From Caldilineaceae bacterium (lineage in GTDB: Bacteria > Chloroflexota > Anaerolineae > Caldilineales > Caldilineaceae): 54,962 nucleotides of DNA. Positions within the stretch are counted from its first letter, which is position 1. Each line of letters opens with the position of its first letter. The stretch is taken from NCBI GenBank assembly GCA_020433455.1, contig JAGRCP010000067.1, forward strand, positions 1-54,962, in the 5' to 3' direction. Both the position numbers and the translations under genes were made by a program. The notes under the pieces are model-generated. The model did no database searches, was not told where the DNA came from, and was given only the letters and a program-made list of their open reading frames with translations. This document shows, piece after piece, positions 1 to 54,962 of this stretch.

Positions 1-12
1 TCTCGAATGCCC

Positions 13-58
13 AGCGAAGAATCTGCCAGCGGGTTATCCAACGCGGGATTCTTCGCTG
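13..58. terminator. Inverted repeat downstream of cysM
   Basis: The 11-base arm AGCGAAGAATC (13-23) is repeated as a perfect inverted copy GATTCTTCGCT (48-58) with a 24-base loop. It lies about 60 bases past the cysM stop on the minus strand, so it could end that transcript, although there is no U-run. The right arm also begins a GATTCTTC...CAGAATGACG stretch that recurs after prfA (about 10150-10205). Confidence 0.4.
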
Positions 59-115
59 ACCTCTCGCCATCACGACGTCGTCACGCTGATCTGCTCAGAA
101 TGACGGAGTCCCAGC

Positions 116-1075
116 CTAGCGATCGAAGACCCCCAGGCTGACGTACTTGCTGCCGTCGTCAGGCAGGACGGTGACGACGACGCCCTGGTCCAGCTCCCGG
201 GCAACCGCGATCGCGGCATGGACAGCCGCGCCCGCGCTCAGGCCGATGAAGAGCCCGGCTTGCGGGCCCAGGCGTCGGGCCGTCTGCCAGGCGTCGTCCG
301 GCCCGACGCGGACAAAGCGATCGGGGAGGGCCGGGTCAAAAATCTCGGGCACGATGGCCGTCTCCAGGTGCTTTAACCCCTCAATCACCGCCAACTCATC
401 TTCCGGCTGGACGCCGACGAGCTGCACGCCGGACGCACGCGCCTTGAGAAAACGGCCCACGCCGGTGAAGGTGCCGGTTGTGCCCATGCCCGCCACAAAG
501 TGGGTGACGCGACCGCCCGTCTGCCGCCAGATCTCCGGGCCGGTGGTCGCGTAATGGGCCTGCCAGTTAGACGGATTGTTGTACTGGTTGGCGTAGTAGA
601 AGCGCTCGGGCTGTGCGGCCGTCATGGCCCGCACCTGCCGGATCGCGCCGTCCGCGCCTTCCAGCGGATCGCTCTCGATGAGTTCCGCGCCATAGGCCCG
701 GACCAGGGCCTTGCGTTCTACGCTCACGTTGGCGGGCATGACGAGCTGAACCCGGTAGCCCTTGGCCGCGCCGATGAGGGCGAAGGCGATGCCCGTGTTG
801 CCGGAACTGCTGTCGATGAGAATTTTGTCCGGGGTTAACTCCCCCCGTTTCTCGGCATCCGTCACCATGCGCAGGGCGGGCCGGGCCTTGACCGAACCGC
901 CGGGATTGAACCACTCGGCCTTGGCGTAGAGCTTCACCGCCGGATTGACGCCCTGCCCCTGGGCCAGGTCGCTCAGGTCCAGCAGGGGCGTATTGCCGAT
1001 GCGCGAGAGGAGGGAGACGGCTCCGCTAAAGGCCGATGTCCGGGCAGCCGGCCGGGACGACTTGATGCGATACAT
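116..1075 (-). CDS. cysM: PLP-dependent cysteine synthase (CysM/CysK family)
   Basis: Cysteine synthase of the fold-type II PLP family, 319 aa. The PLP lysine is K63 in NPGGSVKARP, the substrate loop SSSGNTG is at 89-95, the phosphate-binding loop GTTGTFTG at 198-205, and S280 (GLSAGA) is placed to contact the pyridine nitrogen. Most relatives have Asp after the lysine (VKDR); here it is Ala. The gene starts 3 bp after the stop of the adenylyltransferase gene and is the last gene of a carrier-adenylyltransferase-synthase operon. This matches the M. tuberculosis arrangement in which CysM takes sulfur from the thiocarboxylated carrier CysO and uses O-phosphoserine. Family and pathway are well supported; the acceptor substrate (O-acetylserine or O-phosphoserine) cannot be read from the sequence. 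Confidence 0.9.
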   Translation of the reverse strand: MYRIKSSRPAARTSAFSGAVSLLSRIGNTPLLDLSDLAQGQGVNPAVKLYAKAEWFNPGGSVKARPALRMVTDAEKRGELTPDKILIDSSSGNTGIAFALIGAAKGYRVQLVMPANVSVERKALVRAYGAELIESDPLEGADGAIRQVRAMTAAQPERFYYANQYNNPSNWQAHYATTGPEIWRQTGGRVTHFVAGMGTTGTFTGVGRFLKARASGVQLVGVQPEDELAVIEGLKHLETAIVPEIFDPALPDRFVRVGPDDAWQTARRLGPQAGLFIGLSAGAAVHAAIAVARELDQGVVVTVLPDDGSKYVSLGVFDR

Positions 1076-1078
1076 GGG

Positions 1079-2329
1079 CTATGCCTCCACCGAAACCCGG
1101 CCATTGACGTGACCATTGACCGGCTCATGTACGTGACCATTGCTCGCGGGCAGACCGCAGAACTGTTCGTAGTCGATGAGTTCGGTGACGGTGGGCGTCA
1201 CGCCGCAGACCGGGCAGTGGGGATCGCGCGCCACGTTCAGGGTGCGGAAACTCATGTCCAGCGTGTCGATCATGAGCAGGCGGCCGACCAGCGGCTCCCC
1301 GAATCCCGCCAACAGCTTGATGGCCTCGATGGCCTGGAGCGAGCCTACAATGCCCGGCAGCACGCCCAGGACGCCCGCTTCCGCGCAGCTGGGCACTTCA
1401 CCCGGCGGCGGCGGATCGGGATAGAGGCAGCGATAGCAGGGCCCGCCTGCTATGCCCTGTTCGGGAATGGGCGGCTGATAGACGGTGACCTGCCCTTCAA
1501 ACATAAAGATGCTGGCGTCAACCAAGGGCTTGCCCAGGAGGCGGCAGGCGTCGTTGACCAGGTAGCGGGTGGGGAAGTTGTCCGAGCCGTTGAGCACCAC
1601 GTCATAGTCGCGGATGATTTCCCGGGCGTTACGGCTGGTGATGGGCTCCCGATAGCCGATAACCTCTACGTCCGGATTGATCGCGTGGAGGCGATCGATG
1701 GCCGAATCGACTTTGGGCCGGCCTACGTCGCTGTTGCCGTGGAGCAACTGGCGCTGGAGATTGGAGAGGTCCACGGTGTCGAAATCGACAATGCCCAGCG
1801 TGCCCACGCCCGCCGCGGCCAGGTACATGGCCGCGGGACTGCCCAATCCGCCGGCGCCGATGAGGAGGACCTTGCTTTCCAGGAGCTTGATCTGGCCCGC
1901 TTCGCCTATCTCGTTGAGCAGCGTATGGCGGCTGTAGCGGATGCGCTGCTCCTCGCTGAGCACAGCCGGGACGGTGAAGGGGTAGCCTGCATTTTTCCAG
2001 CCGTTGAAGCCGCTGATCAGGGAATGGACGTTGCTGTAGCCCATCTCCTGAAGATTGCGCGCCGCCAGCGCAGAACGGACGCCGCCTGCGCAGTAGATGA
2101 CCAGGGGCGTCTCCCGGTCCGGCGCGTGCTGCTCGATCTGCAATTCCAGAAAGCCCCGGGGGATAAAGTGCGCGCCGGGGATGTGGCCCTGAACGAATTC
2201 GTCCCGTTCGCGGATGTCGATGATGGCATAGCGACCGGCGTCCACTTGCGAGGCTAACTCCTGGGGCGCTATTTCGTTGATTTCCCGCCTGGCCAGGGCA
2301 ATGAGCTGATCCCGGGTGAGTCTACTCAC
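1079..2329 (-). CDS. moeB: Rhodanese-ThiF/MoeB fusion: sulfur-carrier adenylyltransferase
   Basis: E1-like enzyme that should adenylate the C-terminal glycine of the carrier encoded just upstream and sulfurate it. A GTG start at 2329 follows GGAGA at the right spacing and gives 416 aa; it overlaps the carrier gene by 8 bp. An earlier in-frame ATG lies inside the carrier gene and is rejected. Residues about 20-120 are a rhodanese domain with active-site C80 (VIYCAGGVRS). Residues about 125-390 are the ThiF/MoeB domain with GAGGLG at 158-163, the RQLLHG arginine motif and two CxxC zinc pairs (CYRC and CPVC). The usual fusion order (MoeZ, MOCS3, Uba4) is ThiF then rhodanese; here it is reversed. 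The C-terminus is a short NGHV-type repeat tail of unknown role. Translational coupling to the carrier supports a shared pathway. Confidence 0.9.
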   Translation of the reverse strand: MSRLTRDQLIALARREINEIAPQELASQVDAGRYAIIDIRERDEFVQGHIPGAHFIPRGFLELQIEQHAPDRETPLVIYCAGGVRSALAARNLQEMGYSNVHSLISGFNGWKNAGYPFTVPAVLSEEQRIRYSRHTLLNEIGEAGQIKLLESKVLLIGAGGLGSPAAMYLAAAGVGTLGIVDFDTVDLSNLQRQLLHGNSDVGRPKVDSAIDRLHAINPDVEVIGYREPITSRNAREIIRDYDVVLNGSDNFPTRYLVNDACRLLGKPLVDASIFMFEGQVTVYQPPIPEQGIAGGPCYRCLYPDPPPPGEVPSCAEAGVLGVLPGIVGSLQAIEAIKLLAGFGEPLVGRLLMIDTLDMSFRTLNVARDPHCPVCGVTPTVTELIDYEQFCGLPASNGHVHEPVNGHVNGRVSVEA

Positions 2330-2624
2330 GGCGATTCTCCGTTCTGTTCGAGCTGCCGCCGGCCATGGCGGGCACGATGGAGATTTTGTCCTTCTCGCCC
2401 ACGGGGGTGGCCAGGCCGTCCAGGGTGCGGATTTCGTCGTCGTTGACGAACACATTGATAAAGCGCTTCAGGTTGCCGTCGTCGTCCAGCAGACGCTCGG
2501 CCACGCCGGGGTATGCCGCGTCAACGGCCTGGATGAGGTCGGCGACATTGGCTCCGGCGACGTCAACTTTGGCCTGACCGCCGGTGAGGCGGCGAATGGG
2601 AGTGGGTACATAGACAGTTGCCAT
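2322..2624 (-). CDS. cysO: Ubiquitin-like sulfur carrier (CysO/MoaD/ThiS family) with masked GG
   Basis: Beta-grasp sulfur carrier of 100 aa, similar in layout to mycobacterial CysO (PTPIRRLTGGQ near the N-terminus, RFINVFVNDDEIR in the middle, ISIVPAMAGG near the C-terminus). The diglycine is at 89-90, but ten residues follow it (SSNRTENRRE). As encoded, the C-terminus cannot be adenylated until this tail is removed. The JAMM peptidase encoded at 3260-3919 is the obvious candidate processor, by analogy with QbsD acting on QbsE. The ATG at 2624 has a GAGGA site 10 bases upstream. The tail is encoded across the overlap with the adenylyltransferase start, so part of it may exist because of the overlap; a conserved tail in relatives would argue against that. 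Confidence 0.85.
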   Translation of the reverse strand: MATVYVPTPIRRLTGGQAKVDVAGANVADLIQAVDAAYPGVAERLLDDDGNLKRFINVFVNDDEIRTLDGLATPVGEKDKISIVPAMAGGSSNRTENRRE

Positions 2625-2662
2625 AACTGGTGATTCCTCGTGAGTCTGGTTGTTCCGTTGAA

Positions 2663-2746
2663 GGTGACTGTATGGGTTTCTCCGGGAGGGTCTGCAGAAA
2701 ACAGGCCGATTCCAGAGGAAAACTTTCCAGAGGTTATACAGTTACC
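2663..2746. repeat. Hairpin element family A, copy 1 (about 84 bp)
   Basis: Ends in an imperfect terminal inverted repeat, GGTGACTGTAT on the left and ATACAGTTACC on the right. It contains the family core CTCCGGGAGGGTCTGC (2680-2695). Related copies lie at about 28056-28140 and 51761-51836. It sits directly upstream of the carrier gene and may contain or displace that gene's promoter. Confidence 0.65.
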
Positions 2747-2770
2747 GTTGAAAAAAACTTGCCTGAAAGA

Positions 2771-2797
2771 GTTTGCCAATCAAATTTGCCAATCAAA
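2771..2797. repeat. Two tandem TTTGCCAATCAA units
   Basis: The 12-base word TTTGCCAATCAA occurs twice in direct repeat with one base between copies, next to the minus-strand terminator at 2800-2824. On the minus strand it reads TTGATTGGCAAA, so it could hold -35-like sequence for the carrier operon; no convincing -10 is fixed by it. Confidence 0.4.
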
Positions 2798-2799
2798 AA

Positions 2800-2824
2800 C
2801 GCCCCATCCGCTACGGATGAGGCG
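2800..2824 (-). terminator. Rho-independent terminator between the JAMM gene and cysO
   Basis: On the minus strand an 11-base stem CGCCTCATCCG / CGGATGGGGCG with a 3-base loop (one mismatched position) is followed by TTTTTG. It ends transcription coming from the JAMM peptidase gene, or from a leader in the spacer, before the carrier gene, so the carrier operon needs its own promoter. Confidence 0.65.
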
Positions 2825-2934
2825 TGACACGCGTACGACGCAGGCTACTGCTGTCCTGTTGCAAGCAACTCCGTCCTGGGAGCGCTTGTCAAGCGTATGC
2901 GTATGTCGAGTTTCCGGCCATCCGTTGCGTGCAT

Positions 2935-2976
2935 CAAAAACTGCGGGTAAGCCAGCGCCATGCTGACTCAGCCCGC
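2935..2976 (-). terminator. Second minus-strand terminator in the same spacer
   Basis: On the minus strand GCGGG, TGAG and CAGC pair with GCTG, CTTA and CCCGC around a 5-base loop, and the hairpin is followed by AGTTTTTG. It lies about 110 nt upstream of the terminator at 2800. Two terminators in series leave a 110-nt stretch between them that could be a small RNA or simply a doubled stop. Confidence 0.5.
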
Positions 2977-3168
2977 TATAGACACAAGCAACAGATTGTG
3001 GCGTAAGAAACTCGAACGATCATAGAAATTTAGTCGAATCAGAAAAACGGCGAACAGATAACGCAATTTCCGGGCGAGTATACTTGCTTGCGGTCAGGTT
3101 GTCAAACACGCGAAATGATGAATGCGGGGTTGCGGGGCGGCGGAGTGGCGGGGTCGCCATTTTTGGTA

Positions 3169-3191
3169 GGGAGCGACCCTTGCGGTCGCCC
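3169..3191. repeat. GGGAGCGACC...GGTCGCCC hairpin
   Basis: GGGAGCGACC and GGTCGCCC pair around CTTGC. Hairpins of this GGTCGC type are common intergenic repeats in many GC-rich bacteria. It lies in the 635-bp spacer 3' of the JAMM gene. No gene is visible in the rest of that spacer. Confidence 0.4.
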
Positions 3192-3259
3192 GCTGTGGTT
3201 CGGGAGGTCATACACGTAACTTGCCTCCGCCCGCGGGCGGCCGGATGTCCGGCTAAAGA

Positions 3260-3919
3260 TCAATCGGCATTCATTGCATCTTCTATGCGTACCGGATGCT
3301 CGCGTACGGTCACCAGGCGGAGGGGCGCGGGCCGGTCGTCCTCCGGCGCGTCGAAACGGACGAGATAGAAAGGCGGCGCGGTCTCCGAAGTGAGGTGGGC
3401 CAGTTCCGGCGGCAAGGGCGCGTCTGCCGCCTGGAAATGGGCGAAGAGGCCGGGGCGCGCTTCCGTGAAGGTAAGGCGGGTGCGTAGGGCGGACGCGTCC
3501 AGGGCCGGGGTGTGGGCGATCAGGCTGAACGCGCGCACGTCGGGCGCGTTGTCGTCCTGCAGGGAGCAAATCACGTAGAGGCTGTCGGGATAGTGGGCGT
3601 TCCACGCATCGGTGGCCGACGGATAGGCTGGCGAAACGGGGTGAGAATGGTAGACGGCGATCATCTCGTCCCCCGCGTCCTCGAAATCAAACTGGAGAAG
3701 GAGCGTCTGCGCATCCACGGCATAATTTTTGATTTTGTCGGCGGCTACGTTGCGCGCCCGATAGAGGGCCTTGGTCTGCCCGCCGCGCCCGCGCAGGATT
3801 CCGCAAATTTCTTCCGGCTTTCCGCTCCGGGCATGGGCGACAATCTCATCATACACGCTGGGGGGCAGGTATAGCGGTCCTGCGGTCAGGCTATCTTGCG
3901 TCACAATCGGCTTCTCCAA
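3260..3919 (-). CDS. JAMM/Mov34 (M67) metallopeptidase, Mec-like
   Basis: Zinc isopeptidase-like protein of 219 aa. The JAMM signature is complete: E37 in PEEICGIL, then H91-S-H93-P, S101 and D104 (HSHP, six residues, SATD). In M. tuberculosis the equivalent enzyme (Mec) releases cysteine from the CysO-cysteine adduct, and in other bacteria JAMM proteins trim residues after the carrier GG. Both jobs fit here because the carrier 635 bp downstream has a ten-residue tail. Residues after about 135 form an extra C-terminal region of about 80 aa that I do not recognise. The gene is separated from the carrier operon by two terminators, so it is not simply co-transcribed with it. A TATAAT sequence reads on the minus strand at 3951-3956. 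Confidence 0.88.
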   Translation of the reverse strand: MEKPIVTQDSLTAGPLYLPPSVYDEIVAHARSGKPEEICGILRGRGGQTKALYRARNVAADKIKNYAVDAQTLLLQFDFEDAGDEMIAVYHSHPVSPAYPSATDAWNAHYPDSLYVICSLQDDNAPDVRAFSLIAHTPALDASALRTRLTFTEARPGLFAHFQAADAPLPPELAHLTSETAPPFYLVRFDAPEDDRPAPLRLVTVREHPVRIEDAMNAD

Positions 3920-3950
3920 ATTCCTGTTTGTAAAATTATGGTTCTTTGTT

Positions 3951-3956
3951 ATTATA
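3951..3956 (-). promoter_or_regulatory. -10 box for the JAMM gene
   Basis: A perfect TATAAT reads on the minus strand 32 bases before the ATG. No good -35 is seen at the expected distance. The 314-bp divergent spacer to dctQ (3920-4233) otherwise shows only a GGCGCGAG/CTCGCGCC hairpin at 4199-4217, just before the dctQ ribosome-binding site. Confidence 0.45.
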
Positions 3957-4233
3957 GGCCCTCAGCATTCCTTTCGTCTATCCAGTAAATCCCGGCGGAA
4001 ATAAGCCAACATTTCCGGTTAGAAGTCGAAGACCCGGACTTCCGCCGTGGTATTTACGCCGAACTGTACTTGCGTCTTCTCAGGGGCAGATCCTGCGTCC
4101 GTTTGTGGCGGGCGACCGCACGGGCCGCGCCCTACTTCGCGATATTTGGGGAAGATGCTCCGTCTGTGTAAAAAATCGGCATTCGTAGAGTCTGTCTTGG
4201 CGCGAGCCGCTCGCGCCGGCTGGGGGTTGACGC

Positions 4234-4830
4234 ATGAAAAAGTTGCTTGCCGGCTATGTGCGCATTGTGGATCGTCTGGCGGAGTTTACCGGTTGGCTGA
4301 GTCAGATGTTTGTCATCATCGTGGTGGGCATCGGCTTTTACAACGTGCTGGCGCGCTTTATCGGCCGCTACGTCGGCCGCCAGCTCTCCTCAAATGTCTT
4401 CATTGAAGCGCAGTGGTACCTCTTTTCCCTCGTCTTTCTGCTGGGCTTTAACTATATCCTCAAGCACGGCATCAACGTGCGGGTGGACTTTCTCTTCGCC
4501 AACTGGCCGCGCAAGCGTCAGGCCCAGATCGACTTTTGGGGCCATCTGCTCTTTTTGGTTCCTTTTTGCCTCATAGCCATTCAGGTCACCATCAACCCGG
4601 TCATGCGCTCGTGGGGGCGCTTGCCCAATGGCGGCTGGGGATCGTGGGAGATGTCGCCTGATCCCGGCGGGCTGCCCCGTGCGCCCATCAAAAGCATGAT
4701 CATCGTCGCGTTTGTATTGCTCTTGCTGCAAGCCATCGCCGAGTTGATCAAGCTTTACCCCATTATGCGCACCGGGAAGGCGCTTTTCGGCGAAGAGTCA
4801 ATCGCCGACGCGCCCCTGCGTATCGAATAG
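4234..4830 (+). CDS. dctQ: TRAP transporter small membrane subunit (DctQ)
   Basis: Small integral membrane subunit of a tripartite ATP-independent periplasmic transporter, 198 aa. Hydrophobic segments lie at about 22-42, 60-80, 98-120 and 150-172, as expected for the four-helix DctQ/TakQ fold. [16 protein letters not shown] is the typical conserved middle segment. The ATG follows GGGGGT. It pairs with the large subunit at 5474-6805 and, by family, with the TakP-like binding protein at 6982-8121. A stress-protein gene separates it from dctM, 46 bp downstream. A GC-rich hairpin at 4199-4217 lies just ahead of the ribosome-binding site. Confidence 0.88.
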
Positions 4831-4876
4831 CCGTTGAGCCGGAAGAGCGTCGTTCACCCGCAAAGGACAGACGAAC

Positions 4877-5377
4877 GTGTCGTACGCATATCAGCCCGTT
4901 ACCTTCAGCAAAGTCATGTTGACCCTGGACGGCTCCGGAGTTTCGCGCCAGGCCGCGCCCCAGGCTGTTGCCATCGCCAATCGCTTTGGCGGTCGGTTGA
5001 TTCTCTATTCGGTCATTCACAACCCCCACAGCGTGGTCTCGCATCTGCCTTTGCCGTCCACGGACGTGGATGCGCTGGGCGCGGGCATTGATCGCCGCCT
5101 CCATGCCGAAGCCGAGCGCATCGAAACCGTGCTGCGTTCGCTTGTGGAGGAACTGGGCATGCCGCCGGCGCGCGTTGATGTCGTGGTGGAGGCTCATACC
5201 GATGCCGCCGAATCGATTACCGCTTACGCCGCGGATAACGAGGTGGACCTGATCGTCATGGCGACTCACGGTCGTAGCGGACTGGGACGCACCCTGCGCG
5301 GCAGCGTCGCTGAAAGCGTGCTCCGCCAGGCGCATTGCCCCGTCATGTTGATTCGCGCAACCGAGGTGAAAATGTAG
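4877..5377 (+). CDS. Universal stress protein (UspA family) inside the TRAP operon
   Basis: Single-domain Usp protein, 166 aa, starting at GTG 4877 after AAAGGA. The ATP-binding pattern THGRSGLGRTLRGSVAE is near the C-terminus and has the G-x2-G-x9-GS form of ATP-binding family members. The N-terminus VMLTLDGSGVSRQA carries the usual first-strand Asp. The gene sits between the two TRAP membrane subunits. In Halomonas the ATP-binding Usp protein TeaD is encoded with the TeaABC TRAP system and regulates its transport, so a similar regulatory role is inferred here. An alternative start is the ATG at residue 14, but the GTG keeps the first beta strand. Confidence 0.85.
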   Translation: MSYAYQPVTFSKVMLTLDGSGVSRQAAPQAVAIANRFGGRLILYSVIHNPHSVVSHLPLPSTDVDALGAGIDRRLHAEAERIETVLRSLVEELGMPPARVDVVVEAHTDAAESITAYAADNEVDLIVMATHGRSGLGRTLRGSVAESVLRQAHCPVMLIRATEVKM

Positions 5378-5473
5378 AGCAAATGAGGCGCGATGCGCGA
5401 CAGAATCCGCCGCGCGTCACGCCTCAACTATTTACGCATCACGCCAATCGTTTGTTCAATGAGGGAGGCGCTT

Positions 5474-6805
5474 ATGGGTTTTGAATGGCTTGCGTTGTTA
5501 ATGTTTGTATTCTTCTTTGTTCTCATCCTCATCGGTTATCCCGTCGCCTTCTCTTTTGCCGGGACGTCGATTGCCTTCCTGCTGATTGGCCTGGCCGTAA
5601 ACGCTTTCGATCTGCGCCTGCTGAAGCTGTTGCCCAATCGCTGGTTCGGCACCATGTCCGACTTTACCCTGCTGGCGATTATCTTTTTCGTCTTTATGGG
5701 GGCCATTTTCGAGAAGTCGGGGCTGGCTGAACAGCTGTTGGAGACCGTGGGGCAGCTCATGGGCCCCATACGAGGCGGGCTTGCTCTGGCGGTGGTGCTG
5801 GTGGGGACGCTCCTGGCCGCGGCCACGGGCGTCGTTGCCGCGACGGTCATTGTCATGGGCCTCATTTCCCTGCCCATTATGCTGCGCTACGGCTACAATC
5901 ATCAACTGGCCACGGGCATCATTACCGCTTCGGGCACCATGGCTCAGCTCCTGCCGCCCAGCCTGGTGTTGGTGGTGCTGAGCGATCAGCTGGGCGTGGG
6001 CGTCGGGGATCTCTTTTTGGGCGCGCTTATCCCCGGCCTGATTCTCTCCGGTCTGTACGCGCTCTACGTAGTCTTTATCGCCTTCGTGCGTCCCCAGGAT
6101 GCGCCGGCCCTGCCGCCTGAGGCGCGTACCCTCAAAGGCCGCGCGCTCCTGCGCAAGACGCTGGTGGCCGTAGTGCCGCCCGTTCTGCTGATTTTTGCCG
6201 TGCTGGGCAGCATCTTTCTGGGCTGGGCCACGCCCACGGAATCGGGCGCCGTGGGTGCGGTAGGAGCCTGCATTCTTACTGCATTGAACCGTAACCTGAC
6301 CTGGAAGCTGCTCAAGGACGCGGCCCGGGCGACGGCCAACATTACGGCATTGGTCATTATGATTCTGTTTTGCTCTACCATGTTCGGCCTGGTCTTTGAC
6401 GGATTGGGCGGCCAGCGCTATGTCCAGAACCTGCTCACCAATCTGCCCGGCGGTTATTGGGGCTTCATCATCGTCGCCAACATCGTCATTTTTATACTGG
6501 GCATCAACCTGGAGTTCATCGAAATCAGCTTCATCGCTATGCCCCTGCTTGTGCCCGCGGCAGTGGACCTGGGCGTAAACCTGGTCTGGTTCGGCGTCAT
6601 GATGGCTATCAACCTGAACATGGCCTTTATTTCCCCGCCTGTGGGCTTTTCCCTCTTCTATCTCCAAAGCGTGGCCCCGCCCGAAGTGGAGACCATCGAT
6701 ATTCACAAGGGGGCGTTGCCGTTTATGGCGTTGCAGGCCATCGCGCTCATTATCGTCATCGTTTTTCCCCAGACCGTGGAGTGGTTGGTCCGCGTGGCCA
6801 TGTAG
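5474..6805 (+). CDS. dctM: TRAP transporter large membrane subunit (DctM)
   Basis: Large subunit (DctM, TakM-like) of the TRAP transporter, 443 aa and highly hydrophobic, expected to form about 12 membrane helices. ATG 5474 follows GAGGGAGG at 5 bases; an in-frame upstream ATG at 5393 lacks a ribosome-binding site and would add a non-hydrophobic leader. Sequences such as [26 protein letters not shown] and [12 protein letters not shown] are the recurring signatures of the family. It uses the sodium gradient with DctQ to move organic acids delivered by the binding protein. It is followed by a large branched hairpin and then by the convergent dctP. Confidence 0.9.
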
Positions 6806-6831
6806 GCTTTGCGCGCCGGGAAGATAAAAAG

Positions 6832-6897
6832 AGGTCCCCGGCACGGGGTTGTATCGGGTTGGTGACCCGAGACGTTTCAGCCCCGTACCGGGGACCT
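6832..6897. terminator. Branched hairpin between convergent dctM and dctP
   Basis: Outer arms AGGTCCCCGGCACGGGG (6832-6848) and CCCCGTACCGGGGACCT (6881-6897) are complementary except at one position. Inside them is a second hairpin, TCGGGT/ACCCGA (6854-6870). The result is a cruciform-like, probably bidirectional terminator. Confidence 0.7.
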
Positions 6898-6910
6898 GAG
6901 CGAACTTTAA

Positions 6911-6959
6911 TAATTGTCCGCTTTTAAGTTGCCCCGCTTATTGTTTTGGCCGCCCGCGG
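6911..6959. repeat. Repeat family C, copy 1
   Basis: This stretch starts TAATTGTCCGCTTTTAAGTT and continues through TTGTTTTGGCCGCC. It closely matches 51628-51676, which starts TAATTGTCCGCTTTCAAGTT and contains TGTTTTGACCGCC. It is a dispersed intergenic repeat of about 49 bp, of unknown nature. Confidence 0.5.
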
Positions 6960-6981
6960 TCGCGGTATGATTACCCCTCAA

Positions 6982-8121
6982 TTAATTCCCGGTAAGGTGC
7001 TTGAGCATGGCGAACTCGGCCAGGCCGTGCCACTGGGTGATGCTCTCCCGGAATTTTTTCCACTCGGTAAAGATAGAAGCGAAGTCTGCGTCCGCGGCCG
7101 CGAATTCGTCATACAGTTCGAACGCGGCTGTTTCCGACGCCTCCATCACGTCATCCGGGAAAGGCAGCAGCGTAACGTCTGACTCGCTTTGGAGCTTGGC
7201 CAATGCTTCCGGATTTTTGGCGTCGTAGCGGGCCATCATGATGGTGTTGGCTTCGTGGGCGGCCGTCTTGATAATCTCCTGGTACTCCTCAGGCAGATTG
7301 TTCCACTCGTCCAGGTTGATTTGGACTTCCAGGGTTGGGCCCGGTTCCCACCAGCCGGGATAGTAGTAGAATTGGGCCGCGCGCTGGAAGCCCAGCTTCT
7401 CGTCATCGTACGGACCCACCCATTCGGCGGCATCGATCGCGCCGGTCTGGAGCGCCTGGAAAATTTCGCCGCCGGGGATTACCTGGACATTCACGCCCAG
7501 ACGATTCATCACTTCGCCGCCCAGGCCGGGGATGCGCATCTTCAGCCCTTCCATGTCCGCTATGGACGTGATTTCCTTGTTGAACCAGCCGCCCATCTGT
7601 ACGCCCGTATTGCCGGCGGGGAACTGAATGATATTGAAGCGCTCGGCATAGAGCTGCTGGAGCATTTCCAGCCCGCCGCCTTCATAGAGCCAGGCGTTTT
7701 GTTGCCGGGCCATCAGGCCGAAGGGCAAAGCCGTGCCAAAGGCGACGGTAGGCGTCTTGCCCACATAGTAGTAGGAGGCCGTGTGACCAACCGGCACGCC
7801 GCCTTCCTGCACCGCATCCAGCACCTGGAGTCCGGGCGCCAGTTCGCCCGCAGCGCGGGGCGTAATCTGGAACTTGCCGCTGGTCATAGCGCCGACGCGT
7901 TGGGCGAAAACCTCCGCGCCGCCGTAGATCGTATCCAAGGCCACGGGCCAGCTGGTCGCCATTTGCCACTGGATTTCAGGCAGTCCCGAATCCTGCGCGA
8001 TAGCTTCCGAGTCCGGCACGGGCGCGCCTACCTGCGCCGCTCCGCATCCTGCCGCCAAGCCTAGGGCGCCGGCCGCAGCCGTGCGCGTCGCCAGTGTCTG
8101 TAGGAAATCGCGTCGATTCAT
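6982..8121 (-). CDS. dctP: TRAP transporter substrate-binding protein, TakP-like Tat lipoprotein
   Basis: Extracytoplasmic solute receptor, 379 aa. The N-terminus has a twin-arginine motif (RRDFL, 3-7) and a lipobox ending in C26 (GLAAGC), so Tat export followed by lipid anchoring is likely. [16 protein letters not shown] and [11 protein letters not shown] are signatures of the TakP/lactate-binding branch, whose members bind 2-oxo acids or lactate; the Trp and Asp of this region contact the ligand in TakP. It is transcribed towards dctQ-usp-dctM rather than with them, from its own strong promoter at 8172-8199. AAAGGAGA precedes the ATG. Substrate is an inference from the subfamily. Confidence 0.9.
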
Positions 8122-8171
8122 GGGATTTCTCCTTTGCGGTATACAATTAGACTACGGGGAAGGGCAGGTGC

Positions 8172-8199
8172 ATTCTAACAAAATCAAAGCGCCTGTCAA
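8172..8199 (-). promoter_or_regulatory. Sigma-70-type promoter of dctP
   Basis: On the minus strand TTGACA (8199-8194) is followed after 16 bases by TAGAAT (8177-8172). It points at dctP, whose ATG is about 50 bases beyond the -10. Confidence 0.75.
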
Positions 8200-8236
8200 A
8201 TGACTTTTATTTACTTTCGCCGGGCAATCAGCGCTA

Positions 8237-8245
8237 TGGTATAAT
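8237..8245 (+). promoter_or_regulatory. Extended -10 promoter of the phosphoribosyltransferase gene
   Basis: TGGTATAAT is a perfect extended -10 (TG-n-TATAAT) with no good -35, as is usual for this promoter type. The leader to ATG 8392 is about 140 nt. Confidence 0.65.
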
Positions 8246-8391
8246 GGACGGGCATTCCAGAGACAGAAAGGCAGCTTTGGGGCCGAATTTTTACAGGTTT
8301 TTCAAGGTTGCATACCCATCCGATTCGCAGCTCTGTCGCAGCCATATGTGGGCGCGGCGCTGCGAATCTTCTGCGTGAGGAGCCATTTATC

Positions 8392-8949
8392 ATGAGTTAT
8401 GACGGCCGCGTCTACCGGGTGGAAGTCGGCAGCGAGGTGCGGGAATTTCCCCTCTTTCGCGTTGCTCCGGACGTCAATATCGCCATCTTCAACATGCTGG
8501 GCGACACGGCAATTGTGGAAGAGTCGGCCCGCTTGTTGACCGAGCTGATGCCCGCCGATGCCGATGTGCTAATCGTGCCTGAGGTGAAGGCCGTCCCCCT
8601 TGGCCATGCCTTGTCCGTCCATTCCGGTTTGCCCTATGCCGTGGTGCGTAAAGTGCTCAAGCCCTATATGGCCAATAGCCTGAGCGTTGAGGTCGTGAGC
8701 ATTACCACCGGTAAGCCTCAGACCCTTCACCTGGACGGCAAGGACCGTCGCCTGGTGGACGGCAAGAATGTGGTATTGGTAGATGATGTGGTTAGCACCG
8801 GCAGCACATTTGAAGGGCTGCGTAAGCTGATGAATGCGGCCAACGCCGCCATCGTGGGCGAAATGGCCGTCTTTTCCGAAGGCAACGGCGACAGTTGGCC
8901 GCACGTGATTACATTGGGCCATCTGCCTATTTTTCCTGATCAAGTTTGA
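8392..8949 (+). CDS. Adenine phosphoribosyltransferase-like protein
   Basis: Type I phosphoribosyltransferase, 185 aa, starting at ATG 8392 after GAGGAG. The PRPP loop is [17 protein letters not shown], with the two acidic residues and the TGST turn typical of the family. [15 protein letters not shown] is typical of adenine phosphoribosyltransferase (Apt) relatives, in which this segment contacts the second substrate. Apt would salvage adenine to AMP. Related proteins of this subgroup are often annotated only as phosphoribosyltransferases, so the base specificity is not certain. It has its own extended -10 promoter and is followed 75 bp later by prfA. Confidence 0.75.
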
Positions 8950-9024
8950 TGGCACGCGGGCCTGGCAAATTGAGAGCGAATTGATATCGTCTCTTTCCTG
9001 TCTGCGTTCTATCCATCGAGTGGT

Positions 9025-10116
9025 ATGAATTCTATGTCTACATTGATTGAACAACTCAACCGGGTCGTCGAACGCTATGACGAAATTACCCGTACCATGG
9101 CCGAACCGGACGTGCTGGCCGATTATGAGCGCCTCAACGAGCTGGCTCAGGAACGCAGCGATCTGGATGAACTGGTCGCGACCTTTCGGCACTATCAGGC
9201 TGTGCGCGGTCAAATCCAGGGAAATCGCGAGCTGATAGAAGAGGATGAAGGCTCTGAGCTGGCCGAGTTAGCCGAAATGGAATTGGAGGAACTGTTGGCG
9301 CAGGAGGACGGGCTGGAAGAACAGCTCAAGCTGCTCCTCGTGCCCAAGGACCCTAATGATGAAAAGAACGCCATCGTGGAAATCCGCGCCGGGACGGGCG
9401 GCGACGAGGCGGGTCTTTTTGCCGCTGAACTCTATCGCATGTACCTGCGCTGGGCTGAGGATCACAAATTCAAGACCGAGTCCCTGAGCGAGAGCGAGAC
9501 GGGCATCGGCGGCATTAAGGAAGTCATCTTCGGGGTCAAGGGTAAAGGCGCGTTCGGCAAGCTCAAATACGAGTCGGGCGTCCATCGCGTGCAGCGGGTG
9601 CCCGCCACCGAAAGCCAGGGGCGCATCCACACCAGTGCGGCCACGGTGGCCGTCCTGCCCGAGGTGGATGACGTGGAGATCGACATCCATGACAACGACA
9701 TCCGCATCGACATCTTCCGTTCCAGCGGGCCCGGCGGCCAGAGCGTCAATACCACCGACTCGGCCGTGCGCATTACCCATTTGCCCACCGGGCTGGTCGT
9801 CTCCTGCCAGGACGAGAAGAGCCAGCTGCAGAACAAGCTGAAGGCCATGCGGATTCTGCGCTCGCGCCTCTACGACATTGAGGAGCAGCGCCGGCAGGAA
9901 GAGCTGGGGGCGGCCCGGCGCAGCCAGATTGGCTCGGGCGATCGCAGCGAAAAGATTCGCACCTACAACTTTCCCCAGAGCCGGGTCACCGATCACCGCA
10001 TTAACCTGACGGTCTATCGCCTGGACTCGGTGTTGAATGGTGATTTGGACGAATTTATCGATGAATTGGCCCGCCAGGATCAGGCTGAGCGGCTGCAAAG
10101 CGTCGGCAATGAATAG
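9025..10116 (+). CDS. prfA: Peptide chain release factor 1
   Basis: Class I release factor RF1, 363 aa, recognising UAA and UAG. The GGQ peptidyl-hydrolase motif lies in [18 protein letters not shown], and [20 protein letters not shown] contains the RF1-type PAT anticodon tripeptide (RF2 would have SPF). The Gln of GGQ is the residue methylated by PrmC, which is the next gene on this strand. ATG 9025 and ATG 9034 are both possible starts (GAGTGG lies upstream of both); the longer form is given. Length and motifs are normal for the family. Confidence 0.95.
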
Positions 10117-10268
10117 CCTGTCGCCTGGAGCTTGTCGTCTGTACCAGTGAGATTCTTCCGCGTTTCGCGCGTGGCGCTTTGCGCCCGCGGGCGAACAGAA
10201 TGACGTCTATACTTGAATGCGTGAACTACTGAAACCGCCAATTGTCAATTTTGGTGATCCGGCTAACC

Positions 10269-10296
10269 TTGTCAATTAGGAAAAATTTGTTAGAAT
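10269..10296 (+). promoter_or_regulatory. Sigma-70-type promoter upstream of prmC
   Basis: TTGTCA (10269-10274), a 16-base spacer and TAGAAT (10291-10296) lie in the 338-bp prfA-prmC gap. The predicted leader of about 150 nt contains a perfect 7-base hairpin (GATCAAC/GTTGATC near 10323-10342). The gap also holds a GATTCTTC...CAGAATGACG stretch (about 10150-10205) like that near position 47. No gene is visible in the gap. Confidence 0.65.
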
Positions 10297-10454
10297 AGAG
10301 GACACTGTCAGCGCAACAGAATTGATCAACAAGGGCGTTGATCCGCTCGCAGCACGACCCCACATTCCGGCGCCGAAGGCCGGGCAAAGCGGGCAATTCC
10401 AGCTCTGGCCATAAAGAATGTTCTCATATTGCCTTGTAGGCGAAGGAGGCTACC

Positions 10455-11546
10455 TTGGCTATCTTGCAGGTCAACGTACGACCCGCAGCGACTTCTCGCT
10501 CTCTCAGTCCTCGACGCGGCGGACAGCTAGGCGAGTTTCACACCCGATTTCGATGGGGAACGTCCCCTGCTACCACATCCATTCAGAAAACGCTGAACTC
10601 CGACTTCTCCCAGCAATCCGCTGCGAACCCGTCATCTACTGAATCAACCGACTGGCAGACCATTGTGTGGAAGCTTATGCCGGGCACAACCGTAGGCCGT
10701 GCGCAGCTTTCTGCAACGCAACGCCTGCGCGAGGCGGGCAGCCCATCCTCTAGTCTGGATGCGCAGCTGCTCTTAGCCCATCTCTACGGCGTGGAGCGCA
10801 GCTGGCTCTTCGCTCATTACGATCACGAGCTTTCCGCCGAGTCGGCCGACGCCTATGCTGAGTTGATTGCTCGTCGCGCCCGCGGCGAACCCATCGCTTA
10901 TCTTGTCGGCCAACGTGATTTCTACGATCTTACGCTGCAGGTCAATGACAGCGTGCTGATTCCCCGCCCCGAGACCGAACTGCTGGTCGATGCCGCGCTT
11001 ACCTATATCGCCCGGCGCGAGCGGACGGTGAAACAGGTGAAGGCGGCCGACATCGGCACGGGCAGCGGCGCAATTGCCCTGGCTGTAGCCCGCCATGCGC
11101 CCAAGGCGCACGTCACGGCCGTCGATATCAGCCCGGCCGCGCTGGAGGTGGCCCGGGCCAATGCCCAGGCTCTGGATCTGACGGAGCGCGTGACGTTCTG
11201 TCAGGGCAATCTGTTGGAGCCTCTGACCGAGCGCGTTCATCTCATCATGGCCAATCTGCCTTACGTCAACGCCAAAGATTACGCTGAGCTGGATCCGGGC
11301 GTGCGCGATTTTGAGCCCGAAACGGCTCTTCTGGGCGGCGCGGACGGTCTGGACCTGATTCGCACCCTGTTAGCTGCCGCGCCTGACTATCTGCTGCCCG
11401 GCGGCCAGATCCTATTGGAGATCGGCTACGATCAGCGTACAGCCGTGACGGCCTTGGCCAACAAGGTTCTGCCCGGTCGTCCCCGCATCGACGTTACCCG
11501 CGATTACGCCGGCCATGATCGTGTTGTTCATATTCAGATGGGATAA
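10455..11546 (+). CDS. prmC: Release-factor glutamine methyltransferase PrmC, with N-terminal extension
   Basis: SAM-dependent methyltransferase that modifies the GGQ glutamine of RF1/RF2. The PrmC helical domain begins near residue 80 (GRAQLSATQRLREAG). IPRPETELLVD links to the SAM fold with DIGTGSGAIALAVA, and NLPY is the family N-(P/L)-P-Y substrate motif. The start at TTG 10455 is chosen because a near-perfect AAGGAGG lies 5 bases upstream and the frame is open throughout. This adds about 74 Ser/Thr/Arg-rich residues compared with typical PrmC. The alternative is ATG 10677 (residue 75), which matches family length (289 aa) but has a weaker GGAAG site very close. The gene follows prfA and has its own promoter. 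Confidence 0.85.
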   Translation: MAILQVNVRPAATSRSLSPRRGGQLGEFHTRFRWGTSPATTSIQKTLNSDFSQQSAANPSSTESTDWQTIVWKLMPGTTVGRAQLSATQRLREAGSPSSSLDAQLLLAHLYGVERSWLFAHYDHELSAESADAYAELIARRARGEPIAYLVGQRDFYDLTLQVNDSVLIPRPETELLVDAALTYIARRERTVKQVKAADIGTGSGAIALAVARHAPKAHVTAVDISPAALEVARANAQALDLTERVTFCQGNLLEPLTERVHLIMANLPYVNAKDYAELDPGVRDFEPETALLGGADGLDLIRTLLAAAPDYLLPGGQILLEIGYDQRTAVTALANKVLPGRPRIDVTRDYAGHDRVVHIQMG

Positions 11547-11567
11547 ATGCGGAGATGTGATGCGTAG

Positions 11568-11732
11568 TTGACGCGAGAATCGAAGGGTCTCTGTGCGGGT
11601 ACGGCCACGCCCTGGACCAACCGCCAGGAGCTGCACTACGCCTACGACAACAACGGCAACATCACGGGCCTGACTGATGCCCGCAACAGCGGGCCAGGTG
11701 CAGAGATCATTCGCCAGGTCACGCATTACTGA
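11568..11732 (+). pseudogene. Remnant of an RHS/YD-repeat protein
   Basis: An open frame without a start codon encodes about 54 residues, including TNRQELHYAYDNNGNITG, and ends at TGA 11730-11732. The Y-x-Y-D-x-N-G-N-x-x pattern is the hallmark of YD (RHS) repeats in large secreted or toxin-delivery proteins. Nothing else of such a gene is present: prmC ends 21 bp upstream and the convergent RqcH stop is 15 bp downstream. This is a small piece of a much larger gene left in the spacer, probably by recombination. Frame, composition and the repeat motif support it; the parent gene is unknown. Confidence 0.6.
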
Positions 11733-11749
11733 TTACCCGCTACGTATCA
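11715..11749 (-). repeat. Five tandem stop-codon heptamers at the RqcH 3' end
   Basis: On the minus strand TGATACG, TAGCGGG, TAATCAG, TAATGCG and TGACCTG follow each other without gaps. The first TGA is the actual RqcH stop. Because 7 is not a multiple of 3, the stops fall in all three frames. Similar arrays occur at other gene ends in this window. Confidence 0.7.
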
Positions 11750-13492
11750 TCCTCCGCTCACCGTCTCCGGTCTCTCTGCCGCCACGGTGATGGTCTTTTC
11801 ATTACGCATGGTAACCTGACCGGGCCGTCCGCCGGGCAGGCGCCGCACAAAGCGGCAGTGAGTGACGGCTACATCCGCTGCCCGTTCACCTCGTAAACCG
11901 GAGTGATAGGCGGCCAACTGTGCCGCGGCTTCCAGCGTGGCGTCGTCAGGCTCTGCGCCTCGGCGGCGAATGACTACGTGCGCGCCCGGGGCATTGCGTA
12001 CGTGGAGCCAGATGTCTTCGGGCCGGCTGTAGCGAAAAGTGACGGCGTCGTTCTGGCGTGCGTTGCGCCCCACCAAAATCTCAAATCCGGTCTCGCTTTC
12101 GTAGCGCCGCGGGCCGGAAGGTTTGCCGCCGCCCTTCACTTTTGGTCGTTTCTTCTTGTGCAGCCCCAGCTTGTCCAACTCCCGCTGCACCGCAGCTATT
12201 TCCGGCTGGTTTTCCGCCTCTTTCACATCCACCGACAATTGCGCCAAAAAGGCCTGGTCCCTCTCCACCTGACCGCGGCGACGGGGGATAATCTCGGCCG
12301 CGCGGGCCAGCTTGGCCGCACGCTTGAAGCGGCGCTGGGCCTGTTCGACCGGCGCTTTGTCGGGGTCCAGGCGAATAATCAGCGGCTCTTCATCGCCCAG
12401 ATCGACCGTTAGCTCTGCTTGACGCGGCCGGATTTGGCTGGAGAGTGCGAGGATCCACTCTGCCTCCCGGCGCAGCGCATCCGCCTCACCGGGAGCCGGT
12501 TCGTCCGCGGCCAGGGCGGCCAGTTGACGGGCCAGCTTCTCCTGAGCTGCGGTGATGCGTTTCGCCACAACTGCACGCTGTACGGCATATGCATCGGTTG
12601 TTGTCGCCACGTCCGTGTTATTCGGCGCGAAGCCCGCGTAATAGCGGTAGAGGGCCTCGCTGATGGTGGCCGTGGCGGCAAACGATCCGGTGAAGTGAAG
12701 GACGTAGGGCGCAAATCCCCGGACCGCGTCGCCGTCCGTGATTATGCCGGGCGTCCATCCGCCTTCCCGCACCGGCAGCCAGAGGGCCTGGAGCGCGCTG
12801 ATGAGGGCCGGCAGATCGGCCGCATCCGCGGGAGCGGTCGCATCGCCTCCGGCACGCCAGGCCAATTCCCGGGCCTGGGTAGGGCTGACGCCCGCCACGC
12901 CGTCCAGCAGGGCGCGCCAGAGTTTGCCCGGCTCTGCCAGGACCCGACCAAGCTGCGCGTAGTAATCATCCCGGCCGTCATCTAACGGCGGCAGTTTGTC
13001 TACGGGCGGCGGCGGTGCGTATTGTTGACCGGGCATGAGGGGACGACGTCCCTCACCCGGGCGGACGCGGTGAAGAGCGTCCAGAATGCGTCCTGTTGCA
13101 TCCGTCAGGAGCAGGTTGGCCATGCGCCCCATAGGCTCAAAAATGAGGGTGGTCGAGCCGGCTTGCGGATGATCGAAGCGAAGCGCCAGCACCCGCTCCG
13201 TGGGATCCGGCTGATCAATGGCGGTCAGGCGCGCGCCGCGTACATACTTGCGCAGAAGGAGCAGGAGAGGAGGTTGCGCGTCAAGGCCCCGGCGCAGCTT
13301 TTCCGGGACGAGGCAGGCGTAACTCGCCTGGCGATCCGCCGAGAGCAGCAGGTAGCGACGCGTTTGCCGGGCATAAATCTCCAGCCCCACGCGCTGGGCA
13401 TCCGTCATGATTACCTGCTGCACCCGTCCATCCGGCAGGGCGGTGCGCAATTCGGCGGTCAGGCACGCCAGGGTTAAGGCATCAAAGTGCAA
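11747..13492 (-). CDS. rqcH: RqcH (NFACT family) ribosome quality-control factor
   Basis: NFACT protein that binds obstructed 50S subunits and recruits tRNA-Ala to add alanine tails to stalled peptides. TTG 13492 is chosen because GGAGG lies 6 bases upstream and the resulting start HFDALTLACL fits the family opening (F-D-x-L); a further TTG at 13510 would add six residues. Length is 581 aa. NFACT-N covers about 1-260 with FEPMGRMANLLLTD, the middle is helical, and the C-terminal NFACT-R (DUF814) domain contains EILVGRNARQNDAVTF and WLHVRNAPGAHVVIR. The conserved DR pair (D97-R98 in B. subtilis) appears as E99-R100, a conservative change. The gene converges on prmC, and its stop lies in a heptamer array. 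Confidence 0.88.
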   Translation of the reverse strand: MHFDALTLACLTAELRTALPDGRVQQVIMTDAQRVGLEIYARQTRRYLLLSADRQASYACLVPEKLRRGLDAQPPLLLLLRKYVRGARLTAIDQPDPTERVLALRFDHPQAGSTTLIFEPMGRMANLLLTDATGRILDALHRVRPGEGRRPLMPGQQYAPPPPVDKLPPLDDGRDDYYAQLGRVLAEPGKLWRALLDGVAGVSPTQARELAWRAGGDATAPADAADLPALISALQALWLPVREGGWTPGIITDGDAVRGFAPYVLHFTGSFAATATISEALYRYYAGFAPNNTDVATTTDAYAVQRAVVAKRITAAQEKLARQLAALAADEPAPGEADALRREAEWILALSSQIRPRQAELTVDLGDEEPLIIRLDPDKAPVEQAQRRFKRAAKLARAAEIIPRRRGQVERDQAFLAQLSVDVKEAENQPEIAAVQRELDKLGLHKKKRPKVKGGGKPSGPRRYESETGFEILVGRNARQNDAVTFRYSRPEDIWLHVRNAPGAHVVIRRRGAEPDDATLEAAAQLAAYHSGLRGERAADVAVTHCRFVRRLPGGRPGQVTMRNEKTITVAAERPETVSGG

Positions 13493-13632
13493 GATTTCCC
13501 TCCAAGACAATTTTACGTCATCCGTCCCTATGCTATGATCTTACCATTGTGGCTCCTTTTCCCCGAAAAGAAAGGCAAAAGCCGTGCGGCGGAAGGAAGA
13601 AAATCTACGTTTGTTCAAGGCGATTCAACGAT

Positions 13633-14403
13633 ATGGTTCAAGCCGTCACTTTTGATTTTTGGGATACGATCGCGATTGACGATTCCGACGAGCCCAAACG
13701 CGCCGCGTTGGGATTACCCGGTAAGGCCGAGGCGCGGATCGAGCTTTTCGCCCGTCACGTCACCCAACATCATCCCCATGTTGCGTATGAACAGGCTGCC
13801 GCGGCCTACGCCTATGCCAACCAGCGTTTCCGACACGATTGGCATACCGAGCATCGCACACCCCGGGTCACGACCCGGGTTTACTATGCGTACGAGTATT
13901 TGGGACTGGAGCCGAAACCCGGTCACTATGGCGATTTGGTGCAGGAGGTTGACGCCCTGGTCCGCCACATTGAAGCCATGGAGATTCGCATTCCGCCCGA
14001 TTTTGCGCCCGGCGTGCGGGCTGCGCTGGCAGAGTTGAAGCAGGAATACACGCTGGCCATTATTTCCGACACCATTCACACCCATGGGCGCGGCCTGCGC
14101 AACCTGTTGCACCAGCAAGGACTGCTGGAATTCTTCGATTACTTCATCTTTTCGGATGAGGTGGGCGCGTCCAAACCGTCTAATTTAGTCTTCCGGCGGG
14201 CCATGAATGATTTGGGCCTGGGGCCGCGCCAGATCGTACACGTGGGCGACAGGGAGAGCAACGATGTGACCGGACCCCTTTCCATGGGCATGTGGTCCAT
14301 TCTCTTCACCGGCATCATCGACCGGGGCAGCGAGCAGAGCCGGGCCCACGCCGTCTGCCGCAGCTACCGGGAACTGCCCGGCCTTATCCGCCGCCTCCCA
14401 TGA
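13633..14403 (+). CDS. HAD-superfamily hydrolase
   Basis: Haloacid-dehalogenase-type phosphatase of 256 aa, starting at ATG 13633. Motif I is TFDFWDTIA with nucleophile D8; the position two residues later, normally the acid/base Asp, is Trp. D11 follows, as in the DFGDT subgroup. Motif II is AIISDT, motif III is the Lys in [13 protein letters not shown], and motif IV is [14 protein letters not shown] helical cap lies between motifs I and II. The stop overlaps the start of the glutamate-cysteine ligase gene (ATGA), so the two are translationally coupled, but the substrate is not evident. A TATGAT sequence near 13541 is a possible -10. Confidence 0.8.
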
Positions 14404-15722
14404 CCGCTGACCCTGCGCCTGCGCTTGCCGCCCTGGCCCAACGTTTTGTCGCGTCCTTCCCCGCGGCGCCCGCACTGCCCCGGACTGTGGGGCGGGAAGC
14501 CGAATTTCCCATCGTCACGGCAACGGGAGCGGCCGCTGATTTGCGGCGCCTCTGGGGCGATCTCCTGACCTACGACGACATGACGCCCGTTTTCGGCGCA
14601 AGCGCCCGCCACCGGGATGAGTTCATCGTCGGTTTGGATAGCCCGGACTTCAGCTATGCGCTGGAAGTCGGCGTGGGGACGGTGGAAGTGACAACGCGGC
14701 CGTGCCGCGATCTGTTGGAGATTGAGGCGATCATGCAGGAGGCCGCGGCGCGGCTGGTGCGGGCGGCGGCGCGGCACGGTTGGCGGCTCCTGGGGTATGG
14801 CATCCAGCCGTTGACGCCGCCCTCTCTCGCCATCATGGCCCCCAAGCAGCGCTACTTCAGCCTCTATCGGGCCATGGGCGAATCGTGGCTCTGGTATACG
14901 GTCACGGCCAGCGATCAGGTGCAGGTCTCCGTGAGCCGAGCGGAGATGATCGACCAGCTCAACTTCATGAACCTCATGACGCCGGTGATCATTGGGCTCT
15001 GCGCCAACTCGCCCATCTACGCCGGCGAAGTCAGCCCCTTTTGCAGCGCACGCGAGGGGCGTATGGCCGAAATCTACACGACTGAACACCGTCACGGCAT
15101 GTTGCCTCGCCCCATGGCCCATGCCGCAGACTTCATTGCAACCCTGGCCGAGTCAACCTATCTGATCGTGCGCGATGAGCAGGAAATTTATCCCAGTTCC
15201 GAGCCCTTCAGCGCGTATCTGGCCCGCAACGGTCCTGACTACGACGCCTTTCTCTTCCACGACCATTACATTTGGAACAGCGCCCGCCTGCGCGCCCAAT
15301 ACGGCACCATCGAAATCCGCCCCGCGTGTCAGCAGCCGTGGAATGAGCACATGGCGGCATCCGCTTTGGGATTGGGCCTGGTGGAGGGCATGGCCCGCAT
15401 AGCCCCGATGGTTGAGGCGCAGTTGGGCCCGGCCTGCTGGACGATTATGGAAGAGTACCACCGTCAGGTGACGCGCTACGGCTTGCGTGCAGGCGAACCG
15501 GTCCCCGGTTTTCTGACCGCCGTGCTGGACGGCGTCGAAACTGCTCTGTTCGAGCGGGGATTCGGCGAAGAGCGCCTGCTGGCTCCGCTGCGCCGACGCC
15601 TGGAACGGCGCTTGAATCCCGCGCAGGAGGCCCGCCGCATCTTTCGCAGCGACGGCATGGCCGGTCTGCTGCGTCACGCGGCGGTGTACCATTCAAATAC
15701 ACGCGTACCATTGGCCAAATGA
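14400..15722 (+). CDS. Glutamate-cysteine ligase, GCS2 type
   Basis: Carboxylate-amine ligase of the GCS2/EgtA-like family, 440 aa, expected to form gamma-glutamylcysteine from glutamate, cysteine and ATP. Visible signatures are [12 protein letters not shown] (metal and ATP-binding acidic residues), [12 protein letters not shown], and [16 protein letters not shown] near the C-terminus, which is typical of the family. ATG 14400 overlaps the HAD stop by 4 bp. No glutathione synthetase (gshB) is in the window, so the product could lead to glutathione, ergothioneine or another thiol. Its presence near a cysteine pathway at 0.1-3.9 kb supports a thiol role but does not fix it. Confidence 0.8.
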
Positions 15723-15831
15723 TACGAATCTGGCCCTTGAAGTGTACCGCCCTTCCGTCATGCTGGGGGCGAGCCGGCCACGCGGCCGACTCGTCAGACA
15801 GACAGTCACCCTGCATGAAAGGAAACCCATT

Positions 15832-17523
15832 ATGGTACGCAAACGCTTTTCCCCTCGTCTCATCAGCCTGATCTCGTTACTGGTCATGTTTGTATTCAGC
15901 GCCTGCGCGGCCCCGGCAGCTTCACCGGCCCGGGACGCCGCCGCGTCCCAACCGACGTACCATGCGCCTACGGCCATGGAAGCGCCCGCCGCGGAGGAGT
16001 CCGCCGCGAGCGCGGAATCGGCGGCAGAATCGGCAACTGACGGCATTCCGCCCCAGCCGCCCAGCGCCATGTTCTTCGATAATTACGGCGTCAACGGCTT
16101 TGTCGATGCGAGCCAGGACAACCTCTCCACCTTCGGCGTGGATGTGGACACGGGCAGCTACACGGTCATGCGCAGCTATATCACCGACGGCTGGCTGCCG
16201 CCCGCGGACGCGGTGCGCGTTGAGGAGTTCGTTAATTACTTCGATTACGACTATCCGCTGCCCAGCCGGGATGAAACCTTTACCATTGTCGCCGATGCCG
16301 CGCCGTCGCCCTTTACGGATCGACCCACCCGCCGCATCATGCGCGTCGGCATCCAGGGCTATGACGTACCGGCGGACCAGCGGCGGGATGTGGCGCTCAC
16401 CTTCATCATCGACGTCTCCGGCTCGATGGACTACGAGAATCGTCTGGGGCTGGTCAAGCGGGGCCTCACCCTCCTCACCGAACAACTGCGGCCTACCGAT
16501 TCCGTGGCCATCGTGGTCTACGGGACCAACGCTCGCCTGGTTCTGCCCATGACGCCCCTGGGCGAAAAAGATGCCGTCCTGAACGCCATCCGCTCCCTTC
16601 ATGCTGAGGGCTCCACCAACGCCGAAGCGGGACTGCTGGTCGGCTATCGTCACGCCTGGGAGAACTTTCGACCCGAAGCCAACAACCGCATCGTTCTGGC
16701 CTCCGACGGCGTGGCCAACGTGGGCGTAGTTGATCCGAACGGTATCCTGCGCACCATCCAGGAGTATGCCGGGCAGGACCTGACCCTGACCACCGTGGGC
16801 TTCGGCATGGGCAACTACAACGACGTGCTCATGGAGCAACTGGCCGACAACGGCGACGGCTTTTACGCCTATGTAGACACCATCGACGAAGCGCGCAAGC
16901 TCTTTGTGGAAGACCTGGCCGGAACCATTGAGACCATCGCCATGGATGCCCGCGTCCAGGTCGAGTTTAATCCTGCAGCGGTGGCGGGTTATCGCCTGGT
17001 CGGTTATGAAAATCGGGACATGGCCGATGATGATTTCCGCAACGATGAGAAGGACGCGGGCGAGATCGGTTCGGGCCATAACGTCACCGCTCTCTATGAG
17101 CTGGAATTGCGCGGGCCGGAAGATGAAGCTGTCGTCCTCAGTGTTGATGACCATGCGACCGGCGATGAGTCGGCTGCCTTCGGCGACGGCGTTCTGGCCG
17201 TGGTGCGCTTTCGTTGGCGAGACCCCCGGAGCGGGCAGGTGACGGAATTGGCCCATGAATTGACCGGCGCTGAAATGGCCGGCGCCTTTCCCCAGGCCGA
17301 TCCCGGCTTCCAGCTTGCCGTGGCCGCGGGCGCTTACGCCGATGTTTTGCGTCAATCTCCCTGGGCCGTGGGCCTGACGCCGGGCGAAATTCTCCCCGTG
17401 GCCGAAGAGGCCCGGTTCGCCCTGACCGCGGCCGGACGCGACCGTGATGAGGTCACGGAACTGGTGGACCTTATTTGGTCAGCCGATGAAATGTGGAGCC
17501 GCGCCCGCGGTTCTACCGAATAA
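15832..17523 (+). CDS. YfbK-like von Willebrand factor A lipoprotein
   Basis: Secreted lipoprotein of 563 aa. The signal peptide ends at lipobox Cys25 (FSAC). A low-complexity Ala/Glu/Ser linker runs from about 30 to 70, then the YfbK N-terminal region (FGVDVDTGSYTVMRSYI) and a VWA domain with a complete MIDAS: DVSGSM, the Thr of STNAEAG and the Asp of ASDGVANVG. The C-terminal YfbK domain (formerly DUF3520) ends the protein. ATG 15832 follows AAAGGAA; an earlier ATG at 15742 would destroy the signal peptide. The function of YfbK proteins is unknown; the metal site suggests adhesion or protein binding at the cell surface. A hairpin terminator follows. Confidence 0.85.
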   Translation: MVRKRFSPRLISLISLLVMFVFSACAAPAASPARDAAASQPTYHAPTAMEAPAAEESAASAESAAESATDGIPPQPPSAMFFDNYGVNGFVDASQDNLSTFGVDVDTGSYTVMRSYITDGWLPPADAVRVEEFVNYFDYDYPLPSRDETFTIVADAAPSPFTDRPTRRIMRVGIQGYDVPADQRRDVALTFIIDVSGSMDYENRLGLVKRGLTLLTEQLRPTDSVAIVVYGTNARLVLPMTPLGEKDAVLNAIRSLHAEGSTNAEAGLLVGYRHAWENFRPEANNRIVLASDGVANVGVVDPNGILRTIQEYAGQDLTLTTVGFGMGNYNDVLMEQLADNGDGFYAYVDTIDEARKLFVEDLAGTIETIAMDARVQVEFNPAAVAGYRLVGYENRDMADDDFRNDEKDAGEIGSGHNVTALYELELRGPEDEAVVLSVDDHATGDESAAFGDGVLAVVRFRWRDPRSGQVTELAHELTGAEMAGAFPQADPGFQLAVAAGAYADVLRQSPWAVGLTPGEILPVAEEARFALTAAGRDRDEVTELVDLIWSADEMWSRARGSTE

Positions 17524-17550
17524 GCGGGTCCATGGCGGGCAGCCGTTAAA

Positions 17551-17615
17551 AGCGTGACTCGTAACTCGTGGCGGAGTCTATCACGCATCGCGAGTTACGA
17601 GTTACGTATTTTTTT
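17551..17615 (+). terminator. Terminator after the VWA gene, built of heptamers
   Basis: The left arm around GTGACTCGTAACTCG pairs with the right arm CGAGTTACGAGTTACG, and a run of seven T follows. The left arm reads as heptamers TGACTCG and TAACTCG. On the minus strand the right side reads TAACTCG, TAACTCG, CGATGCG and TGATAGA (17604-17577), all in register. Confidence 0.7.
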
Positions 17616-17689
17616 GTGTTGCGGGTCAAACGCAGACGGCGTACAGTGTGCACGTAAATACGTGTAGGGGCTATGGGCCTGTTTTGGGG

Positions 17690-17791
17690 ATGAATCTCAT
17701 GGTAAAACAAAACGTCACGCTCTCCTTGCCTAAAGAATTGCTGCAAATGGAAGCCGGTCCTGATCCGGGAACGGAAGGAGATGTCCAGTAG
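17690..17791 (+). pseudogene. Truncated antitoxin, ribbon-helix-helix-like start
   Basis: An ATG-started frame of 33 aa opens with VKQNVTLSLPKELLQ, the usual N-terminal strand of ribbon-helix-helix antitoxins. The frame then runs into unrelated sequence and stops at 17791. It lies 15 bp before a truncated PIN-domain gene, which is the expected partner. I read it as the remains of the antitoxin half of a toxin-antitoxin pair. Confidence 0.45.
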
Positions 17792-17806
17792 TCGCGGGAT
17801 CTTTGC

Positions 17807-18061
17807 ATGAGCGCTGATCCTTCCCGCCAGTTTGTGGATACGAATGTTCTGGTCTATGCGCATGATGCTTCGGCCGGGGCCAAGCAGCAGCAGGCGCAGG
17901 CCCTCATCATGCGCCTTTGGGATGGTAGAGTCGGTTGTCTGAGCATTCAGGTCCTGCAGGAATTCTACGTCATCCATTTGCCGTCTAACCTTTTCTCACT
18001 CATTCCGCATAGATCATCTTCACCGTCATCCCGCCGTCTACGGGAAAGAGCTGCCCGGTGA
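17807..18061 (+). pseudogene. Truncated PIN-domain toxin (VapC-like)
   Basis: The first 55 residues (for example FVDTNVLVYAHDASAGAK and CLSIQVLQEFYV) are a clear PIN-domain N-terminus, with the first catalytic Asp in DTN and the conserved Glu in LQEF. Homology ends near 17973, after which the frame runs into the 3' end of the convergent SDR gene and stops at 18061. About 80 residues, including the remaining acidic residues of the active site, are missing, so it cannot be an active RNase. With the antitoxin stub upstream it forms a decayed vapBC-type locus. Confidence 0.65.
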
Positions 18062-18773
18062 TGAAGCCTGCTTCAGGCGAGAGCAGAAACGCCGTGAGCG
18101 CGCCGATATCCTCCGGCGTGCCGATGCGCCCGACGGGATGCTGCTCGTGGTCCGTGTCGCTCCACTCCACAACCGAACGTTGCGAACGCTTGCGCCAGGG
18201 CCGTACATCGATCCAGCCCGGCGCGATGGCGTTGACGCGCACATCCGGTCCCAGGCTTACGGCCAGCGCGCGGGTCAACGCAGTCAGGCCGCCTTTGGCC
18301 GCGCTGTAAGCTTCCGTATCGACTTCCGCTTGCAGTGCACGGGTAGAGGCGATGTTAACGATTGCGCCCTGCGCCGCGCGTAAATGGGGCGTCATCTGCT
18401 TCACGCACAGGAACGGGCCAGTCAGGTTGACGGCCAGCATGCGGTTCCAATTGGCCAGAGTCATCTCCTCTATCGGGCCGTTGCCCGGATTGGCAATTCC
18501 TGCGTTGTTGATCAGCCCGTCGATCCGGCCGAACTCGGCCAGCGTGGCCGCTGTCAATGTCGCAACGCTCTTTTCATCGGCTACATCGACGGGCGTGAAG
18601 CGCACTGCGCCCCACGCTTCCAACTCTGCGGCCGTTTCCCGCCCCGCCTCCTCGTCCACTTCGGCCAGCACAACCGTCATTCCTTCTTGCAGCAGACGTA
18701 GGGCAATGCCTTTGCCGATGCCTTGTCCGCCGCCCGTTACGACTGCGACTCTGCCCTTCAGCTTCAGTTCCAT
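18000..18773 (-). CDS. SDR-family oxidoreductase
   Basis: Classical short-chain dehydrogenase/reductase, 257 aa. The cofactor motif TGGGQGIGKG is near residue 15, NNAG is present, and the catalytic Ser (VNIAST) and Tyr/Lys (YSAAKGG) follow. ALVRVNAIAPGWI-like context and the C-terminal PVDGG complete the fold. The start ATG 18773 has GAGG 5 bases upstream; an ATG at 18800 would add nine residues without a site. The substrate is unknown; sequences of this kind are often annotated as 3-oxoacyl-ACP reductase or glucose dehydrogenase relatives. Its 3' end abuts the truncated PIN gene, so a rearrangement end point lies at this junction. Confidence 0.85.
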   Translation of the reverse strand: MELKLKGRVAVVTGGGQGIGKGIALRLLQEGMTVVLAEVDEEAGRETAAELEAWGAVRFTPVDVADEKSVATLTAATLAEFGRIDGLINNAGIANPGNGPIEEMTLANWNRMLAVNLTGPFLCVKQMTPHLRAAQGAIVNIASTRALQAEVDTEAYSAAKGGLTALTRALAVSLGPDVRVNAIAPGWIDVRPWRKRSQRSVVEWSDTDHEQHPVGRIGTPEDIGALTAFLLSPEAGFITGQLFPVDGGMTVKMIYAE

Positions 18774-18872
18774 TTGATCCTCGATTGATAAAAATTTCAC
18801 AATAGGTTACAAAAGCCCGCTTTACCACGGGACATTTGGCCCTACGCCCTTACCAGGATTTCTTATACAGTA

Positions 18873-18898
18873 ACCGGGAAACGTAAGTCTGGTTTCCC
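18873..18898. repeat. GGGAAAC/GTTTCCC hairpin upstream of sdhA
   Basis: A perfect 7-base stem with a 10-base loop lies about 110 bases before the sdhA ATG. It may be a leader hairpin of the sdh operon. No convincing -35/-10 pair is visible between it and sdhA. Confidence 0.35.
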
Positions 18899-19005
18899 TT
18901 GGCGTCAGTCAATTGTACCAGGAACGCTTCTGGTCAGAAATAGATATCCACCTGATTTCCTCAATTCAATTTTGTTCTATCCAATCTCCACCTTACGGAG
19001 CGATT

Positions 19006-20814
19006 ATGGCGCACAATGAAATTACCCACGACGTGATTATTGTTGGAGCCGGGTTGGCAGGAACCTGGGCGGCAATGGTCGCAGCACGGGAGGGCGTGAG
19101 CGATATCGGCGTCCTCTCCAAAATCCATCCGCTGCGCTCCCACAGCGGCGCGGCCCAGGGCGGGATTGCCGCCTCCCTCAGCAACACGCGTCCGGTGGCC
19201 GGCACGGGGCCACGCGGGCCGCTGGAAGAGGTTCCGCCCGGAGCCGAAGCGTCCGACAGCTGGGAACTGCACATGTTCGATACCATCAAGGGATCGGACT
19301 GGCTGGGCGATCAGGACGCGATCGAGGTCATGGTGAAAGACGCGACGGAGATCGTCTACGAATACGAGCACATGGGCTGCGTCTTCAGCCGCACCGACGA
19401 CGGGCGCATCAACCAGCGGCGCTTCGGCGGCCACAGCGCGCCCCGGGCCTGCTTTGCCGCCGACTGGACCGGCCACGTGCTCCTTCATACCGTCCACGAG
19501 CAAGCCCTGCGCTACGACGTTAAGTTCTACAGCGAATGGTACTGCATGGACCTGATCATGGAAGAGGGCATCTGCCGCGGCGTGGTTGCCATGGATGTGC
19601 TGACCGGCGAACTATACACCATGCGCGCCAAGGCGGTCGTCTTCGGCACGGGCGGCTATGGCCGGGCCTTTGCCATCACCTCCAACGCTTTTGCCAACAC
19701 GGGCGACGGCGTGGCCATCGCCTACAACGCGGGCGTCCCCCTCATGGACATGGAGTTTGTCCAGTTCCACCCCACGGGCCTCTATCGCCACGGCATCCTC
19801 ATGAGCGAAGCCTGTCGCGGCGAGGGCGGCTATCTGCTCAACAGCCAGGGTGACCGCTTCATGAACACCTATGCGCCGGAGAAAATGGAACTCGCGCCCC
19901 GGGATCTGGTGAGCCGCTCGGAACAGACTGAAATCAACGAAGGCCGGGGCGTTATGGGCGACGGCCAGGGCATCTATCTGGACCTGCGCCATCTGGGCCG
20001 GGACAAGATTCTGGAGCGATTGCCCCAGGTGCGGGAGATCGCCATCAACTTCGTAGGCGTTGACCCCATTGATGCGCCCGTCCCCATCCAGCCGACCGCC
20101 CACTACAGCATGGGCGGCATTCCCACCACGCTGGACGGGCAGGTGCTGGCCGATGCCGACGGCGCGCTGGTTGAGGGCTTCTTTGCCGCGGGCGAATGCG
20201 CCTGTGTCAGCGTACACGGGGCCAACCGTCTGGGCACCAACAGCCTGCTGGATGCGTCAGTCTTCGGTCGGCGCACGGGATACGCCGTGGTGGACTTCAT
20301 CCGCAACGGCGCGCAGCTTCACCCGGTTTCCGGCGATCCCGCGGCCGAAAACCGGGCGCGTATCAACGATCTGCTCAGCCGTGACGGGGATGAAAATGTG
20401 GAGCATATCGCCCAGGAGCTGAAATGGACCATGACCAACAACTGCGGCGTCTTCCGGGACGGCGAGCGGCTGCAACTCGCCCTGGAGGAAATCAAAGACC
20501 TGCAAAAGCGCTTCCGGCACGCCCGCACCATGGACAAGGGCAGCCGCTTCAACACCGATCTGCTGACGACGATTGAGGTGGATCATCTTCTCCAGTTCAG
20601 CGAGGTCATGGTGGCCGGGGCCATTGCCCGCACCGAGAGCCGGGGCGCGCACTCGCGCACGGATTTCGTCAAGCGGGATGACGAGAATTGGCTCAAGCAC
20701 ACCATGGCGCATAAGCCCATGGTGTATGAGGACGAAGATGCCGGACCGCGGCTCAGCTACAAGGGCGTCGATATCGACTGGGAGAAATATCCGCCCCAGG
20801 AGCGAACCTATTGA
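19006..20814 (+). CDS. sdhA: Succinate dehydrogenase/fumarate reductase flavoprotein subunit
   Basis: Catalytic FAD subunit of complex II, 602 aa. FAD-binding [18 protein letters not shown] starts at residue 9. The covalent FAD histidine is H46 in [11 protein letters not shown]. Substrate-site segments [21 protein letters not shown] and AHYSMGGI are present, and [12 protein letters not shown] and RGAHSRTDF are family markers. ATG 19006 has CGGAG 6 bases upstream; an upstream in-frame start at 18913 lacks support. It is the first gene of sdhABCD. A 181-bp spacer with a hairpin repeat separates it from sdhB, which is long for subunits needed in equal amounts. Confidence 0.95.
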
Positions 20815-20825
20815 GCAACGTTGCG

Positions 20826-20857
20826 GCCGCCCGGGAGCGCCGGACTCCAGTCCGGCA
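20826..20857. repeat. Repeat family B, copy 1, in the sdhA-sdhB spacer
   Basis: This 32-bp sequence, built around GCCGGACT/AGTCCGGC, is identical to 51667-51698. It forms a tight hairpin. A third, weaker copy is in the sdhB-sdhC spacer. Confidence 0.7.
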
Positions 20858-20995
20858 GGCCCGCAATGGCCATGTTATCCGCGGAAAGTCGCAAAGCTCA
20901 CTTGCCGAGCCTGGAGCCCGGCCCCGTTTATACGGCGCGGCTGCCTATAGCCGCTGTCCCGCTATCTACGCCACTGTGCAGTGAGGAGCGCACCC

Positions 20996-21805
20996 ATGTT
21001 TGATTTTTTATCGTTCGGCAAAACGCCGGAGATGATCAAGAAGCGGAAGACCGCCTTTGTCCGGGTCCAGCGTTTCAATCCGGATGAGGATGAGAAGCCC
21101 TACATCCAGGAATTTGAAGTGCCCATGACGCCCGAAACCACGGTTCTGGACGCGTTGCAATATGTCAAAACGGAACTCGACGGCAGCCTCACCTTCCGCA
21201 AATCCTGTCGCCACGCCATTTGCGGCAGTTGCGCCATGAACGTCAACGGCAGCAACGATCTGGTCTGCCATCGCAACCTGCCCGAGAGCCTGGACAAAAC
21301 GGGCGTGGTCACCATCAAGCCCCTGCCCTATCTGCCCGTCATCAAAGATCTGGTGGTGGATCGCACCAGCTTCTGGGAGCAGTACAAGCGGGTCAAACCG
21401 TGGCTGGTCCCGCCCGAGGATGCGCCGGAGAAGGAATTCCGGGTCTCGCCGGAGGAAGTGGCCGCCATCAACAGCGCGGAGACCTGCATCATGTGCGGCG
21501 CATGCTATTCCTCCTGTCAGGTCATCGCCATGGGCAAGGACTACATCGGCCCCCATGCGCTGCTCAAGAGCTTTCTGCGCGTCATGGACCCCCGGGACAC
21601 CATCCCGGGCGAGCGGCTGGACATATCGGGCGGCGAAGACGGGGCCTATCGCTGTCACACCATCTTCAACTGCATCGATGCCTGCCCCAAGAACCTGAAT
21701 CCGACTGAGGCCATCGAGACCTTGCGCAAGCTGGCCCAGCGCCGCATCGCCTTCGAGGAAGAGCGGGCCGAGCGCCAAAAGACCTTAACGGAAGCGGCCG
21801 ATTAG
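20996..21805 (+). CDS. sdhB: Succinate dehydrogenase iron-sulfur subunit
   Basis: Electron-transfer subunit of complex II, 269 aa. The [2Fe-2S] ligands are C71, C76, C79 and C91 (SCRHAICGSCAM). The [4Fe-4S] and [3Fe-4S] ligands come from C164, C167, C170, C174 and C220, C226, C230 (CIMCGACYSSC and CHTIFNCIDACPKN). ATG 20996 is chosen over GTG 20981 because GAGGAG sits 7 bases before it. A charged C-terminal tail of about 20 residues follows the last cluster. The spacer to sdhC (138 bp) also contains a hairpin repeat. Confidence 0.95.
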   Translation: MFDFLSFGKTPEMIKKRKTAFVRVQRFNPDEDEKPYIQEFEVPMTPETTVLDALQYVKTELDGSLTFRKSCRHAICGSCAMNVNGSNDLVCHRNLPESLDKTGVVTIKPLPYLPVIKDLVVDRTSFWEQYKRVKPWLVPPEDAPEKEFRVSPEEVAAINSAETCIMCGACYSSCQVIAMGKDYIGPHALLKSFLRVMDPRDTIPGERLDISGGEDGAYRCHTIFNCIDACPKNLNPTEAIETLRKLAQRRIAFEEERAERQKTLTEAAD

Positions 21806-21847
21806 GCCAACGCCCCAAATATGCCGATTCGCATTGATTGCGGACGC

Positions 21848-21876
21848 CTCTGGGAACGCCGGACGCCAGTCCGGCA
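21848..21876. repeat. Repeat family B, copy 2, in the sdhB-sdhC spacer
   Basis: A diverged copy of the GCCGGACTCCAGTCCGGC hairpin (here GCCGGACGCCAGTCCGGC). Two members of one repeat family therefore interrupt the sdh operon. Confidence 0.6.
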
Positions 21877-21943
21877 ATTGTGCCAAAATCGCGGCGCAGG
21901 CAATCTACCCAGTCCTGCGCCGGACGTTTAGAAAGGAATTGCC

Positions 21944-22288
21944 ATGTATCGAAGCACCGGCTTTATCAGCTTTTTCCTGCGGCGCCTGACCGGCGTTGCA
22001 TTGGTGATCTATCTCTTCATGCACATGTGGGTCATCGGCTCGGTCAACCAGGGCCCGGGCGTCTTCGACAGTCGCCTCAACATGGTACAGACGCCTTTTT
22101 TCAAGCTGGCCGAAGTGGCGTTGTTGGCCGCGGTCGTCTATCACGCGTTTGACGGCATTCGCCTGCTCATCATCCACTACACGGGAATCACCGACAACCG
22201 GCGGAGCATGTTCTACGCCGTCTTTGCCATCGCCGCCCTGCTGACCGTTGCCGGCGGGGTTCCGATTCTGCTCTTCATGTTTGAGTGA
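21944..22288 (+). CDS. sdhC: Succinate dehydrogenase membrane anchor, cytochrome b subunit
   Basis: Membrane subunit of 114 aa with three predicted helices (about 20-36, 62-80 and 92-112). RRLTGVALVIYLFMHMW is the typical first helix with its conserved Arg and His. VYHAFDGIRLLIIHY carries the likely heme-ligand His near helix 2. AAAGGA precedes the ATG. It should anchor SdhAB with SdhD and pass electrons to quinone. The sdhD gene starts 12 bp downstream. Confidence 0.88.
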   Translation: MYRSTGFISFFLRRLTGVALVIYLFMHMWVIGSVNQGPGVFDSRLNMVQTPFFKLAEVALLAAVVYHAFDGIRLLIIHYTGITDNRRSMFYAVFAIAALLTVAGGVPILLFMFE

Positions 22289-22300
22289 GGGAGATCAACC

Positions 22301-22627
22301 ATGCGTATCTTTCAAATGCAGCGCTACAGCGCGATCGCGCTTTTGTTCTTTCTGACCATCCACATGATCGTGGTGCACTACCCGCCGTTCCACATCGACT
22401 TTGACCGGATTCTGGAGCGGATGGACAATCCGCTCTGGAAGCTGATCGACATCCTCTTTCTCTTTGCGGTACTGGTCCACGCCCTGACCGGATCCTACAT
22501 GGTGCTGACCGACGTGGAGCGCTTTAACAGGATAAAGCGCGTCCTGGCGGGTGCGGCGATTGTGCTGGGCCTGTGGGCCATGTACTACGGAACCATGACG
22601 ATTCTGGCCTTCTCGCCGCCCACGTAG
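22301..22627 (+). CDS. sdhD: Succinate dehydrogenase membrane anchor, second hydrophobic subunit
   Basis: Membrane subunit of 108 aa with three hydrophobic segments (about 8-26, 48-70 and 82-104). FLTIHMIVVHYPPF and LVHALTGSYMVLTDVERF provide histidines suitable as heme or quinone ligands. GAGGGAG lies before the ATG. It is the last gene of the sdh operon and is followed by a strong terminator. The name sdhD is by position; the protein is too short and diverged for a finer assignment. Confidence 0.82.
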   Translation: MRIFQMQRYSAIALLFFLTIHMIVVHYPPFHIDFDRILERMDNPLWKLIDILFLFAVLVHALTGSYMVLTDVERFNRIKRVLAGAAIVLGLWAMYYGTMTILAFSPPT

Positions 22628-22655
22628 ACGAATCGCCATAAAAACATGAATTATG

Positions 22656-22698
22656 AAAAGAGCCGTCATCTTCCGGCCTGGAAGATGACGGCTCTTTT
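22656..22698 (+). terminator. Terminator of the sdh operon
   Basis: A perfect 19-base stem, beginning AAAAGAGCCGTCATC (22656-22674) and ending GCTCTTTT (22680-22698), encloses a 5-base loop. The A/T ends of the stem make it a possible bidirectional terminator. Confidence 0.85.
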
Positions 22699-22760
22699 CG
22701 CGATGCCCCGAAGCGTCAGGAGATCCGCTGCTTCGCTGTCGATTCGGCGGTTTGAGTGGA

Positions 22761-22855
22761 AAAAATTATAATGAACATCTATTCCATTATAATTTTTGGC
22801 CGAAAATTATAATGACTCGTCGCATCATTGTAATTTTGCTCCTCAAATTATAATG
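22761..22855. repeat. AT-rich palindromic array, 41-bp period
   Basis: The word AAATTATAATG appears on the plus strand with cores starting at 22765, 22806 and 22847. Its inverted form CATTATAAT (or CATTGTAAT) starts at 22785 and 22826. Both series repeat every 41 bp, giving two and a half units of one palindrome. It is the most AT-rich spot in its surroundings and contains TATAAT on both strands. It looks like a set of operator sites or the terminal repeats of a lost element. Confidence 0.7.
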
Positions 22856-22907
22856 GAACAGACGCTGATGTTCATCTCATGGGCAAAACAGACTGGTGGG
22901 AAGCGCC

Positions 22908-23030
22908 GTGAACAACCCGCGTATCATAACACGAGATCTGGCCGCGGCGGCTATCCTCCTGCTTCTCATCCTGGGGTTTCATCAGCGGCGATGTGCAGGC
23001 CGGCGGGGCGGGTTAACGGCTACTTGGTGA
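22908..23030 (+). CDS. Possible small membrane peptide, 40 aa
   Basis: A GTG-started frame of 40 residues with one hydrophobic stretch (LAAAAILLLLILGF, about 11-24) followed by a basic, Gly/Arg-rich tail. GGGAAG lies 5 bases upstream. It begins about 50 bases after the palindromic array, which could regulate it. It may instead be the truncated 5' end of a larger exported protein. No homologue is recognised. The rest of the gap before the DUF1269 gene shows nothing else. Confidence 0.25.
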   Translation: MNNPRIITRDLAAAAILLLLILGFHQRRCAGRRGGLTATW

Positions 23031-23184
23031 TGTGCGCGTTTTCGTATAAAGTCTAATGTAGTAATTATCCGCAACAGCAGAGCGTTTGGGGCGATTTCGA
23101 GCAGACCGGACCCATCAACTTGCTGCCGTCAAGCCGGAAAGTTACTCATCATGCTACCGTGCAGCAGAATCCAAGGAGGAAATC

Positions 23185-23751
23185 ATGTCGGAAAATCTCA
23201 ATGATCAGGTGATTGTCGGTTTCTTTACCGATCAGGATGCGGCCGATAAAGCGGCCGATGCGCTGATGAACTGGGACGATGCCAATGACGACATCAAGCT
23301 CGGGACCATCGGCTGCGTCACGTTAAATGAGAAGGGGAAAGTCCATACCAAGCGTTACGGCGAGGGGCGCACTGTGCGGGGCGCGCTGCTGGGCGGCGCG
23401 CTCGGCTTGGTGGCGGCCGGTCTGACCAGCGGTCTTTCGTTGCTGGCCGGGACGCTGGGCGGCGGCGCGCTGGGCGGCGTCACGGGCAAGCTAACGACCG
23501 GCTCACTGGGATTGACCGATGACGACGTAGCAAAGATCAAGTCTCATCTGGAAAAGGGCGGCGCGGCGGTTGTGGTTCTCTGCGACAGCAGCGAATCTGA
23601 ACAGACGATTGCCCAGTTGGAGAGTATCGGCGGCACGGCTCAGGGCTTTGGCGTTTCCAACGACGTGTTGGCAACCATCCACGAGAATCAGGCGGAAAAA
23701 CTGCACGATCAGCAGGTTGACGAGACCATGGAGGACAGCGAATTCATTTAA
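23185..23751 (+). CDS. DUF1269-type membrane-associated protein
   Basis: Protein of 188 aa starting at ATG 23185 after AAGGAGG. VIVGFFTDQDAADKAADAL at the N-terminus and a central Gly/Ala-rich hydrophobic hairpin (LLGGALGLVAAGL to LGGGALGG, about 68-105) match the DUF1269 pattern, in which a ferredoxin-like domain is interrupted by a glycine-zipper segment. The C-terminal part (GGAAVVVLCDSSESEQTI) repeats the alpha/beta unit. The function is unknown; such proteins are often called general stress or membrane proteins. The start at 23086 is rejected for lack of a ribosome-binding site. Confidence 0.7.
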   Translation: MSENLNDQVIVGFFTDQDAADKAADALMNWDDANDDIKLGTIGCVTLNEKGKVHTKRYGEGRTVRGALLGGALGLVAAGLTSGLSLLAGTLGGGALGGVTGKLTTGSLGLTDDDVAKIKSHLEKGGAAVVVLCDSSESEQTIAQLESIGGTAQGFGVSNDVLATIHENQAEKLHDQQVDETMEDSEFI

Positions 23752-23817
23752 CGCTGCCGGATACGGTTATCGTAGCGCGATGACAGAAAAAACAGGCGGG
23801 CCGCAGAGGATACCCTT

Positions 23818-25169
23818 TCACTCTGCGGCTCGCTTTATTTTGAGCGGCGCGTTGCCGATACCCGGCCAGACCCGCGCCACGCCCAGCCCTGCACGTATGC
23901 CAATCCACAAGTTTGTGGCCAGCCAGATGCGGTTGAGCGCGTCCGGCGCGGCCGGGTTGATGAAGAACAACAGGATCGCACCGATGCCTGTTGCCAGAAA
24001 AACGGCATTGCGCAGAAAGCGAAAGTCCCTCGTGCCCCAGTGGATGCCGTCGGTGACAAAGGCCAGCGCGTTGATGGGCTGAATCCAGGTCGCGGTCAGC
24101 CACGCTGATAAGAACAGGGGCCAGGCCGCGGGCGGAACCAGGAGGCGCGCCAGCCAATCCCGCCCAATCCACATGCCGCCGGCCATGACCGCGCCTAACG
24201 CCACCGCCCACTCTGCGCTGACCGCGGCGACGCGTCGGGCCTGGCGAATGTCGCCCGCGCCGATAAAATAGCCTACCAGGCTCTGGGCCGTGATGGCCAG
24301 CGCATCCAATCCCAACGCGGTGAAGGTCCAGAACTGACGAATCGCCTGGTGCGCGGCGCCGCTTTCCGCACCGGCCTGGGTTGCGACGCGCGTCGTGAGC
24401 AGCAGGAAGAAGGTCAGCATCCCCGTGCGCAAAAAGAGATCCCGGCCGACCTTGAGCAGATCTGTCGCCTCGCTCAGGCGGAGGTCCGTCGTCCGCCCCA
24501 GGCTGCGTAACACGACGGATGCGGCCCAGAGCGCGCCCACCCACTGGGAGAAGGCTGTGGCCGCGGCCGCGCCCGTCACGCCCAAGGCCGGAATGGGGCC
24601 GTAGCCGGTGATGAGGAGGGCGTCCAGCGCCATGTTGATCACGTTGACCGTGACCGCGATCCACAAGGGCGTGCGCATATCCTGACGGCCGCGCAGTACG
24701 CCAAAGGCCGCCAGCATGAGCAGCACCGCGGGCGCGCCCCAGAGGCGAATGCGCATGTAGATAATTGCCTGGCGACGGACCTCGTCTTCCGCCCCCAGCA
24801 GGCGACTGATGGGTCCTGCTGCGGGCAGGCCTAGAACGATGAGAAGCGCTCCGCAGAGGAGGCTGAGGACAAAGGCCAGGTTGGCAATGCGCGCCGCCCG
24901 CTCGTAGCGTTCCCGCCCCAAAGCCTGGGCCACTTCGGTCTGGGAGCCGATGCCCAGAAAGCCGAAGATCCAGAAGATGCTGGAGAGGGCCATGGTCCCC
25001 ACGCCCAAAGCGGCCAGGGGCTCGGCGCCCAGACGGGCCACAAAAGCCGTATCCACCAAGCCTGTGAGGGGCTCGGCGATCAGGGAAAAGAGGACGGGAA
25101 CTGCCAGCGTCAGCAGGGTGCGATGGGGGCGCTGGATGAAAGGGTGTTGCTCAGGCTGTGCGGATGGAC

Positions 25170-25173
<4 letters not shown>
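23818..25173 (-). CDS. MATE-family efflux transporter (DinF-like)
   Basis: Multidrug and toxin extrusion transporter, 451 aa, with about 12 hydrophobic segments arranged as two similar halves. The N-terminus ([24 protein letters not shown]) and [17 protein letters not shown] match the DinF branch. It should use a sodium or proton gradient to export organic cations or toxic compounds. The ATG overlaps the stop of the upstream ADP-ribosylglycohydrolase-like gene by 4 bp (ATGA), so the two are co-translated. No substrate can be inferred from the neighbours. Confidence 0.88.
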
Positions 25174-26598
<1,425 letters not shown>

Positions 26599-26612
<14 letters not shown>

Positions 26613-27504
26613 CCGTCTGCTCCTGTCGTTGTCGTCGCGCGTAGAAGTAAAGGGCGATGAGGGTGGCGATGTAGGGCGTCATGGCCGTGAACTGGGAGGG
26701 AATCCGATAGTTCTGGAGATAGATGCCCAGAACATCGGCAAAACCGAAGAGAAGGGAGATGACGGCCAGCCCCCAGGGATTGCCGCTTACCAGGATGATG
26801 GCGGCCAGGGAAATCCAGCCGCGCCCCGCGGACATGTTTTCCGAAAAGAGATTGACGTAGCCCAGGGAGAGGAAAGCGCCGGCAAAACCGCAGAAGATGC
26901 CGCACAGCAGCAGGGACATGACCCGCAGGCGGTTGACCGAAACGCCCGATGTTTCCAAACTCATGGGGTTGAAGCCTGCCGCACGCAGACGCAGCCCGAA
27001 GCGGGTGCGGTAGAGCAGGTAGGCGCTCAAGAGCACCGCCGGGATGGTCAGATAGACGATGAGATTTTGACCGGATAAAATCCGGCCCAAAAACGGGATA
27101 TCGCTTACCAGCGGCAGGGAGATGCGGGGAACGGGCTGAATGCCCGGCCCGGCAAAGACGCCCTTGACGCCGAAGCTCTGGCGCAGCAGATAGGTCGTTG
27201 CGCCCAGCGCGAAGAGGTTCAGGGCGATGCCGGTGACGAACTCATCGGTGTGGAGATAGACGGCGAAGAGGATGAAGATGAGGGCCAGAGCCAGGGAGCC
27301 GGCCAGGGCCAGGCCGATGCCCGCCACCCAAGAGCCGAAGATAAACGAGCCCCAGACCGCGCAGAATGCAGCCATGAGCATCATCCCCTCCATGGCGATA
27401 TTAAAGACGCCTGCGTGGTAGGTGAAGCCGCCGCCCAGAGCGGCCAGCAGGATGGGCGTGGCGCCCGCAATCATGCCGTTAATCAGGCCGGTAAGAATAT
27501 TCAT
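26599..27504 (-). CDS. Nucleoside/simple-sugar ABC transporter permease (YufQ/NupQ-like)
   Basis: Integral membrane permease, 301 aa, about 8-9 hydrophobic segments. [21 protein letters not shown] and [22 protein letters not shown] are signatures of the branched-chain/ribose-type permeases paired with BMP-family lipoproteins, and the latter carries the coupling-helix region. The family partners (BMP binding protein, ATPase and YufP permease) are missing here; the upstream neighbour is a phosphatase gene. It is therefore an orphan subunit, perhaps left by deletion or working with components elsewhere. ATG 27504 overlaps the phosphatase gene end by 26 bp and has no clear ribosome-binding site, suggesting coupled translation. 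The upstream start at 27591 is rejected. Confidence 0.85.
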
Positions 27505-28039
27505 GGGTAAATGATTCCAGTTGACGTTGGTGACGGGGCTCCAGCTTGGTGAGGGAACGCTTGCTGAGCATGAGTTGATTGGCCTCGTCAAAGCTCAGAC
27601 CATGCTCGCGCATGAGGTAGGCCGCCAGGACCGTAGCCGAGCGTCCGCGGCCCTTGGCGCAGTGGACGAGTACGTGGCGTCCGTCTGCAACCTGCCGGGC
27701 GATCCACGCGACGCCCTCGGCCAGAACGGCCGCATCGGGAACGGTTACGTCCAGAACGCGCAGGTGCAGGTATGTGATATCGTGGGCCGCGTAGAAGTCC
27801 GTATCGTCCTCCCTTTCGGCCCGGATATTGAGCACCGCGTTGATGTCGTTGTCCAGGAGAAAGGTATAATCCCGCGCGTAGGTGGGCGCGCCGCCCAGCC
27901 AGAGCGTTTCGGAAATGCCCTCAGCGGGCGTAATCCGGTCAAACCAGGCGTGCCTGCGCACCTGCTCGTAGTAGTAGCGAATGCCCGGATAGAGCTTATC
28001 GAAAAGCCAGTGCTGGGGCGTAATGCGTGCGTTGCTCAT
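27479..28039 (-). CDS. Dual-specificity protein phosphatase
   Basis: Cysteine-based phosphatase of 186 aa. The active-site P-loop is C127-x5-R133 in [13 protein letters not shown]. The general-acid Asp is probably D97 in RVLDVTVPD, and [13 protein letters not shown] is the typical substrate-loop strand. It resembles small plant-type and bacterial DSPs that act on phosphoproteins or phosphoinositide-like lipids. It overlaps the orphan ABC permease gene. A hairpin element (family A) lies just upstream and could hold its promoter. Confidence 0.85.
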
Positions 28040-28055
28040 CTATCTATCGTTTCTT

Positions 28056-28140
28056 GTAACCATACAGGTTCCTCCGGGAAGGTCTGCAAAAAACATGTCG
28101 TTCCCAGAGAGAAGCCTCTCGGAGGCTGTATTCTAATTGG
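28056..28140. repeat. Hairpin element family A, copy 2
   Basis: It opens GTAACCATACAG, contains CTCCGGGAAGGTCTGC and GAGAAGCCTCTCGGAGG, and runs to CTGTATTCTAATTGG. It fills the 104-bp gap between the phosphatase and biotin-carrier genes. Confidence 0.65.
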
Positions 28141-28143
28141 TTC

Positions 28144-28668
28144 TTATTCCTGCCCGTTTACGGGGTCTGTCGGTTGGGCCAGCGTTACCAACATTTGCCC
28201 GCGCTGGACGACCTCGCCGGCGCGGCAGTTGACGGCTTCCACCCGGCCGGCACGCGGCGCGGTTAGGCGAATTTCCATCTTCATAGCCTCCAGCAGGACC
28301 AACACATCGCCCTTTTCCACCGCATCGCCTTGGCTCACCAGCACATCCAGCACCAGGCTGGGCATGACCGCGGCCAGCGTACTGTCGCCCGCCCCGCCGC
28401 GTCCGCGTTGCGCCCGTCGTCGGGGATCGACTTTGACCAATGTCCACGTGGCGCCGTCCAATCCCACGTAGCGGGCGTCGCCGTCCGCGGCGACGTAGGC
28501 CCGGGTTTGCCGTCCATCCACGTTCAAGTCCAGCCTGCTCCGCGCGTCCGTCAGCGCGTGAACGCGATACGTGTGCGCCCCAAGAGTGACGACGTAGGCG
28601 TCGCCTTGCTTTTCAACCGCTACGGTTGCCGTACGGTCGCCGGCAGTGTAGGTGAAGTCCCGGGTCAT
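28144..28668 (-). CDS. Biotin carboxyl carrier protein of an acyl-CoA carboxylase
   Basis: Protein of 174 aa whose C-terminal 75 residues are a biotinyl domain. The biotinylated lysine is K130 in LLEAMKMEI. The hydrophobic flanks VMPSLVLDVLVSQGDAVEKG and VNCRAGEVVQRGQMLVTL form the usual beta barrel. The first 90 residues resemble the biotin-carboxylase/carboxyltransferase linker domain of MCC alpha chains, here encoded as a separate gene instead of being fused to the biotin carboxylase. It starts 6 bp after the biotin carboxylase stop and closes the operon. Confidence 0.88.
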   Translation of the reverse strand: MTRDFTYTAGDRTATVAVEKQGDAYVVTLGAHTYRVHALTDARSRLDLNVDGRQTRAYVAADGDARYVGLDGATWTLVKVDPRRRAQRGRGGAGDSTLAAVMPSLVLDVLVSQGDAVEKGDVLVLLEAMKMEIRLTAPRAGRVEAVNCRAGEVVQRGQMLVTLAQPTDPVNGQE

Positions 28669-28674
28669 TTTAGT

Positions 28675-30237
28675 TTAATCGCCTCCCATGCGAAAGCCGG
28701 TGCGCTGGGCCCACGGGCTGTAGACGTCGTCATTTTCGCCGCTCGCACCGCCCGCGCCTTGAGCCGTGACCGCGGGCGCATCGTTCAGAATTTCGTACAT
28801 GGCCGCGGCGATGAAGGTCAAATCGGGCGCTTCTTCTGTGGACGGCTGCCAATCGCCGAAATAGTCGTCGACAAAATTCGTCGTGATGCTTCCTGCGGCA
28901 AAGGCGGGATGGGCCATGATGTCGCGCAGAAAGGGGATGTTGGTCATGAGATCGCCCAGGATCACGTAATGGCGCAGCGCCCAGTCCATGCGGCTGATGG
29001 CGTCGTTTCGATCCTCGCCCAGCACTATCAGCTTGGCAATCATGGGGTCGTAGTGACGCGTGATTTCGTCGCCGCCGGCAATGCCCGCGTCCACGCGTAC
29101 GCCGGGTCCCGTTGGGGCCGCCGCACGCAGCACCTTGCCGATCGCGGGCAGGAAGTCATTGCTGGGATCTTCGGCGTAGATGCGACATTCCATGGCGTGA
29201 CCGCGCTGGGAGAGCGCGGCCTGGGTGTAGGGCAGCGGTTCGCCCGCAGCCACGCGAATCTGGGCCTTGACCAGGTCCACGCCCGTTGCCAGCTCGGTGA
29301 TGGGGTGCTCTACCTGGAGGCGCGTGTTCATTTCCAGAAAGTAGAAGTTGCCGGCGCGATCGACCAGAAACTCGATGGTCCCCGCGTTGACGTAGTTGAC
29401 CGCGCTGGCTGCCGCGACCGCTGCCTCACCCATGCGCGCCCGTAGTTCCCGGGTAAGGAAGGGCGAGGGCGTCTCTTCAATGATTTTCTGATGACGGCGT
29501 TGAACCGAACATTCCCGCTCGAAGAGGTGGACGATATTGCCGTGGGCATCGGCCAGAATTTGGAACTCGATGTGGCGGGGCTGTTCGATGCGCTTTTCCA
29601 GGTAGATGCGGGCGTCGCCGAAGGCGTTCAGCGCTTCGCGCCGGGCTGATGCCAGGGCCGCGGCCAAATTTTTCGGCTCGAAGACGGTCCGCATCCCTTT
29701 GCCGCCGCCGCCTGCCACCGCCTTGACCAGCACCGGATAGCCGATTTCCGCCGCGGCAAGGTGCAGATCGGCGTCCGCTTCACTGGCCTGGTAGCCGGGC
29801 ACAACGGGCACGCCCGCCTGCTGCATGGCCGCGCGGGCTGACGTCTTGCCGCCCATAATGCGCATGGCCTGGGGCGACGGACCGATGAAGGTGATGCCCG
29901 CGGCCGCGACTGCATCCGCGAAGTCGGCATTTTCAGCCAGAAAGCCGTAGCCGGGATGAACCGCATCACAGCCGAGTCGTCGGGCCGCATCCAGGATGAC
30001 GTCGCCGCGCAGATATGATGCGCCGGGCGGGGGCGGGCCGATGCAGACCGCCTCATCAGCCAGCGCGGTATGGAGCGCCTCCGCGTCTGCCTCAGAGTAG
30101 ACCGCAACGGTGGCGATGCCCATCTCCTGGCAGGCGCGGATGATGCGCACCGCAATTTCTCCCCGGTTGGCGATGAGGATTTTTTGGAAGAGGGGGCGGG
30201 GCATTCCATCTGTAGGTGAAAGAGGCTTGTTGGTCAT
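28675..30237 (-). CDS. Biotin carboxylase subunit of an acyl-CoA carboxylase
   Basis: ATP-grasp biotin carboxylase, 520 aa. FQKILIANRGEIAVRIIRAC is the N-terminal domain, VKAVAGGGGKGMR the glycine-rich ATP loop, HIEFQILAD and EMNTRLQVEHPITE the metal and bicarbonate site. A C-terminal stretch of about 60 residues goes beyond the usual 450 and includes an Ala/Gly-rich tail. It carboxylates the biotin of the carrier encoded next to it, for transfer by the carboxyltransferase encoded upstream. The carrier gene follows after 6 bp and the carboxyltransferase gene ends 44 bp upstream. Confidence 0.92.
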   Translation of the reverse strand: MTNKPLSPTDGMPRPLFQKILIANRGEIAVRIIRACQEMGIATVAVYSEADAEALHTALADEAVCIGPPPPGASYLRGDVILDAARRLGCDAVHPGYGFLAENADFADAVAAAGITFIGPSPQAMRIMGGKTSARAAMQQAGVPVVPGYQASEADADLHLAAAEIGYPVLVKAVAGGGGKGMRTVFEPKNLAAALASARREALNAFGDARIYLEKRIEQPRHIEFQILADAHGNIVHLFERECSVQRRHQKIIEETPSPFLTRELRARMGEAAVAAASAVNYVNAGTIEFLVDRAGNFYFLEMNTRLQVEHPITELATGVDLVKAQIRVAAGEPLPYTQAALSQRGHAMECRIYAEDPSNDFLPAIGKVLRAAAPTGPGVRVDAGIAGGDEITRHYDPMIAKLIVLGEDRNDAISRMDWALRHYVILGDLMTNIPFLRDIMAHPAFAAGSITTNFVDDYFGDWQPSTEEAPDLTFIAAAMYEILNDAPAVTAQGAGGASGENDDVYSPWAQRTGFRMGGD

Positions 30238-30281
30238 GTTTGGTCCGCCGATTCGTTCTTCATAATTGCCGTCGGAATTTC

Positions 30282-31892
<1,611 letters not shown>

Positions 31893-32179
31893 GGGTGGCT
31901 TCCTTGCCTGGAGCGAGACGCCCGCTCCTGCCGGACCCGGCGGGAGCAAACCGTCTGAACGAATCATGCCTGCATTATAGAAGGCGCGCCGGGCTGTCGC
32001 AATATTGGTTATGGGGCGAGGTAAAAGCGAAAAATGCAGGGTGTTGCGGAATTTTGCTACATCCGGGATGCCCCCAGGCGGAAAAGCGGGCGCCCGCTTT
32101 TTAACTTTGCTCTGACGCGATTCAGCGTTACCATAAGCCTGATTTTACCCATCGCTCAGCCGTGCAGGGAGTCGCGCTC

Positions 32180-33136
32180 ATGTTCTCATTTCTGTCGGGC
32201 CCGCCCATCGCCGCCGTTACCCTGAACCCAGCCGTAGATCAGACCATCAATGTTCCCAATTTCGCCGTGAATCAGGTGAATCGGGTGACGGCCACGCGCA
32301 GGGACCCGGGCGGCAAGGGCGTCAACGTAGCGTCGATCCTGGCCGACCGGGGCTTGCCGGTGACGGTGACCGGCTTTTTGGGGCGGGAAAACGCCGCAAT
32401 TTTTGAGGAGCTTTTTCGGCGCAAGGCAATCCTTGATCGGTTTGTGCGCATTGCCGGGGCCACGCGTACGGGCATCAAGATCATCGATGATGTGCAGGGA
32501 ACTACAACCGATATCAACTTCCCCGGCCAGACGCCTACGTCCGGCGATGTGGACGCCCTCCTGACCGAGACCGTTGAGCTGGCAACCCAATGTGACTGGT
32601 TCGTCATGGCGGGGAGCTTGCCCGCGGGCGCGCCGCCGGCCCTCTACTATGACCTGATTACGCAAGTGCGGACAGCCGGCGGCCGGATTGTCCTGGATAC
32701 GAGCGGTCCGGCCCTGGCTAAGGCCCTGCCTGCCGGGCCTACTCTGGTCAAACCCAACATTCACGAGATGGAGGCGCTTTGCGGACGAACCCTGGGCAAT
32801 CGTGCCGCGGTCGTGGATGAGGCCCAACGTTGGCGCGCCCAGTACGACATTCAAATCGTTGTGGTCTCTCTGGGCGCTGAGGGCGCGGTGCTGGTTGCCG
32901 AAGGCGCGGCGCTTTACGCCCGTCCGCCCGCGGTGACGGTCGCCAGCACGGTGGGCGCGGGCGATGCCATGGTCAGCGGATTGGTCGCAGGGCTGCACGA
33001 CGGCCTAAGTCTGGCCGAGTCACTGCGCCAGGCGACGGCCTTTGCCGCGGGCGCAGTTACCTTTATCGGGTCGGGTCTGCCCGCGCCTGAAGCGCTGGCG
33101 GAATTAACCAACCAAGTCCAAATGGAGGAGATGTGA
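32180..33136 (+). CDS. PfkB-family sugar kinase (1-phosphofructokinase/tagatose-6-phosphate kinase type)
   Basis: Ribokinase-fold kinase, 318 aa. The N-terminus IAAVTLNPAVDQTINV and DPGGKGVNVASILADRG are the FruK/LacC substrate signature, and STVGAGDAMVSGLVAG holds the catalytic Asp and anion hole. LVKPNIHEMEALCG is also typical. It phosphorylates a hexose phosphate; fructose-1-phosphate and tagatose-6-phosphate are the main candidates. ATG 32180 with CAGGGAG is chosen over GTG 32162. Its stop overlaps the lactonase start by one base (TGATG), so the two form an operon. Confidence 0.85.
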   Translation: MFSFLSGPPIAAVTLNPAVDQTINVPNFAVNQVNRVTATRRDPGGKGVNVASILADRGLPVTVTGFLGRENAAIFEELFRRKAILDRFVRIAGATRTGIKIIDDVQGTTTDINFPGQTPTSGDVDALLTETVELATQCDWFVMAGSLPAGAPPALYYDLITQVRTAGGRIVLDTSGPALAKALPAGPTLVKPNIHEMEALCGRTLGNRAAVVDEAQRWRAQYDIQIVVVSLGAEGAVLVAEGAALYARPPAVTVASTVGAGDAMVSGLVAGLHDGLSLAESLRQATAFAAGAVTFIGSGLPAPEALAELTNQVQMEEM

Positions 33137-34215
33137 TGGAAGGCAATTCGCTTTTTATCGGTTCTTACACAACTACGTTGGGTCATGTAACGGGGCAGGG
33201 GGCAGGCATCTATCGCGTAATGTTTGATCCGGTAACCCGTGCATTGGGCGAGGTTACGCTTGCCGCCGAACTGCCCAATCCCTCGTACCTTGCCTACGCT
33301 CCGGGACTCATGCGCCTTTATGCCGTGGAGGAATCTTCGCCGTCCGGCGAACCTCGCATCGTCGCTTTTGCCGTCTCGCCGGACGATGAGTTGCTGGAAC
33401 TCAACAGTCGTCCTGCCCTGGGCGGCGCGCCTTGCCACGCCCTGGTTGACCCAGCTGAGAAATGGCTCTTTGTCGCCTATTATGCAGGCGCCATGGCCGC
33501 GGTCTATCCGCTTGCGGAAGGCGGTCTGCTGGGCGACGCTATCGAGGTAATCCGCCTGACGGGAAGCGGGCCGAATGCCGCACGCCAGGAAGCGTCGCAT
33601 CCCCACGCGTGCGTATTGGATCGCCTGGGCAATTACCTTTTTGTGCCCGATCTGGGAACGGATCGGATCATGGTTTATCGTTTTGATGCCGAGACGGGCA
33701 AGCTGAGCCCGTTGCCGCCAGGCCTGGCTTTGCCGGGCGCGGGACCGCGTCATCTTGCGGTTCACCCTGACAACCGCTTCCTCTACGTCGCCAACGAGCT
33801 GAACGCCACCGTCACGCTCTACGCCCATGATGAGGGCAATCTGACTGCGTTGCAGTCGTTCTCGACCGTGCCCGCCGGCCTCAGCGGAGATGCTGCGCCC
33901 GCCGCGGTTCGCCTGACCCATGACGGGCGTTTTCTTTACGTGTCGAATCGGGTCAGAGGGGCAACGAACGGGCAGTATACTTTGGCGGCATTCGCCGTTG
34001 ATGGAGAGAACGGCGCGCTCACGAATCTGGGCTACTACGCCACTGGCGGCGTTACGCCCCGGGACTTCATTATTACAGACAATTCACTGCTGGCGGCCAA
34101 TCAGGACGCCCACAACCTGACGGCCTTTTCCCTGGATAGCGTGACCGGCGTGCTGACGCCCGCGGGCGCGCCCGTCTCGGTCCCGTCGCCTGCCTGTCTG
34201 GTTCAGGCCGTGTGA
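33136..34215 (+). CDS. Lactonase-family beta-propeller protein (6-phosphogluconolactonase-like)
   Basis: Seven-bladed propeller of the Pgl/YbhE lactonase family, 359 aa. Repeated blade motifs include LPNPSYLAYAP, SHPHACVLDRLGNYLFVPDLG, GPRHLAVHPDNRFLYVANEL and LTHDGRFLYVSNR. E. coli YbhE hydrolyses 6-phosphogluconolactone; other members act on related sugar lactones. ATG 33136 has GGAGGAG 5 bases upstream, and the gene overlaps the kinase stop by one base. A sugar-phosphate role fits the kinase partner, but no glucose-6-phosphate dehydrogenase is nearby. Confidence 0.82.
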   Translation: MEGNSLFIGSYTTTLGHVTGQGAGIYRVMFDPVTRALGEVTLAAELPNPSYLAYAPGLMRLYAVEESSPSGEPRIVAFAVSPDDELLELNSRPALGGAPCHALVDPAEKWLFVAYYAGAMAAVYPLAEGGLLGDAIEVIRLTGSGPNAARQEASHPHACVLDRLGNYLFVPDLGTDRIMVYRFDAETGKLSPLPPGLALPGAGPRHLAVHPDNRFLYVANELNATVTLYAHDEGNLTALQSFSTVPAGLSGDAAPAAVRLTHDGRFLYVSNRVRGATNGQYTLAAFAVDGENGALTNLGYYATGGVTPRDFIITDNSLLAANQDAHNLTAFSLDSVTGVLTPAGAPVSVPSPACLVQAV

Positions 34216-34232
34216 GAGACGAGAAAGCAGAA

Positions 34233-34290
34233 ATAAGAAACGCGTCCTGGAAGGCGGGTGCCTCTCAACGGGACGCGTTTCTTGTTCCTT
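34233..34290. terminator. Bidirectional terminator between lactonase and isocitrate lyase genes
   Basis: AAGAAACGCGTCC (34235-34247) pairs with GGACGCGTTTCTT (34271-34283). The stem is A-rich on the left and T-rich on the right, so it can act for both converging genes. Confidence 0.75.
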
Positions 34291-34307
34291 ATTCCTGATT
34301 TTCCCTC

Positions 34308-35591
34308 CTAGCCGTGGAACTGGGCCTGCTCCGTTGAGCCTTGGAGGGCCATGGTGGACGCCTCGCCGCTGGTGACGGTTATCTGTACGGCATCGAAATA
34401 GCCTGCGCCTACGAAGCTCTGATGTTTGACCGCGGTGAAGCCCTGGTCCTGCATGGCGAACTCCTTCTCCTGCATTTCGGAGAAAGCAGCCATGCCCCGG
34501 TCCCGATACCCGCGGGCCAATTCGAACATGCTGCTGTTGAGGGAGTGGAAGCCGGCCAGGGTCACGAAGAAGAACTTATAGCCCATTTCGGCCAGTTGCT
34601 CCTGGAAGGTGGCAATGGTGTCCACATCCAGGTTGCGGCGCCAGTTGAAGGACGGCGAGCAATTGTAGGCCAGCATCTTGCCCGGATATTCTTCGTGGAT
34701 CGCCTGGGCAAACTCACGCGCCTCGCCTATATCGGGCGTGGAGGTCTCGCACCAGATGAGATCGGCGTAAGGCGCATAGGCCAGACCGCGGCTGATGGCA
34801 TTCTCCAGTCCGCCCTTGATGTAGTAGAAGCCCTCCATAGAGCGCTCCTGGCTTAGGATAAAGGGCTGGTCGTAGGGGTCCACATCGCTGGTAATGAGCT
34901 GGGCTGAATCGGCGTCGGTGCGGGCCACGACCAGCGTGGGCACGTCCATGACGTCGGCGGCCAGGCGTGCGGCCTGGAGCTTCTGGATAAATTCCCGGGT
35001 GGGGACGAGGACCTTCCCGCCCATGTGGCCGCATTTTTTGGCCGAGGAGAGCTGATCCTCAAAGTGAACGCCCGCCGCGCCCGCTTCGATCATGGCCTTC
35101 ATGAGTTCAAAGGCGTTCAGGTTGCCGCCAAAGCCGGATTCGGCATCCGCCACGATCGGAGCCATCCAGTAGGTATCGTCCTGGCCGTTGAGGTGGGCGA
35201 TCTGGTCAGCGCGAATCAGAGCGTTATTGATGCGCTTGGCCAGGGCCGGCGCAGCGTCGGCAGGGTAGAGGCTTTGGTCAGGGTAGGTCTGGCCCGCGGT
35301 GTTGTTATCACCCGCTACCTGCCAGCCGCTCAGGTAGATGGCCTTGAGCCCGGCCTGCACCATCTGCACGGCCTGGTTGCCGGTTACTGCGCCCAATGCG
35401 CGTACAAACGGATCCGCGTGGAGCAACTGCCAAAGACGCTCTGCGCCCATGCGCGCCACGGTGTACTCGATTTGAAAACTGCCGCGTAGACTCAGCACCT
35501 GCTCCGGCGTGTAGTTGCGTCGAATGCCCGCCCAGCGCGCCGCGGCTTCCCACTCATCGCGCAGGTCATCGCTTAAACTTTTCTCATACAT
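34308..35591 (-). CDS. aceA: Isocitrate lyase
   Basis: Glyoxylate-shunt enzyme, 427 aa, cleaving isocitrate to glyoxylate and succinate. The catalytic KKCGHMGGK motif is at 185-193 with C187; [13 protein letters not shown] holds the metal-binding Asp, and VARTDADSA and YNCSPSFNW are family markers. ATG 35591 follows GGGAG; the longer start at 35702 would add an unrelated leader. Malate synthase is not in the window. The enzyme lets the cell grow on acetyl-CoA made by fatty-acid or leucine degradation, consistent with the carboxylase genes nearby. The 496-bp gap behind it (35592-36087) shows no gene. Confidence 0.95.
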
Positions 35592-36069
35592 CTCCCTGTT
35601 TCCCCCTTGATCTAGAAAAACGTGGCTGAAATAATGTTGGGATTTACGCGTTCCGAGCTTGGCGAAGGATGAAAAATCCGGCTTCGACAGACAGTACCCC
35701 AAGCCTGCCGAAGGGCTCAGTCAACGCCGACTTGCGTAATTCCTGAATGTGCTCCAATCGGATGGATCGGTCATGCAAACGTAACGATTTACGCTTTGGG
35801 AAAGAATGGACTCGTTGCCGGACGTTGGGGTACTGAATCTGCTGTTCGCTGTTGCCGGATCATGGCGGATTCCGGTTACAGGAGGGTTACGTCCTGCGTC
35901 TATCCGCGTATGTTACACATCAATCTATTGCATTGCGATTGTCGGCGCGTTGCGCGCACGTTGTGAGGGCGTGGGAAAGGAGCAAGCGGGCTCTCGCCGG
36001 GGAGAAAATGCCGGGATGAGCAGAGTTTATATGGTTAGCGGGTGCGTGAATATTTGATGCGTGATGGAC

Positions 36070-36090
36070 TCCGGCACGCATCACGTATCA
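36070..36090 (-). repeat. Heptamer array and hairpin at the wax-ester synthase stop
   Basis: On the minus strand TGATACG and TGATGCG are in tandem, and the first TGA is the gene's stop codon. TGATGCGTGATG (36055-36066) pairs with CATCACGTATCA (36079-36090), so the stop codon lies inside a hairpin. Confidence 0.6.
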
Positions 36091-37491
36091 CCCGCCGTCT
36101 ACCGCTTTCTGCAGGCGGCGCAGCAGCGCGGCGAACTCTGCCGTGAAGGCCGTGGTGATCGCCTCGGGGTCAGGAACGAGGCCCGCGTCGGTGATGACGC
36201 CCAGCATCACTTCGCCGTCGTAGCTCAGAATGCTGATGCCCATCCCCAGCCGCCCCGATTGGGGTACCCAGAAGGTCATGCGTTCGATACGGCTGCCCGC
36301 CAGGTAGAGGGTTTGGCGCGGACCGGCCACGTTGGTAAATACGGTCGTGGCCCGGGAGGCGAAGAGGTTGACCACCTGCTCTTCCACCGCCTGGGGCGTG
36401 TGGCCGAAAAGATTAAGCAGGCTAAAGAAGATGACCGCCTCCGGCGATTCCTTGAGCGCGTTCATGCGCGCGCGTACCGTGACCAGGCGTTCCAGGGGAT
36501 CGGCCGTGCCGATGGGCAAGGACAGGAAGACCAGGCCGAAGTCGTTGCCCAGCTCGAAGGCCTTGTCGGGCGCGCGCAGGTCCACCGGCAGGACGGCGCG
36601 GATCTCCAGCCCATCGGCCGGGGCTTCGTGCTCCAGCAAATAGCGCCGCAGCGCGCCCGTTGTGAGATCAACCAGGATGTCGTTGATCTTTACGCCGCAA
36701 AGTCCGGCCGCCAGCTTCACGTCCGCCAGGTCCAGGGGCGCGGACCACGCGACTCGTTTCTGCACGCCCAGCTTGCCTTTGAAGGGCGTATCGGGGTCGG
36801 GTGGAAAGGCCAACATGCGGGCCACAATTGCCGTGCTGTCGGCGGCAACTTCGGCCCGCTGGAGGAAGTGCGTAGGATGGAGTACGCTTTCGACGCCTTC
36901 GTAAAGCAGAGTGCGGGAAAGGGAAAAGACGCCTTTTACCGGCTTTAGTACGGAGCCGACCAGGGAAGTTTCCTCCCGGTTGCGCGGATGCGCAGCGTCC
37001 TGCGCGGGGGCCTCCGGGTTGCGTTCCGTATCCATGAGGCGATACATGACGTAGTTCATGGCCGTGCCGTCGCCCATGCAGTGGTGGAAGCGCAGGACCA
37101 TCGCGCTGCCGCCCATGACGTTGTCAACCAGATGGGCCTGCCACGGCGATTTGGAAAAATCGACGGGCGTACTGGCCAGGTCGCTGAGCAGCATCTGCAA
37201 CGCGGCCTTATCGCCCGGCTCAGGGAGGGCGATGTAGTGGAGATGGGCATCCAGATCAAAGTTTGGGTCACTCTCCCAGTAGGGCATCGCGCCGGGCCGG
37301 CGCGCCTCCGTCACCTTCATCCTGAAGCGGTCCATGCTCAGTAGGCGCTCCTCGACTGTGCGGCGGAAGCGGGCGCGGTCCACCGGCTGGTCCAGAATGG
37401 CCAGACCGGTGACCATCATCAGATTGGTGGGGTCCTCCATGTGCAGCCAGGCCGCGTCCACGCCGCTCATAACCTTTTTTTGAATGCTCAT
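36088..37491 (-). CDS. Wax ester synthase/diacylglycerol acyltransferase (WS/DGAT family)
   Basis: Acyltransferase of 467 aa. The active-site HHxxxDG motif is HHCMGDG at 136-142. GVKINDILVDLTTGALRRYL carries the conserved ND pair, and VFTNVAGPRQTLYLAG is the C-terminal family marker. The enzyme transfers an acyl group from acyl-CoA to a fatty alcohol or diacylglycerol to make storage wax or triacylglycerol. ATG 37491 follows AGGAG. It could draw on the acyl-CoA pools handled by the neighbouring catabolic genes. Substrate preference cannot be read from the sequence. Its stop codon lies in a heptamer array. Confidence 0.88.
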   Translation of the reverse strand: MSIQKKVMSGVDAAWLHMEDPTNLMMVTGLAILDQPVDRARFRRTVEERLLSMDRFRMKVTEARRPGAMPYWESDPNFDLDAHLHYIALPEPGDKAALQMLLSDLASTPVDFSKSPWQAHLVDNVMGGSAMVLRFHHCMGDGTAMNYVMYRLMDTERNPEAPAQDAAHPRNREETSLVGSVLKPVKGVFSLSRTLLYEGVESVLHPTHFLQRAEVAADSTAIVARMLAFPPDPDTPFKGKLGVQKRVAWSAPLDLADVKLAAGLCGVKINDILVDLTTGALRRYLLEHEAPADGLEIRAVLPVDLRAPDKAFELGNDFGLVFLSLPIGTADPLERLVTVRARMNALKESPEAVIFFSLLNLFGHTPQAVEEQVVNLFASRATTVFTNVAGPRQTLYLAGSRIERMTFWVPQSGRLGMGISILSYDGEVMLGVITDAGLVPDPEAITTAFTAEFAALLRRLQKAVDGG

Positions 37492-37671
37492 CTCCCCTGC
37501 TCCTTTTGTTCCTCTTCGATCGACAGCGTACAGGAAAATCAATCGGGTATATTGGCGCAAAGCGCCTGCTGCGCAAGCAAAATCGGTTGACGCTCGATGA
37601 GCGGCTGCAAGGGCGCGTCCCTATCGACCCAGCTCGTTTTGGACACGCCTGTATTTGATATCGAGATACAA

Positions 37672-37689
37672 CTTTTCACACATTACGCG

Positions 37690-37699
<10 letters not shown>
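37672..37699 (-). repeat. Four tandem heptamers at the ABC exporter 3' end
   Basis: On the minus strand TAATGCG, TAACGCG, TAATGTG and TGAAAAG are contiguous. The TAA of the second unit is the gene's stop. The other units carry stops in the other two frames. Confidence 0.65.
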
Positions 37700-39534
<1,835 letters not shown>

Positions 39535-39648
39535 AGAAGTCTTTCGTCTGTAATTGGTGACAGGGAATTGTGTCACGGATTCTATATGGTTTCGAAACAT
39601 TGTGCGAATTATGCAGGCTGTCGCTCGCGTCTGGACCGGGATCGGGCG

Positions 39649-39777
39649 CGGTTGCCAAGGCGGGGATTGCGGGGTGGTAGTTGCGGGAGGGCCTCCGTGC
39701 CCTCCCGCAACCGGTCAGCACAACATCGACAGAATAACCAAGCCCGGTCCGGCGCGGTTGCCGGGGCGGGGATTGCG
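39649..39777. repeat. Imperfect direct repeats and a GC hairpin
   Basis: GCGCGGTTGCC followed by GGCGGGGATTGCG occurs near 39649 and again near 39752. Between them GTTGCGGGAGGG (39680-39691) pairs perfectly with CCCTCCCGCAAC (39700-39711). No gene is seen in 39535-40097. Confidence 0.45.
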
Positions 39778-40097
39778 CATGGGCGGCGTGACGTCAGGGC
39801 GGCGTCATGTATGCAGGGGAATGCCTACGCCTGGCGTAGCCTGGGAATACGCTGAAAGTGCGTCAAGCGTGGGAATTATGTGGGAAAAACGCCCTGCGCA
39901 TTGTGTCGTTTTTCGTTACAATACGGGCTGTCTGCCTGTATCCATTGGGTCTATTCAGATAAGCGTATTCAAAACCGGCCGGCGGGCTCCGGGCAGCCGT
40001 AAAGGGCGTGTCTCAACTCAGCTTGAGTGTACCCATATCAATTCATTGCGAGCAAACCGTTCGCAGGCGCAACCGCACCAAAAGGAGTGAGATCAAT

Positions 40098-40511
40098 ATG
40101 TTATTCCGCGTCTATCGTGCTACGCTTTATCTGTTGGCGCTGCTCTTTTTTACGGGCGTATTTCTGCCGGGTTCAGCCGGCGCTCAGGCCGAACCCCTTT
40201 GCCAGGGGCGACCGGCCACCATTGTCTACGTAGGCTACGAGAGCGTGGTCAAGGGGACGCCGGGCGCGGACGTCGTGATCGTCGAGGGCGGCTGGAATAC
40301 GATCGAGACCGGTGAGGGCGATGACGTCGTCTGCGCCGTGGGGCATTTTAACACCCTCTACGGCGGCGCGGGCGATGACGTGTTGGTGAGTACGGGGATC
40401 TACAACGTCCTGTACGGCGAAGCCGGCGCGGACGCGCTCATTACTGATGGGGAAACCGGAACCATGAACGGCGGCCCCGGTCAGAATTCGTGCAACGGCG
40501 CGAGTTGCTAA
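40098..40511 (+). CDS. Secreted RTX-like repeat protein, 137 aa
   Basis: A signal peptide (LYLLALLFFTGVFLPGSAGA, cleaved near residue 29) is followed by repeats. Three exact 18-residue units can be aligned: NTIETGEGDDVVCAVGHF, NTLYGGAGDDVLVSTGIY and NVLYGEAGADALITDGET, with partial units before and after. Each contains a GG-x-G-x-D-x-type nonapeptide, so the protein should fold as a short calcium-bound parallel beta roll outside the cell. Two cysteines end the protein (SCNGASC). AAAGGAG precedes the ATG. Unlike RTX toxins there is no enzymatic or pore-forming domain, and no type I secretion gene is adjacent. Function is unknown; a surface or matrix role is a guess. Confidence 0.7.
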   Translation: MLFRVYRATLYLLALLFFTGVFLPGSAGAQAEPLCQGRPATIVYVGYESVVKGTPGADVVIVEGGWNTIETGEGDDVVCAVGHFNTLYGGAGDDVLVSTGIYNVLYGEAGADALITDGETGTMNGGPGQNSCNGASC

Positions 40512-40520
40512 TCAGGAATT

Positions 40521-40555
40521 ACGTCCCCGATGCCGGGGACGTTGAAGGGCTTCAA
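40521..40555 (+). terminator. Hairpin pair after the RTX-like gene
   Basis: ACGTCCCCG pairs with CGGGGACGT around a 4-base loop, followed at once by TTGAA/TTCAA. No U-run follows, but the position 10 bases after the stop fits a terminator. Confidence 0.5.
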
Positions 40556-40597
40556 CAGCCCGGAGCAGCCTTATCTGACTCCCGGCCCGTGAATATG

Positions 40598-40645
40598 TGA
40601 CGCGTGATGGATTTTCTGGACCATATATTCACGGGTCACGCATCA
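40598..40645. repeat. Heptamers on both strands after the RTX-like gene
   Basis: Plus strand: TGACGCG and TGATGGA (40598-40611). Minus strand: TGATGCG, TGACCCG and TGAATAT (40645-40625), contiguous. CCCGTGAATAT and ATATTCACGGG flank the region as an inverted repeat. Confidence 0.6.
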
Positions 40646-40662
40646 TCCTCTAACATTTCTTT

Positions 40663-40712
40663 AATCTGTAACCGAGATTCTTCTACGTTGAATCCCGGTT
40701 ACGGATTTTTTT
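40663..40712 (+). terminator. Rho-independent terminator
   Basis: AATCTGTAACCGAGATTC pairs with GAATCCCGGTTACGGATT with two mismatched positions, and a run of T follows. Confidence 0.75.
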
Positions 40713-40741
40713 GCGTTACGTCTCATCATTTTCATGACGAA

Positions 40742-40768
40742 TGTCACCTTCACTCGGTGACACTTTTT
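40742..40768 (+). terminator. Small terminator before doxX
   Basis: TGTCACC pairs with GGTGACA around 7 bases and is followed by CTTTTT. With the preceding hairpins it insulates doxX from the RTX-like gene. Confidence 0.5.
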
Positions 40769-40780
40769 GCCCATTTTTCC

Positions 40781-40848
40781 TTGAATCATATTGCAAAATG
40801 TGAAAGAATTGTCTTTGTGAAACGGTGATCAATGCATCAATCCGTTTC
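40781..40848 (+). promoter_or_regulatory. Possible doxX promoter with adjacent dyad operator
   Basis: TTGAAT (40781-40786), a 17-base spacer and AAGAAT (40804-40809) form a moderate promoter. Near the predicted start, GAAACGG (40819-40825) and CCGTTTC (40842-40848) form a dyad around a TGATCAATGCATCA centre, placed where a repressor or leader hairpin would act. Confidence 0.45.
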
Positions 40849-40916
40849 GATTACTTATCGTTTCCGTTTGGGTTCGGCTATTGACTCAAATGGACCATGC
40901 AGAGGAAGGAACCAAA

Positions 40917-41516
40917 ATGGCTACCCAAAAAGTTGTTAACGCAAGCGGCGATATCGTAATTCCCGATCCGCCTTTTGCCCACGCCCTTTTCAGCACGGTG
41001 CGCTTTGCCTGGCTCTGGCTGATTATTCGCCTCTTTCTGGGCTGGCAGTGGCTTGAAGCCAGCACTCATAAGCTCAACAATCCCGCCTGGGTAAACGGCG
41101 GAGAGGCGCTCAAGGGTTTTTGGACCGCCGCCGTGCAGGTCCCGGCCGACGGCAGTCCCGCTATCACGTACGGTTGGTATCGCTCATTCATCCAGTTTAT
41201 GCTCGACAACGGCTGGTATACCTGGTTCGGCAAGCTCATCGCTTATGGAGAACTCCTGATCGGCATTGGCTTGATTCTGGGCGCGTTTGTGGGCATCGCC
41301 GCCTTCTTCGGCGCGTTGATGAACTGGAATTTCATCATGGCCGGCACCGCCAGCTCCAATGGCCTTCTCCTCCTGTTGGCCATTATCCTCATGCTGGCCT
41401 GGAAAGTGGCGGGCTGGTACGGTCTTGACCGCTGGCTCCTGCCCATGATCGGCGTTCCCTGGTACAAGGCTGACGCCGTACCCGCCGCAAAAAAAAGTTC
41501 GGCTATAAAAAAGTAA
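40917..41516 (+). CDS. DoxX/DoxD-family membrane protein
   Basis: Membrane protein of 199 aa with four hydrophobic segments (about 25-45, 98-118, 122-138 and 140-160). FAWLWLIIRLFLGWQWLEAS and FGALMNWNFIMAG are typical of the DoxX/DoxD family, whose characterised members are thiosulfate:quinone oxidoreductase subunits or take part in redox-stress complexes. ATG 40917 with AGAGGAAGGA is chosen over two in-frame starts just upstream. A DoxA partner is not seen, so thiosulfate oxidation is only one option. A hairpin that may serve both converging genes follows. Confidence 0.8.
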   Translation: MATQKVVNASGDIVIPDPPFAHALFSTVRFAWLWLIIRLFLGWQWLEASTHKLNNPAWVNGGEALKGFWTAAVQVPADGSPAITYGWYRSFIQFMLDNGWYTWFGKLIAYGELLIGIGLILGAFVGIAAFFGALMNWNFIMAGTASSNGLLLLLAIILMLAWKVAGWYGLDRWLLPMIGVPWYKADAVPAAKKSSAIKK

Positions 41517-41534
41517 CGGTAAAGTAGGGTTGTG

Positions 41535-41567
41535 GGGTGGTCGGGAATTGATATTTTCCCGCCACCC
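41535..41567. terminator. Hairpin between convergent doxX and acyl-CoA dehydrogenase genes
   Basis: GGGTGGTCGGGAA pairs with TTCCCGCCACCC across a short AT loop, with small bulges. Confidence 0.5.
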
Positions 41568-41630
41568 TGCACTACACGCTAATAGCGAAACCAATAAGAA
41601 CTCCACATCCCTACCACCCCAACACCTTTC

Positions 41631-42773
41631 CTACTCTTCCAAAACCTGCCGCGCAATCACCGTGCGCAGAATCTCGCTTGTCCCCTCGCCGATCGCCATC
41701 AGCCGATTGTCCCGGTAGATGCGCTCCACCGGATATTCCCGACTGTAGCCCGCGCCGCCGTGAATCTGGATCGCCTGGTAGCAGATGCGTTCGGCCGCTT
41801 CTGACGCAAAGAGCTTGGCCATGGCCGCTTCCTTGCCGTAGGGCCGTCCGACATCCTTGAGCGTAGCCGCGCGGTAGATGAGCCAGCGCGCGGCATCCAG
41901 CTCCGTGGCCATATCTGCCAGCTTGTGCTGGATGGCCTGAAATTGGGCGATGGGTCGGCCGAAGGCGTAGCGTTCCCGGGCATAGCCCCGCGCCGCCGTG
42001 TAGGCCGCCCGGGCCAGGCCCAGAGAGCAGGCGGCGATGCTGATGCGGCCGCCGTCCAGCGTCTTCATAAACTGAATGAAGCCCTCGTTGGGCGCGCCGA
42101 GGAGATTCTCGGCCGGCACGCGGCAATCCTCGAAAAAGAGCTGGCTGGTGATGGAGCCCTTGAGTCCCATCTTGGGCTCGTTTTTGCCGGGCGTGAAGCC
42201 GGGCGTCCCCTTCTCGACGATGAAGTTAGAGATGCCCCGCGCGCCCCGGGACGGGTCGGTTACCGCGGCCACCAGCACGACGTCGGCGATCGCGCCCGAC
42301 GTGATCCACATTTTTTGACCGTTAATGACCCACTCAGCGCCATCCTGGACGGCTGTGGTACGCAGGCCTGCTGCGTCAGAGCCGGATTGGGGTTCGGTCA
42401 GGCCGAATGCGCCCAGCCCCGCGCCGCTTGCCAGGTGCGTGAGGTGACGCGCCTTTTGCGCCTCGTTGCCGAACCAGAGGAGGGGCATGCAGGCCAGGGA
42501 CGTATGGGCCGCATAGCTGAGGCCCGTCGAGCCGCAGGCCGCGGATAATTCCTCTACGGCCAGGGCATAGCTGACCGTATCCGCGCCCACGCCGCCGTAC
42601 GCTTCGGGCACGGGCAAGCCCAGCAAGCCCAGCTCGCCCATTCGGCGGAACGTCCCGGCCGGGAATTCTCCCGTTTCATCCGTCGCGTGGGCCAGGGGCG
42701 CCACGACTTCCGCGGCAAAGCGCGCAACGGTGTCACGGATCATGCGCTGTTCTTCGGTTAGATCGAAATTCAT
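41631..42773 (-). CDS. Acyl-CoA dehydrogenase
   Basis: FAD flavoenzyme of 380 aa introducing a 2,3-double bond into acyl-CoA and passing electrons to ETF. GLTEPQSGSDAAGLRT and MWITSGAIADV are the FAD/substrate signatures, IQIHGGAGYSREYPVERIYRD the C-terminal signature, and the catalytic Glu is in AIGEGTSEI. The chain-length class cannot be fixed; short-chain or branched-chain (isovaleryl-CoA) activity would link it to the carboxylase at 28-32 kb. It is divergent from the Crp/Fnr gene and has a minus-strand promoter at 42807-42834. Confidence 0.9.
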   Translation of the reverse strand: MNFDLTEEQRMIRDTVARFAAEVVAPLAHATDETGEFPAGTFRRMGELGLLGLPVPEAYGGVGADTVSYALAVEELSAACGSTGLSYAAHTSLACMPLLWFGNEAQKARHLTHLASGAGLGAFGLTEPQSGSDAAGLRTTAVQDGAEWVINGQKMWITSGAIADVVLVAAVTDPSRGARGISNFIVEKGTPGFTPGKNEPKMGLKGSITSQLFFEDCRVPAENLLGAPNEGFIQFMKTLDGGRISIAACSLGLARAAYTAARGYARERYAFGRPIAQFQAIQHKLADMATELDAARWLIYRAATLKDVGRPYGKEAAMAKLFASEAAERICYQAIQIHGGAGYSREYPVERIYRDNRLMAIGEGTSEILRTVIARQVLEE

Positions 42774-42806
42774 AGAGCCCGCCTTTGCTTGTGAGGTTGA
42801 CTATCG

Positions 42807-42834
42807 ATATTATTTACCGACATCATTTGTCAAT
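42807..42834 (-). promoter_or_regulatory. Promoter of the acyl-CoA dehydrogenase gene
   Basis: On the minus strand TTGACA (42834-42829) is followed after 16 bases by TAATAT (42812-42807), about 35 bases before the ATG. Confidence 0.65.
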
Positions 42835-42935
42835 GAAGCGAACGCGAGGGGGAGCGTAATGCCGGACATGCCGGTCACACAGCAACGCGTGGGTGAGAGT
42901 ATAACCGCCTTTACGCGAATAAGGGAATACCTTGT

Positions 42936-43607
42936 ATGAGCAGCTTTTCTGTGCGTGCGCTGTTGCAGGCGACGCCTTATTGCGCCAACGCTGGGGATGC
43001 TTCGCTGGACTGGCTGGCGCAGCAGGCAATTCAGCATCATTTCGCGGCGGGTGAGATCCTCTTTTTGGAGGGAGCGCCGTCGGCCGGCCTGTGGATGATC
43101 GAGCATGGTCGGGTCAAGGCATACAAACTTTCGCCTGATGGGCAGGAGTATATTCTGCGCTTTTTCGGCCCCGGCGAAACGTTCAATGACTTGGCGGCGC
43201 TGGATGGCGCGCCCAATGCGGTGAGCACCGTGGCGATTGCCGAGCTGTCGGCCTGGGTTATCTCCTGTCAGGCCTTTAGCGCCGCGCTGGAGATCGATCA
43301 TGCGCTGGCGCTGGCCGTCCTGAGAGGATTAACCGGACGGGTGCGCCATCTTGTGGGGCAGATGGAAGACCTTGCTCTGCGACCGGTGACGGCCCGGTTG
43401 GCCCGCTTTCTGCTGGAACAGGCGAACGATCCCACGCTGGCTCATCCGGCCGTCACCCGGGCGCTCATTGCCAATCATCTTGCCACCACGCCGGAGTCCG
43501 TGAGTCGCTCCTTGCGCGTGTTGGAAGACGCGGGCGCCATCCGCTTTGATCGCCACCTGATCGTCATTACCCGGCCGGATATCCTCCGTCGCCAGGCTCA
43601 ACTCTGA
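42936..43607 (+). CDS. Crp/Fnr-family transcriptional regulator
   Basis: Regulator of 223 aa with a cyclic-nucleotide-binding-like sensor domain (about 15-125), a long dimer helix and a winged helix at the C-terminus. The recognition helix TTPESVSRSLRVLEDAG contains E187, S190 and R191, the E-x-x-S-R pattern used by FNR-type proteins to read TTGAT half sites. The N-terminal cysteine cluster of FNR is missing (only C16 and C111 exist), so an oxygen-labile [4Fe-4S] sensor is unlikely; a DNR/NnrR-like heme or NO sensor is possible. Matching TTGAT-N4-ATCAA boxes are found at 50.8-50.9 kb. AAGGGA lies 10 bases before the ATG. Confidence 0.85.
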   Translation: MSSFSVRALLQATPYCANAGDASLDWLAQQAIQHHFAAGEILFLEGAPSAGLWMIEHGRVKAYKLSPDGQEYILRFFGPGETFNDLAALDGAPNAVSTVAIAELSAWVISCQAFSAALEIDHALALAVLRGLTGRVRHLVGQMEDLALRPVTARLARFLLEQANDPTLAHPAVTRALIANHLATTPESVSRSLRVLEDAGAIRFDRHLIVITRPDILRRQAQL

Positions 43608-43636
43608 AGAAGGACGCAGCTTCCTCATTTCCTTAT

Positions 43637-44047
43637 TTATTTTGCTCTGCCTTCCGTGCTGCTTTGCACGCCGCGCTCAGCCACGCCTTGGTGAGCGACG
43701 CCTAATGCAGCAGCGAGATCATAATAACGCTGAGCCTCGGTCTGGCCGCCCAACCGCTCATAAGCGTGCCCCATAGTCAGGTAAAGCGACGGCAGAAAGG
43801 GGCGCACCGCTTCTGCGTCCGCGGCCTGGGCCTGCTCCAGCGCAATTCGATTCCAGTCAAAACGCTCCTCCGCCGTGGGCTGGTAACGGGCGAGATAGTG
43901 GGCGGCAATGCACGCTTCGTAGGGATCCCCGGCCAGATTCCACGCCTGTTGATAGAGGCCGTGCGCCTGGTCAATCTCCCTGCGGAATTCAGCCTGCGTC
44001 CCCCGAATGCACAGCTCGATGACGGGATTGTTGGCGTCTATCATCAT
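43637..44047 (-). CDS. Small tetratricopeptide-like protein
   Basis: Helical protein of 136 aa. ALYQQAWNLA-type and GHAYERLGGQTEAQRYYDLAAALG segments look like TPR helices, and DPYEACIAAHYLARYQ is a further helix pair. Similar short proteins exist in many bacteria with no known function (some carry a misleading methyltransferase name). Start at ATG 44047 (a second ATG is at 44044) after AGAGAAG. It may be co-transcribed with the nuclease-like gene 10 bp upstream but differs from it in base composition. Confidence 0.6.
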   Translation of the reverse strand: MMIDANNPVIELCIRGTQAEFRREIDQAHGLYQQAWNLAGDPYEACIAAHYLARYQPTAEERFDWNRIALEQAQAADAEAVRPFLPSLYLTMGHAYERLGGQTEAQRYYDLAAALGVAHQGVAERGVQSSTEGRAK

Positions 44048-44057
44048 GTGGGCTTCT

Positions 44058-44996
44058 CTACCCCCCAATCTTGTTATATGCAGCCTCAATGAACAGCTTT
44101 ACCCGTTCAAACTCCTCTTCTGACGAAACGATGAATTCAGCATCCCCGGTGCCGGAGTGGCCAATCTGTGAAACATCTCGATAAAACGGGGGCGGTGAAT
44201 CAATTTCATCCGCCCTCAGCTTCACAAAGAGTTTGATGTTGCGGCCGTGCGGCTCCATACACACAAGATTCTGAGTTGTCTTGTAGGCGACATAGAATTT
44301 TTTCGGCGCCTCTTCAATTGACGGGTCGAGTCCAACGATATATTCACGAATTAAATACATGAGAGAACGAATATGAGAAGGTTTCCCCTCAAGATGTTCT
44401 TCAAACGTATACGTAGCTGTCGCCCGAACAAGCGCCGCCTTTTTACCGGCTTCCACCATAACGGGGTTCTTTCCGCTTGATCCAATGGGCAAAGAGGCAG
44501 TTACCCGAGTTGCCTGAAATACTTCTTCCAAGTAGATGGACTCGTTCTTGAATAATCGGTATTTCCATAACTCGATATTTGCGCCCATCACCTGCACAGC
44601 GTGTAAATCGTATTTTTTGTAGTTTGGTGCAATGCAAATAACACGCACATCGGACCAGTCTACTTCGACGTCATTCCCGAGTTCTCTTTGGACAGCGATT
44701 TCGAAATCGCCTTTATGATCTTGGATCCAGTTCAAATAGAAAAGGCTCTGTGTGATTAACTCGGATGATTCAATCTTCTTGTATTCAATGATAACCGGAT
44801 TGTTGTCTTCGGATAAGGCAAGGCTGTCTATCCGGCCGGCGTGCAATGTGCCGGTGAAGAATTCCGATGCTACGAAACGACAGTTGAAAACGACAAGAAG
44901 ATTTCTTTCAATCAGGGTTTGCAACTCTTTTTCCACTTTAAAGTTCGTCTGTTCCACGGAAGTGAGAGTCGTGCCTGAAATTTCAAAAAACGGCAT
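44058..44996 (-). CDS. DUF5655/DUF91-like protein with a PD-(D/E)xK nuclease core
   Basis: Protein of 312 aa. GRIDSLALSEDNNPVIIEYKK gives D57, E71 and K73 in the D-x(n)-E-x-K order of the PD-(D/E)xK nuclease fold, preceded by a helix with conserved Glu residues (ELQTLIERNLLVVF). ELWKYRLF and the C-terminal HGRNIKLFVKLR and GDAEFIVSSEEEFERVKLFIEAAY segment match the DUF5655 module. Such proteins are widespread and uncharacterised; a DNA-cleaving or defence role is plausible but unproven. Its sequence is clearly AT-richer than its neighbours, and transposase debris lies at 45.6-46.2 kb, so horizontal acquisition is likely. Confidence 0.7.
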   Translation of the reverse strand: MPFFEISGTTLTSVEQTNFKVEKELQTLIERNLLVVFNCRFVASEFFTGTLHAGRIDSLALSEDNNPVIIEYKKIESSELITQSLFYLNWIQDHKGDFEIAVQRELGNDVEVDWSDVRVICIAPNYKKYDLHAVQVMGANIELWKYRLFKNESIYLEEVFQATRVTASLPIGSSGKNPVMVEAGKKAALVRATATYTFEEHLEGKPSHIRSLMYLIREYIVGLDPSIEEAPKKFYVAYKTTQNLVCMEPHGRNIKLFVKLRADEIDSPPPFYRDVSQIGHSGTGDAEFIVSSEEEFERVKLFIEAAYNKIGG

Positions 44997-45078
44997 TACG
45001 TCTGATCCTCTCTCCTGAAATATCTCTGTTTGGCAAGGTATTGGGAATCATTACGCGCGCCTGTTATTTCAAACGCAC

Positions 45079-45471
45079 TCAGAACCAGTAATCCGCCACG
45101 CAGCGACCGTCTCTGGGCAGGTCCTCAAAGGTGTCGAGGCCGTCAAAATGATCGATGGGAATCGCTGCCACGGCATCGGGGTCTTCCGTCAGGCGCAGAT
45201 TGACCGCCATGCGCCGCCGCCCTTCTTCGTTCGGCTCCAGCGAACGCCAATAGGCCACACTGCCGCAGGTGGGGCAGAAGTGAAAGCCGATCCACTGGCC
45301 GCGGATATAGACCTGGGTCGGCCCCGAAACATGGATTCCTTCGTTCTCGTAATCATAGATCCAGAGCCCGCCGTAGCGGCGGCAGATGGTGCAGTTGCAC
45401 GCCGTGGCGCCGTCGGGCATTCCCTCAAATGTCCAGCGAACCGCGCCGCAATGACAAGATCCTTCAAGCAT
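45079..45471 (-). CDS. GFA/CENP-V-family protein
   Basis: Zinc protein of 130 aa of the glutathione-dependent formaldehyde-activating (GFA) family. The zinc ligands are in SCHCGAVRW, CNCTICRRYGGLW and FCPTCGSVAYWR. The founding member was proposed to speed up formation of S-hydroxymethylglutathione, but most relatives are uncharacterised. AAAGGAG precedes the ATG. It is intact, with normal base composition, at the border of the accessory patch. Confidence 0.8.
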   Translation of the reverse strand: MLEGSCHCGAVRWTFEGMPDGATACNCTICRRYGGLWIYDYENEGIHVSGPTQVYIRGQWIGFHFCPTCGSVAYWRSLEPNEEGRRRMAVNLRLTEDPDAVAAIPIDHFDGLDTFEDLPRDGRCVADYWF

Positions 45472-45622
45472 GATGTGTCTCCTTTGGGGCTTCTGATCTC
45501 TCGGTAAACCGAATGTATTCAGAGCGAGTCGGCTCGTGGCGCGCGGTATGTGTCAAGAACTTTGAGACAAGTTTGTACGAGAAATTAGAGTAGATCGTAT
45601 GGTTGACGGCGGCTCTCTTAAT

Positions 45623-45697
45623 TCACAGGCGAGATACGGCCGGCGTCAACAGCTCTTGTAGCTGCCTTTCGATCTCTTCATTGTCCGGAGACGGCAT
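45623..45697 (-). pseudogene. N-terminal stub resembling an IS4-type transposase
   Basis: A 24-residue frame (MPSPDNEEIERQLQELLTPA and four more residues) ends in a stop. The E-E-I-E-x-Q-L-x-E-L-L-x-P-A opening resembles the N-terminus of IS4-family DDE transposases I know from cyanobacteria. Everything downstream is lost. Short length keeps this tentative. Confidence 0.35.
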
Positions 45698-45946
45698 GTT
45701 TCGCCGTCTCACATGATCGGGATTCCGTCTCTTGTTCTTTGCCATCCCGACAATTTACTGTCCGATTCGTGGATTTGACAAATCCTTTCTGAGCTTAACC
45801 TGTCACGAATGCCCACACCCATAGCAAGCATGAACAAAAACGTGTAGTGGGAAGGCGTTTCGCAAAAGCTAAGCGCGCGGGGAGAAGCGAAGCAACAAGA
45901 TCGTTGCCCCACTTCTCCCGCTTCTGCTCTCCCTGCATATATTCCT

Positions 45947-46165
45947 CTATGGCGGAGGGCGCGTTTGCGGTCGAATGCGCTGTAAAATACTCATCGCCCG
46001 ACCACAATGAGGACAGAAAACAGACGTGATCTGTTTCTCCGACGGTCGGTCTGTTGTCGATGAATCTGTGGTTGTCCGCGTTGTCATAGCGAGCAACTGT
46101 CTGGCCTGAGCCAACCGTTTACGATTGCCCGGCGACTCCAAAGTCGCCGGGTAAATAATATGCAT
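45947..46165 (-). pseudogene. C-terminal remnant of a transposase with a zinc ribbon
   Basis: A 72-residue frame contains LAQARQLLAM and then SVFCPHCGRAMSILQRI. This layout (helix, linker, CxxC and a basic tail) is typical of the C-terminus of IS91-like transposases. No catalytic part is present. An intact 10-base hairpin (CCCGGCGACT/AGTCGCCGGG, 46128-46151) lies in it. The rest of 45472-46246 shows only short, unsupported frames. Confidence 0.4.
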
Positions 46166-46246
46166 CGCCCGCCTTGAGCTTGCTTGCTGTCACTGTCAGC
46201 GGTTGAAGCCTGGCAGGGCTTGCTAACGCCGCCGTCAGTGGCCAGG

Positions 46247-46363
46247 TCAGATCCTTAATTCCGCCGGCACGAGTATCTCCTGGTCAAGCTTTTCTCCCAT
46301 CTCATTCTCAAATAGAAGAGCGGTCGAAGAACGCGCCATCCACTGAGCAAGCCGGCGGATCAT
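46247..46363 (-). CDS. Possible 38-aa peptide overlapping the DUF1905 gene
   Basis: An ATG overlaps the stop of the DUF1905 gene (ATGA) and opens a 38-residue frame, starting MIRRLAQWMARSSTALLFEN and ending VPAELRI. The overlap suggests translational coupling. It has no homologue I recognise and could equally be the C-terminal rest of a former longer DUF1905-type protein after a frameshift. Confidence 0.25.
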   Translation of the reverse strand: MIRRLAQWMARSSTALLFENEMGEKLDQEILVPAELRI

Positions 46364-46644
46364 CCCACCGAAAGATAAATCCGGACCTCATCGCCTTCGT
46401 CCACCCCTTCCGCCCGGCGGATGGCCGCCTTGATCGGCACGAGATAGAGGCCGTCCTTGGGAAAGAGCGAAGTTGTCCACCGGCTGCCGCCCATACGACA
46501 GGTGACGGGAATGACGCCCCAGCCGTAGGTGACTGAATTCGAGATCATGCGCAACCCCGCGCTCTCTTCCGGCGGCACGGTCACAAAATACCAGGGCGCG
46601 GGGCCTCTCCAATACCAGATAGGGCCGGTCACTTCAAATTCCAA
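46360..46644 (-). CDS. DUF1905 protein
   Basis: Small beta-barrel protein of 94 aa. GPIWYWRGPAPWYFVTVPPE, WGVIPVTCRMGGSRWTTSLFPKDG and LVPIKAAIRRAEGV are the characteristic DUF1905 segments. The start is a TTG at 46644, preceded by AAGGA at 9 bases; no ATG lies upstream in frame near it. The function of the family is unknown. In some bacteria it is fused to a YdeI/OmpD-associated domain, which is absent here. Confidence 0.78.
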   Translation of the reverse strand: MEFEVTGPIWYWRGPAPWYFVTVPPEESAGLRMISNSVTYGWGVIPVTCRMGGSRWTTSLFPKDGLYLVPIKAAIRRAEGVDEGDEVRIYLSVG

Positions 46645-46714
46645 ATGGGGTTATCCTTTTCCGGAGACAAGGGTGACTTTCTTTCATGCATGAATTGGCC
46701 GCGACTGTCGGTCC

Positions 46715-46732
46715 TCAATCACGCATCACCTA
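46715..46732 (-). repeat. Heptamer pair at the epimerase 3' end
   Basis: After the TAG stop and one G, the minus strand reads TGATGCG and TGATTGA in tandem. The three stops fall in different frames. Confidence 0.55.
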
Positions 46733-47725
46733 TTCCTGCTCATGCCAGGCAGCCAGCAGCGCTGCTTCCCGTTCGGGCGTGAGACCAGCGTTCATGGGCG
46801 TGTCGGCCGGGCGGGACTGGGCCCAGGCCAGCGTGTCGCGGATTGTCTCCGCCAGCGGACGAAAGGTCAATCCCGCGGCAAACGCTTTGTCACAGACGGC
46901 GCGCTGCATATCCAGAGCCGATTCGGGCAGCCAGAGGGGCATCTCCACATAAGGACCGACCTCATGCGCCGTCAGAAAAACCTCGTCCACCCAGGTCAGA
47001 GTCGATCCGGACTCAGGGTCCACCGTCTCCCGACACGCCTCCAGGACCGCGCTTATGGTCAGGGGGTAATCCGGCCCGGTGGCGTTGTAGATCCCCGTCG
47101 CGCCCGCTTTCACCATGCCTACGGTCCACTCGGCCAGATCGCGCACGTCGATGATCTGCACCGGCGCGTCAGGCTGCCCCGGAGCCAGAATCTCGCCGCT
47201 CCGGGCCATGCGCAGCGGCCAGTAGGTGAAGCGGCCGCTCTGGTCGTCCGGCCCGACGATGAGCCCCGGCCGGATCACAAGCGTGCGGCCGGGCATGGCC
47301 GCCTCCGCCGCCTCTTCGCACAGCGCCTTGAGCCCGCCGTAGGTCTCGCCGGTCACCGTTTCCACGCTTGCATCTTCCAGACGATGGATCGGCGCCTCTT
47401 CATCCATGGCGAGTGATGTCCCCCATAAATAGACTGAAATCGTGGAGATGAAGCAGTAGAGATCCACCGAATCGGCCAGAAAGCGCGCCGATGCGTCCAC
47501 CTGGCGGGGGAGATAGCCGCAGGTGTCAATCACTGCATCCCAATGGCGGCCGTCCAAGGTGCGCAAACCCCCGTCCCGGTCGCCCTGTAATTTCTCCACC
47601 TGGGGAAAGAGGTTGGGATTGCTCTGCCCGCGGTTGAAGAGCGTGACGTTGTGGCCCCGGCTTAGAGCCGCGTCCACCAGATGCTTGCCCAGAAAGCGGG
47701 TCCCGCCCAAGATCAGTAGGTCCAT
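46730..47725 (-). CDS. NAD-dependent epimerase/dehydratase-family protein
   Basis: Extended-type SDR of 331 aa. The cofactor motif LILGGTRFLGKHL is at the N-terminus, followed by LFNRG (basic residue for NADP or NAD). WDAVIDTCGYLPRQV and YCFISTISVY contain the active-site strand, and YGGLKALCE provides Tyr and Lys of the catalytic pair. IDVRDLAEWTV is a family marker. This branch resembles plant chloroplast RNA-binding/epimerase-like reductases whose substrates are unknown. The ribosome-binding site is weak (GGAA). The next gene upstream starts more than 90 bp away. Confidence 0.82.
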   Translation of the reverse strand: MDLLILGGTRFLGKHLVDAALSRGHNVTLFNRGQSNPNLFPQVEKLQGDRDGGLRTLDGRHWDAVIDTCGYLPRQVDASARFLADSVDLYCFISTISVYLWGTSLAMDEEAPIHRLEDASVETVTGETYGGLKALCEEAAEAAMPGRTLVIRPGLIVGPDDQSGRFTYWPLRMARSGEILAPGQPDAPVQIIDVRDLAEWTVGMVKAGATGIYNATGPDYPLTISAVLEACRETVDPESGSTLTWVDEVFLTAHEVGPYVEMPLWLPESALDMQRAVCDKAFAAGLTFRPLAETIRDTLAWAQSRPADTPMNAGLTPEREAALLAAWHEQE

Positions 47726-47819
47726 TTGTCTTTATTCCCTTTTGTGCGTGCGATGGACAGCTCGGCTCACCTGGACTTGACGCTGACGGTAGGCGGGCAT
47801 TTTGCCTAGACCCGATCAG

Positions 47820-48437
47820 TCAGCATTCTTGCAGCGACGTTTGGACCATGATCCGCACAGCCTGAGCCATGGTTTCGCGCGACAGGCTCGGCATATCCTG
47901 GCGCTTGCTCACGACCTGTTCGTGGAGATAGGGCAGGTGGACAAAGCCCGCGCGCACGGGCAGCTCTTCGACCGCGATGGCGTGCATCACGCTGTAAAAG
48001 AGGCGGTTGCAGAGATAGAGCCCGGCCGAATTGGATATCTTCGCCGGGATCCGGGCGCATTCCAGTTGGTTCACCATAGCAGCAAGCGGCAAGGTGGAGA
48101 AATAGCCTACCGGCCCTCCCCGGACAATCGGCTCATCCCGGGGCTGATGGCCCCCGTTATCGGGAATAGTGAAGTCGTCCAGATTGACGGCTACCCGTTC
48201 CGGGGTGATGCGCGAACGGCGTCCTGCTTCACCCAGCATAAGGACCGCATCCGGCTTTGTCATGCGTATGTGGGCAATGGCCATGTCCGGGGCCTGAAAG
48301 CGTTCCACGGGCAGCTCGATGACATCGACTTCTATATCGGGGAAGTCCATGCCGTCTACGGCGCGCGCCGTTTCCAGCGAGGGGTTGATGGTTTCACCGT
48401 TGAACGGCTCAAAGGCCGTGATCAGCACTCTTTGCAT
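47820..48437 (-). CDS. pcp: Pyroglutamyl-peptidase I (C15 family)
   Basis: Cysteine peptidase of 205 aa removing N-terminal pyroglutamate. The catalytic triad is visible: E80 in ITPERVAVN, C143 in SNSAGLYLCN and H167 in VHLPYLHEQ. The N-terminus RVLITAFEPFNGETINPS is the family signature. ATG 48437 has AAGGA upstream; an earlier ATG at 48473 overlaps the preceding gene. It follows the DUF488 gene by 16 bp, so the two are probably one transcript. Confidence 0.9.
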   Translation of the reverse strand: MQRVLITAFEPFNGETINPSLETARAVDGMDFPDIEVDVIELPVERFQAPDMAIAHIRMTKPDAVLMLGEAGRRSRITPERVAVNLDDFTIPDNGGHQPRDEPIVRGGPVGYFSTLPLAAMVNQLECARIPAKISNSAGLYLCNRLFYSVMHAIAVEELPVRAGFVHLPYLHEQVVSKRQDMPSLSRETMAQAVRIMVQTSLQEC

Positions 48438-48453
48438 GACGGGGTTCCTTGCT

Positions 48454-48813
48454 TCAACTTTCTCTTGAATCATCGTTGTTCAAAATATCGCGCAGGACGA
48501 CCGCTTCATTGTGCGTTTCATCCTTGGCCGCATAGATCAGGGTCACCTTGCCCCGTGCGGCCATCTCCTTCAACTGGGCCAGGGCCGGGTTGTCTTTGAG
48601 TTCGGCCCGGTAGCGTTCCTGAAATTCGGGCCATTTGGCCGGATCGTGGCCGAACCACTTGCGCAGTTCGGTAGAGGGCGCCACGTCCTTCAGCCACAGA
48701 TCGAGTTGCGCTTTCTCCTTGGAGACGCCCCGGGGCCAGAGACGGTCAACCAGCACCCGCTTTCCGTCCGTGGGTTCAGCCGCCGCGTACGCACGTTTGA
48801 TGGAGACGTTCAT
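48454..48813 (-). CDS. DUF488 (YeaO-like) protein
   Basis: Protein of 119 aa starting SIKRAYAAAEPTDGKRVLVDR and continuing RLWPRGVSKEKAQLDLWLKDVAPSTELR in pieces typical of YeaO; the family WPRG motif and the C-terminal KVTLIYAAKDETHNEA are clear. The function of DUF488 proteins is unknown. ATG 48813 matches family length; upstream ATGs at 48852 and 48921 are rejected. A perfect 22-base inverted repeat lies just upstream. Confidence 0.82.
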   Translation of the reverse strand: MNVSIKRAYAAAEPTDGKRVLVDRLWPRGVSKEKAQLDLWLKDVAPSTELRKWFGHDPAKWPEFQERYRAELKDNPALAQLKEMAARGKVTLIYAAKDETHNEAVVLRDILNNDDSRES

Positions 48814-48854
48814 GCCGTTTACCTGACCTTTCTTATTGAGTCCAGTGCTCATCC

Positions 48855-48914
48855 TTGATACGTGGTGCGTGATTGGCAGCGAACGTTTGCCTCCAATCAC
48901 GCACCACGTATCAA
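48855..48914. repeat. Perfect 22-base inverted repeat made of heptamers
   Basis: The arms at 48855-48876 and 48893-48914 are perfectly complementary around a 16-base loop. From its second base each arm reads TGATACG, TGGTGCG, TGATTGG outward to inward. It lies after DUF1761 and before DUF488, both on the minus strand, where it can act as a terminator. Confidence 0.75.
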
Positions 48915-48947
48915 AAACCAATTACATGTATTCTCCAGGAGCCCCAA

Positions 48948-49364
48948 TTATCCCATTGTAACGAGAATCAGGCTAGCGACGGTAATGCCGACCAGATGGT
49001 AGGCTCCGCTGATCGCGCCGTAGAGAAGCGGGCGGGGAATATTGGGGTTAATGGCGATGTTGACGGTGTTGGCCACCAGATAGCCCAGACCGACAACCAG
49101 CGCAAAGAGCAGCGCACCTCCATAGCTGCCGACGGCGAGCGCGTTCATAAGCAGCGCGCTGGTCAGGGTGATGACCAGGGTGCAGAGCGCGGGGCCGACG
49201 ATGAAGATGGGCGCTGACGGTTGGGCCGGTTCGTTTTCCCGCCCCAGAGAAAGGGCATAAGGCTTGGGAAAGAAGACCGTGAACCAGAGCGCGCCCAGCA
49301 GAAAGTAGGGTACGAACGCAAGCAGGACGCCCAGCCAGTTCAAATCCGAGAATAGGTTGATCAT
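48948..49364 (-). CDS. DUF1761 membrane protein
   Basis: Integral membrane protein of 138 aa with four hydrophobic helices (about 8-30, 52-72, 78-100 and 112-136). LNWLGVLLAFVPYFLLGALWFTV is typical of DUF1761, a small family of unknown function. GGAGATG lies before the ATG. It follows the WYL-domain regulator gene by 76 bp in the same direction, so that regulator may control it. Confidence 0.78.
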   Translation of the reverse strand: MINLFSDLNWLGVLLAFVPYFLLGALWFTVFFPKPYALSLGRENEPAQPSAPIFIVGPALCTLVITLTSALLMNALAVGSYGGALLFALVVGLGYLVANTVNIAINPNIPRPLLYGAISGAYHLVGITVASLILVTMG

Positions 49365-49440
49365 TGTTCTACATCTCCTGTGTGTGAAAGGTAACGATCA
49401 GAAAACTTCATCAGGAGTATAGAACGGGGCTGTGACAGCC

Positions 49441-50157
49441 CTATGTCAGGGGTGTAGAACGCGATTCGTAGTAGCGGTCAAAATATTCCTGCAGGGTCAT
49501 CTCATGCGGCGCGAATTTTTCCGACAGCACCGCCAGTTTGCCGATTCTGTCCAGGCGAAAGTAGCGGAAGTCTTTCCGCAGGCGGCACCACGCCACCAGC
49601 AGCCAGCTCTTTTGCGTGCTCAGCAGGGCGAAGGGCTCAACGGTTCTGTCGGTTGTCCGGCCGCCTTCGTTGGTGTACTCAATCTGCACCAGATAAAAGT
49701 TGGTCAGGGCGAACTGCAAAACAGACAGATTGTCGCTGGTCCTTTCGATGCGCCGGATGCGGCTGAACTGGGTTCGCTCCGCCAGCAGGTTGGCCTTCTC
49801 CTTGTTGCTCCCGCTCAGCACGGCTTTGATCTTGGCGATCGCGGTCGAATAGTCATGGACCAGGGACGCGTCTCTGTTGTTCAGGACCAGTTGCTCGGCC
49901 GCGATGAGCGAGTTCGCCTCGTTTTCCGTGAACATGACGGGCGGCAGCCGGTAATGCGCCATCAGGCCGTAGCCTTTGCCTTCCTCCACATAAATGGGGA
50001 TCCCAGCATCTTCCAGCGCCCGCATGTCCCGGTAGATCGTCCGGACGCTGACCCCATGTTGCGCTGCCAGTTCGGGCGCGGTCACAAGCCGCTTGGCTTG
50101 CAGTTGGGTGATGATAGCCGTCAACCGCGAGATTCGTTTTGCGCCGCTATCGTTCAT
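49441..50157 (-). CDS. YafY/DeoR-like regulator with WYL domain
   Basis: Transcription factor of 238 aa. The N-terminal winged helix (RISRLTAIITQLQAKRLVTAPELA to GVSVRTIYRDMRALEDAG) is followed by a WYL ligand-sensing domain (about 140-225, including SWLLVAWCRLRKDFRYFRLDRI). WYL domains bind nucleic acids or small ligands and are common in stress and phage-defence regulators. This size and layout is the YafY/YobV type, often encoded beside small membrane or enzyme genes. The DUF1761 gene is the likely target. Confidence 0.85.
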   Translation of the reverse strand: MNDSGAKRISRLTAIITQLQAKRLVTAPELAAQHGVSVRTIYRDMRALEDAGIPIYVEEGKGYGLMAHYRLPPVMFTENEANSLIAAEQLVLNNRDASLVHDYSTAIAKIKAVLSGSNKEKANLLAERTQFSRIRRIERTSDNLSVLQFALTNFYLVQIEYTNEGGRTTDRTVEPFALLSTQKSWLLVAWCRLRKDFRYFRLDRIGKLAVLSEKFAPHEMTLQEYFDRYYESRSTPLT

Positions 50158-50290
50158 CCATGTGACTTTCCGGCGTAGTATTCTTCCTGGTTTTGCTGTA
50201 CGCCAACCGCACTTGTCATGCTGTCTGCCTGCGGGCGCAAAGCAATGAGGAATAGTGGATTAGTCCGAGTTCGCGAACCGCTGGATTTAG

Positions 50291-50704
50291 TTACTCGCTG
50301 CCGGTAGCAAAACGCTGCCGGAGCCAAAAGAAGATCATCCGCCAAACCAGCAGAAAGAGCCCGCCCAGCCCAATGGTGATCGCCATAAAGATGACGATAA
50401 TCGTCGCCTGTCCGTTGAGCCAGGCGCGCACAAGCAGCGCCAGGGGCGCGCCCACCAGCCAGGCGGTGAGGGCGCGCCACATGAACGTGCGCAGGGTCAT
50501 ACCGCGCGATAAAGTCAGCGCGCCCCAGAGCAGGGCCACCACGGTCCAGGGCAGCACAATTTCGGCCGAAGCGCTTAAGAGACGAGGCAGGGGATTGGCC
50601 GCTACCAGTCCATGCTCCATCTGGCCGATAAAGACAAAGAGCCCCAGGGTGATCCAATCGCCCGCGAGCAGGAGAATCGTTTGTCGTCCGAAATTTTTCA
50701 TCAT
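50291..50704 (-). CDS. DUF3054 membrane protein
   Basis: Integral membrane protein of 137 aa with four helices (about 10-28, 46-64, 80-95 and 100-122). LLLAGDWITLGLFVFIG and LPWTVVALLWGAL fit DUF3054, a family of unknown function found in Actinobacteria and Chloroflexota. It is divergent from the ferredoxin gene. An FNR-like box at 50786-50799 and a TATGAT -10 at 50758-50763 sit in proper positions for its transcription, so it may belong to the low-oxygen or NO response. Confidence 0.75.
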   Translation of the reverse strand: MMKNFGRQTILLLAGDWITLGLFVFIGQMEHGLVAANPLPRLLSASAEIVLPWTVVALLWGALTLSRGMTLRTFMWRALTAWLVGAPLALLVRAWLNGQATIIVIFMAITIGLGGLFLLVWRMIFFWLRQRFATGSE

Positions 50705-50757
50705 CAGCTTTGCTGTATTTCCGGTTTCGTTGAGGATTACCTGAATGGATGGCTGAA

Positions 50758-50799
50758 ATCATAGCCCAATTTTGTGCGTTCGGCCATGATTGGGATCAA
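50758..50799 (-). promoter_or_regulatory. FNR-like class II promoter of the DUF3054 gene
   Basis: ATGAT-TGGG-ATCAA (50786-50799) differs from the FNR consensus at one base. TATGAT on the minus strand (50763-50758) puts the box centre at about -41.5 if transcription starts near 50751. Confidence 0.55.
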
Positions 50800-50885
50800 G
50801 TTGCAGACTATTCCCGGCATAGGGCGGGATGCATGCAAAATTGAATCGTCATTCCAAGGACCAAAGAGCCGAAAAATCCCCGGAC

Positions 50886-50927
50886 TTGATTTAGATCAAG
50901 GCCGATCCGGGCCGCGCGTCGTATTCT
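50886..50927 (+). promoter_or_regulatory. Perfect FNR box and class II promoter of the ferredoxin operon
   Basis: TTGAT-TTAG-ATCAA (50886-50899) is a perfect FNR-type palindrome. TATTCT (50922-50927) lies where the -10 of a class II activated promoter belongs, with a start expected near 50934 and the ferredoxin ATG 45 bases later. Confidence 0.75.
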
Positions 50928-50978
50928 TGCCCTGCGACTGAGGTCGGGCGCTGGAATAGCGACAGGCGGATTACCCCT

Positions 50979-51245
50979 ATGTTTGATGAACTCTGGCTTC
51001 CCATAATCGACCGCATTCGCTGCACAGGTTGCGGGGATTGCGTGATCATCTGCCCTGCTCACGCTTTGGCATTGAAAGGCGGGAAGGCCGTCCTGGTTAA
51101 GCCATTGGCGTGCAATTATTGCGCCGACTGCGAATCGGTTTGCCCGACGGGAGCCGTCAGCTTGCCTTATCGGATTGTCCTGGCAGGCGAGATCGACTCG
51201 ACCGAGCTTGACAACGGCTCTGATCACATTTCTGCATCTGTGTAG
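50979..51245 (+). CDS. 2[4Fe-4S] ferredoxin
   Basis: Ferredoxin of 88 aa with two full cluster motifs: C15, C18, C21, C25 (CTGCGDCVIIC) and C45, C48, C51, C55 (CNYCADCESVC). A 25-residue tail follows the second cluster. It starts an FNR-controlled transcript, with a DUF2249 gene 141 bp downstream and an NnrS-like gene beyond. The context suggests electron transfer in anaerobic or nitrogen-oxide metabolism. AGGCGG lies 9 bases before the ATG. Confidence 0.88.
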   Translation: MFDELWLPIIDRIRCTGCGDCVIICPAHALALKGGKAVLVKPLACNYCADCESVCPTGAVSLPYRIVLAGEIDSTELDNGSDHISASV

Positions 51246-51386
51246 CTTAAAATTTTCAGGTTCTTGCGGAATTCATGCGGTCCGTTTTCTGCAACGCGGT
51301 GCGCTACGGCGCGCCTTCGCGCATCAATCACCTGCGTGAAATTCGGCTGGACCAATTTTTACAAACTTTTCGGAGGAAATTCAACC

Positions 51387-51623
51387 ATGAGTGAAGAGAC
51401 CGTTCTGGATATCCGCACCATCCATCCCATGCACCGTCATCCCATGATCTTCGAGCGGTTCGATGGGTTGGCCGGCGGTGAAAGCTTTGTCCTGGTCAAT
51501 GACCACGATCCCAAGCCCCTCTTCTATCAGTTTCAGGCCGAACGCTCGGGTCAGTTTACCTGGGAGTATCTGGAGCAGGGGCCTGAAGCGTGGCGGGTGG
51601 AGATCGGTCGGGCGACAGCCTAA
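51387..51623 (+). CDS. DUF2249 protein
   Basis: Small TusA-like protein of 78 aa: LDIRTIHPMHRHPMIFERFD, FVLVNDHDPKPLFYQF and WEYLEQGPEAWRVEI are the DUF2249 segments. These proteins are common next to denitrification and NO-response genes in bacteria, and their biochemical role is unknown. GGAGG precedes the ATG at 7 bases; a longer frame beginning at 51264 is rejected. Its position after the FNR-controlled ferredoxin supports a nitrogen-oxide or low-oxygen role. Confidence 0.85.
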   Translation: MSEETVLDIRTIHPMHRHPMIFERFDGLAGGESFVLVNDHDPKPLFYQFQAERSGQFTWEYLEQGPEAWRVEIGRATA

Positions 51624-51627
51624 GCGT

Positions 51628-51676
51628 AATTGTCCGCTTTCAAGTTAGCGGCTTGCTGTTTTGACCGCCGCCCGGG
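51628..51676. repeat. Repeat family C, copy 2
   Basis: Matches 6911-6959. It runs directly into the family B copy at 51667, so two repeat families are joined here. Confidence 0.5.
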
Positions 51677-51738
51677 AGCGCCGGACTCCAGTCCGGCAAA
51701 CCATGCCGAGCCGGAGCTTGGCGCTCCCGGCGACAAGC
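51667..51738. repeat. Repeat family B, copy 3, full form
   Basis: The first 32 bases (51667-51698) are identical to 20826-20857. An outer inverted repeat (CCGGGAGCGCC near the start, GGCGCTCCCGG near 51719-51730) encloses the inner hairpin, so this copy looks complete. Confidence 0.7.
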
Positions 51739-51760
51739 CTCAATCGCCCTGCTCTTTGCG

Positions 51761-51836
51761 GGTAACCATACAGATTCCTCCGGGAGGGTCTGCGGAGAAC
51801 GCGCTGCTTTTAGAGAGAAACCTCCCGGAAGACGTG
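51761..51836. repeat. Hairpin element family A, copy 3
   Basis: It begins GGTAACCATACAG, carries the core CTCCGGGAGGGTCTGC and the opposing arm AAACCTCCCGGAAG. It lies just before the NnrS-like gene and makes that gene's start uncertain. Confidence 0.65.
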
Positions 51837-51936
51837 CGGTGTCGTGGAAGCGTCTGCGTTGGCGACTGTTCGTCTGTCCGCTGCGTCGCGTCTCCCTGCA
51901 ATTTTCCGAATCGATAGAGAAGGTCGCATATCTTCT

Positions 51937-53073
51937 GTGAAGCAACAACCTGCATCCACGCAACCCGGCTCCCGCTACCGGCAACGCGCGCCGCTCATGC
52001 TCATGGCCGCGGCCGCGCTGTTGGCCGGACTTTGGGCCGGACTAATCCGCATCGGCTGGCCCTTGCCGCCGCTCCTCCCCCGCCTGCCCGCGGATCACGG
52101 GCCGCTTATGGTTTCCGGCTTTTTGGGCACGCTCATCGCACTGGAGCGGGCCGTGGCGCTGGCGCAGATCCGCAGGCAGCGCCTCTACTACCTGGCTCCG
52201 CTATTGGCCGGGCTGGGCGCAATTGCTTTCTTTTTCCCTGTGCCCATGGCCATCCCCAAGGGGTTGGGCGTGCTGGGCGCGTTGGGGATGCTGATTATCT
52301 TTGCGGTGATCATCCGCATGCAGACCACCACCGATCACGTGGTTATGGGCGCGGGCGCGCTTTTCTGGCTCATCGGCAACAGCCTCTGGCTGGCGGGGCG
52401 GCCTCTCTTTCAGGTCGTGCCCTGGTGGACGGGCTTTCTAGTGTTGACCATTGCCGGCGAACGGCTGGAACTGAGCCGGGTGCTCATGCTCACCCGGACG
52501 GCGCGGCTCTCGTTCCTGGGCATTATCGGACTTTTTGTTGTGGGGCTGCTGCTCTCGCTGGGGGCGGCGGATGGGGGAATCCGGCTGGCGGGCGTTGCGC
52601 TGATTGGACTGGGGCTCTGGCTTTTCCGCTTCGACATCGCCCGGCGCACCGTCCGCAAATGGGGCTTGACCCGCTATATCGCGGCCTGTCTGCTGCCGGG
52701 CTATTTTTGGCTGATTGCGGGCGGTTTGCTCTGGGCAGTCTATGGCGCGCAGTATGCGGCCGGCCCCATATACGATGCGCTCCTCCACACCATCTTTCTG
52801 GGCTTCGTCTTCTCCATGATTTTCGGTCACGCGCCCATCATTGTCCCCGCGATTGTGGGCTTGCAGATTCCCTACACGCCGATTTTCTATGTCCACCTGG
52901 CGCTGCTCCACCTCTCGCTCATCCTGCGCGTCAGCGGCGATCTCCTCTTCCTGCCCGGGATCCGGCGCTGGGGCGGATTGCTCAATGAGGTCGCGATTCT
53001 ACTCTTTCTGCTGGTAACGGTAATCGTGATCCGACGGGGAAGACAACGCGATAGCGCCCCTTCTCACCCCTGA
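51937..53073 (+). CDS. NnrS-like integral membrane protein
   Basis: Polytopic membrane protein, 378 aa from GTG 51937, with about 11-12 helices. HGPLMVSGFLGTLIALERAVAL and HTIFLGFVFSMIFGHAPIIVPA contain the histidines conserved in this NnrS-related family. NnrS proteins are heme- and copper-containing and linked to NO resistance and denitrification. An upstream GTG at 51844 would add 31 residues that look non-coding and partly overlap the end of a repeat element, so the shorter form is preferred without a strong ribosome-binding site for either. The gene lies downstream of the FNR-controlled ferredoxin and DUF2249 genes. Confidence 0.65.
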   Translation: MKQQPASTQPGSRYRQRAPLMLMAAAALLAGLWAGLIRIGWPLPPLLPRLPADHGPLMVSGFLGTLIALERAVALAQIRRQRLYYLAPLLAGLGAIAFFFPVPMAIPKGLGVLGALGMLIIFAVIIRMQTTTDHVVMGAGALFWLIGNSLWLAGRPLFQVVPWWTGFLVLTIAGERLELSRVLMLTRTARLSFLGIIGLFVVGLLLSLGAADGGIRLAGVALIGLGLWLFRFDIARRTVRKWGLTRYIAACLLPGYFWLIAGGLLWAVYGAQYAAGPIYDALLHTIFLGFVFSMIFGHAPIIVPAIVGLQIPYTPIFYVHLALLHLSLILRVSGDLLFLPGIRRWGGLLNEVAILLFLLVTVIVIRRGRQRDSAPSHP

Positions 53074-53114
53074 TCCGCCTGGACCGGAGCCTTTCTCCGC
53101 GCCGGGCCCAACTT

Positions 53115-53133
53115 CCCGGCCGCCGCGGCCGGG
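53115..53133. terminator. Hairpin between the NnrS-like and VIT genes
   Basis: CCCGGCCG and CGGCCGGG form a perfect 8-base stem with a 3-base loop between these convergent genes. Confidence 0.55.
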
Positions 53134-53185
53134 TGCTGGGGCAAAAATCCTTGAATTTCCTCCACAAACGCACCCCGGCCGCCTG

Positions 53186-53878
53186 CTAAACGACCGTGCC
53201 AAAGAGGCGGCCGACAATCGCCGTGGCGATCATGGCCAGTATGCCCCAGATGGTCACCCGGACCGCGCCGGTCAACATGCCGGCGCCGCCTGCCCGGGCC
53301 GCCAATCCGCCCAGGAGCGCCAGGCTCACAAGCGAGCCGATCGCGACCAGGAGGATGACCGACGCGGGAGGGCTGACGAGGGCCAGGATGAGGGGGACCG
53401 CCGCGCCCACGGCAAAGGTCGCGGCCGAGGCGACCGCAGCCTGGATGGGGCGGGCGACGTGAATTTCGGTTAGCCCCAACTCGTCCCGGGCGTGGGCCCC
53501 AAGCGCGTCGTGGGCCATCAACTGATCGGCTACCTGTTGCGCCAGGTCCGCGTCCAGCCCGCGCTCGACGTAGATGTCGGCCAGCTCCCGCCGTTCCCCC
53601 GTTGGGTCATCTTCCAGTTCCTGGCTCTCGCGCGCCAGGTCGGCCTTTTCCGTATCCGCTTGAGAGCTGACCGAGACATATTCGCCCGCGGCCATGGACA
53701 TGGCCCCTGCAACCAGGCTGGCGACGCCGGCTGTCAAAATTTCGCCTCTGGACGCGCTGGCGGCCGCGACGCCTACGACCAGGCTGGCCGTTGATAGAAT
53801 TCCGTCATTGGCTCCCAGAACAGAGGCGCGCAACCAGCCGATTCGTTCCGAATAGTGTCGTTCATGATGTCTGCTCAT
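53186..53878 (-). CDS. VIT1/CCC1-family iron/manganese transporter
   Basis: Membrane protein of 230 aa. LRASVLGANDGILSTASLVVGVAAA is the conserved first helix, and GAMSMAAGEYVSVSSQADTEKADLARE carries the metal-binding helix with its Glu residues, as in vacuolar iron transporters. Five hydrophobic segments are seen. The cytosolic loop (about 75-125) holds further acidic residues used for metal capture in the plant enzyme. AAAGGA lies before the ATG. Bacterial members export or sequester Fe2+ or Mn2+; the direction here is not known. Confidence 0.87.
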   Translation of the reverse strand: MSRHHERHYSERIGWLRASVLGANDGILSTASLVVGVAAASASRGEILTAGVASLVAGAMSMAAGEYVSVSSQADTEKADLARESQELEDDPTGERRELADIYVERGLDADLAQQVADQLMAHDALGAHARDELGLTEIHVARPIQAAVASAATFAVGAAVPLILALVSPPASVILLVAIGSLVSLALLGGLAARAGGAGMLTGAVRVTIWGILAMIATAIVGRLFGTVV

Positions 53879-53955
53879 GTCGGGTCCTTTCGCTTGGGTA
53901 TGGATGGGCGACTTTGGATGGACGGCGCCAGGCCTTGCGGAATTATCAACGGAAC

Positions 53956-54962
53956 TTAATTCAGCGTGTGCCAGGGTTCCTGCTGCGGCTTTGGCTCCTG
54001 ATCCTGCTCTTTGCCGTGGATATGATAGGGAATATCGATGACCACGATATTCTCATGCCCCAGCAGACGCATGCGCAGGATGTTGGCCGTTTGGTTATGC
54101 AGCAGATTGGCGGGGATAAACTCAGGCACAAACTCCGGAATCACAACCGTGATCAGCGCATCAGGGTATTCGACTTCTGAAACATGCTCAATGTACTCGA
54201 TTAGGGGCGAGAGAATGTCCCGGAAATCGTAGTCGATGAGCGCCAGCTTGATGCCCTCGGTGGCGTCCGGGAAGTTGGCCCAACGACGCTGGATGCGTTC
54301 TTCCTGCTCCGGGCTGGTGACAATGCTTACGGCCCGGACGTCCTGAGCCAGACGACCGGCGTATTTGAGGGCGCGCAAGGCGCCCCGATGGATATCGGCG
54401 ATGGGCACGATTGCGACATTGGCGATATCGATCAGATCAATGTTTTCCGCATCCTGCAGGCTGAGAGAGCGGGCCACGGCTTCGTAATGTTTGTGGATGG
54501 ACCGCAGCCAGATGACCAGAATCGGGATCACTACGACGACAATCCACGCGCCTTCGGTAAACTTGGTCACGACCAGAACGATGAAAACGGCGCCGGTTGT
54601 GATCGCGCCCACGAAGTTGAGCGCACGTTTCCACCACCAGCCCGCTTCGTAATGGACTTCGGTGGCGTGGGTCTTGAGGGTCTCGCCGGGCTTTAAGGTG
54701 GAAATCCGGGTCATGAGGTGAACCATGCCGGCCTGGGAGAGGGTGAAGCATAGCATGACGCCCAATGCGTAGAGGGGCAGCATGGCGATTTCATCGGCGT
54801 CAAAGATGATCACAATGGTGGATGCCAGGACGGCCAAAACGATGATGCCCGAACTAAAGACGAGGCGACTGCCCCGGTTCTGCAGCCAGCGGGGCAGAAA
54901 GCCGTCGTGGGCCAGAAAGGAACTGAGGCGCGGGAAGTCCTGGTAGCCGGTATTGGCGGCCA
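53956..54962 (-). CDS. APC-family amino acid permease, C-terminal part (5' end outside window)
   Basis: The frame is open to the window edge; 335 residues are visible. Upstream of an internal ATG at 54837 it continues as NTGYQDFPRLSSFLAHDGFLPRW, a conserved APC loop, so the gene is truncated by the window and not short. Visible membrane helices lie at the start and at VGAITTGAVFIVLVVTKFTEGAW and ITVVIPILVIWLRS-like stretches. The C-terminal 170 residues form a cytoplasmic Usp-like domain (VAIVPIADIHRGALRALKYA). This layout is common in bacterial APC permeases of the potassium/amino-acid type. Confidence 0.85.
   Translation of the reverse strand, partial: AANTGYQDFPRLSSFLAHDGFLPRWLQNRGSRLVFSSGIIVLAVLASTIVIIFDADEIAMLPLYALGVMLCFTLSQAGMVHLMTRISTLKPGETLKTHATEVHYEAGWWWKRALNFVGAITTGAVFIVLVVTKFTEGAWIVVVVIPILVIWLRSIHKHYEAVARSLSLQDAENIDLIDIANVAIVPIADIHRGALRALKYAGRLAQDVRAVSIVTSPEQEERIQRRWANFPDATEGIKLALIDYDFRDILSPLIEYIEHVSEVEYPDALITVVIPEFVPEFIPANLLHNQTANILRMRLLGHENIVVIDIPYHIHGKEQDQEPKPQQEPWHTLN

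Follow-up and report, generated by a model that had tools for sequence, protein, structure and literature searches.

In the draft genome of a Caldilineaceae bacterium and in its relatives, many genes have a hairpin built from heptamers, mostly stop-bearing ones, that begins at their real stop codon or close to it. We read them as a genome-wide class of fast-evolving, heptamer-armed palindromes at gene 3' ends that would act as a stop ladder and a REP-like hairpin at once, a reading in which our confidence is evenly balanced. Their layout, that is, a one-way polarity and a place at gene ends, is established in the sampled data.

The window, by which we mean the whole stretch of 54,962 nucleotides analysed here, is contig 151 of a draft genome of 5.25 Mb (G000). 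The statistics cover ~1.75 of these 5.25 Mb, 0.4 Mb of a genome of the same family (G020) and short pieces of G054; a further genome, G014, belongs to the same genus as G020. The genomes are drafts, in which genes were called with a home-made gene caller.

Heptamer sites in the window

The initial annotation had described tandem heptamers at seven places in the window, four of which were said to contain or directly follow a real stop codon. Direct reading of the letters confirmed the heptamers at all seven places, and comparison with the open reading frames confirmed the association with stop codons at four of them. A ladder at 11715-11749 on the minus strand reads TGATACG TAGCGGG TAATCAG TAATGCG TGA. 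ORF 11747-13510 (-) ends on its first rung, and four more stop triplets follow at exactly +7, +14, +21 and +28, which makes five stop triplets spaced 7 nt apart with different letters between them. A second ladder at 37672-37699 (-) reads TAATGCG TAACGCG TAATGTG TGA, and there ORF 37690-39600 (-) has its stop in the TAA of the second rung. At 36090-36070 (-), ORF 36088-37560 is terminated by the first TGA (36088-36090); the hairpin at this site, GTGAATATTTGATGCGTGA...CACGCATCACGTATCA, spans 36046-36090, and the element model discussed below matches at 36021-36096. At 46715-46732 (-), the stop TAG of ORF 46730-47725 (-) is followed by TGATGCG TGATTGA, out of 7-nt register with the stop.

The remaining three sites (17553-17606, 40587-40673 and 48855-48943) are palindromes ~30–90 nt past a stop. 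The heptamer hairpin at 17553-17606, CGTGACTCGTAACTCG...CGAGTTACGAGTTACG and then TATTTTTTT, lies 29 nt past the stop of ORF 15742-17523 (+). The palindromic copy at 40587-40673 (+) matches the ~125-bp element model and has heptamers in both arms, with its tract 86 nt past a stop. The third site contains the hairpin TTGATACGTGGTGCGTGATTGG...CCAATCACGCACCACGTATCAA at 48855-48914, adjoined by a degraded ISL3-type end, GGCTCCTGGAGAATACATG on the minus strand, that runs to 48943. Folding of several arrays as hairpins had also been claimed, and hairpins were indeed found at 17553-17606, 36046-36090, 40598-40645 and 48855-48914. Two copies had escaped the initial annotation: an element-core copy at 5383-5444 (+; E 2e-9), and a copy at 51259-51348 (+) with a reduced core and an end that matches the 29-nt ISL3-type pattern GGTTCTTGCGGAATTCATGCGGTCCGTTT exactly.

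TRF picks up only two weak arrays at these places in the window, because the heptamer units are degenerate. Rfam gave 0 matches at the gathering threshold in the window, and a plasmid search with part of the window returned gene-type matches only. The window also holds a 35-bp tandem repeat of 2.2 copies (10740-10817) and a perfect 13-bp double, TTTGCCAATCAAA (2772-2797).

Excess of period 7 and spread among genomes

The tracts are more frequent than expected from composition. The pattern TRAYRCGTRA has 63 spacer matches in G000 versus 4.05 in dinucleotide shuffles, and only 16 of its 88 matches fall in coding DNA, which makes up 83% of the sequence. Likewise, the 17-mer TRAYRCGTRAYRCGTRA occurs 37 times in G000 versus 0 for the reversed pattern. 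Spacers contain 56 period-7 arrays in G000 and 69 in G020, versus 0 in shuffles of either genome, while periods of 5, 6, 9, 10 and 11 give 0–3 arrays in G000 spacers. With this period-7 excess and their mostly intergenic position, the tracts are heptameric simple sequence repeats (STRR/SSR). The next most frequent period in G000 spacers, far behind, is 8, with 21 arrays versus 0 in shuffles. Long, perfect, stop-free arrays of ACCTGCC/GGCAGGT were also seen in G000 (C104:97389-97511, C85:1039-1103 and C164:15200-15240), some of which end a few nt from a start codon.

The same 17-mer is scattered widely. It was counted 1133 times in Desulfococcaceae HSG8 (a 6 Mb genome), 491 times in an Anaerolineales bacterium (H5_CFX5) and 284 times in a Bacteroidetes MAG, and its distribution within the family of G000 itself is patchy. 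Desulfococcaceae bacterium HSG8 (loci L098, L131 and L166) also carries very long arrays of the TGATGCG/TGAAACG type.

Polarity and folding of the hairpins

A search of spacers for inverted repeats with arms of at least 14 bases found period-7 arms in 42 hairpins of G000 and 36 of G020. The 3' arm is the reverse complement of the 5' arm, and the unit sequence varies from site to site while the layout stays constant. Among these 78 heptamer hairpins there are 37 distinct consensus units, including TGAAGAT, TRAYRCG, AATGAGG, TAGTGCG, TGATTCG and GATTGGT.

Across these units the orientation is nearly invariant. The stop-rich strand forms the 5' arm at a ratio of 38:1 in G000 and 33:1 in G020, compared to 33:26 and 28:14 for the other hairpins of the same spacers. 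A third set, consisting of 118 named loci fetched by the TRAYRCG pattern from many phyla (Anaerolineae, Bacteroidetes, Nitrospirae, Desulfobacterales, Acidobacteria and others), gave 31:1 for heptamer hairpins versus 19:17 for other hairpins. With the three sets pooled, the C-poor, stop-bearing arm is the 5' arm at 102:3, versus 80:57 for other hairpins (combined p 1e-26). Polarity persists at 27:1 and 12:1 when the stop of the gene lies upstream of the arm, and is therefore not produced by the gene boundary or by the calling of gene ends. In addition, where TRAYRCGTRA is accompanied by an inverted 8-mer, the latter lies on the 3' side in 56 cases and on the 5' side in 0.

The base composition is equally one-sided. 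G exceeds C in the 5' arm at 40:1 with 1 tie in G000 and at 34:0 with 2 ties in G020, or 74:1 with 3 ties in total, and the C content of the 5' arm is only 7% and 11%, respectively. Some heptamer hairpins have no sense stop at all, as with the units GGCAGGT, GAGATTGG and CGTGTTG. The predicted stems are strong, with medians of -35.4 and -48.7 kcal/mol and folding z values of -8.0 and -7.2 in G000 and G020, respectively.

Placement at gene ends and stop register

The initial annotation would have been refuted by an equal density between divergent 5' ends, a check that it passes. Among spacers of 40–250 bp in G000 and G020 together, heptamer hairpins occupy 52 of 573 tandem and 16 of 123 convergent spacers, but 0 of 68 divergent spacers. 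In G020 alone, 25 of 114 tandem spacers of this length contain one (about a fifth). The usual site is between the stop codon of one gene and the ribosome-binding region of the next. The median distance from the facing stop codon is 8 nt in G000 and -0.5 nt in G020, compared to 30 and 22.5 nt for other hairpins; from the end of the heptamer hairpin to a facing start codon the median is 30 nt, and this distance is seldom below 14 nt.

These placements past stop codons and the strong stems would also suit intrinsic transcription terminators of the ordinary kind, with stems that by chance consist of heptamers. T-rich tails do occur at some sites, such as 17553-17606 in the window, and in Xanthomonas, quadruplex-forming repeats coincide with transcript starts or stops more often than a control set does (PMC4692102). 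However, at least 5 T within the 8 nt past the stem were found at only 21% of the sites in G000 and 17% in G020, close to the 15% and 13% of other hairpins, and the ~30 nt before the next start in tandem genes leave little room for a new promoter. We rejected the terminator class on the T-run counts, and consider a terminator origin of the hairpins improbable. With strong predicted stems, uncommon T tails and, between tandem genes, ~30 nt left before the next start, the sites agree better with a REP-like hairpin, intercistronic or at a 3' end, than with a classical terminator.

Among arrays that carry sense stops in each of the three frames, 12 of 14 in G000 and 12 of 14 in G020 have the stop codon no more than 20 nt away, whereas 3.5 and 2.8 would be expected from uniform placement of arrays within the same spacers. 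Stop-free sense arrays lie this close in only 3 of 15 and 3 of 26 cases, a contrast that follows in part from hairpin polarity, as sense-strand stops are absent from the 3' arm. Over the full set of genes whose spacer measures 45 nt or more, 67 stop triplets were counted at +7 and 67 at +14 from the real stop in G000, where neighbouring offsets give 26.5 and 35.2 (Poisson p 3e-11 and 1e-6); the corresponding counts in G020 are 30 and 29, versus 8.0 and 12.0. This says that rungs of the ladder serve as the genes' own stops. The peaks are compatible with ladders growing out from the stop codon as well as with ladders that came to lie upstream of a pre-existing stop. In the hairpins alone, stops upstream of the arm are in no special register with the arm. 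Seeding of arrays by the stop codon was thus not upheld from the hairpins alone, whereas the genome-wide ladder test was positive.

Two syntenic sites compared between G020 and G014, a small sample, bear on how the ladders arose and on the turnover of their units. In one shared spacer, G020 has a TAATGCG hairpin where G014 has a different period-7 tract, TATTGGR; at the second site the stop codon is conserved and the tract starts 3 nt later.

Relation to ISL3-type elements

An iterated profile search showed that many TRAYRCG tracts are the core of an imperfect palindrome of ~125 bp. The element model has 54 places at E<1e-3 in 1.75 Mb of G000, and 87 at E<1, of which 1 lies in coding DNA and 86 outside. 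The consensus of the element ends in GGCTCTTTYGGAATTCATGYGG, and the resident ISL3 element on contig C117 ends in GGCTCTTCCGGATCTCATGTGG and GGTTCTTTCGGAATCGATGTGG; 18 of 22 positions are equal between the element ends and either end of the latter. ISL3-type end matches in G000 number 22, versus 0 in a reversed control. At C18:14664 a copy is flanked by a perfect 8-bp target duplication, ATAGATGA. Of the six copies that have both ends it alone shows a perfect duplication, and over the six, matches are only weakly in excess (permutation p 0.037). Judged by these ends, part of the TRAYRCG copies in G000 look like cores of ISL3-type MITEs, most of them decayed.

This raises the question of whether the tracts are simply decayed ISL3-type MITEs. 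The ~125-bp consensus with its ISL3-like ends, the 22 end matches, the perfect duplication, the 86 of 87 model matches outside coding sequence and the presence of an ISL3 transposase gene all speak for it. Yet, only 11 of the 42 heptamer hairpins of G000 overlap model matches, as do 44 of 79 tracts, and even these figures can only be too high, since the heptamer core is part of the model. Model-overlapping hairpins are farther from stops, with 3 of 15 distances of at most 10 nt versus 27 of 38 for the rest, and the non-overlapping hairpins of G000 keep their polarity at 27:1. The G020 hairpins that were inspected have no ISL3 end, and the other units are unrelated in sequence. As a sole explanation, ISL3-type MITEs are refuted by the hairpins that are not MITEs, and we regard the view that the tracts are nothing but decayed elements as very improbable.

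The only sizeable ISL3 transposase lies at L281:1412-2797 (G000 C117) and is broken into two ORFs that overlap, 1426-2127 and 2124-2756 (-); it may therefore be inactive or need a frameshift. Short elements without heptamer cores at G000 C47:50448-50630, C68:39642-39787 and C169:7135-7310 have inverted ends of the GGYTCTCTGA- or GGTTCTTTCGGATC-type and perfect 8-bp duplications, and from these sequence features we assign them to further putative ISL3-type MITE families. Four identical 29-nt ends, GGCTCTTTAGGAATTCATGTGGTCGGCAT, at G000 C51:7757, C53:13332, C93:21944 and C109:9816 suggest a MITE that spread recently.

Comparison with known repeats

The initial annotation knew of no description of stop-bearing heptamers as gene-end cassettes. 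This is partly wrong: heptamers near stop codons are known from Xanthomonas and stop-bearing TAACTGA repeats from Beggiatoaceae, but the strict one-way layout across many different units looks new. Our text search of the literature for TRAYRCG repeat sequences gave no relevant match, and no paper on such repeats in Chloroflexi was found.

Rehm et al. (2015; PMC4692102) described G-rich heptameric repeats, GGGAATC in Xanthomonas and GGGGA(C/T)T in Nostoc, of which the Xanthomonas heptamers lie close to or overlap stop codons and have inverted pairs. Both these repeats and our tracts have period 7, are intergenic with few copies between divergent genes, are found on the coding strand at no more than 50 bp from a stop codon in most cases and overlap it in some, and differ in length and sequence between related species; many of those in Xanthomonas form inverted pairs in convergent orientation (PMC4692102). 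In contrast, the units of Xanthomonas and Nostoc can form G-quadruplexes, and inverted pairs are few in Nostoc (PMC4692102), whereas our tracts have many units, mostly stop-bearing and mostly without G-tracts, and the real stop is often a rung. The units of Xanthomonas and Nostoc are also stop-free, which for GGGAATC was read from its sequence. Units of the GGGGACT and GGGGATT kind (ACTGGGG- and AATCCCC-type) do occur in G020; the unit in the window is TRAYRCG.

MacGregor (2015; PMC4679880) reported TAACTGA direct repeats in marine Beggiatoaceae, where translation of the repeat meets stops. They resemble our tracts as stop-bearing, intergenic heptamers scattered over distant phyla, but consist of a single invariant unit, lie mostly just upstream of starts and have no predicted hairpin (PMC4679880). 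Identity with these repeats was rejected, as the units here are others and the hairpins end a median 30 nt before the starts. The P6b stem of the Nostoc trnL intron has heptanucleotide arms with units TDNGATT or NNTGAGT (PMC4476775). It likewise has degenerate heptamers on both strands of the stem and alternative units that substitute for each other, but it belongs to a group I intron of a tRNA gene and not to the ends of protein genes (PMC4476775).

The REPs of E. coli have been reported to lower translation of the upstream gene when no more than 15 nt separate them from a stop codon (RepRanger paper, PMC12306157). REP/BIME sequences are also intergenic palindromes, some of them within 15 nt of a stop codon (PMC12306157); however, REPs share sequence motifs, while the hairpins here share a layout only. 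With so many distinct units, the hairpins do not form a single REP/BIME consensus family. An origin from RAYT/REP was rejected as well, since neither of the two Y1_Tnp matches in G000 has TRAYRCG nearby. ISL3-family MITEs resemble a subset of our tracts, in their length of ~125 bp, their ISL3-like terminal inverted repeats and the 8-bp target duplication of one copy, but most heptamer hairpins lack ISL3-type ends.

Selection for stops or by-product of composition

The anatomy of a gene-end cassette was largely borne out by the placement, the polarity and the +7/+14 stops, while stops as its purpose are unproven. Permuting the heptad phases of the 5' arms leaves 85.5 stops (sd 6.3) versus the 94 observed in G000, and 65 (sd 7) versus the 103 observed in G020, so that the stops of G000 lie within the range set by arm composition while those of G020 lie above it. 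Permuting the letters within each unit leaves 21.3 units (sd 2.3) with a sense stop, versus 29 of 37 observed, although the units are partly related and hence are not 37 independent cases. A phase-by-phase comparison of conservation between TRA and the other positions was swamped by chance pairs. A rule that the 5' arm is rich in G describes the data no worse than a rule of stop-bearing arms, and also covers the stop-free hairpins. Moreover, the stop-free Xanthomonas unit is similarly placed, and the stops may therefore be partly a by-product. Selection for stops in the 5' arm is possible but unproven.

Polymerase slippage is the usual idea for why heptamers are the favoured length of tandem repeats in the genomes of many bacteria. 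Possibly the palindromes are neutral: arrays would arise anywhere by slippage and survive where they are harmless, chiefly past stop codons, and palindromes would form by template switching. The stops of the 5' arm would then be a by-product of C-poor letters and of duplications that span the stop and leave the protein unchanged. The stop-free heptamers of Xanthomonas (PMC4692102), the 74:1 excess of G over C that includes the stop-free cases, the small difference between 94 and 85.5 stops in G000 and the fast turnover of units between G020 and G014 are all consistent with this explanation. On its own, however, neutral slippage leaves unexplained both the polarity of the palindromes and their preference for the stop end within a spacer, and the number of sense-stop units exceeds the permuted value, with the reservation that the units are partly related. 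Neutral slippage alone is a possible but rather unlikely account.

A further reading is a widespread, sequence-independent gene-end device, in which the 7-nt spacing is kept for three-frame stops ahead of a hairpin and unrelated units in several phyla have converged. If true, such a device would halt ribosomes leaving the gene in any frame before they melt the 3'-end hairpin. We consider this doubtful.

Possible function and implications

Our preferred reading, of fast-evolving palindromes that combine a stop ladder with a REP-like hairpin, would work as follows. With TAA, TAG or TGA every 7 nt, as is usual in the 5' arm, stops occur in all three frames within 17 nt. In the mRNA, ribosomes would end at the first in-frame rung, and those that slipped or read through would be halted at the next rungs before opening the stem. 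The stem itself may act much as a REP does, at a 3' end or between cistrons, by fixing where the 3' end of the upstream cistron lies or how stable that cistron is, and by keeping it apart from the following one. The arms would arise and be replaced through 7-nt slippage and copying across the palindrome, and in G000 some of the TRAYRCG copies seem, in addition, to have spread as cores of the ~125-bp ISL3-ended elements.

The polarity and the +7/+14 register offer a handle on these questions, as they point either to mutation that is directional relative to gene ends or to selection for stops plus a stem. Since about a fifth of the tandem spacers of 40–250 bp in G020 are occupied, any function of these palindromes would touch many genes of these little-studied bacteria.

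Follow-up and report, generated by a model that had tools for sequence, protein, structure and literature searches.

A five-site array of phased, alternating AT-rich sequences downstream of the sdh operon in a Caldilineaceae bacterium has the geometry of a putative protein-binding element

The window analyzed here is a 54,962-nucleotide stretch that is part of one contig of a Caldilineaceae genome (5.25 Mb in 172 contigs). Genes named from their translations as sdhA, sdhB, sdhC, and sdhD lie upstream of the array described below, and the products of the last two match Sdh_cyt in Pfam. The gene immediately to the left of the array encodes the sdhD-like membrane subunit (22301-22627, plus strand) and is followed, after 28 bp, by a perfect 20-bp inverted repeat (22655-22699, plus strand). 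This repeat probably terminates the sdh operon, in which case the array is likely to be excluded from the sdh transcript. To the right, the first plausible gene begins 330 bp beyond the last site of the array and encodes a DUF1269 protein of 188 aa (23185-23751, plus strand). An initial annotation of this DNA had noted a small membrane-peptide frame and a stress-type gene following the array in otherwise GC-rich surroundings. The frame is present at 22908-23027 (40 codons from a GTG) but has no Pfam match. The stress-type gene corresponds to the DUF1269 gene at 23185, and the flanking DNA is indeed ~58-60% GC. No transposase was found among the genes neighboring the array. Elsewhere in the window, a gene of markedly low GC content (44058-44996; about 43-49% versus 60%) was possibly acquired; its 312-aa product resembles a restriction-type nuclease and may be DUF91/DUF5655-like.

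The array occupies 22763-22855 and consists of five copies of AAATTATAATG in strictly alternating orientation. Site 1 (22763-22773), site 3 (22804-22814), and site 5 (22845-22855) carry the exact sequence on the plus strand, and site 2 (22785-22795) carries it on the minus strand. Site 4 (22826-22836, minus strand) reads AAATTACAATG, with one mismatch. The initial annotation had described five alternating copies within 95 bp, which is accurate in count and orientation but overlooks the inexact copy. Like-oriented copies are spaced exactly 41 bp apart, as had been claimed. The whole 11-mer had been called a palindrome; in fact, only its 8-bp core ATTATAAT (22765-22772 in site 1) is a true palindrome. 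The distances between core centers are 21, 20, 21, and 20 bp, or two helical turns. Two turns is therefore the basic period, with the 41-bp repeat distance arising from the alternating flanks. The cores are arranged head to head and tail to tail, nearly on one face of the helix. The linkers differ from one 41-bp unit to the next, so simple tandem duplication does not account for the array.

A chance origin of the five-site array is excluded. In dinucleotide shuffles of the window, AAATTATAATG with one mismatch allowed occurred 0.24 times on average, at most twice and never five times. Shuffles of the 96-bp array segment, which keep its AT content, yielded no 11-mer in more than two copies, compared with the five observed. 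In the whole genome, exact AAATTATAATG occurs six times, with four of these occurrences in the array and the other two single. The initial annotation had proposed a genome search for the 11-mer and had raised the possibility that the word occurs at random frequency in AT-rich spacers; by both kinds of shuffle and by the genome count, its frequency in the array is not random. One singleton (contig C89) lies upstream of an ORF truncated at the contig end and is preceded by CCGA, like site 3. The ATG of the other (contig C104) is the start of a gene judged by eye to encode a ROK-type regulator. No other alternating cluster (at least four 9-mers within 160 bp) was found in ~340 kb of sequence, ~300 kb of it from this genome, and genome-wide counts were drawn from pattern searches plus this kind of sample of stretches. 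Since the exact 11-mer occurs only twice outside the array, no regulon is apparent, nor is there any indication that a regulator carries the site in its own promoter. TATAAT is contained in every site except the fourth. A promoter array was nevertheless rejected: two sigma-70-like matches were found, versus 0.8 expected, both on the minus strand and directed toward the sdh terminator.

Sites 2 to 5 are held within an imperfect inverted repeat (22771-22876, no strand assigned). Its ungapped arms (22771-22815 and 22825-22869) are 78% complementary. A gapped alignment extends the match to the 9-bp sequences ATGAACATC and GATGTTCAT, which terminate the repeat and leave site 1 partly outside. The linker bases of the two halves also agree, so part of the array probably arose by inverted duplication. 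As RNA, the array folds on the two strands with energies of -39.9 and -40.3 kcal/mol (z -4.6 and -4.9 compared with shuffles), and the change in site 4 would preserve a G-U pair on the plus strand. These features could reflect a transcribed hairpin, in which the inverted repeat, lying between sdhD and the DUF1269 gene, would act at the RNA level as a terminator, stabilizer, or small RNA. We consider this improbable, as such folding is inevitable for any alternating inverted sites, and a strong inverted repeat is already present upstream at the sdh operon. A search of Rfam found no family at its gathering score, the best match being to a microRNA family (29.8 of 53 bits). Moreover, the related copy described next has three sites without the outer pairing, and on inspection it shows no compensatory changes relative to the array.

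A blastn search with the intergenic region against 46 genomes detected one diverged copy, in genome G419, which belongs to another genus of the same family. The match covers 72 bp at 75% identity (E = 1.6e-4, the value for that one genome) and pairs 22791-22862 (plus strand) with C82:60683-60754 of G419. The G419 copy has three sites, and its geometry, AAATTATA-N17-TATAATTT-N8-AAATTATA, is identical to that of sites 3 to 5, with exact spacing and all 24 of 24 fixed bases matched. The GGCCGA directly before site 3 also resembles the AGCCGA of the G419 copy. With up to three mismatches allowed, this pattern was found in 2 of the 46 family genomes (this one and G419), while the reversed-pattern control matched none; the pattern search thus recovered no relative of the array in the other 44. 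In a sample of 400 genomes from the phylum, the geometry occurred at chance level only, and the reversed control matched two genomes. Within the family, model R1 and the pattern searches identified only the array locus and G419; because R1 includes G419, its E-values for that genome are circular. G419 has an estimated contamination of ~10%.

Comparison of the two copies revealed that 27 of 28 core positions are identical, versus 20 of 39 linker positions (Fisher P = 4e-5), in what is a single pair of loci with core and linker limits that we chose. The linker identity is nonetheless above chance (P = 0.0015), so the array and the G419 copy are probably homologous, with only the cores and their spacing held and the linkers drifting. 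Conserved cores between drifting linkers favor constrained sites over plain tandem duplication. We also considered coding potential: TAATG overlaps within the sites would allow tandem, translationally coupled mini-ORFs, with two 13-codon frames, MNIYSIIIFGRKL and MTRRIIVILLLKL, each ending in a stop, at about 22771-22812 and 22812-22853. The length of 14 codons, less a 1-bp overlap, matches the 41-bp period. This reading is extremely unlikely, however. The G419 copy retains the AAATTATAA cores without an ATG, there are only two short units with no clear ribosome-binding site, and the residues that the units have in common are simply a consequence of the DNA sites.

The G419 copy is flanked by an N6-methylase gene on one side and, on the other, by GC-rich 25-bp tandem repeats that adjoin a small GIY-YIG gene. 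Nothing at that locus matches sdhD or DUF1269, and no neighboring gene is common to both loci. In G411, the nearest relative in which both the sdhD and DUF1269 genes occur, SdhD is 75% identical to that of the present genome, and the gap after sdhD contains no array. The DUF1269 orthologue of G411 (54% identity) sits elsewhere in its genome, also without an array, and none was obvious upstream of the homologue in G406; an operator of the DUF1269 gene was rejected as a candidate. Control of the stress-type gene by the array is therefore unsupported. Given the unrelated neighbors in G419 and the array-free loci in G411, the array is not tied to any particular gene. The presence of a relative in an unrelated place suggests that the element is capable of moving, or of being transferred, as a whole. 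By eye, an apparent different intergenic repeat, AACGCGGATCGCGCGGATTTGACGGAGCATCGCGGATTTTTCAG, is located ~30-100 bp past the sdhD stop in G411 (L215, reverse strand of the locus).

The main rival to a binding-site reading is that the array has no regulatory role and is a decaying copy of a palindromic repeat dispersed among intergenic regions, either MITE- or REP-like or of the inverted-minisatellite type, that sits in the gap downstream of the sdh terminator. We regard this as a real, if somewhat doubtful, possibility. The long inverted repeat, the linker homology between its halves, and the ATGAACATC/GATGTTCAT ends of 9 bp are in keeping with such an origin, as is the relative in an unrelated context adjoining GC-rich tandem repeats. 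The different repeat that apparently occupies the G411 sdhD gap suggests that gaps of this kind may collect repeats. REP elements (GTAG and CGTC super-families, PMC3733652) and MITEs are likewise palindromic and intergenic, lie downstream of a gene, and form head-to-head or tail-to-tail pairs. Unlike them, the array is AT-rich, has no association with a transposase, and is found at one locus in this genome rather than at tens to thousands. Within 22761-22876, GTAG is absent, and CGTC occurs only in the center and one arm, not beside a stem end.

The dispersed-repeat explanation is further weakened by the presence of the array at one locus here and at one among 45 family relatives, by the absence of a transposase nearby, and by flanks in which no target duplication was seen by eye. 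Drift of the linkers with the cores and spacing kept is also unexpected in a dead repeat. Overall, a decaying repeat explains the unrelated contexts better than binding sites do, but it explains the conservation pattern worse. An active transposon end is unsupported; no transposase, second genome copy, or clear target-site duplication was found, and the same findings speak against the array being the eroded end of a known transposon, which the initial annotation had raised. The origin of the array was perhaps dispersed, palindromic, and once mobile.

Our preferred but tentative reading, to which we give slightly less than even credence, is that the array is a small intergenic element of putative protein-binding sites that are phased along one face of the helix and would be occupied cooperatively, in the manner of Lrp/AsnC operators. 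Lrp-family regulators bind cooperatively to clusters of palindromic sites that have AT-rich centers spaced two or three helical turns apart (PMC2995911). The array likewise has several short, AT-centered, (semi-)palindromic sites at two-turn phasing (21/20/21/20 bp) over ~100 bp in total. It differs from these operators in that its sites are nearly identical to one another, whereas Lrp sites are usually degenerate, and in that no Lrp gene adjoins it. The genome encodes three Lrp/AsnC-domain proteins, and the exact 11-mer is absent from all contigs carrying the three AsnC genes; no regulator gene was found among the neighbors of the array. For operators of this type, a regulator gene next door or a corresponding site in the regulator's own promoter is common but not universal. 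We consider the likeness to Lrp systems to be one of mode of action and not of membership.

In this putative element, the five AT-rich sites, with their core AAATTATAA containing the palindrome ATTATAAT, lie two turns apart, nearly on one face of the helix. Most likely, a dimeric or oligomeric DNA-binding protein would load cooperatively along ~95 bp, as Lrp/AsnC-type regulators do, and the loaded protein might wrap or bend the DNA and thereby affect local transcription or chromatin. The element would be partly the product of inverted duplication and would move or transfer as a unit instead of belonging to one gene. Binding, its cooperativity, and any regulatory effect are all inferred. Cooperative binding on one helix face would be expected to conserve the cores and fix the two-turn spacing while the linkers drift, which is the pattern observed. 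The cooperative dimeric binding suggested by the initial annotation is thus consistent with the two-turn geometry and with the conservation in G419, but the two loci have no neighboring gene in common. If the sites are bound, the array could serve directly as a short bait for a DNA-binding protein from a bacterial lineage that has been little studied. It would also be a natural example of phased palindromes in strict alternation, with a geometry that is kept while the linkers drift. If the sites are not bound, the array is simply a decaying repeat of an ordinary kind. A more specific version, which we consider unlikely, is that the array and its G419 relative represent an undescribed, rare element of the family, mobile or horizontally exchanged, in which a dedicated protein loads onto the conserved, phased cores. 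With the same low likelihood, such a protein might be, for example, a domain organizer or silencer that acts independently of neighboring genes.

Several other origins were rejected. There was no plasmid match; phage matches extended over just 30-35 bp (E of 0.01 or worse), and viral pattern matches were low in GC or otherwise dissimilar to the array. Repeats that flank a GIY-YIG gene are an arrangement known for site-specific single-strand nucleases and their target repeats, and a small, repeat-flanked GIY-YIG gene is present 0.4 kb away from the G419 copy. The repeats flanking that gene, however, are GC-rich and unrelated to the array. In G419, such GC-rich repeats (ACCAACACCAGCGACGCCGGTTG and relatives) are present on both sides of the small GIY-YIG gene (L144 1575-2311; L245 10735-11854). 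Target repeats of the GIY-YIG (Ssn) type were rejected for the array because the present genome has no small GIY-YIG gene, its sole PF01541 match being in a UvrC-like open frame of 644 aa, and only one of the other array loci (L128) has a convincing GIY-YIG motif.

To survey wider occurrence, a genome collection was scanned for three ATTATAAT words at 19-22-bp spacing, which returned 104 stretches. Many of these, in Bacteroidota and Verrucomicrobiota, consist of 19-22-bp units repeated head to tail. One Bacteroidota locus, together with one of the genomic singletons, gave rise to the idea of a UPF0175 antitoxin operator, which was rejected since no common neighbor was seen by eye among the array-side ORFs in the higher-GC part of the 104 matches. 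The head-to-tail arrays in these phyla and others resemble the present array in their core word, their spacing of about two turns, and their mostly intergenic position. They differ in their single orientation and, in many cases, their minisatellite-like repeated linkers, and the likeness is probably convergent. Several have clearly repeated linkers. The head-to-tail arrays score only weakly against the model of the present array, and no neighbor gene common to them was seen by eye. Most likely, they are unrelated minisatellite-like repeats that contain a common AT-rich word. Head-to-tail ATTATAAT arrays of 20-22-bp units were recorded at L035, L039, L042, L045, L048, L050, and L055, and further examples at L057, L068, L097, L100, L103, and L128, with several per genome in some bins.

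Follow-up and report, generated by a model that had tools for sequence, protein, structure and literature searches.

Among described systems, the closest to the locus analysed here is the DNR regulon of denitrifying Pseudomonas and beta-proteobacteria, in which, according to the accessible part of PMC1274295, a CRP/FNR activator acts through TTGATN4ATCAA on NO-related targets, as is proposed below; the same text gives DNR as binding a motif like TTGATnnnnATCAA, and FNR and DNR are described as reading the same kind of box (PMC5398030, accessible part). The targets of the DNR regulon are nir, nor and nos genes, whereas in the loci we have seen they are a ferredoxin, DUF59, DUF2249 and an unclassified heme-copper-fold protein, and the system described here belongs to the Chloroflexota. 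With the class II (FF-41.5) promoters of E. coli FNR, the locus shares the box, the -41.5 position and the E-x-x-S-R helix, whose Glu-209, Ser-212 and Arg-213 contact the box in E. coli (accessible part of PMC4505428); on the contrary, our candidate regulator lacks the cysteine cluster, thus Fe-S oxygen sensing is not expected. The HcpR regulon (frdX, hcp) likewise combines an NO-responsive CRP/FNR protein with a small ferredoxin-like target, but acts on wTGTGAN6TCACAw instead of TTGATN4ATCAA (PMC1274295, same part). NnrS (PF05940), to which the membrane protein of our locus is related by a profile-profile match, is also a large membrane protein of NO-responsive loci, but the P. fungorum cluster holds both proteins, with the true NnrS as a separate one. 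The mechanism, class II activation by DNR or FNR, is a known one; the lineage is new and a regulator is now proposed. In the literature searched, no description of a regulon of this kind in Chloroflexota and nothing on NnrS together with DUF2249 was found; PMC6264515, a metagenome survey of denitrification genes, holds nothing on this regulon in its accessible part.

Within the window (the whole stretch of 54,962 nucleotides analysed), a gap of 274 bp separates the DUF3054 gene from the ferredoxin gene and contains two divergent boxes. On the plus strand, TTGATTTAGATCAA (nt 50886–50899) shows 0 mismatches to TTGATN4ATCAA and is followed, exactly 22 bp 3', by the -10 hexamer TATTCT (nt 50922–50927; 4/6 to TATAAT), with a predicted start at 50934. 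On the minus strand, TTGATCCCAATCAT (nt 50786–50799) carries 1 mismatch and has the -10 hexamer TATGAT (nt 50758–50763; 5/6 to TATAAT) at exactly the same 22 bp on its 3' side, with a predicted start at 50751. Placing each -10 hexamer at -12 to -7, both boxes are centred at -41.5 of the respective predicted start, and the starts of the two boxes are exactly 100 bp apart. An earlier, sequence-only reading had reported these boxes, their mismatches and their distance correctly to the base, as well as their position about 41.5 bases from starts predicted in opposite directions; its proposal of back-to-back FNR-type control is borne out as class II FNR/DNR-type promoters both ways, the plus one being conserved in relatives. 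Predicted class II promoters of FNR/DNR type, facing both directions in the DUF3054-ferredoxin gap, are thus supported. The minus box has a C directly before it and GG directly after it, flanks shared by 7/13 and 8/13, respectively, of the relatives' TTGA-type boxes with an ATCA/GTCA partner. A scan of nt 50200–53200 for sigma-70 -35/-10 pairs returned none, an absence carrying little weight because shuffled sequences yield only 0.7.

It is the combination of box, exact N22 spacing and -10 that is rare, not the box alone. One-mismatch boxes are indeed common, with four in the window (the other three have no -10 at N22, being absent among the genome-wide matches), and boxes with at most 1 mismatch occur at 160 places genome-wide. 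The full pattern TTGATN4ATCAA-N22-TATNNT was found, admitting up to 2 mismatches, at 20 places in the 5,249,681 bases of this genome (a 172-contig draft): one with 0 mismatches (the plus box), two with 1 (the minus box and C169:1568) and 17 with 2. The reversed pattern gave 4 places, as a control differing in composition. Since all reversed-pattern controls (box alone, box-N22--10 and relatives' genomes) are unmatched for composition, weight was put on the genome-wide ranking and on simulation, where 6 Mb (one strand) of first-order Markov sequence, of either window or intergenic composition, contained zero box-N22-TATNNT matches at 1 mismatch or fewer. The remaining six perfect boxes of the genome all fall within open frames of at least 155 aa, and 16 of the other 18 box-N22-TATNNT places within one of 100 aa or more, counting both strands, an argument that is weak because the plus box also sits in a mechanical 139-aa frame. 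In eight relatives' genomes (relatives' genomes and loci are hereafter indicated by G and L numbers; L339 belongs to G156 and L289 to G080) the pattern occurred, at 1 mismatch or fewer, at 18 places; three of these (G156:C16, G080:C29 and G080:C11) precede a ferredoxin or Fe-S assembly gene and one (G158:C174) sits on a regulon contig. Zero such matches were present in G231, which has the membrane protein and no orthologous regulator.

On the plus strand, the first gene codes for a two-[4Fe-4S] ferredoxin of 88 aa (nt 50979–51245; Pfam Fer4 families), its order after the box being conserved, and the second for a DUF2249 protein of 78 aa (nt 51387–51623; PF10006, E 5.5e-32). A gap of 313 bp separates them from a membrane protein gene (378 aa, nt 51937–53073, plus strand). 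Inside the gap, a plus-strand terminator-like stem lies directly past DUF2249 (nt 51634–51651), a consensus match only, with 9 terminator-like sites in the 3-kb stretch against 3.7 in shuffles; it is followed by a strong REP-like repeat hairpin (nt 51667–51735, either strand; fold -48.9 kcal/mol, z -6.5). Because of these two elements, it is uncertain whether a single predicted transcript extends from the ferredoxin and DUF2249 genes through the membrane protein gene. The palindromic core of the REP-like repeat is present in three copies in the window (nt 20835–20856, 21854–21875 and 51676–51697). DUF2249 adjoins the membrane protein gene also in relatives, for example in L131, L340 and L333.

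Assignment of the membrane protein to NnrS by Pfam was rejected, as PF05940 gave no match at E 1e-3 nor at E 10, and no PF05940 protein was found anywhere in the genome. A profile-profile comparison with six NnrS-type sequences returned a probability of 96.6 (E 5.9e-10), and most of the AlphaFold2 model (pLDDT 94.9) could be matched to cbb3 oxidase subunit I (Z 29.1) as well as to NO reductases (Z 27.0 and 25.3). The protein is therefore predicted to have a heme-copper oxidase/NO-reductase-like fold and to be distantly related to NnrS, outside PF05940. Of the plus-strand transcript with ferredoxin, DUF2249 and an NnrS-like protein, as proposed by the sequence-only reading, the identities of the first two genes are confirmed by Pfam and the order of promoter and ferredoxin is conserved; the name NnrS does not hold in the strict sense, and the extension through the third gene is uncertain. 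The analysis indicates that heme-copper-fold membrane proteins of this family are widespread, with at least 552 related stretches in Chloroflexota, Nitrospirota, Nitrospinota, Proteobacteria and others; none of four members scanned had a Pfam family, and a search of the plasmid set returned just 'hypothetical protein' or no name.

Conservation of the plus promoter was evaluated in relatives' loci chosen, among the matches listed, solely for encoding the membrane protein, with the exception of L289, which was fetched by pattern. Including the window and L289, 13 distinct perfect boxes were present among the matches listed, 10 of them with TANNNT at exactly 22 bp; without these two, the ratio among the matches listed is 8/11. 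In L368, one of the three exceptions, TATCCT follows a further box, TTGACACGGGTCAA, at 22 bp. Of 26 oriented sites, with spacings from 10 to 34, no spacing besides N22 exceeds 2 sites. The same hexamer TATTCT at the identical N22 spacing is found in L333, L339 and L289, and box-N22 promoters precede a ferredoxin gene in L333, L337, L339, L289 and L398 and a DUF2249 gene in L340 and L343. In L333 the gene order is ferredoxin, Fe-S assembly-type protein, Mrp-like ATPase, membrane protein, 124-aa protein, DUF2249 and heme-copper-fold protein, where the second to fourth genes are presumptive names given by reading, except for PF01883, which was shown for the L132 homologue. Judged on these sequences, the plus side is a conserved regulon. 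Most membrane-protein loci have no such box, therefore several controls act on the family, this regulon among them, and CRP/FNR proteins of other types are found near the membrane protein gene in 36/165 relatives' loci (a few loci being counted twice). A different motif, ATGATN4ATCAT placed 22 bp before TACNAT (L122, L140, L153 and L142), was left uncounted, three sites being at or inside frame starts and that of L142 156 bp before one.

The best candidate for the cognate regulator is coded about 7 kb from the promoter pair (nt 42939–43607, plus strand); it is a CRP/FNR protein with a cNMP-binding fold (PF00027) and a Crp-type HTH (PF13545). The genome contains six clear CRP/FNR proteins, besides 13 weaker HTH matches, and an E-x-x-S-R recognition helix (ATTPESVSRSLRVL) occurs, among the six, solely in this one. 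FNR is an Fe-S oxygen sensor with an N-terminal cysteine cluster. No such cluster was seen in any of the six; the first 60 residues of the candidate include one cysteine and those of its L337 orthologue zero, thus making an FNR-type Fe-S sensor unlikely for this gene, and an oxygen-type FNR was set aside as the less likely regulator. Among solved structures, its best-ranked relatives are PDB 3h3z and 3fx3, both deposited as cyclic nucleotide-binding proteins, and, third, 3dkw, the DNR of P. aeruginosa. Orthologues are present in G156 (71%), G080 (64%) and L337, with L368 and L398 carrying more distant members of the same clade (tree support 0.999). From these features, nt 42939–43607 likely codes for the regulator of both boxes.

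Helix and box vary together within this clade, a pairing spotted post hoc. Members with the E-x-x-S-R helix (window protein, L337, L398, L368, L303 and L304) come from genomes that in 6/6 cases have TTGAT/TTGAC boxes at N22, the form in L368 being TTGAC...GTCAA. In some other members the helix is replaced by T-P-Q-T-I-S-N/V, and all 4/4 of those found (L189 and L203, placed in the tree, with L050 and L051 from a separate search) are accompanied by TTAAN6TTAA boxes (TTAAT/G-N4-GCTTAA) with the N22 spacing unchanged, lying directly past the regulator gene and before a ferredoxin gene, in some cases with a short gene in between. These boxes emerged from a search of five loci for any 5-4-5 palindrome with N22-TANNNT, which gave 17 sites, four being TTAA look-alikes and 13 unrelated by eye; the fifth locus, L191, gave zero. 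Since helix and box change together, the regulator family likely works through these sites, and we regard the covariation as good evidence of it.

As for the signal, gene contexts of the membrane protein family are of NO type: on C. necator pHG1 the homologue lies between norR-ytfE-norB and DUF2249-hemerythrin, and in P. fungorum beside NnrS, hemerythrin and DUF2249. In addition, expression of DUF2249 genes increases in H. mediterranei during denitrification (PMC11218638, accessible part), and Thermus DrpB contains the domain (PMC6282519, accessible part). NO is favoured over oxygen because of these contexts and of the missing cysteine cluster, and the regulon is probably DNR-like and NO-responsive.

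On the other side of the gap lies the gene of the DUF3054 protein (137 aa, hydrophobic by hydropathy; nt 50291–50704, minus strand; PF11255, E 2.5e-13, 50.8 bits against a cut-off of 25), the predicted transcription start and the start codon being 47 nt apart. Genes for a WYL regulator, DUF1761 and DUF488 follow on the minus strand with gaps of 76 to 134 bp, the DUF488 protein (nt 48454–48813; Pfam) being the fourth gene from the promoter. By its sequence features, the DUF3054 promoter looks real in this genome. When the 500 bp preceding DUF3054 were scanned uniformly in 52 distinct relatives' loci (21 belonging to the window's family, a further 28 to the class and 3 to membrane-protein genomes), 0/52 had a box followed by a -10 at N22, 49 of them offering at least 250 bp of upstream sequence and L028, L231 and L230 just 2, 44 and 178 bp. 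The last 3 loci counted come from 11 genomes behind twelve chosen membrane-protein loci, with and without box, of which 3/11 have DUF3054 at E 0.001 or better. Two one-mismatch boxes (counting either A or T as a match at the ends) facing DUF3054, with no -10, were seen in L046 at -211 and in L240 at the start codon. Even G156 and G080, which share the regulator and the plus box and have DUF3054 (52% and 46% identical), show no box promoter in front of it. The search for the box upstream of DUF3054 in relatives, suggested by the sequence-only reading, was thus negative; its assignment of DUF3054 to the same response retains the predicted promoter found here and, because of the 0/52, is limited to this genome at most, where membership is plausible, being unsupported outside.

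Proximity in a few lineages lends indirect support to a functional link between DUF3054 and the membrane protein. DUF3054 lies within 10 kb of the membrane protein gene in 6/48 other genomes having both genes (G269, G150, G169, G209, G187 and G153, of 4 lineages), against 0.24 expected, a count read by eye from match lists on draft contigs with the 10-kb cut-off set afterwards. In G269 the two genes are on the same strand, 35 bp apart. DUF488 stands beside the membrane protein gene in 11/165 relatives' loci, always on the same strand (a few loci being counted twice); of other window genes, WYL, DUF1761, C15 peptidase, epimerase and VIT1, taken as controls, gave 0, and KUP-like gave 3, acyl-CoA dehydrogenase 4 and isocitrate lyase 1.

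We hold it probable that the 274-bp gap works as two divergent class II promoters driven by the DNR-like protein of nt 42939–43607 and serving both the ferredoxin/DUF2249 and the DUF3054 sides. A dimer of this regulator, activated most likely by NO, would bind TTGATN4ATCAA at -41.5 and recruit RNA polymerase, taking over the role of a -35 element. Rightwards, it would turn on the ferredoxin and DUF2249 genes, perhaps together with the heme-copper-fold membrane protein, a putative set for nitrosative stress or Fe-S maintenance; leftwards, DUF3054, perhaps with the WYL regulator, DUF1761 and DUF488 behind it. Against this mechanism stand the plus-side -10, with just 4/6 to consensus, and the lack of a conserved minus box in all 52 DUF3054 relatives. 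The latter, along with the three further one-mismatch boxes of the window having no -10 at N22, would fit a function for the plus box only, the minus box and its -10 being a chance or decaying match and DUF3054 staying outside the regulon. This we consider unlikely, as the minus box combines N22, a 5/6 -10 and an apt distance from the start codon, is one of two one-mismatch matches in the genome, and had zero chance counterparts in the 6 Mb simulated. CRP/FNR proteins can also repress, and with boxes 100 bp apart within one short gap the regulator might do so through the minus box, so that DUF3054 would respond opposite to the ferredoxin; the box, however, is at -41.5, an activating position, clear of the -10 and of the start, and repression is very improbable.

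A further alternative concerns the protein and not the promoters. A true oxygen-sensing FNR could use the same box, given that FNR and DNR share their type of target sequence (PMC5398030, accessible part), and the regulon would then be a low-oxygen and not an NO response; none was seen, however, in the 172-contig draft, where all six clear CRP/FNR proteins are devoid of the cysteine cluster, the sole one with E-x-x-S-R has DNR among its three best solved relatives, and its clade accompanies NO-type gene sets. We rate an Fe-S FNR as quite unlikely and retain control by the DNR-like protein, which would provide a set of regulator, promoters and targets for a probable NO response in uncultured Chloroflexota and give DUF3054, for which the accessible parts of the literature searched describe no function, a testable context. 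The natural pair of helix and box variants also makes the recognition code of the FNR family directly testable. As a tentative and rather doubtful extension, DUF3054 may be a small membrane protein that partners the heme-copper-fold one in an NO-defence module of Chloroflexota, usually under other control and captured here by a second DNR promoter, and the regulator family may have switched its target from TTGAT to TTAAT by a Glu/Arg to Gln/Asn helix swap, keeping the same promoters and the 22-bp spacing.

Some additional arrangements were observed in relatives. L337 has, divergent from the regulator, a one-mismatch box with a gene behind it that we take to be flavodoxin-like (nt 2491–3066, minus strand), and a presumably protoglobin-like gene (nt 5044–5748, plus strand) directly before the ferredoxin promoter, both named by reading. 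A second back-to-back pair occurs in L130 (G219), where two TTGATCTAGCGCAA boxes (nt 588–601 and 613–626), each 22 bp from a -10, stand between the gene for a 76-aa protein and those for DUF2249 and the membrane protein; in its far half, the box resembles the NnrR motif quoted in the accessible part of PMC1274295.
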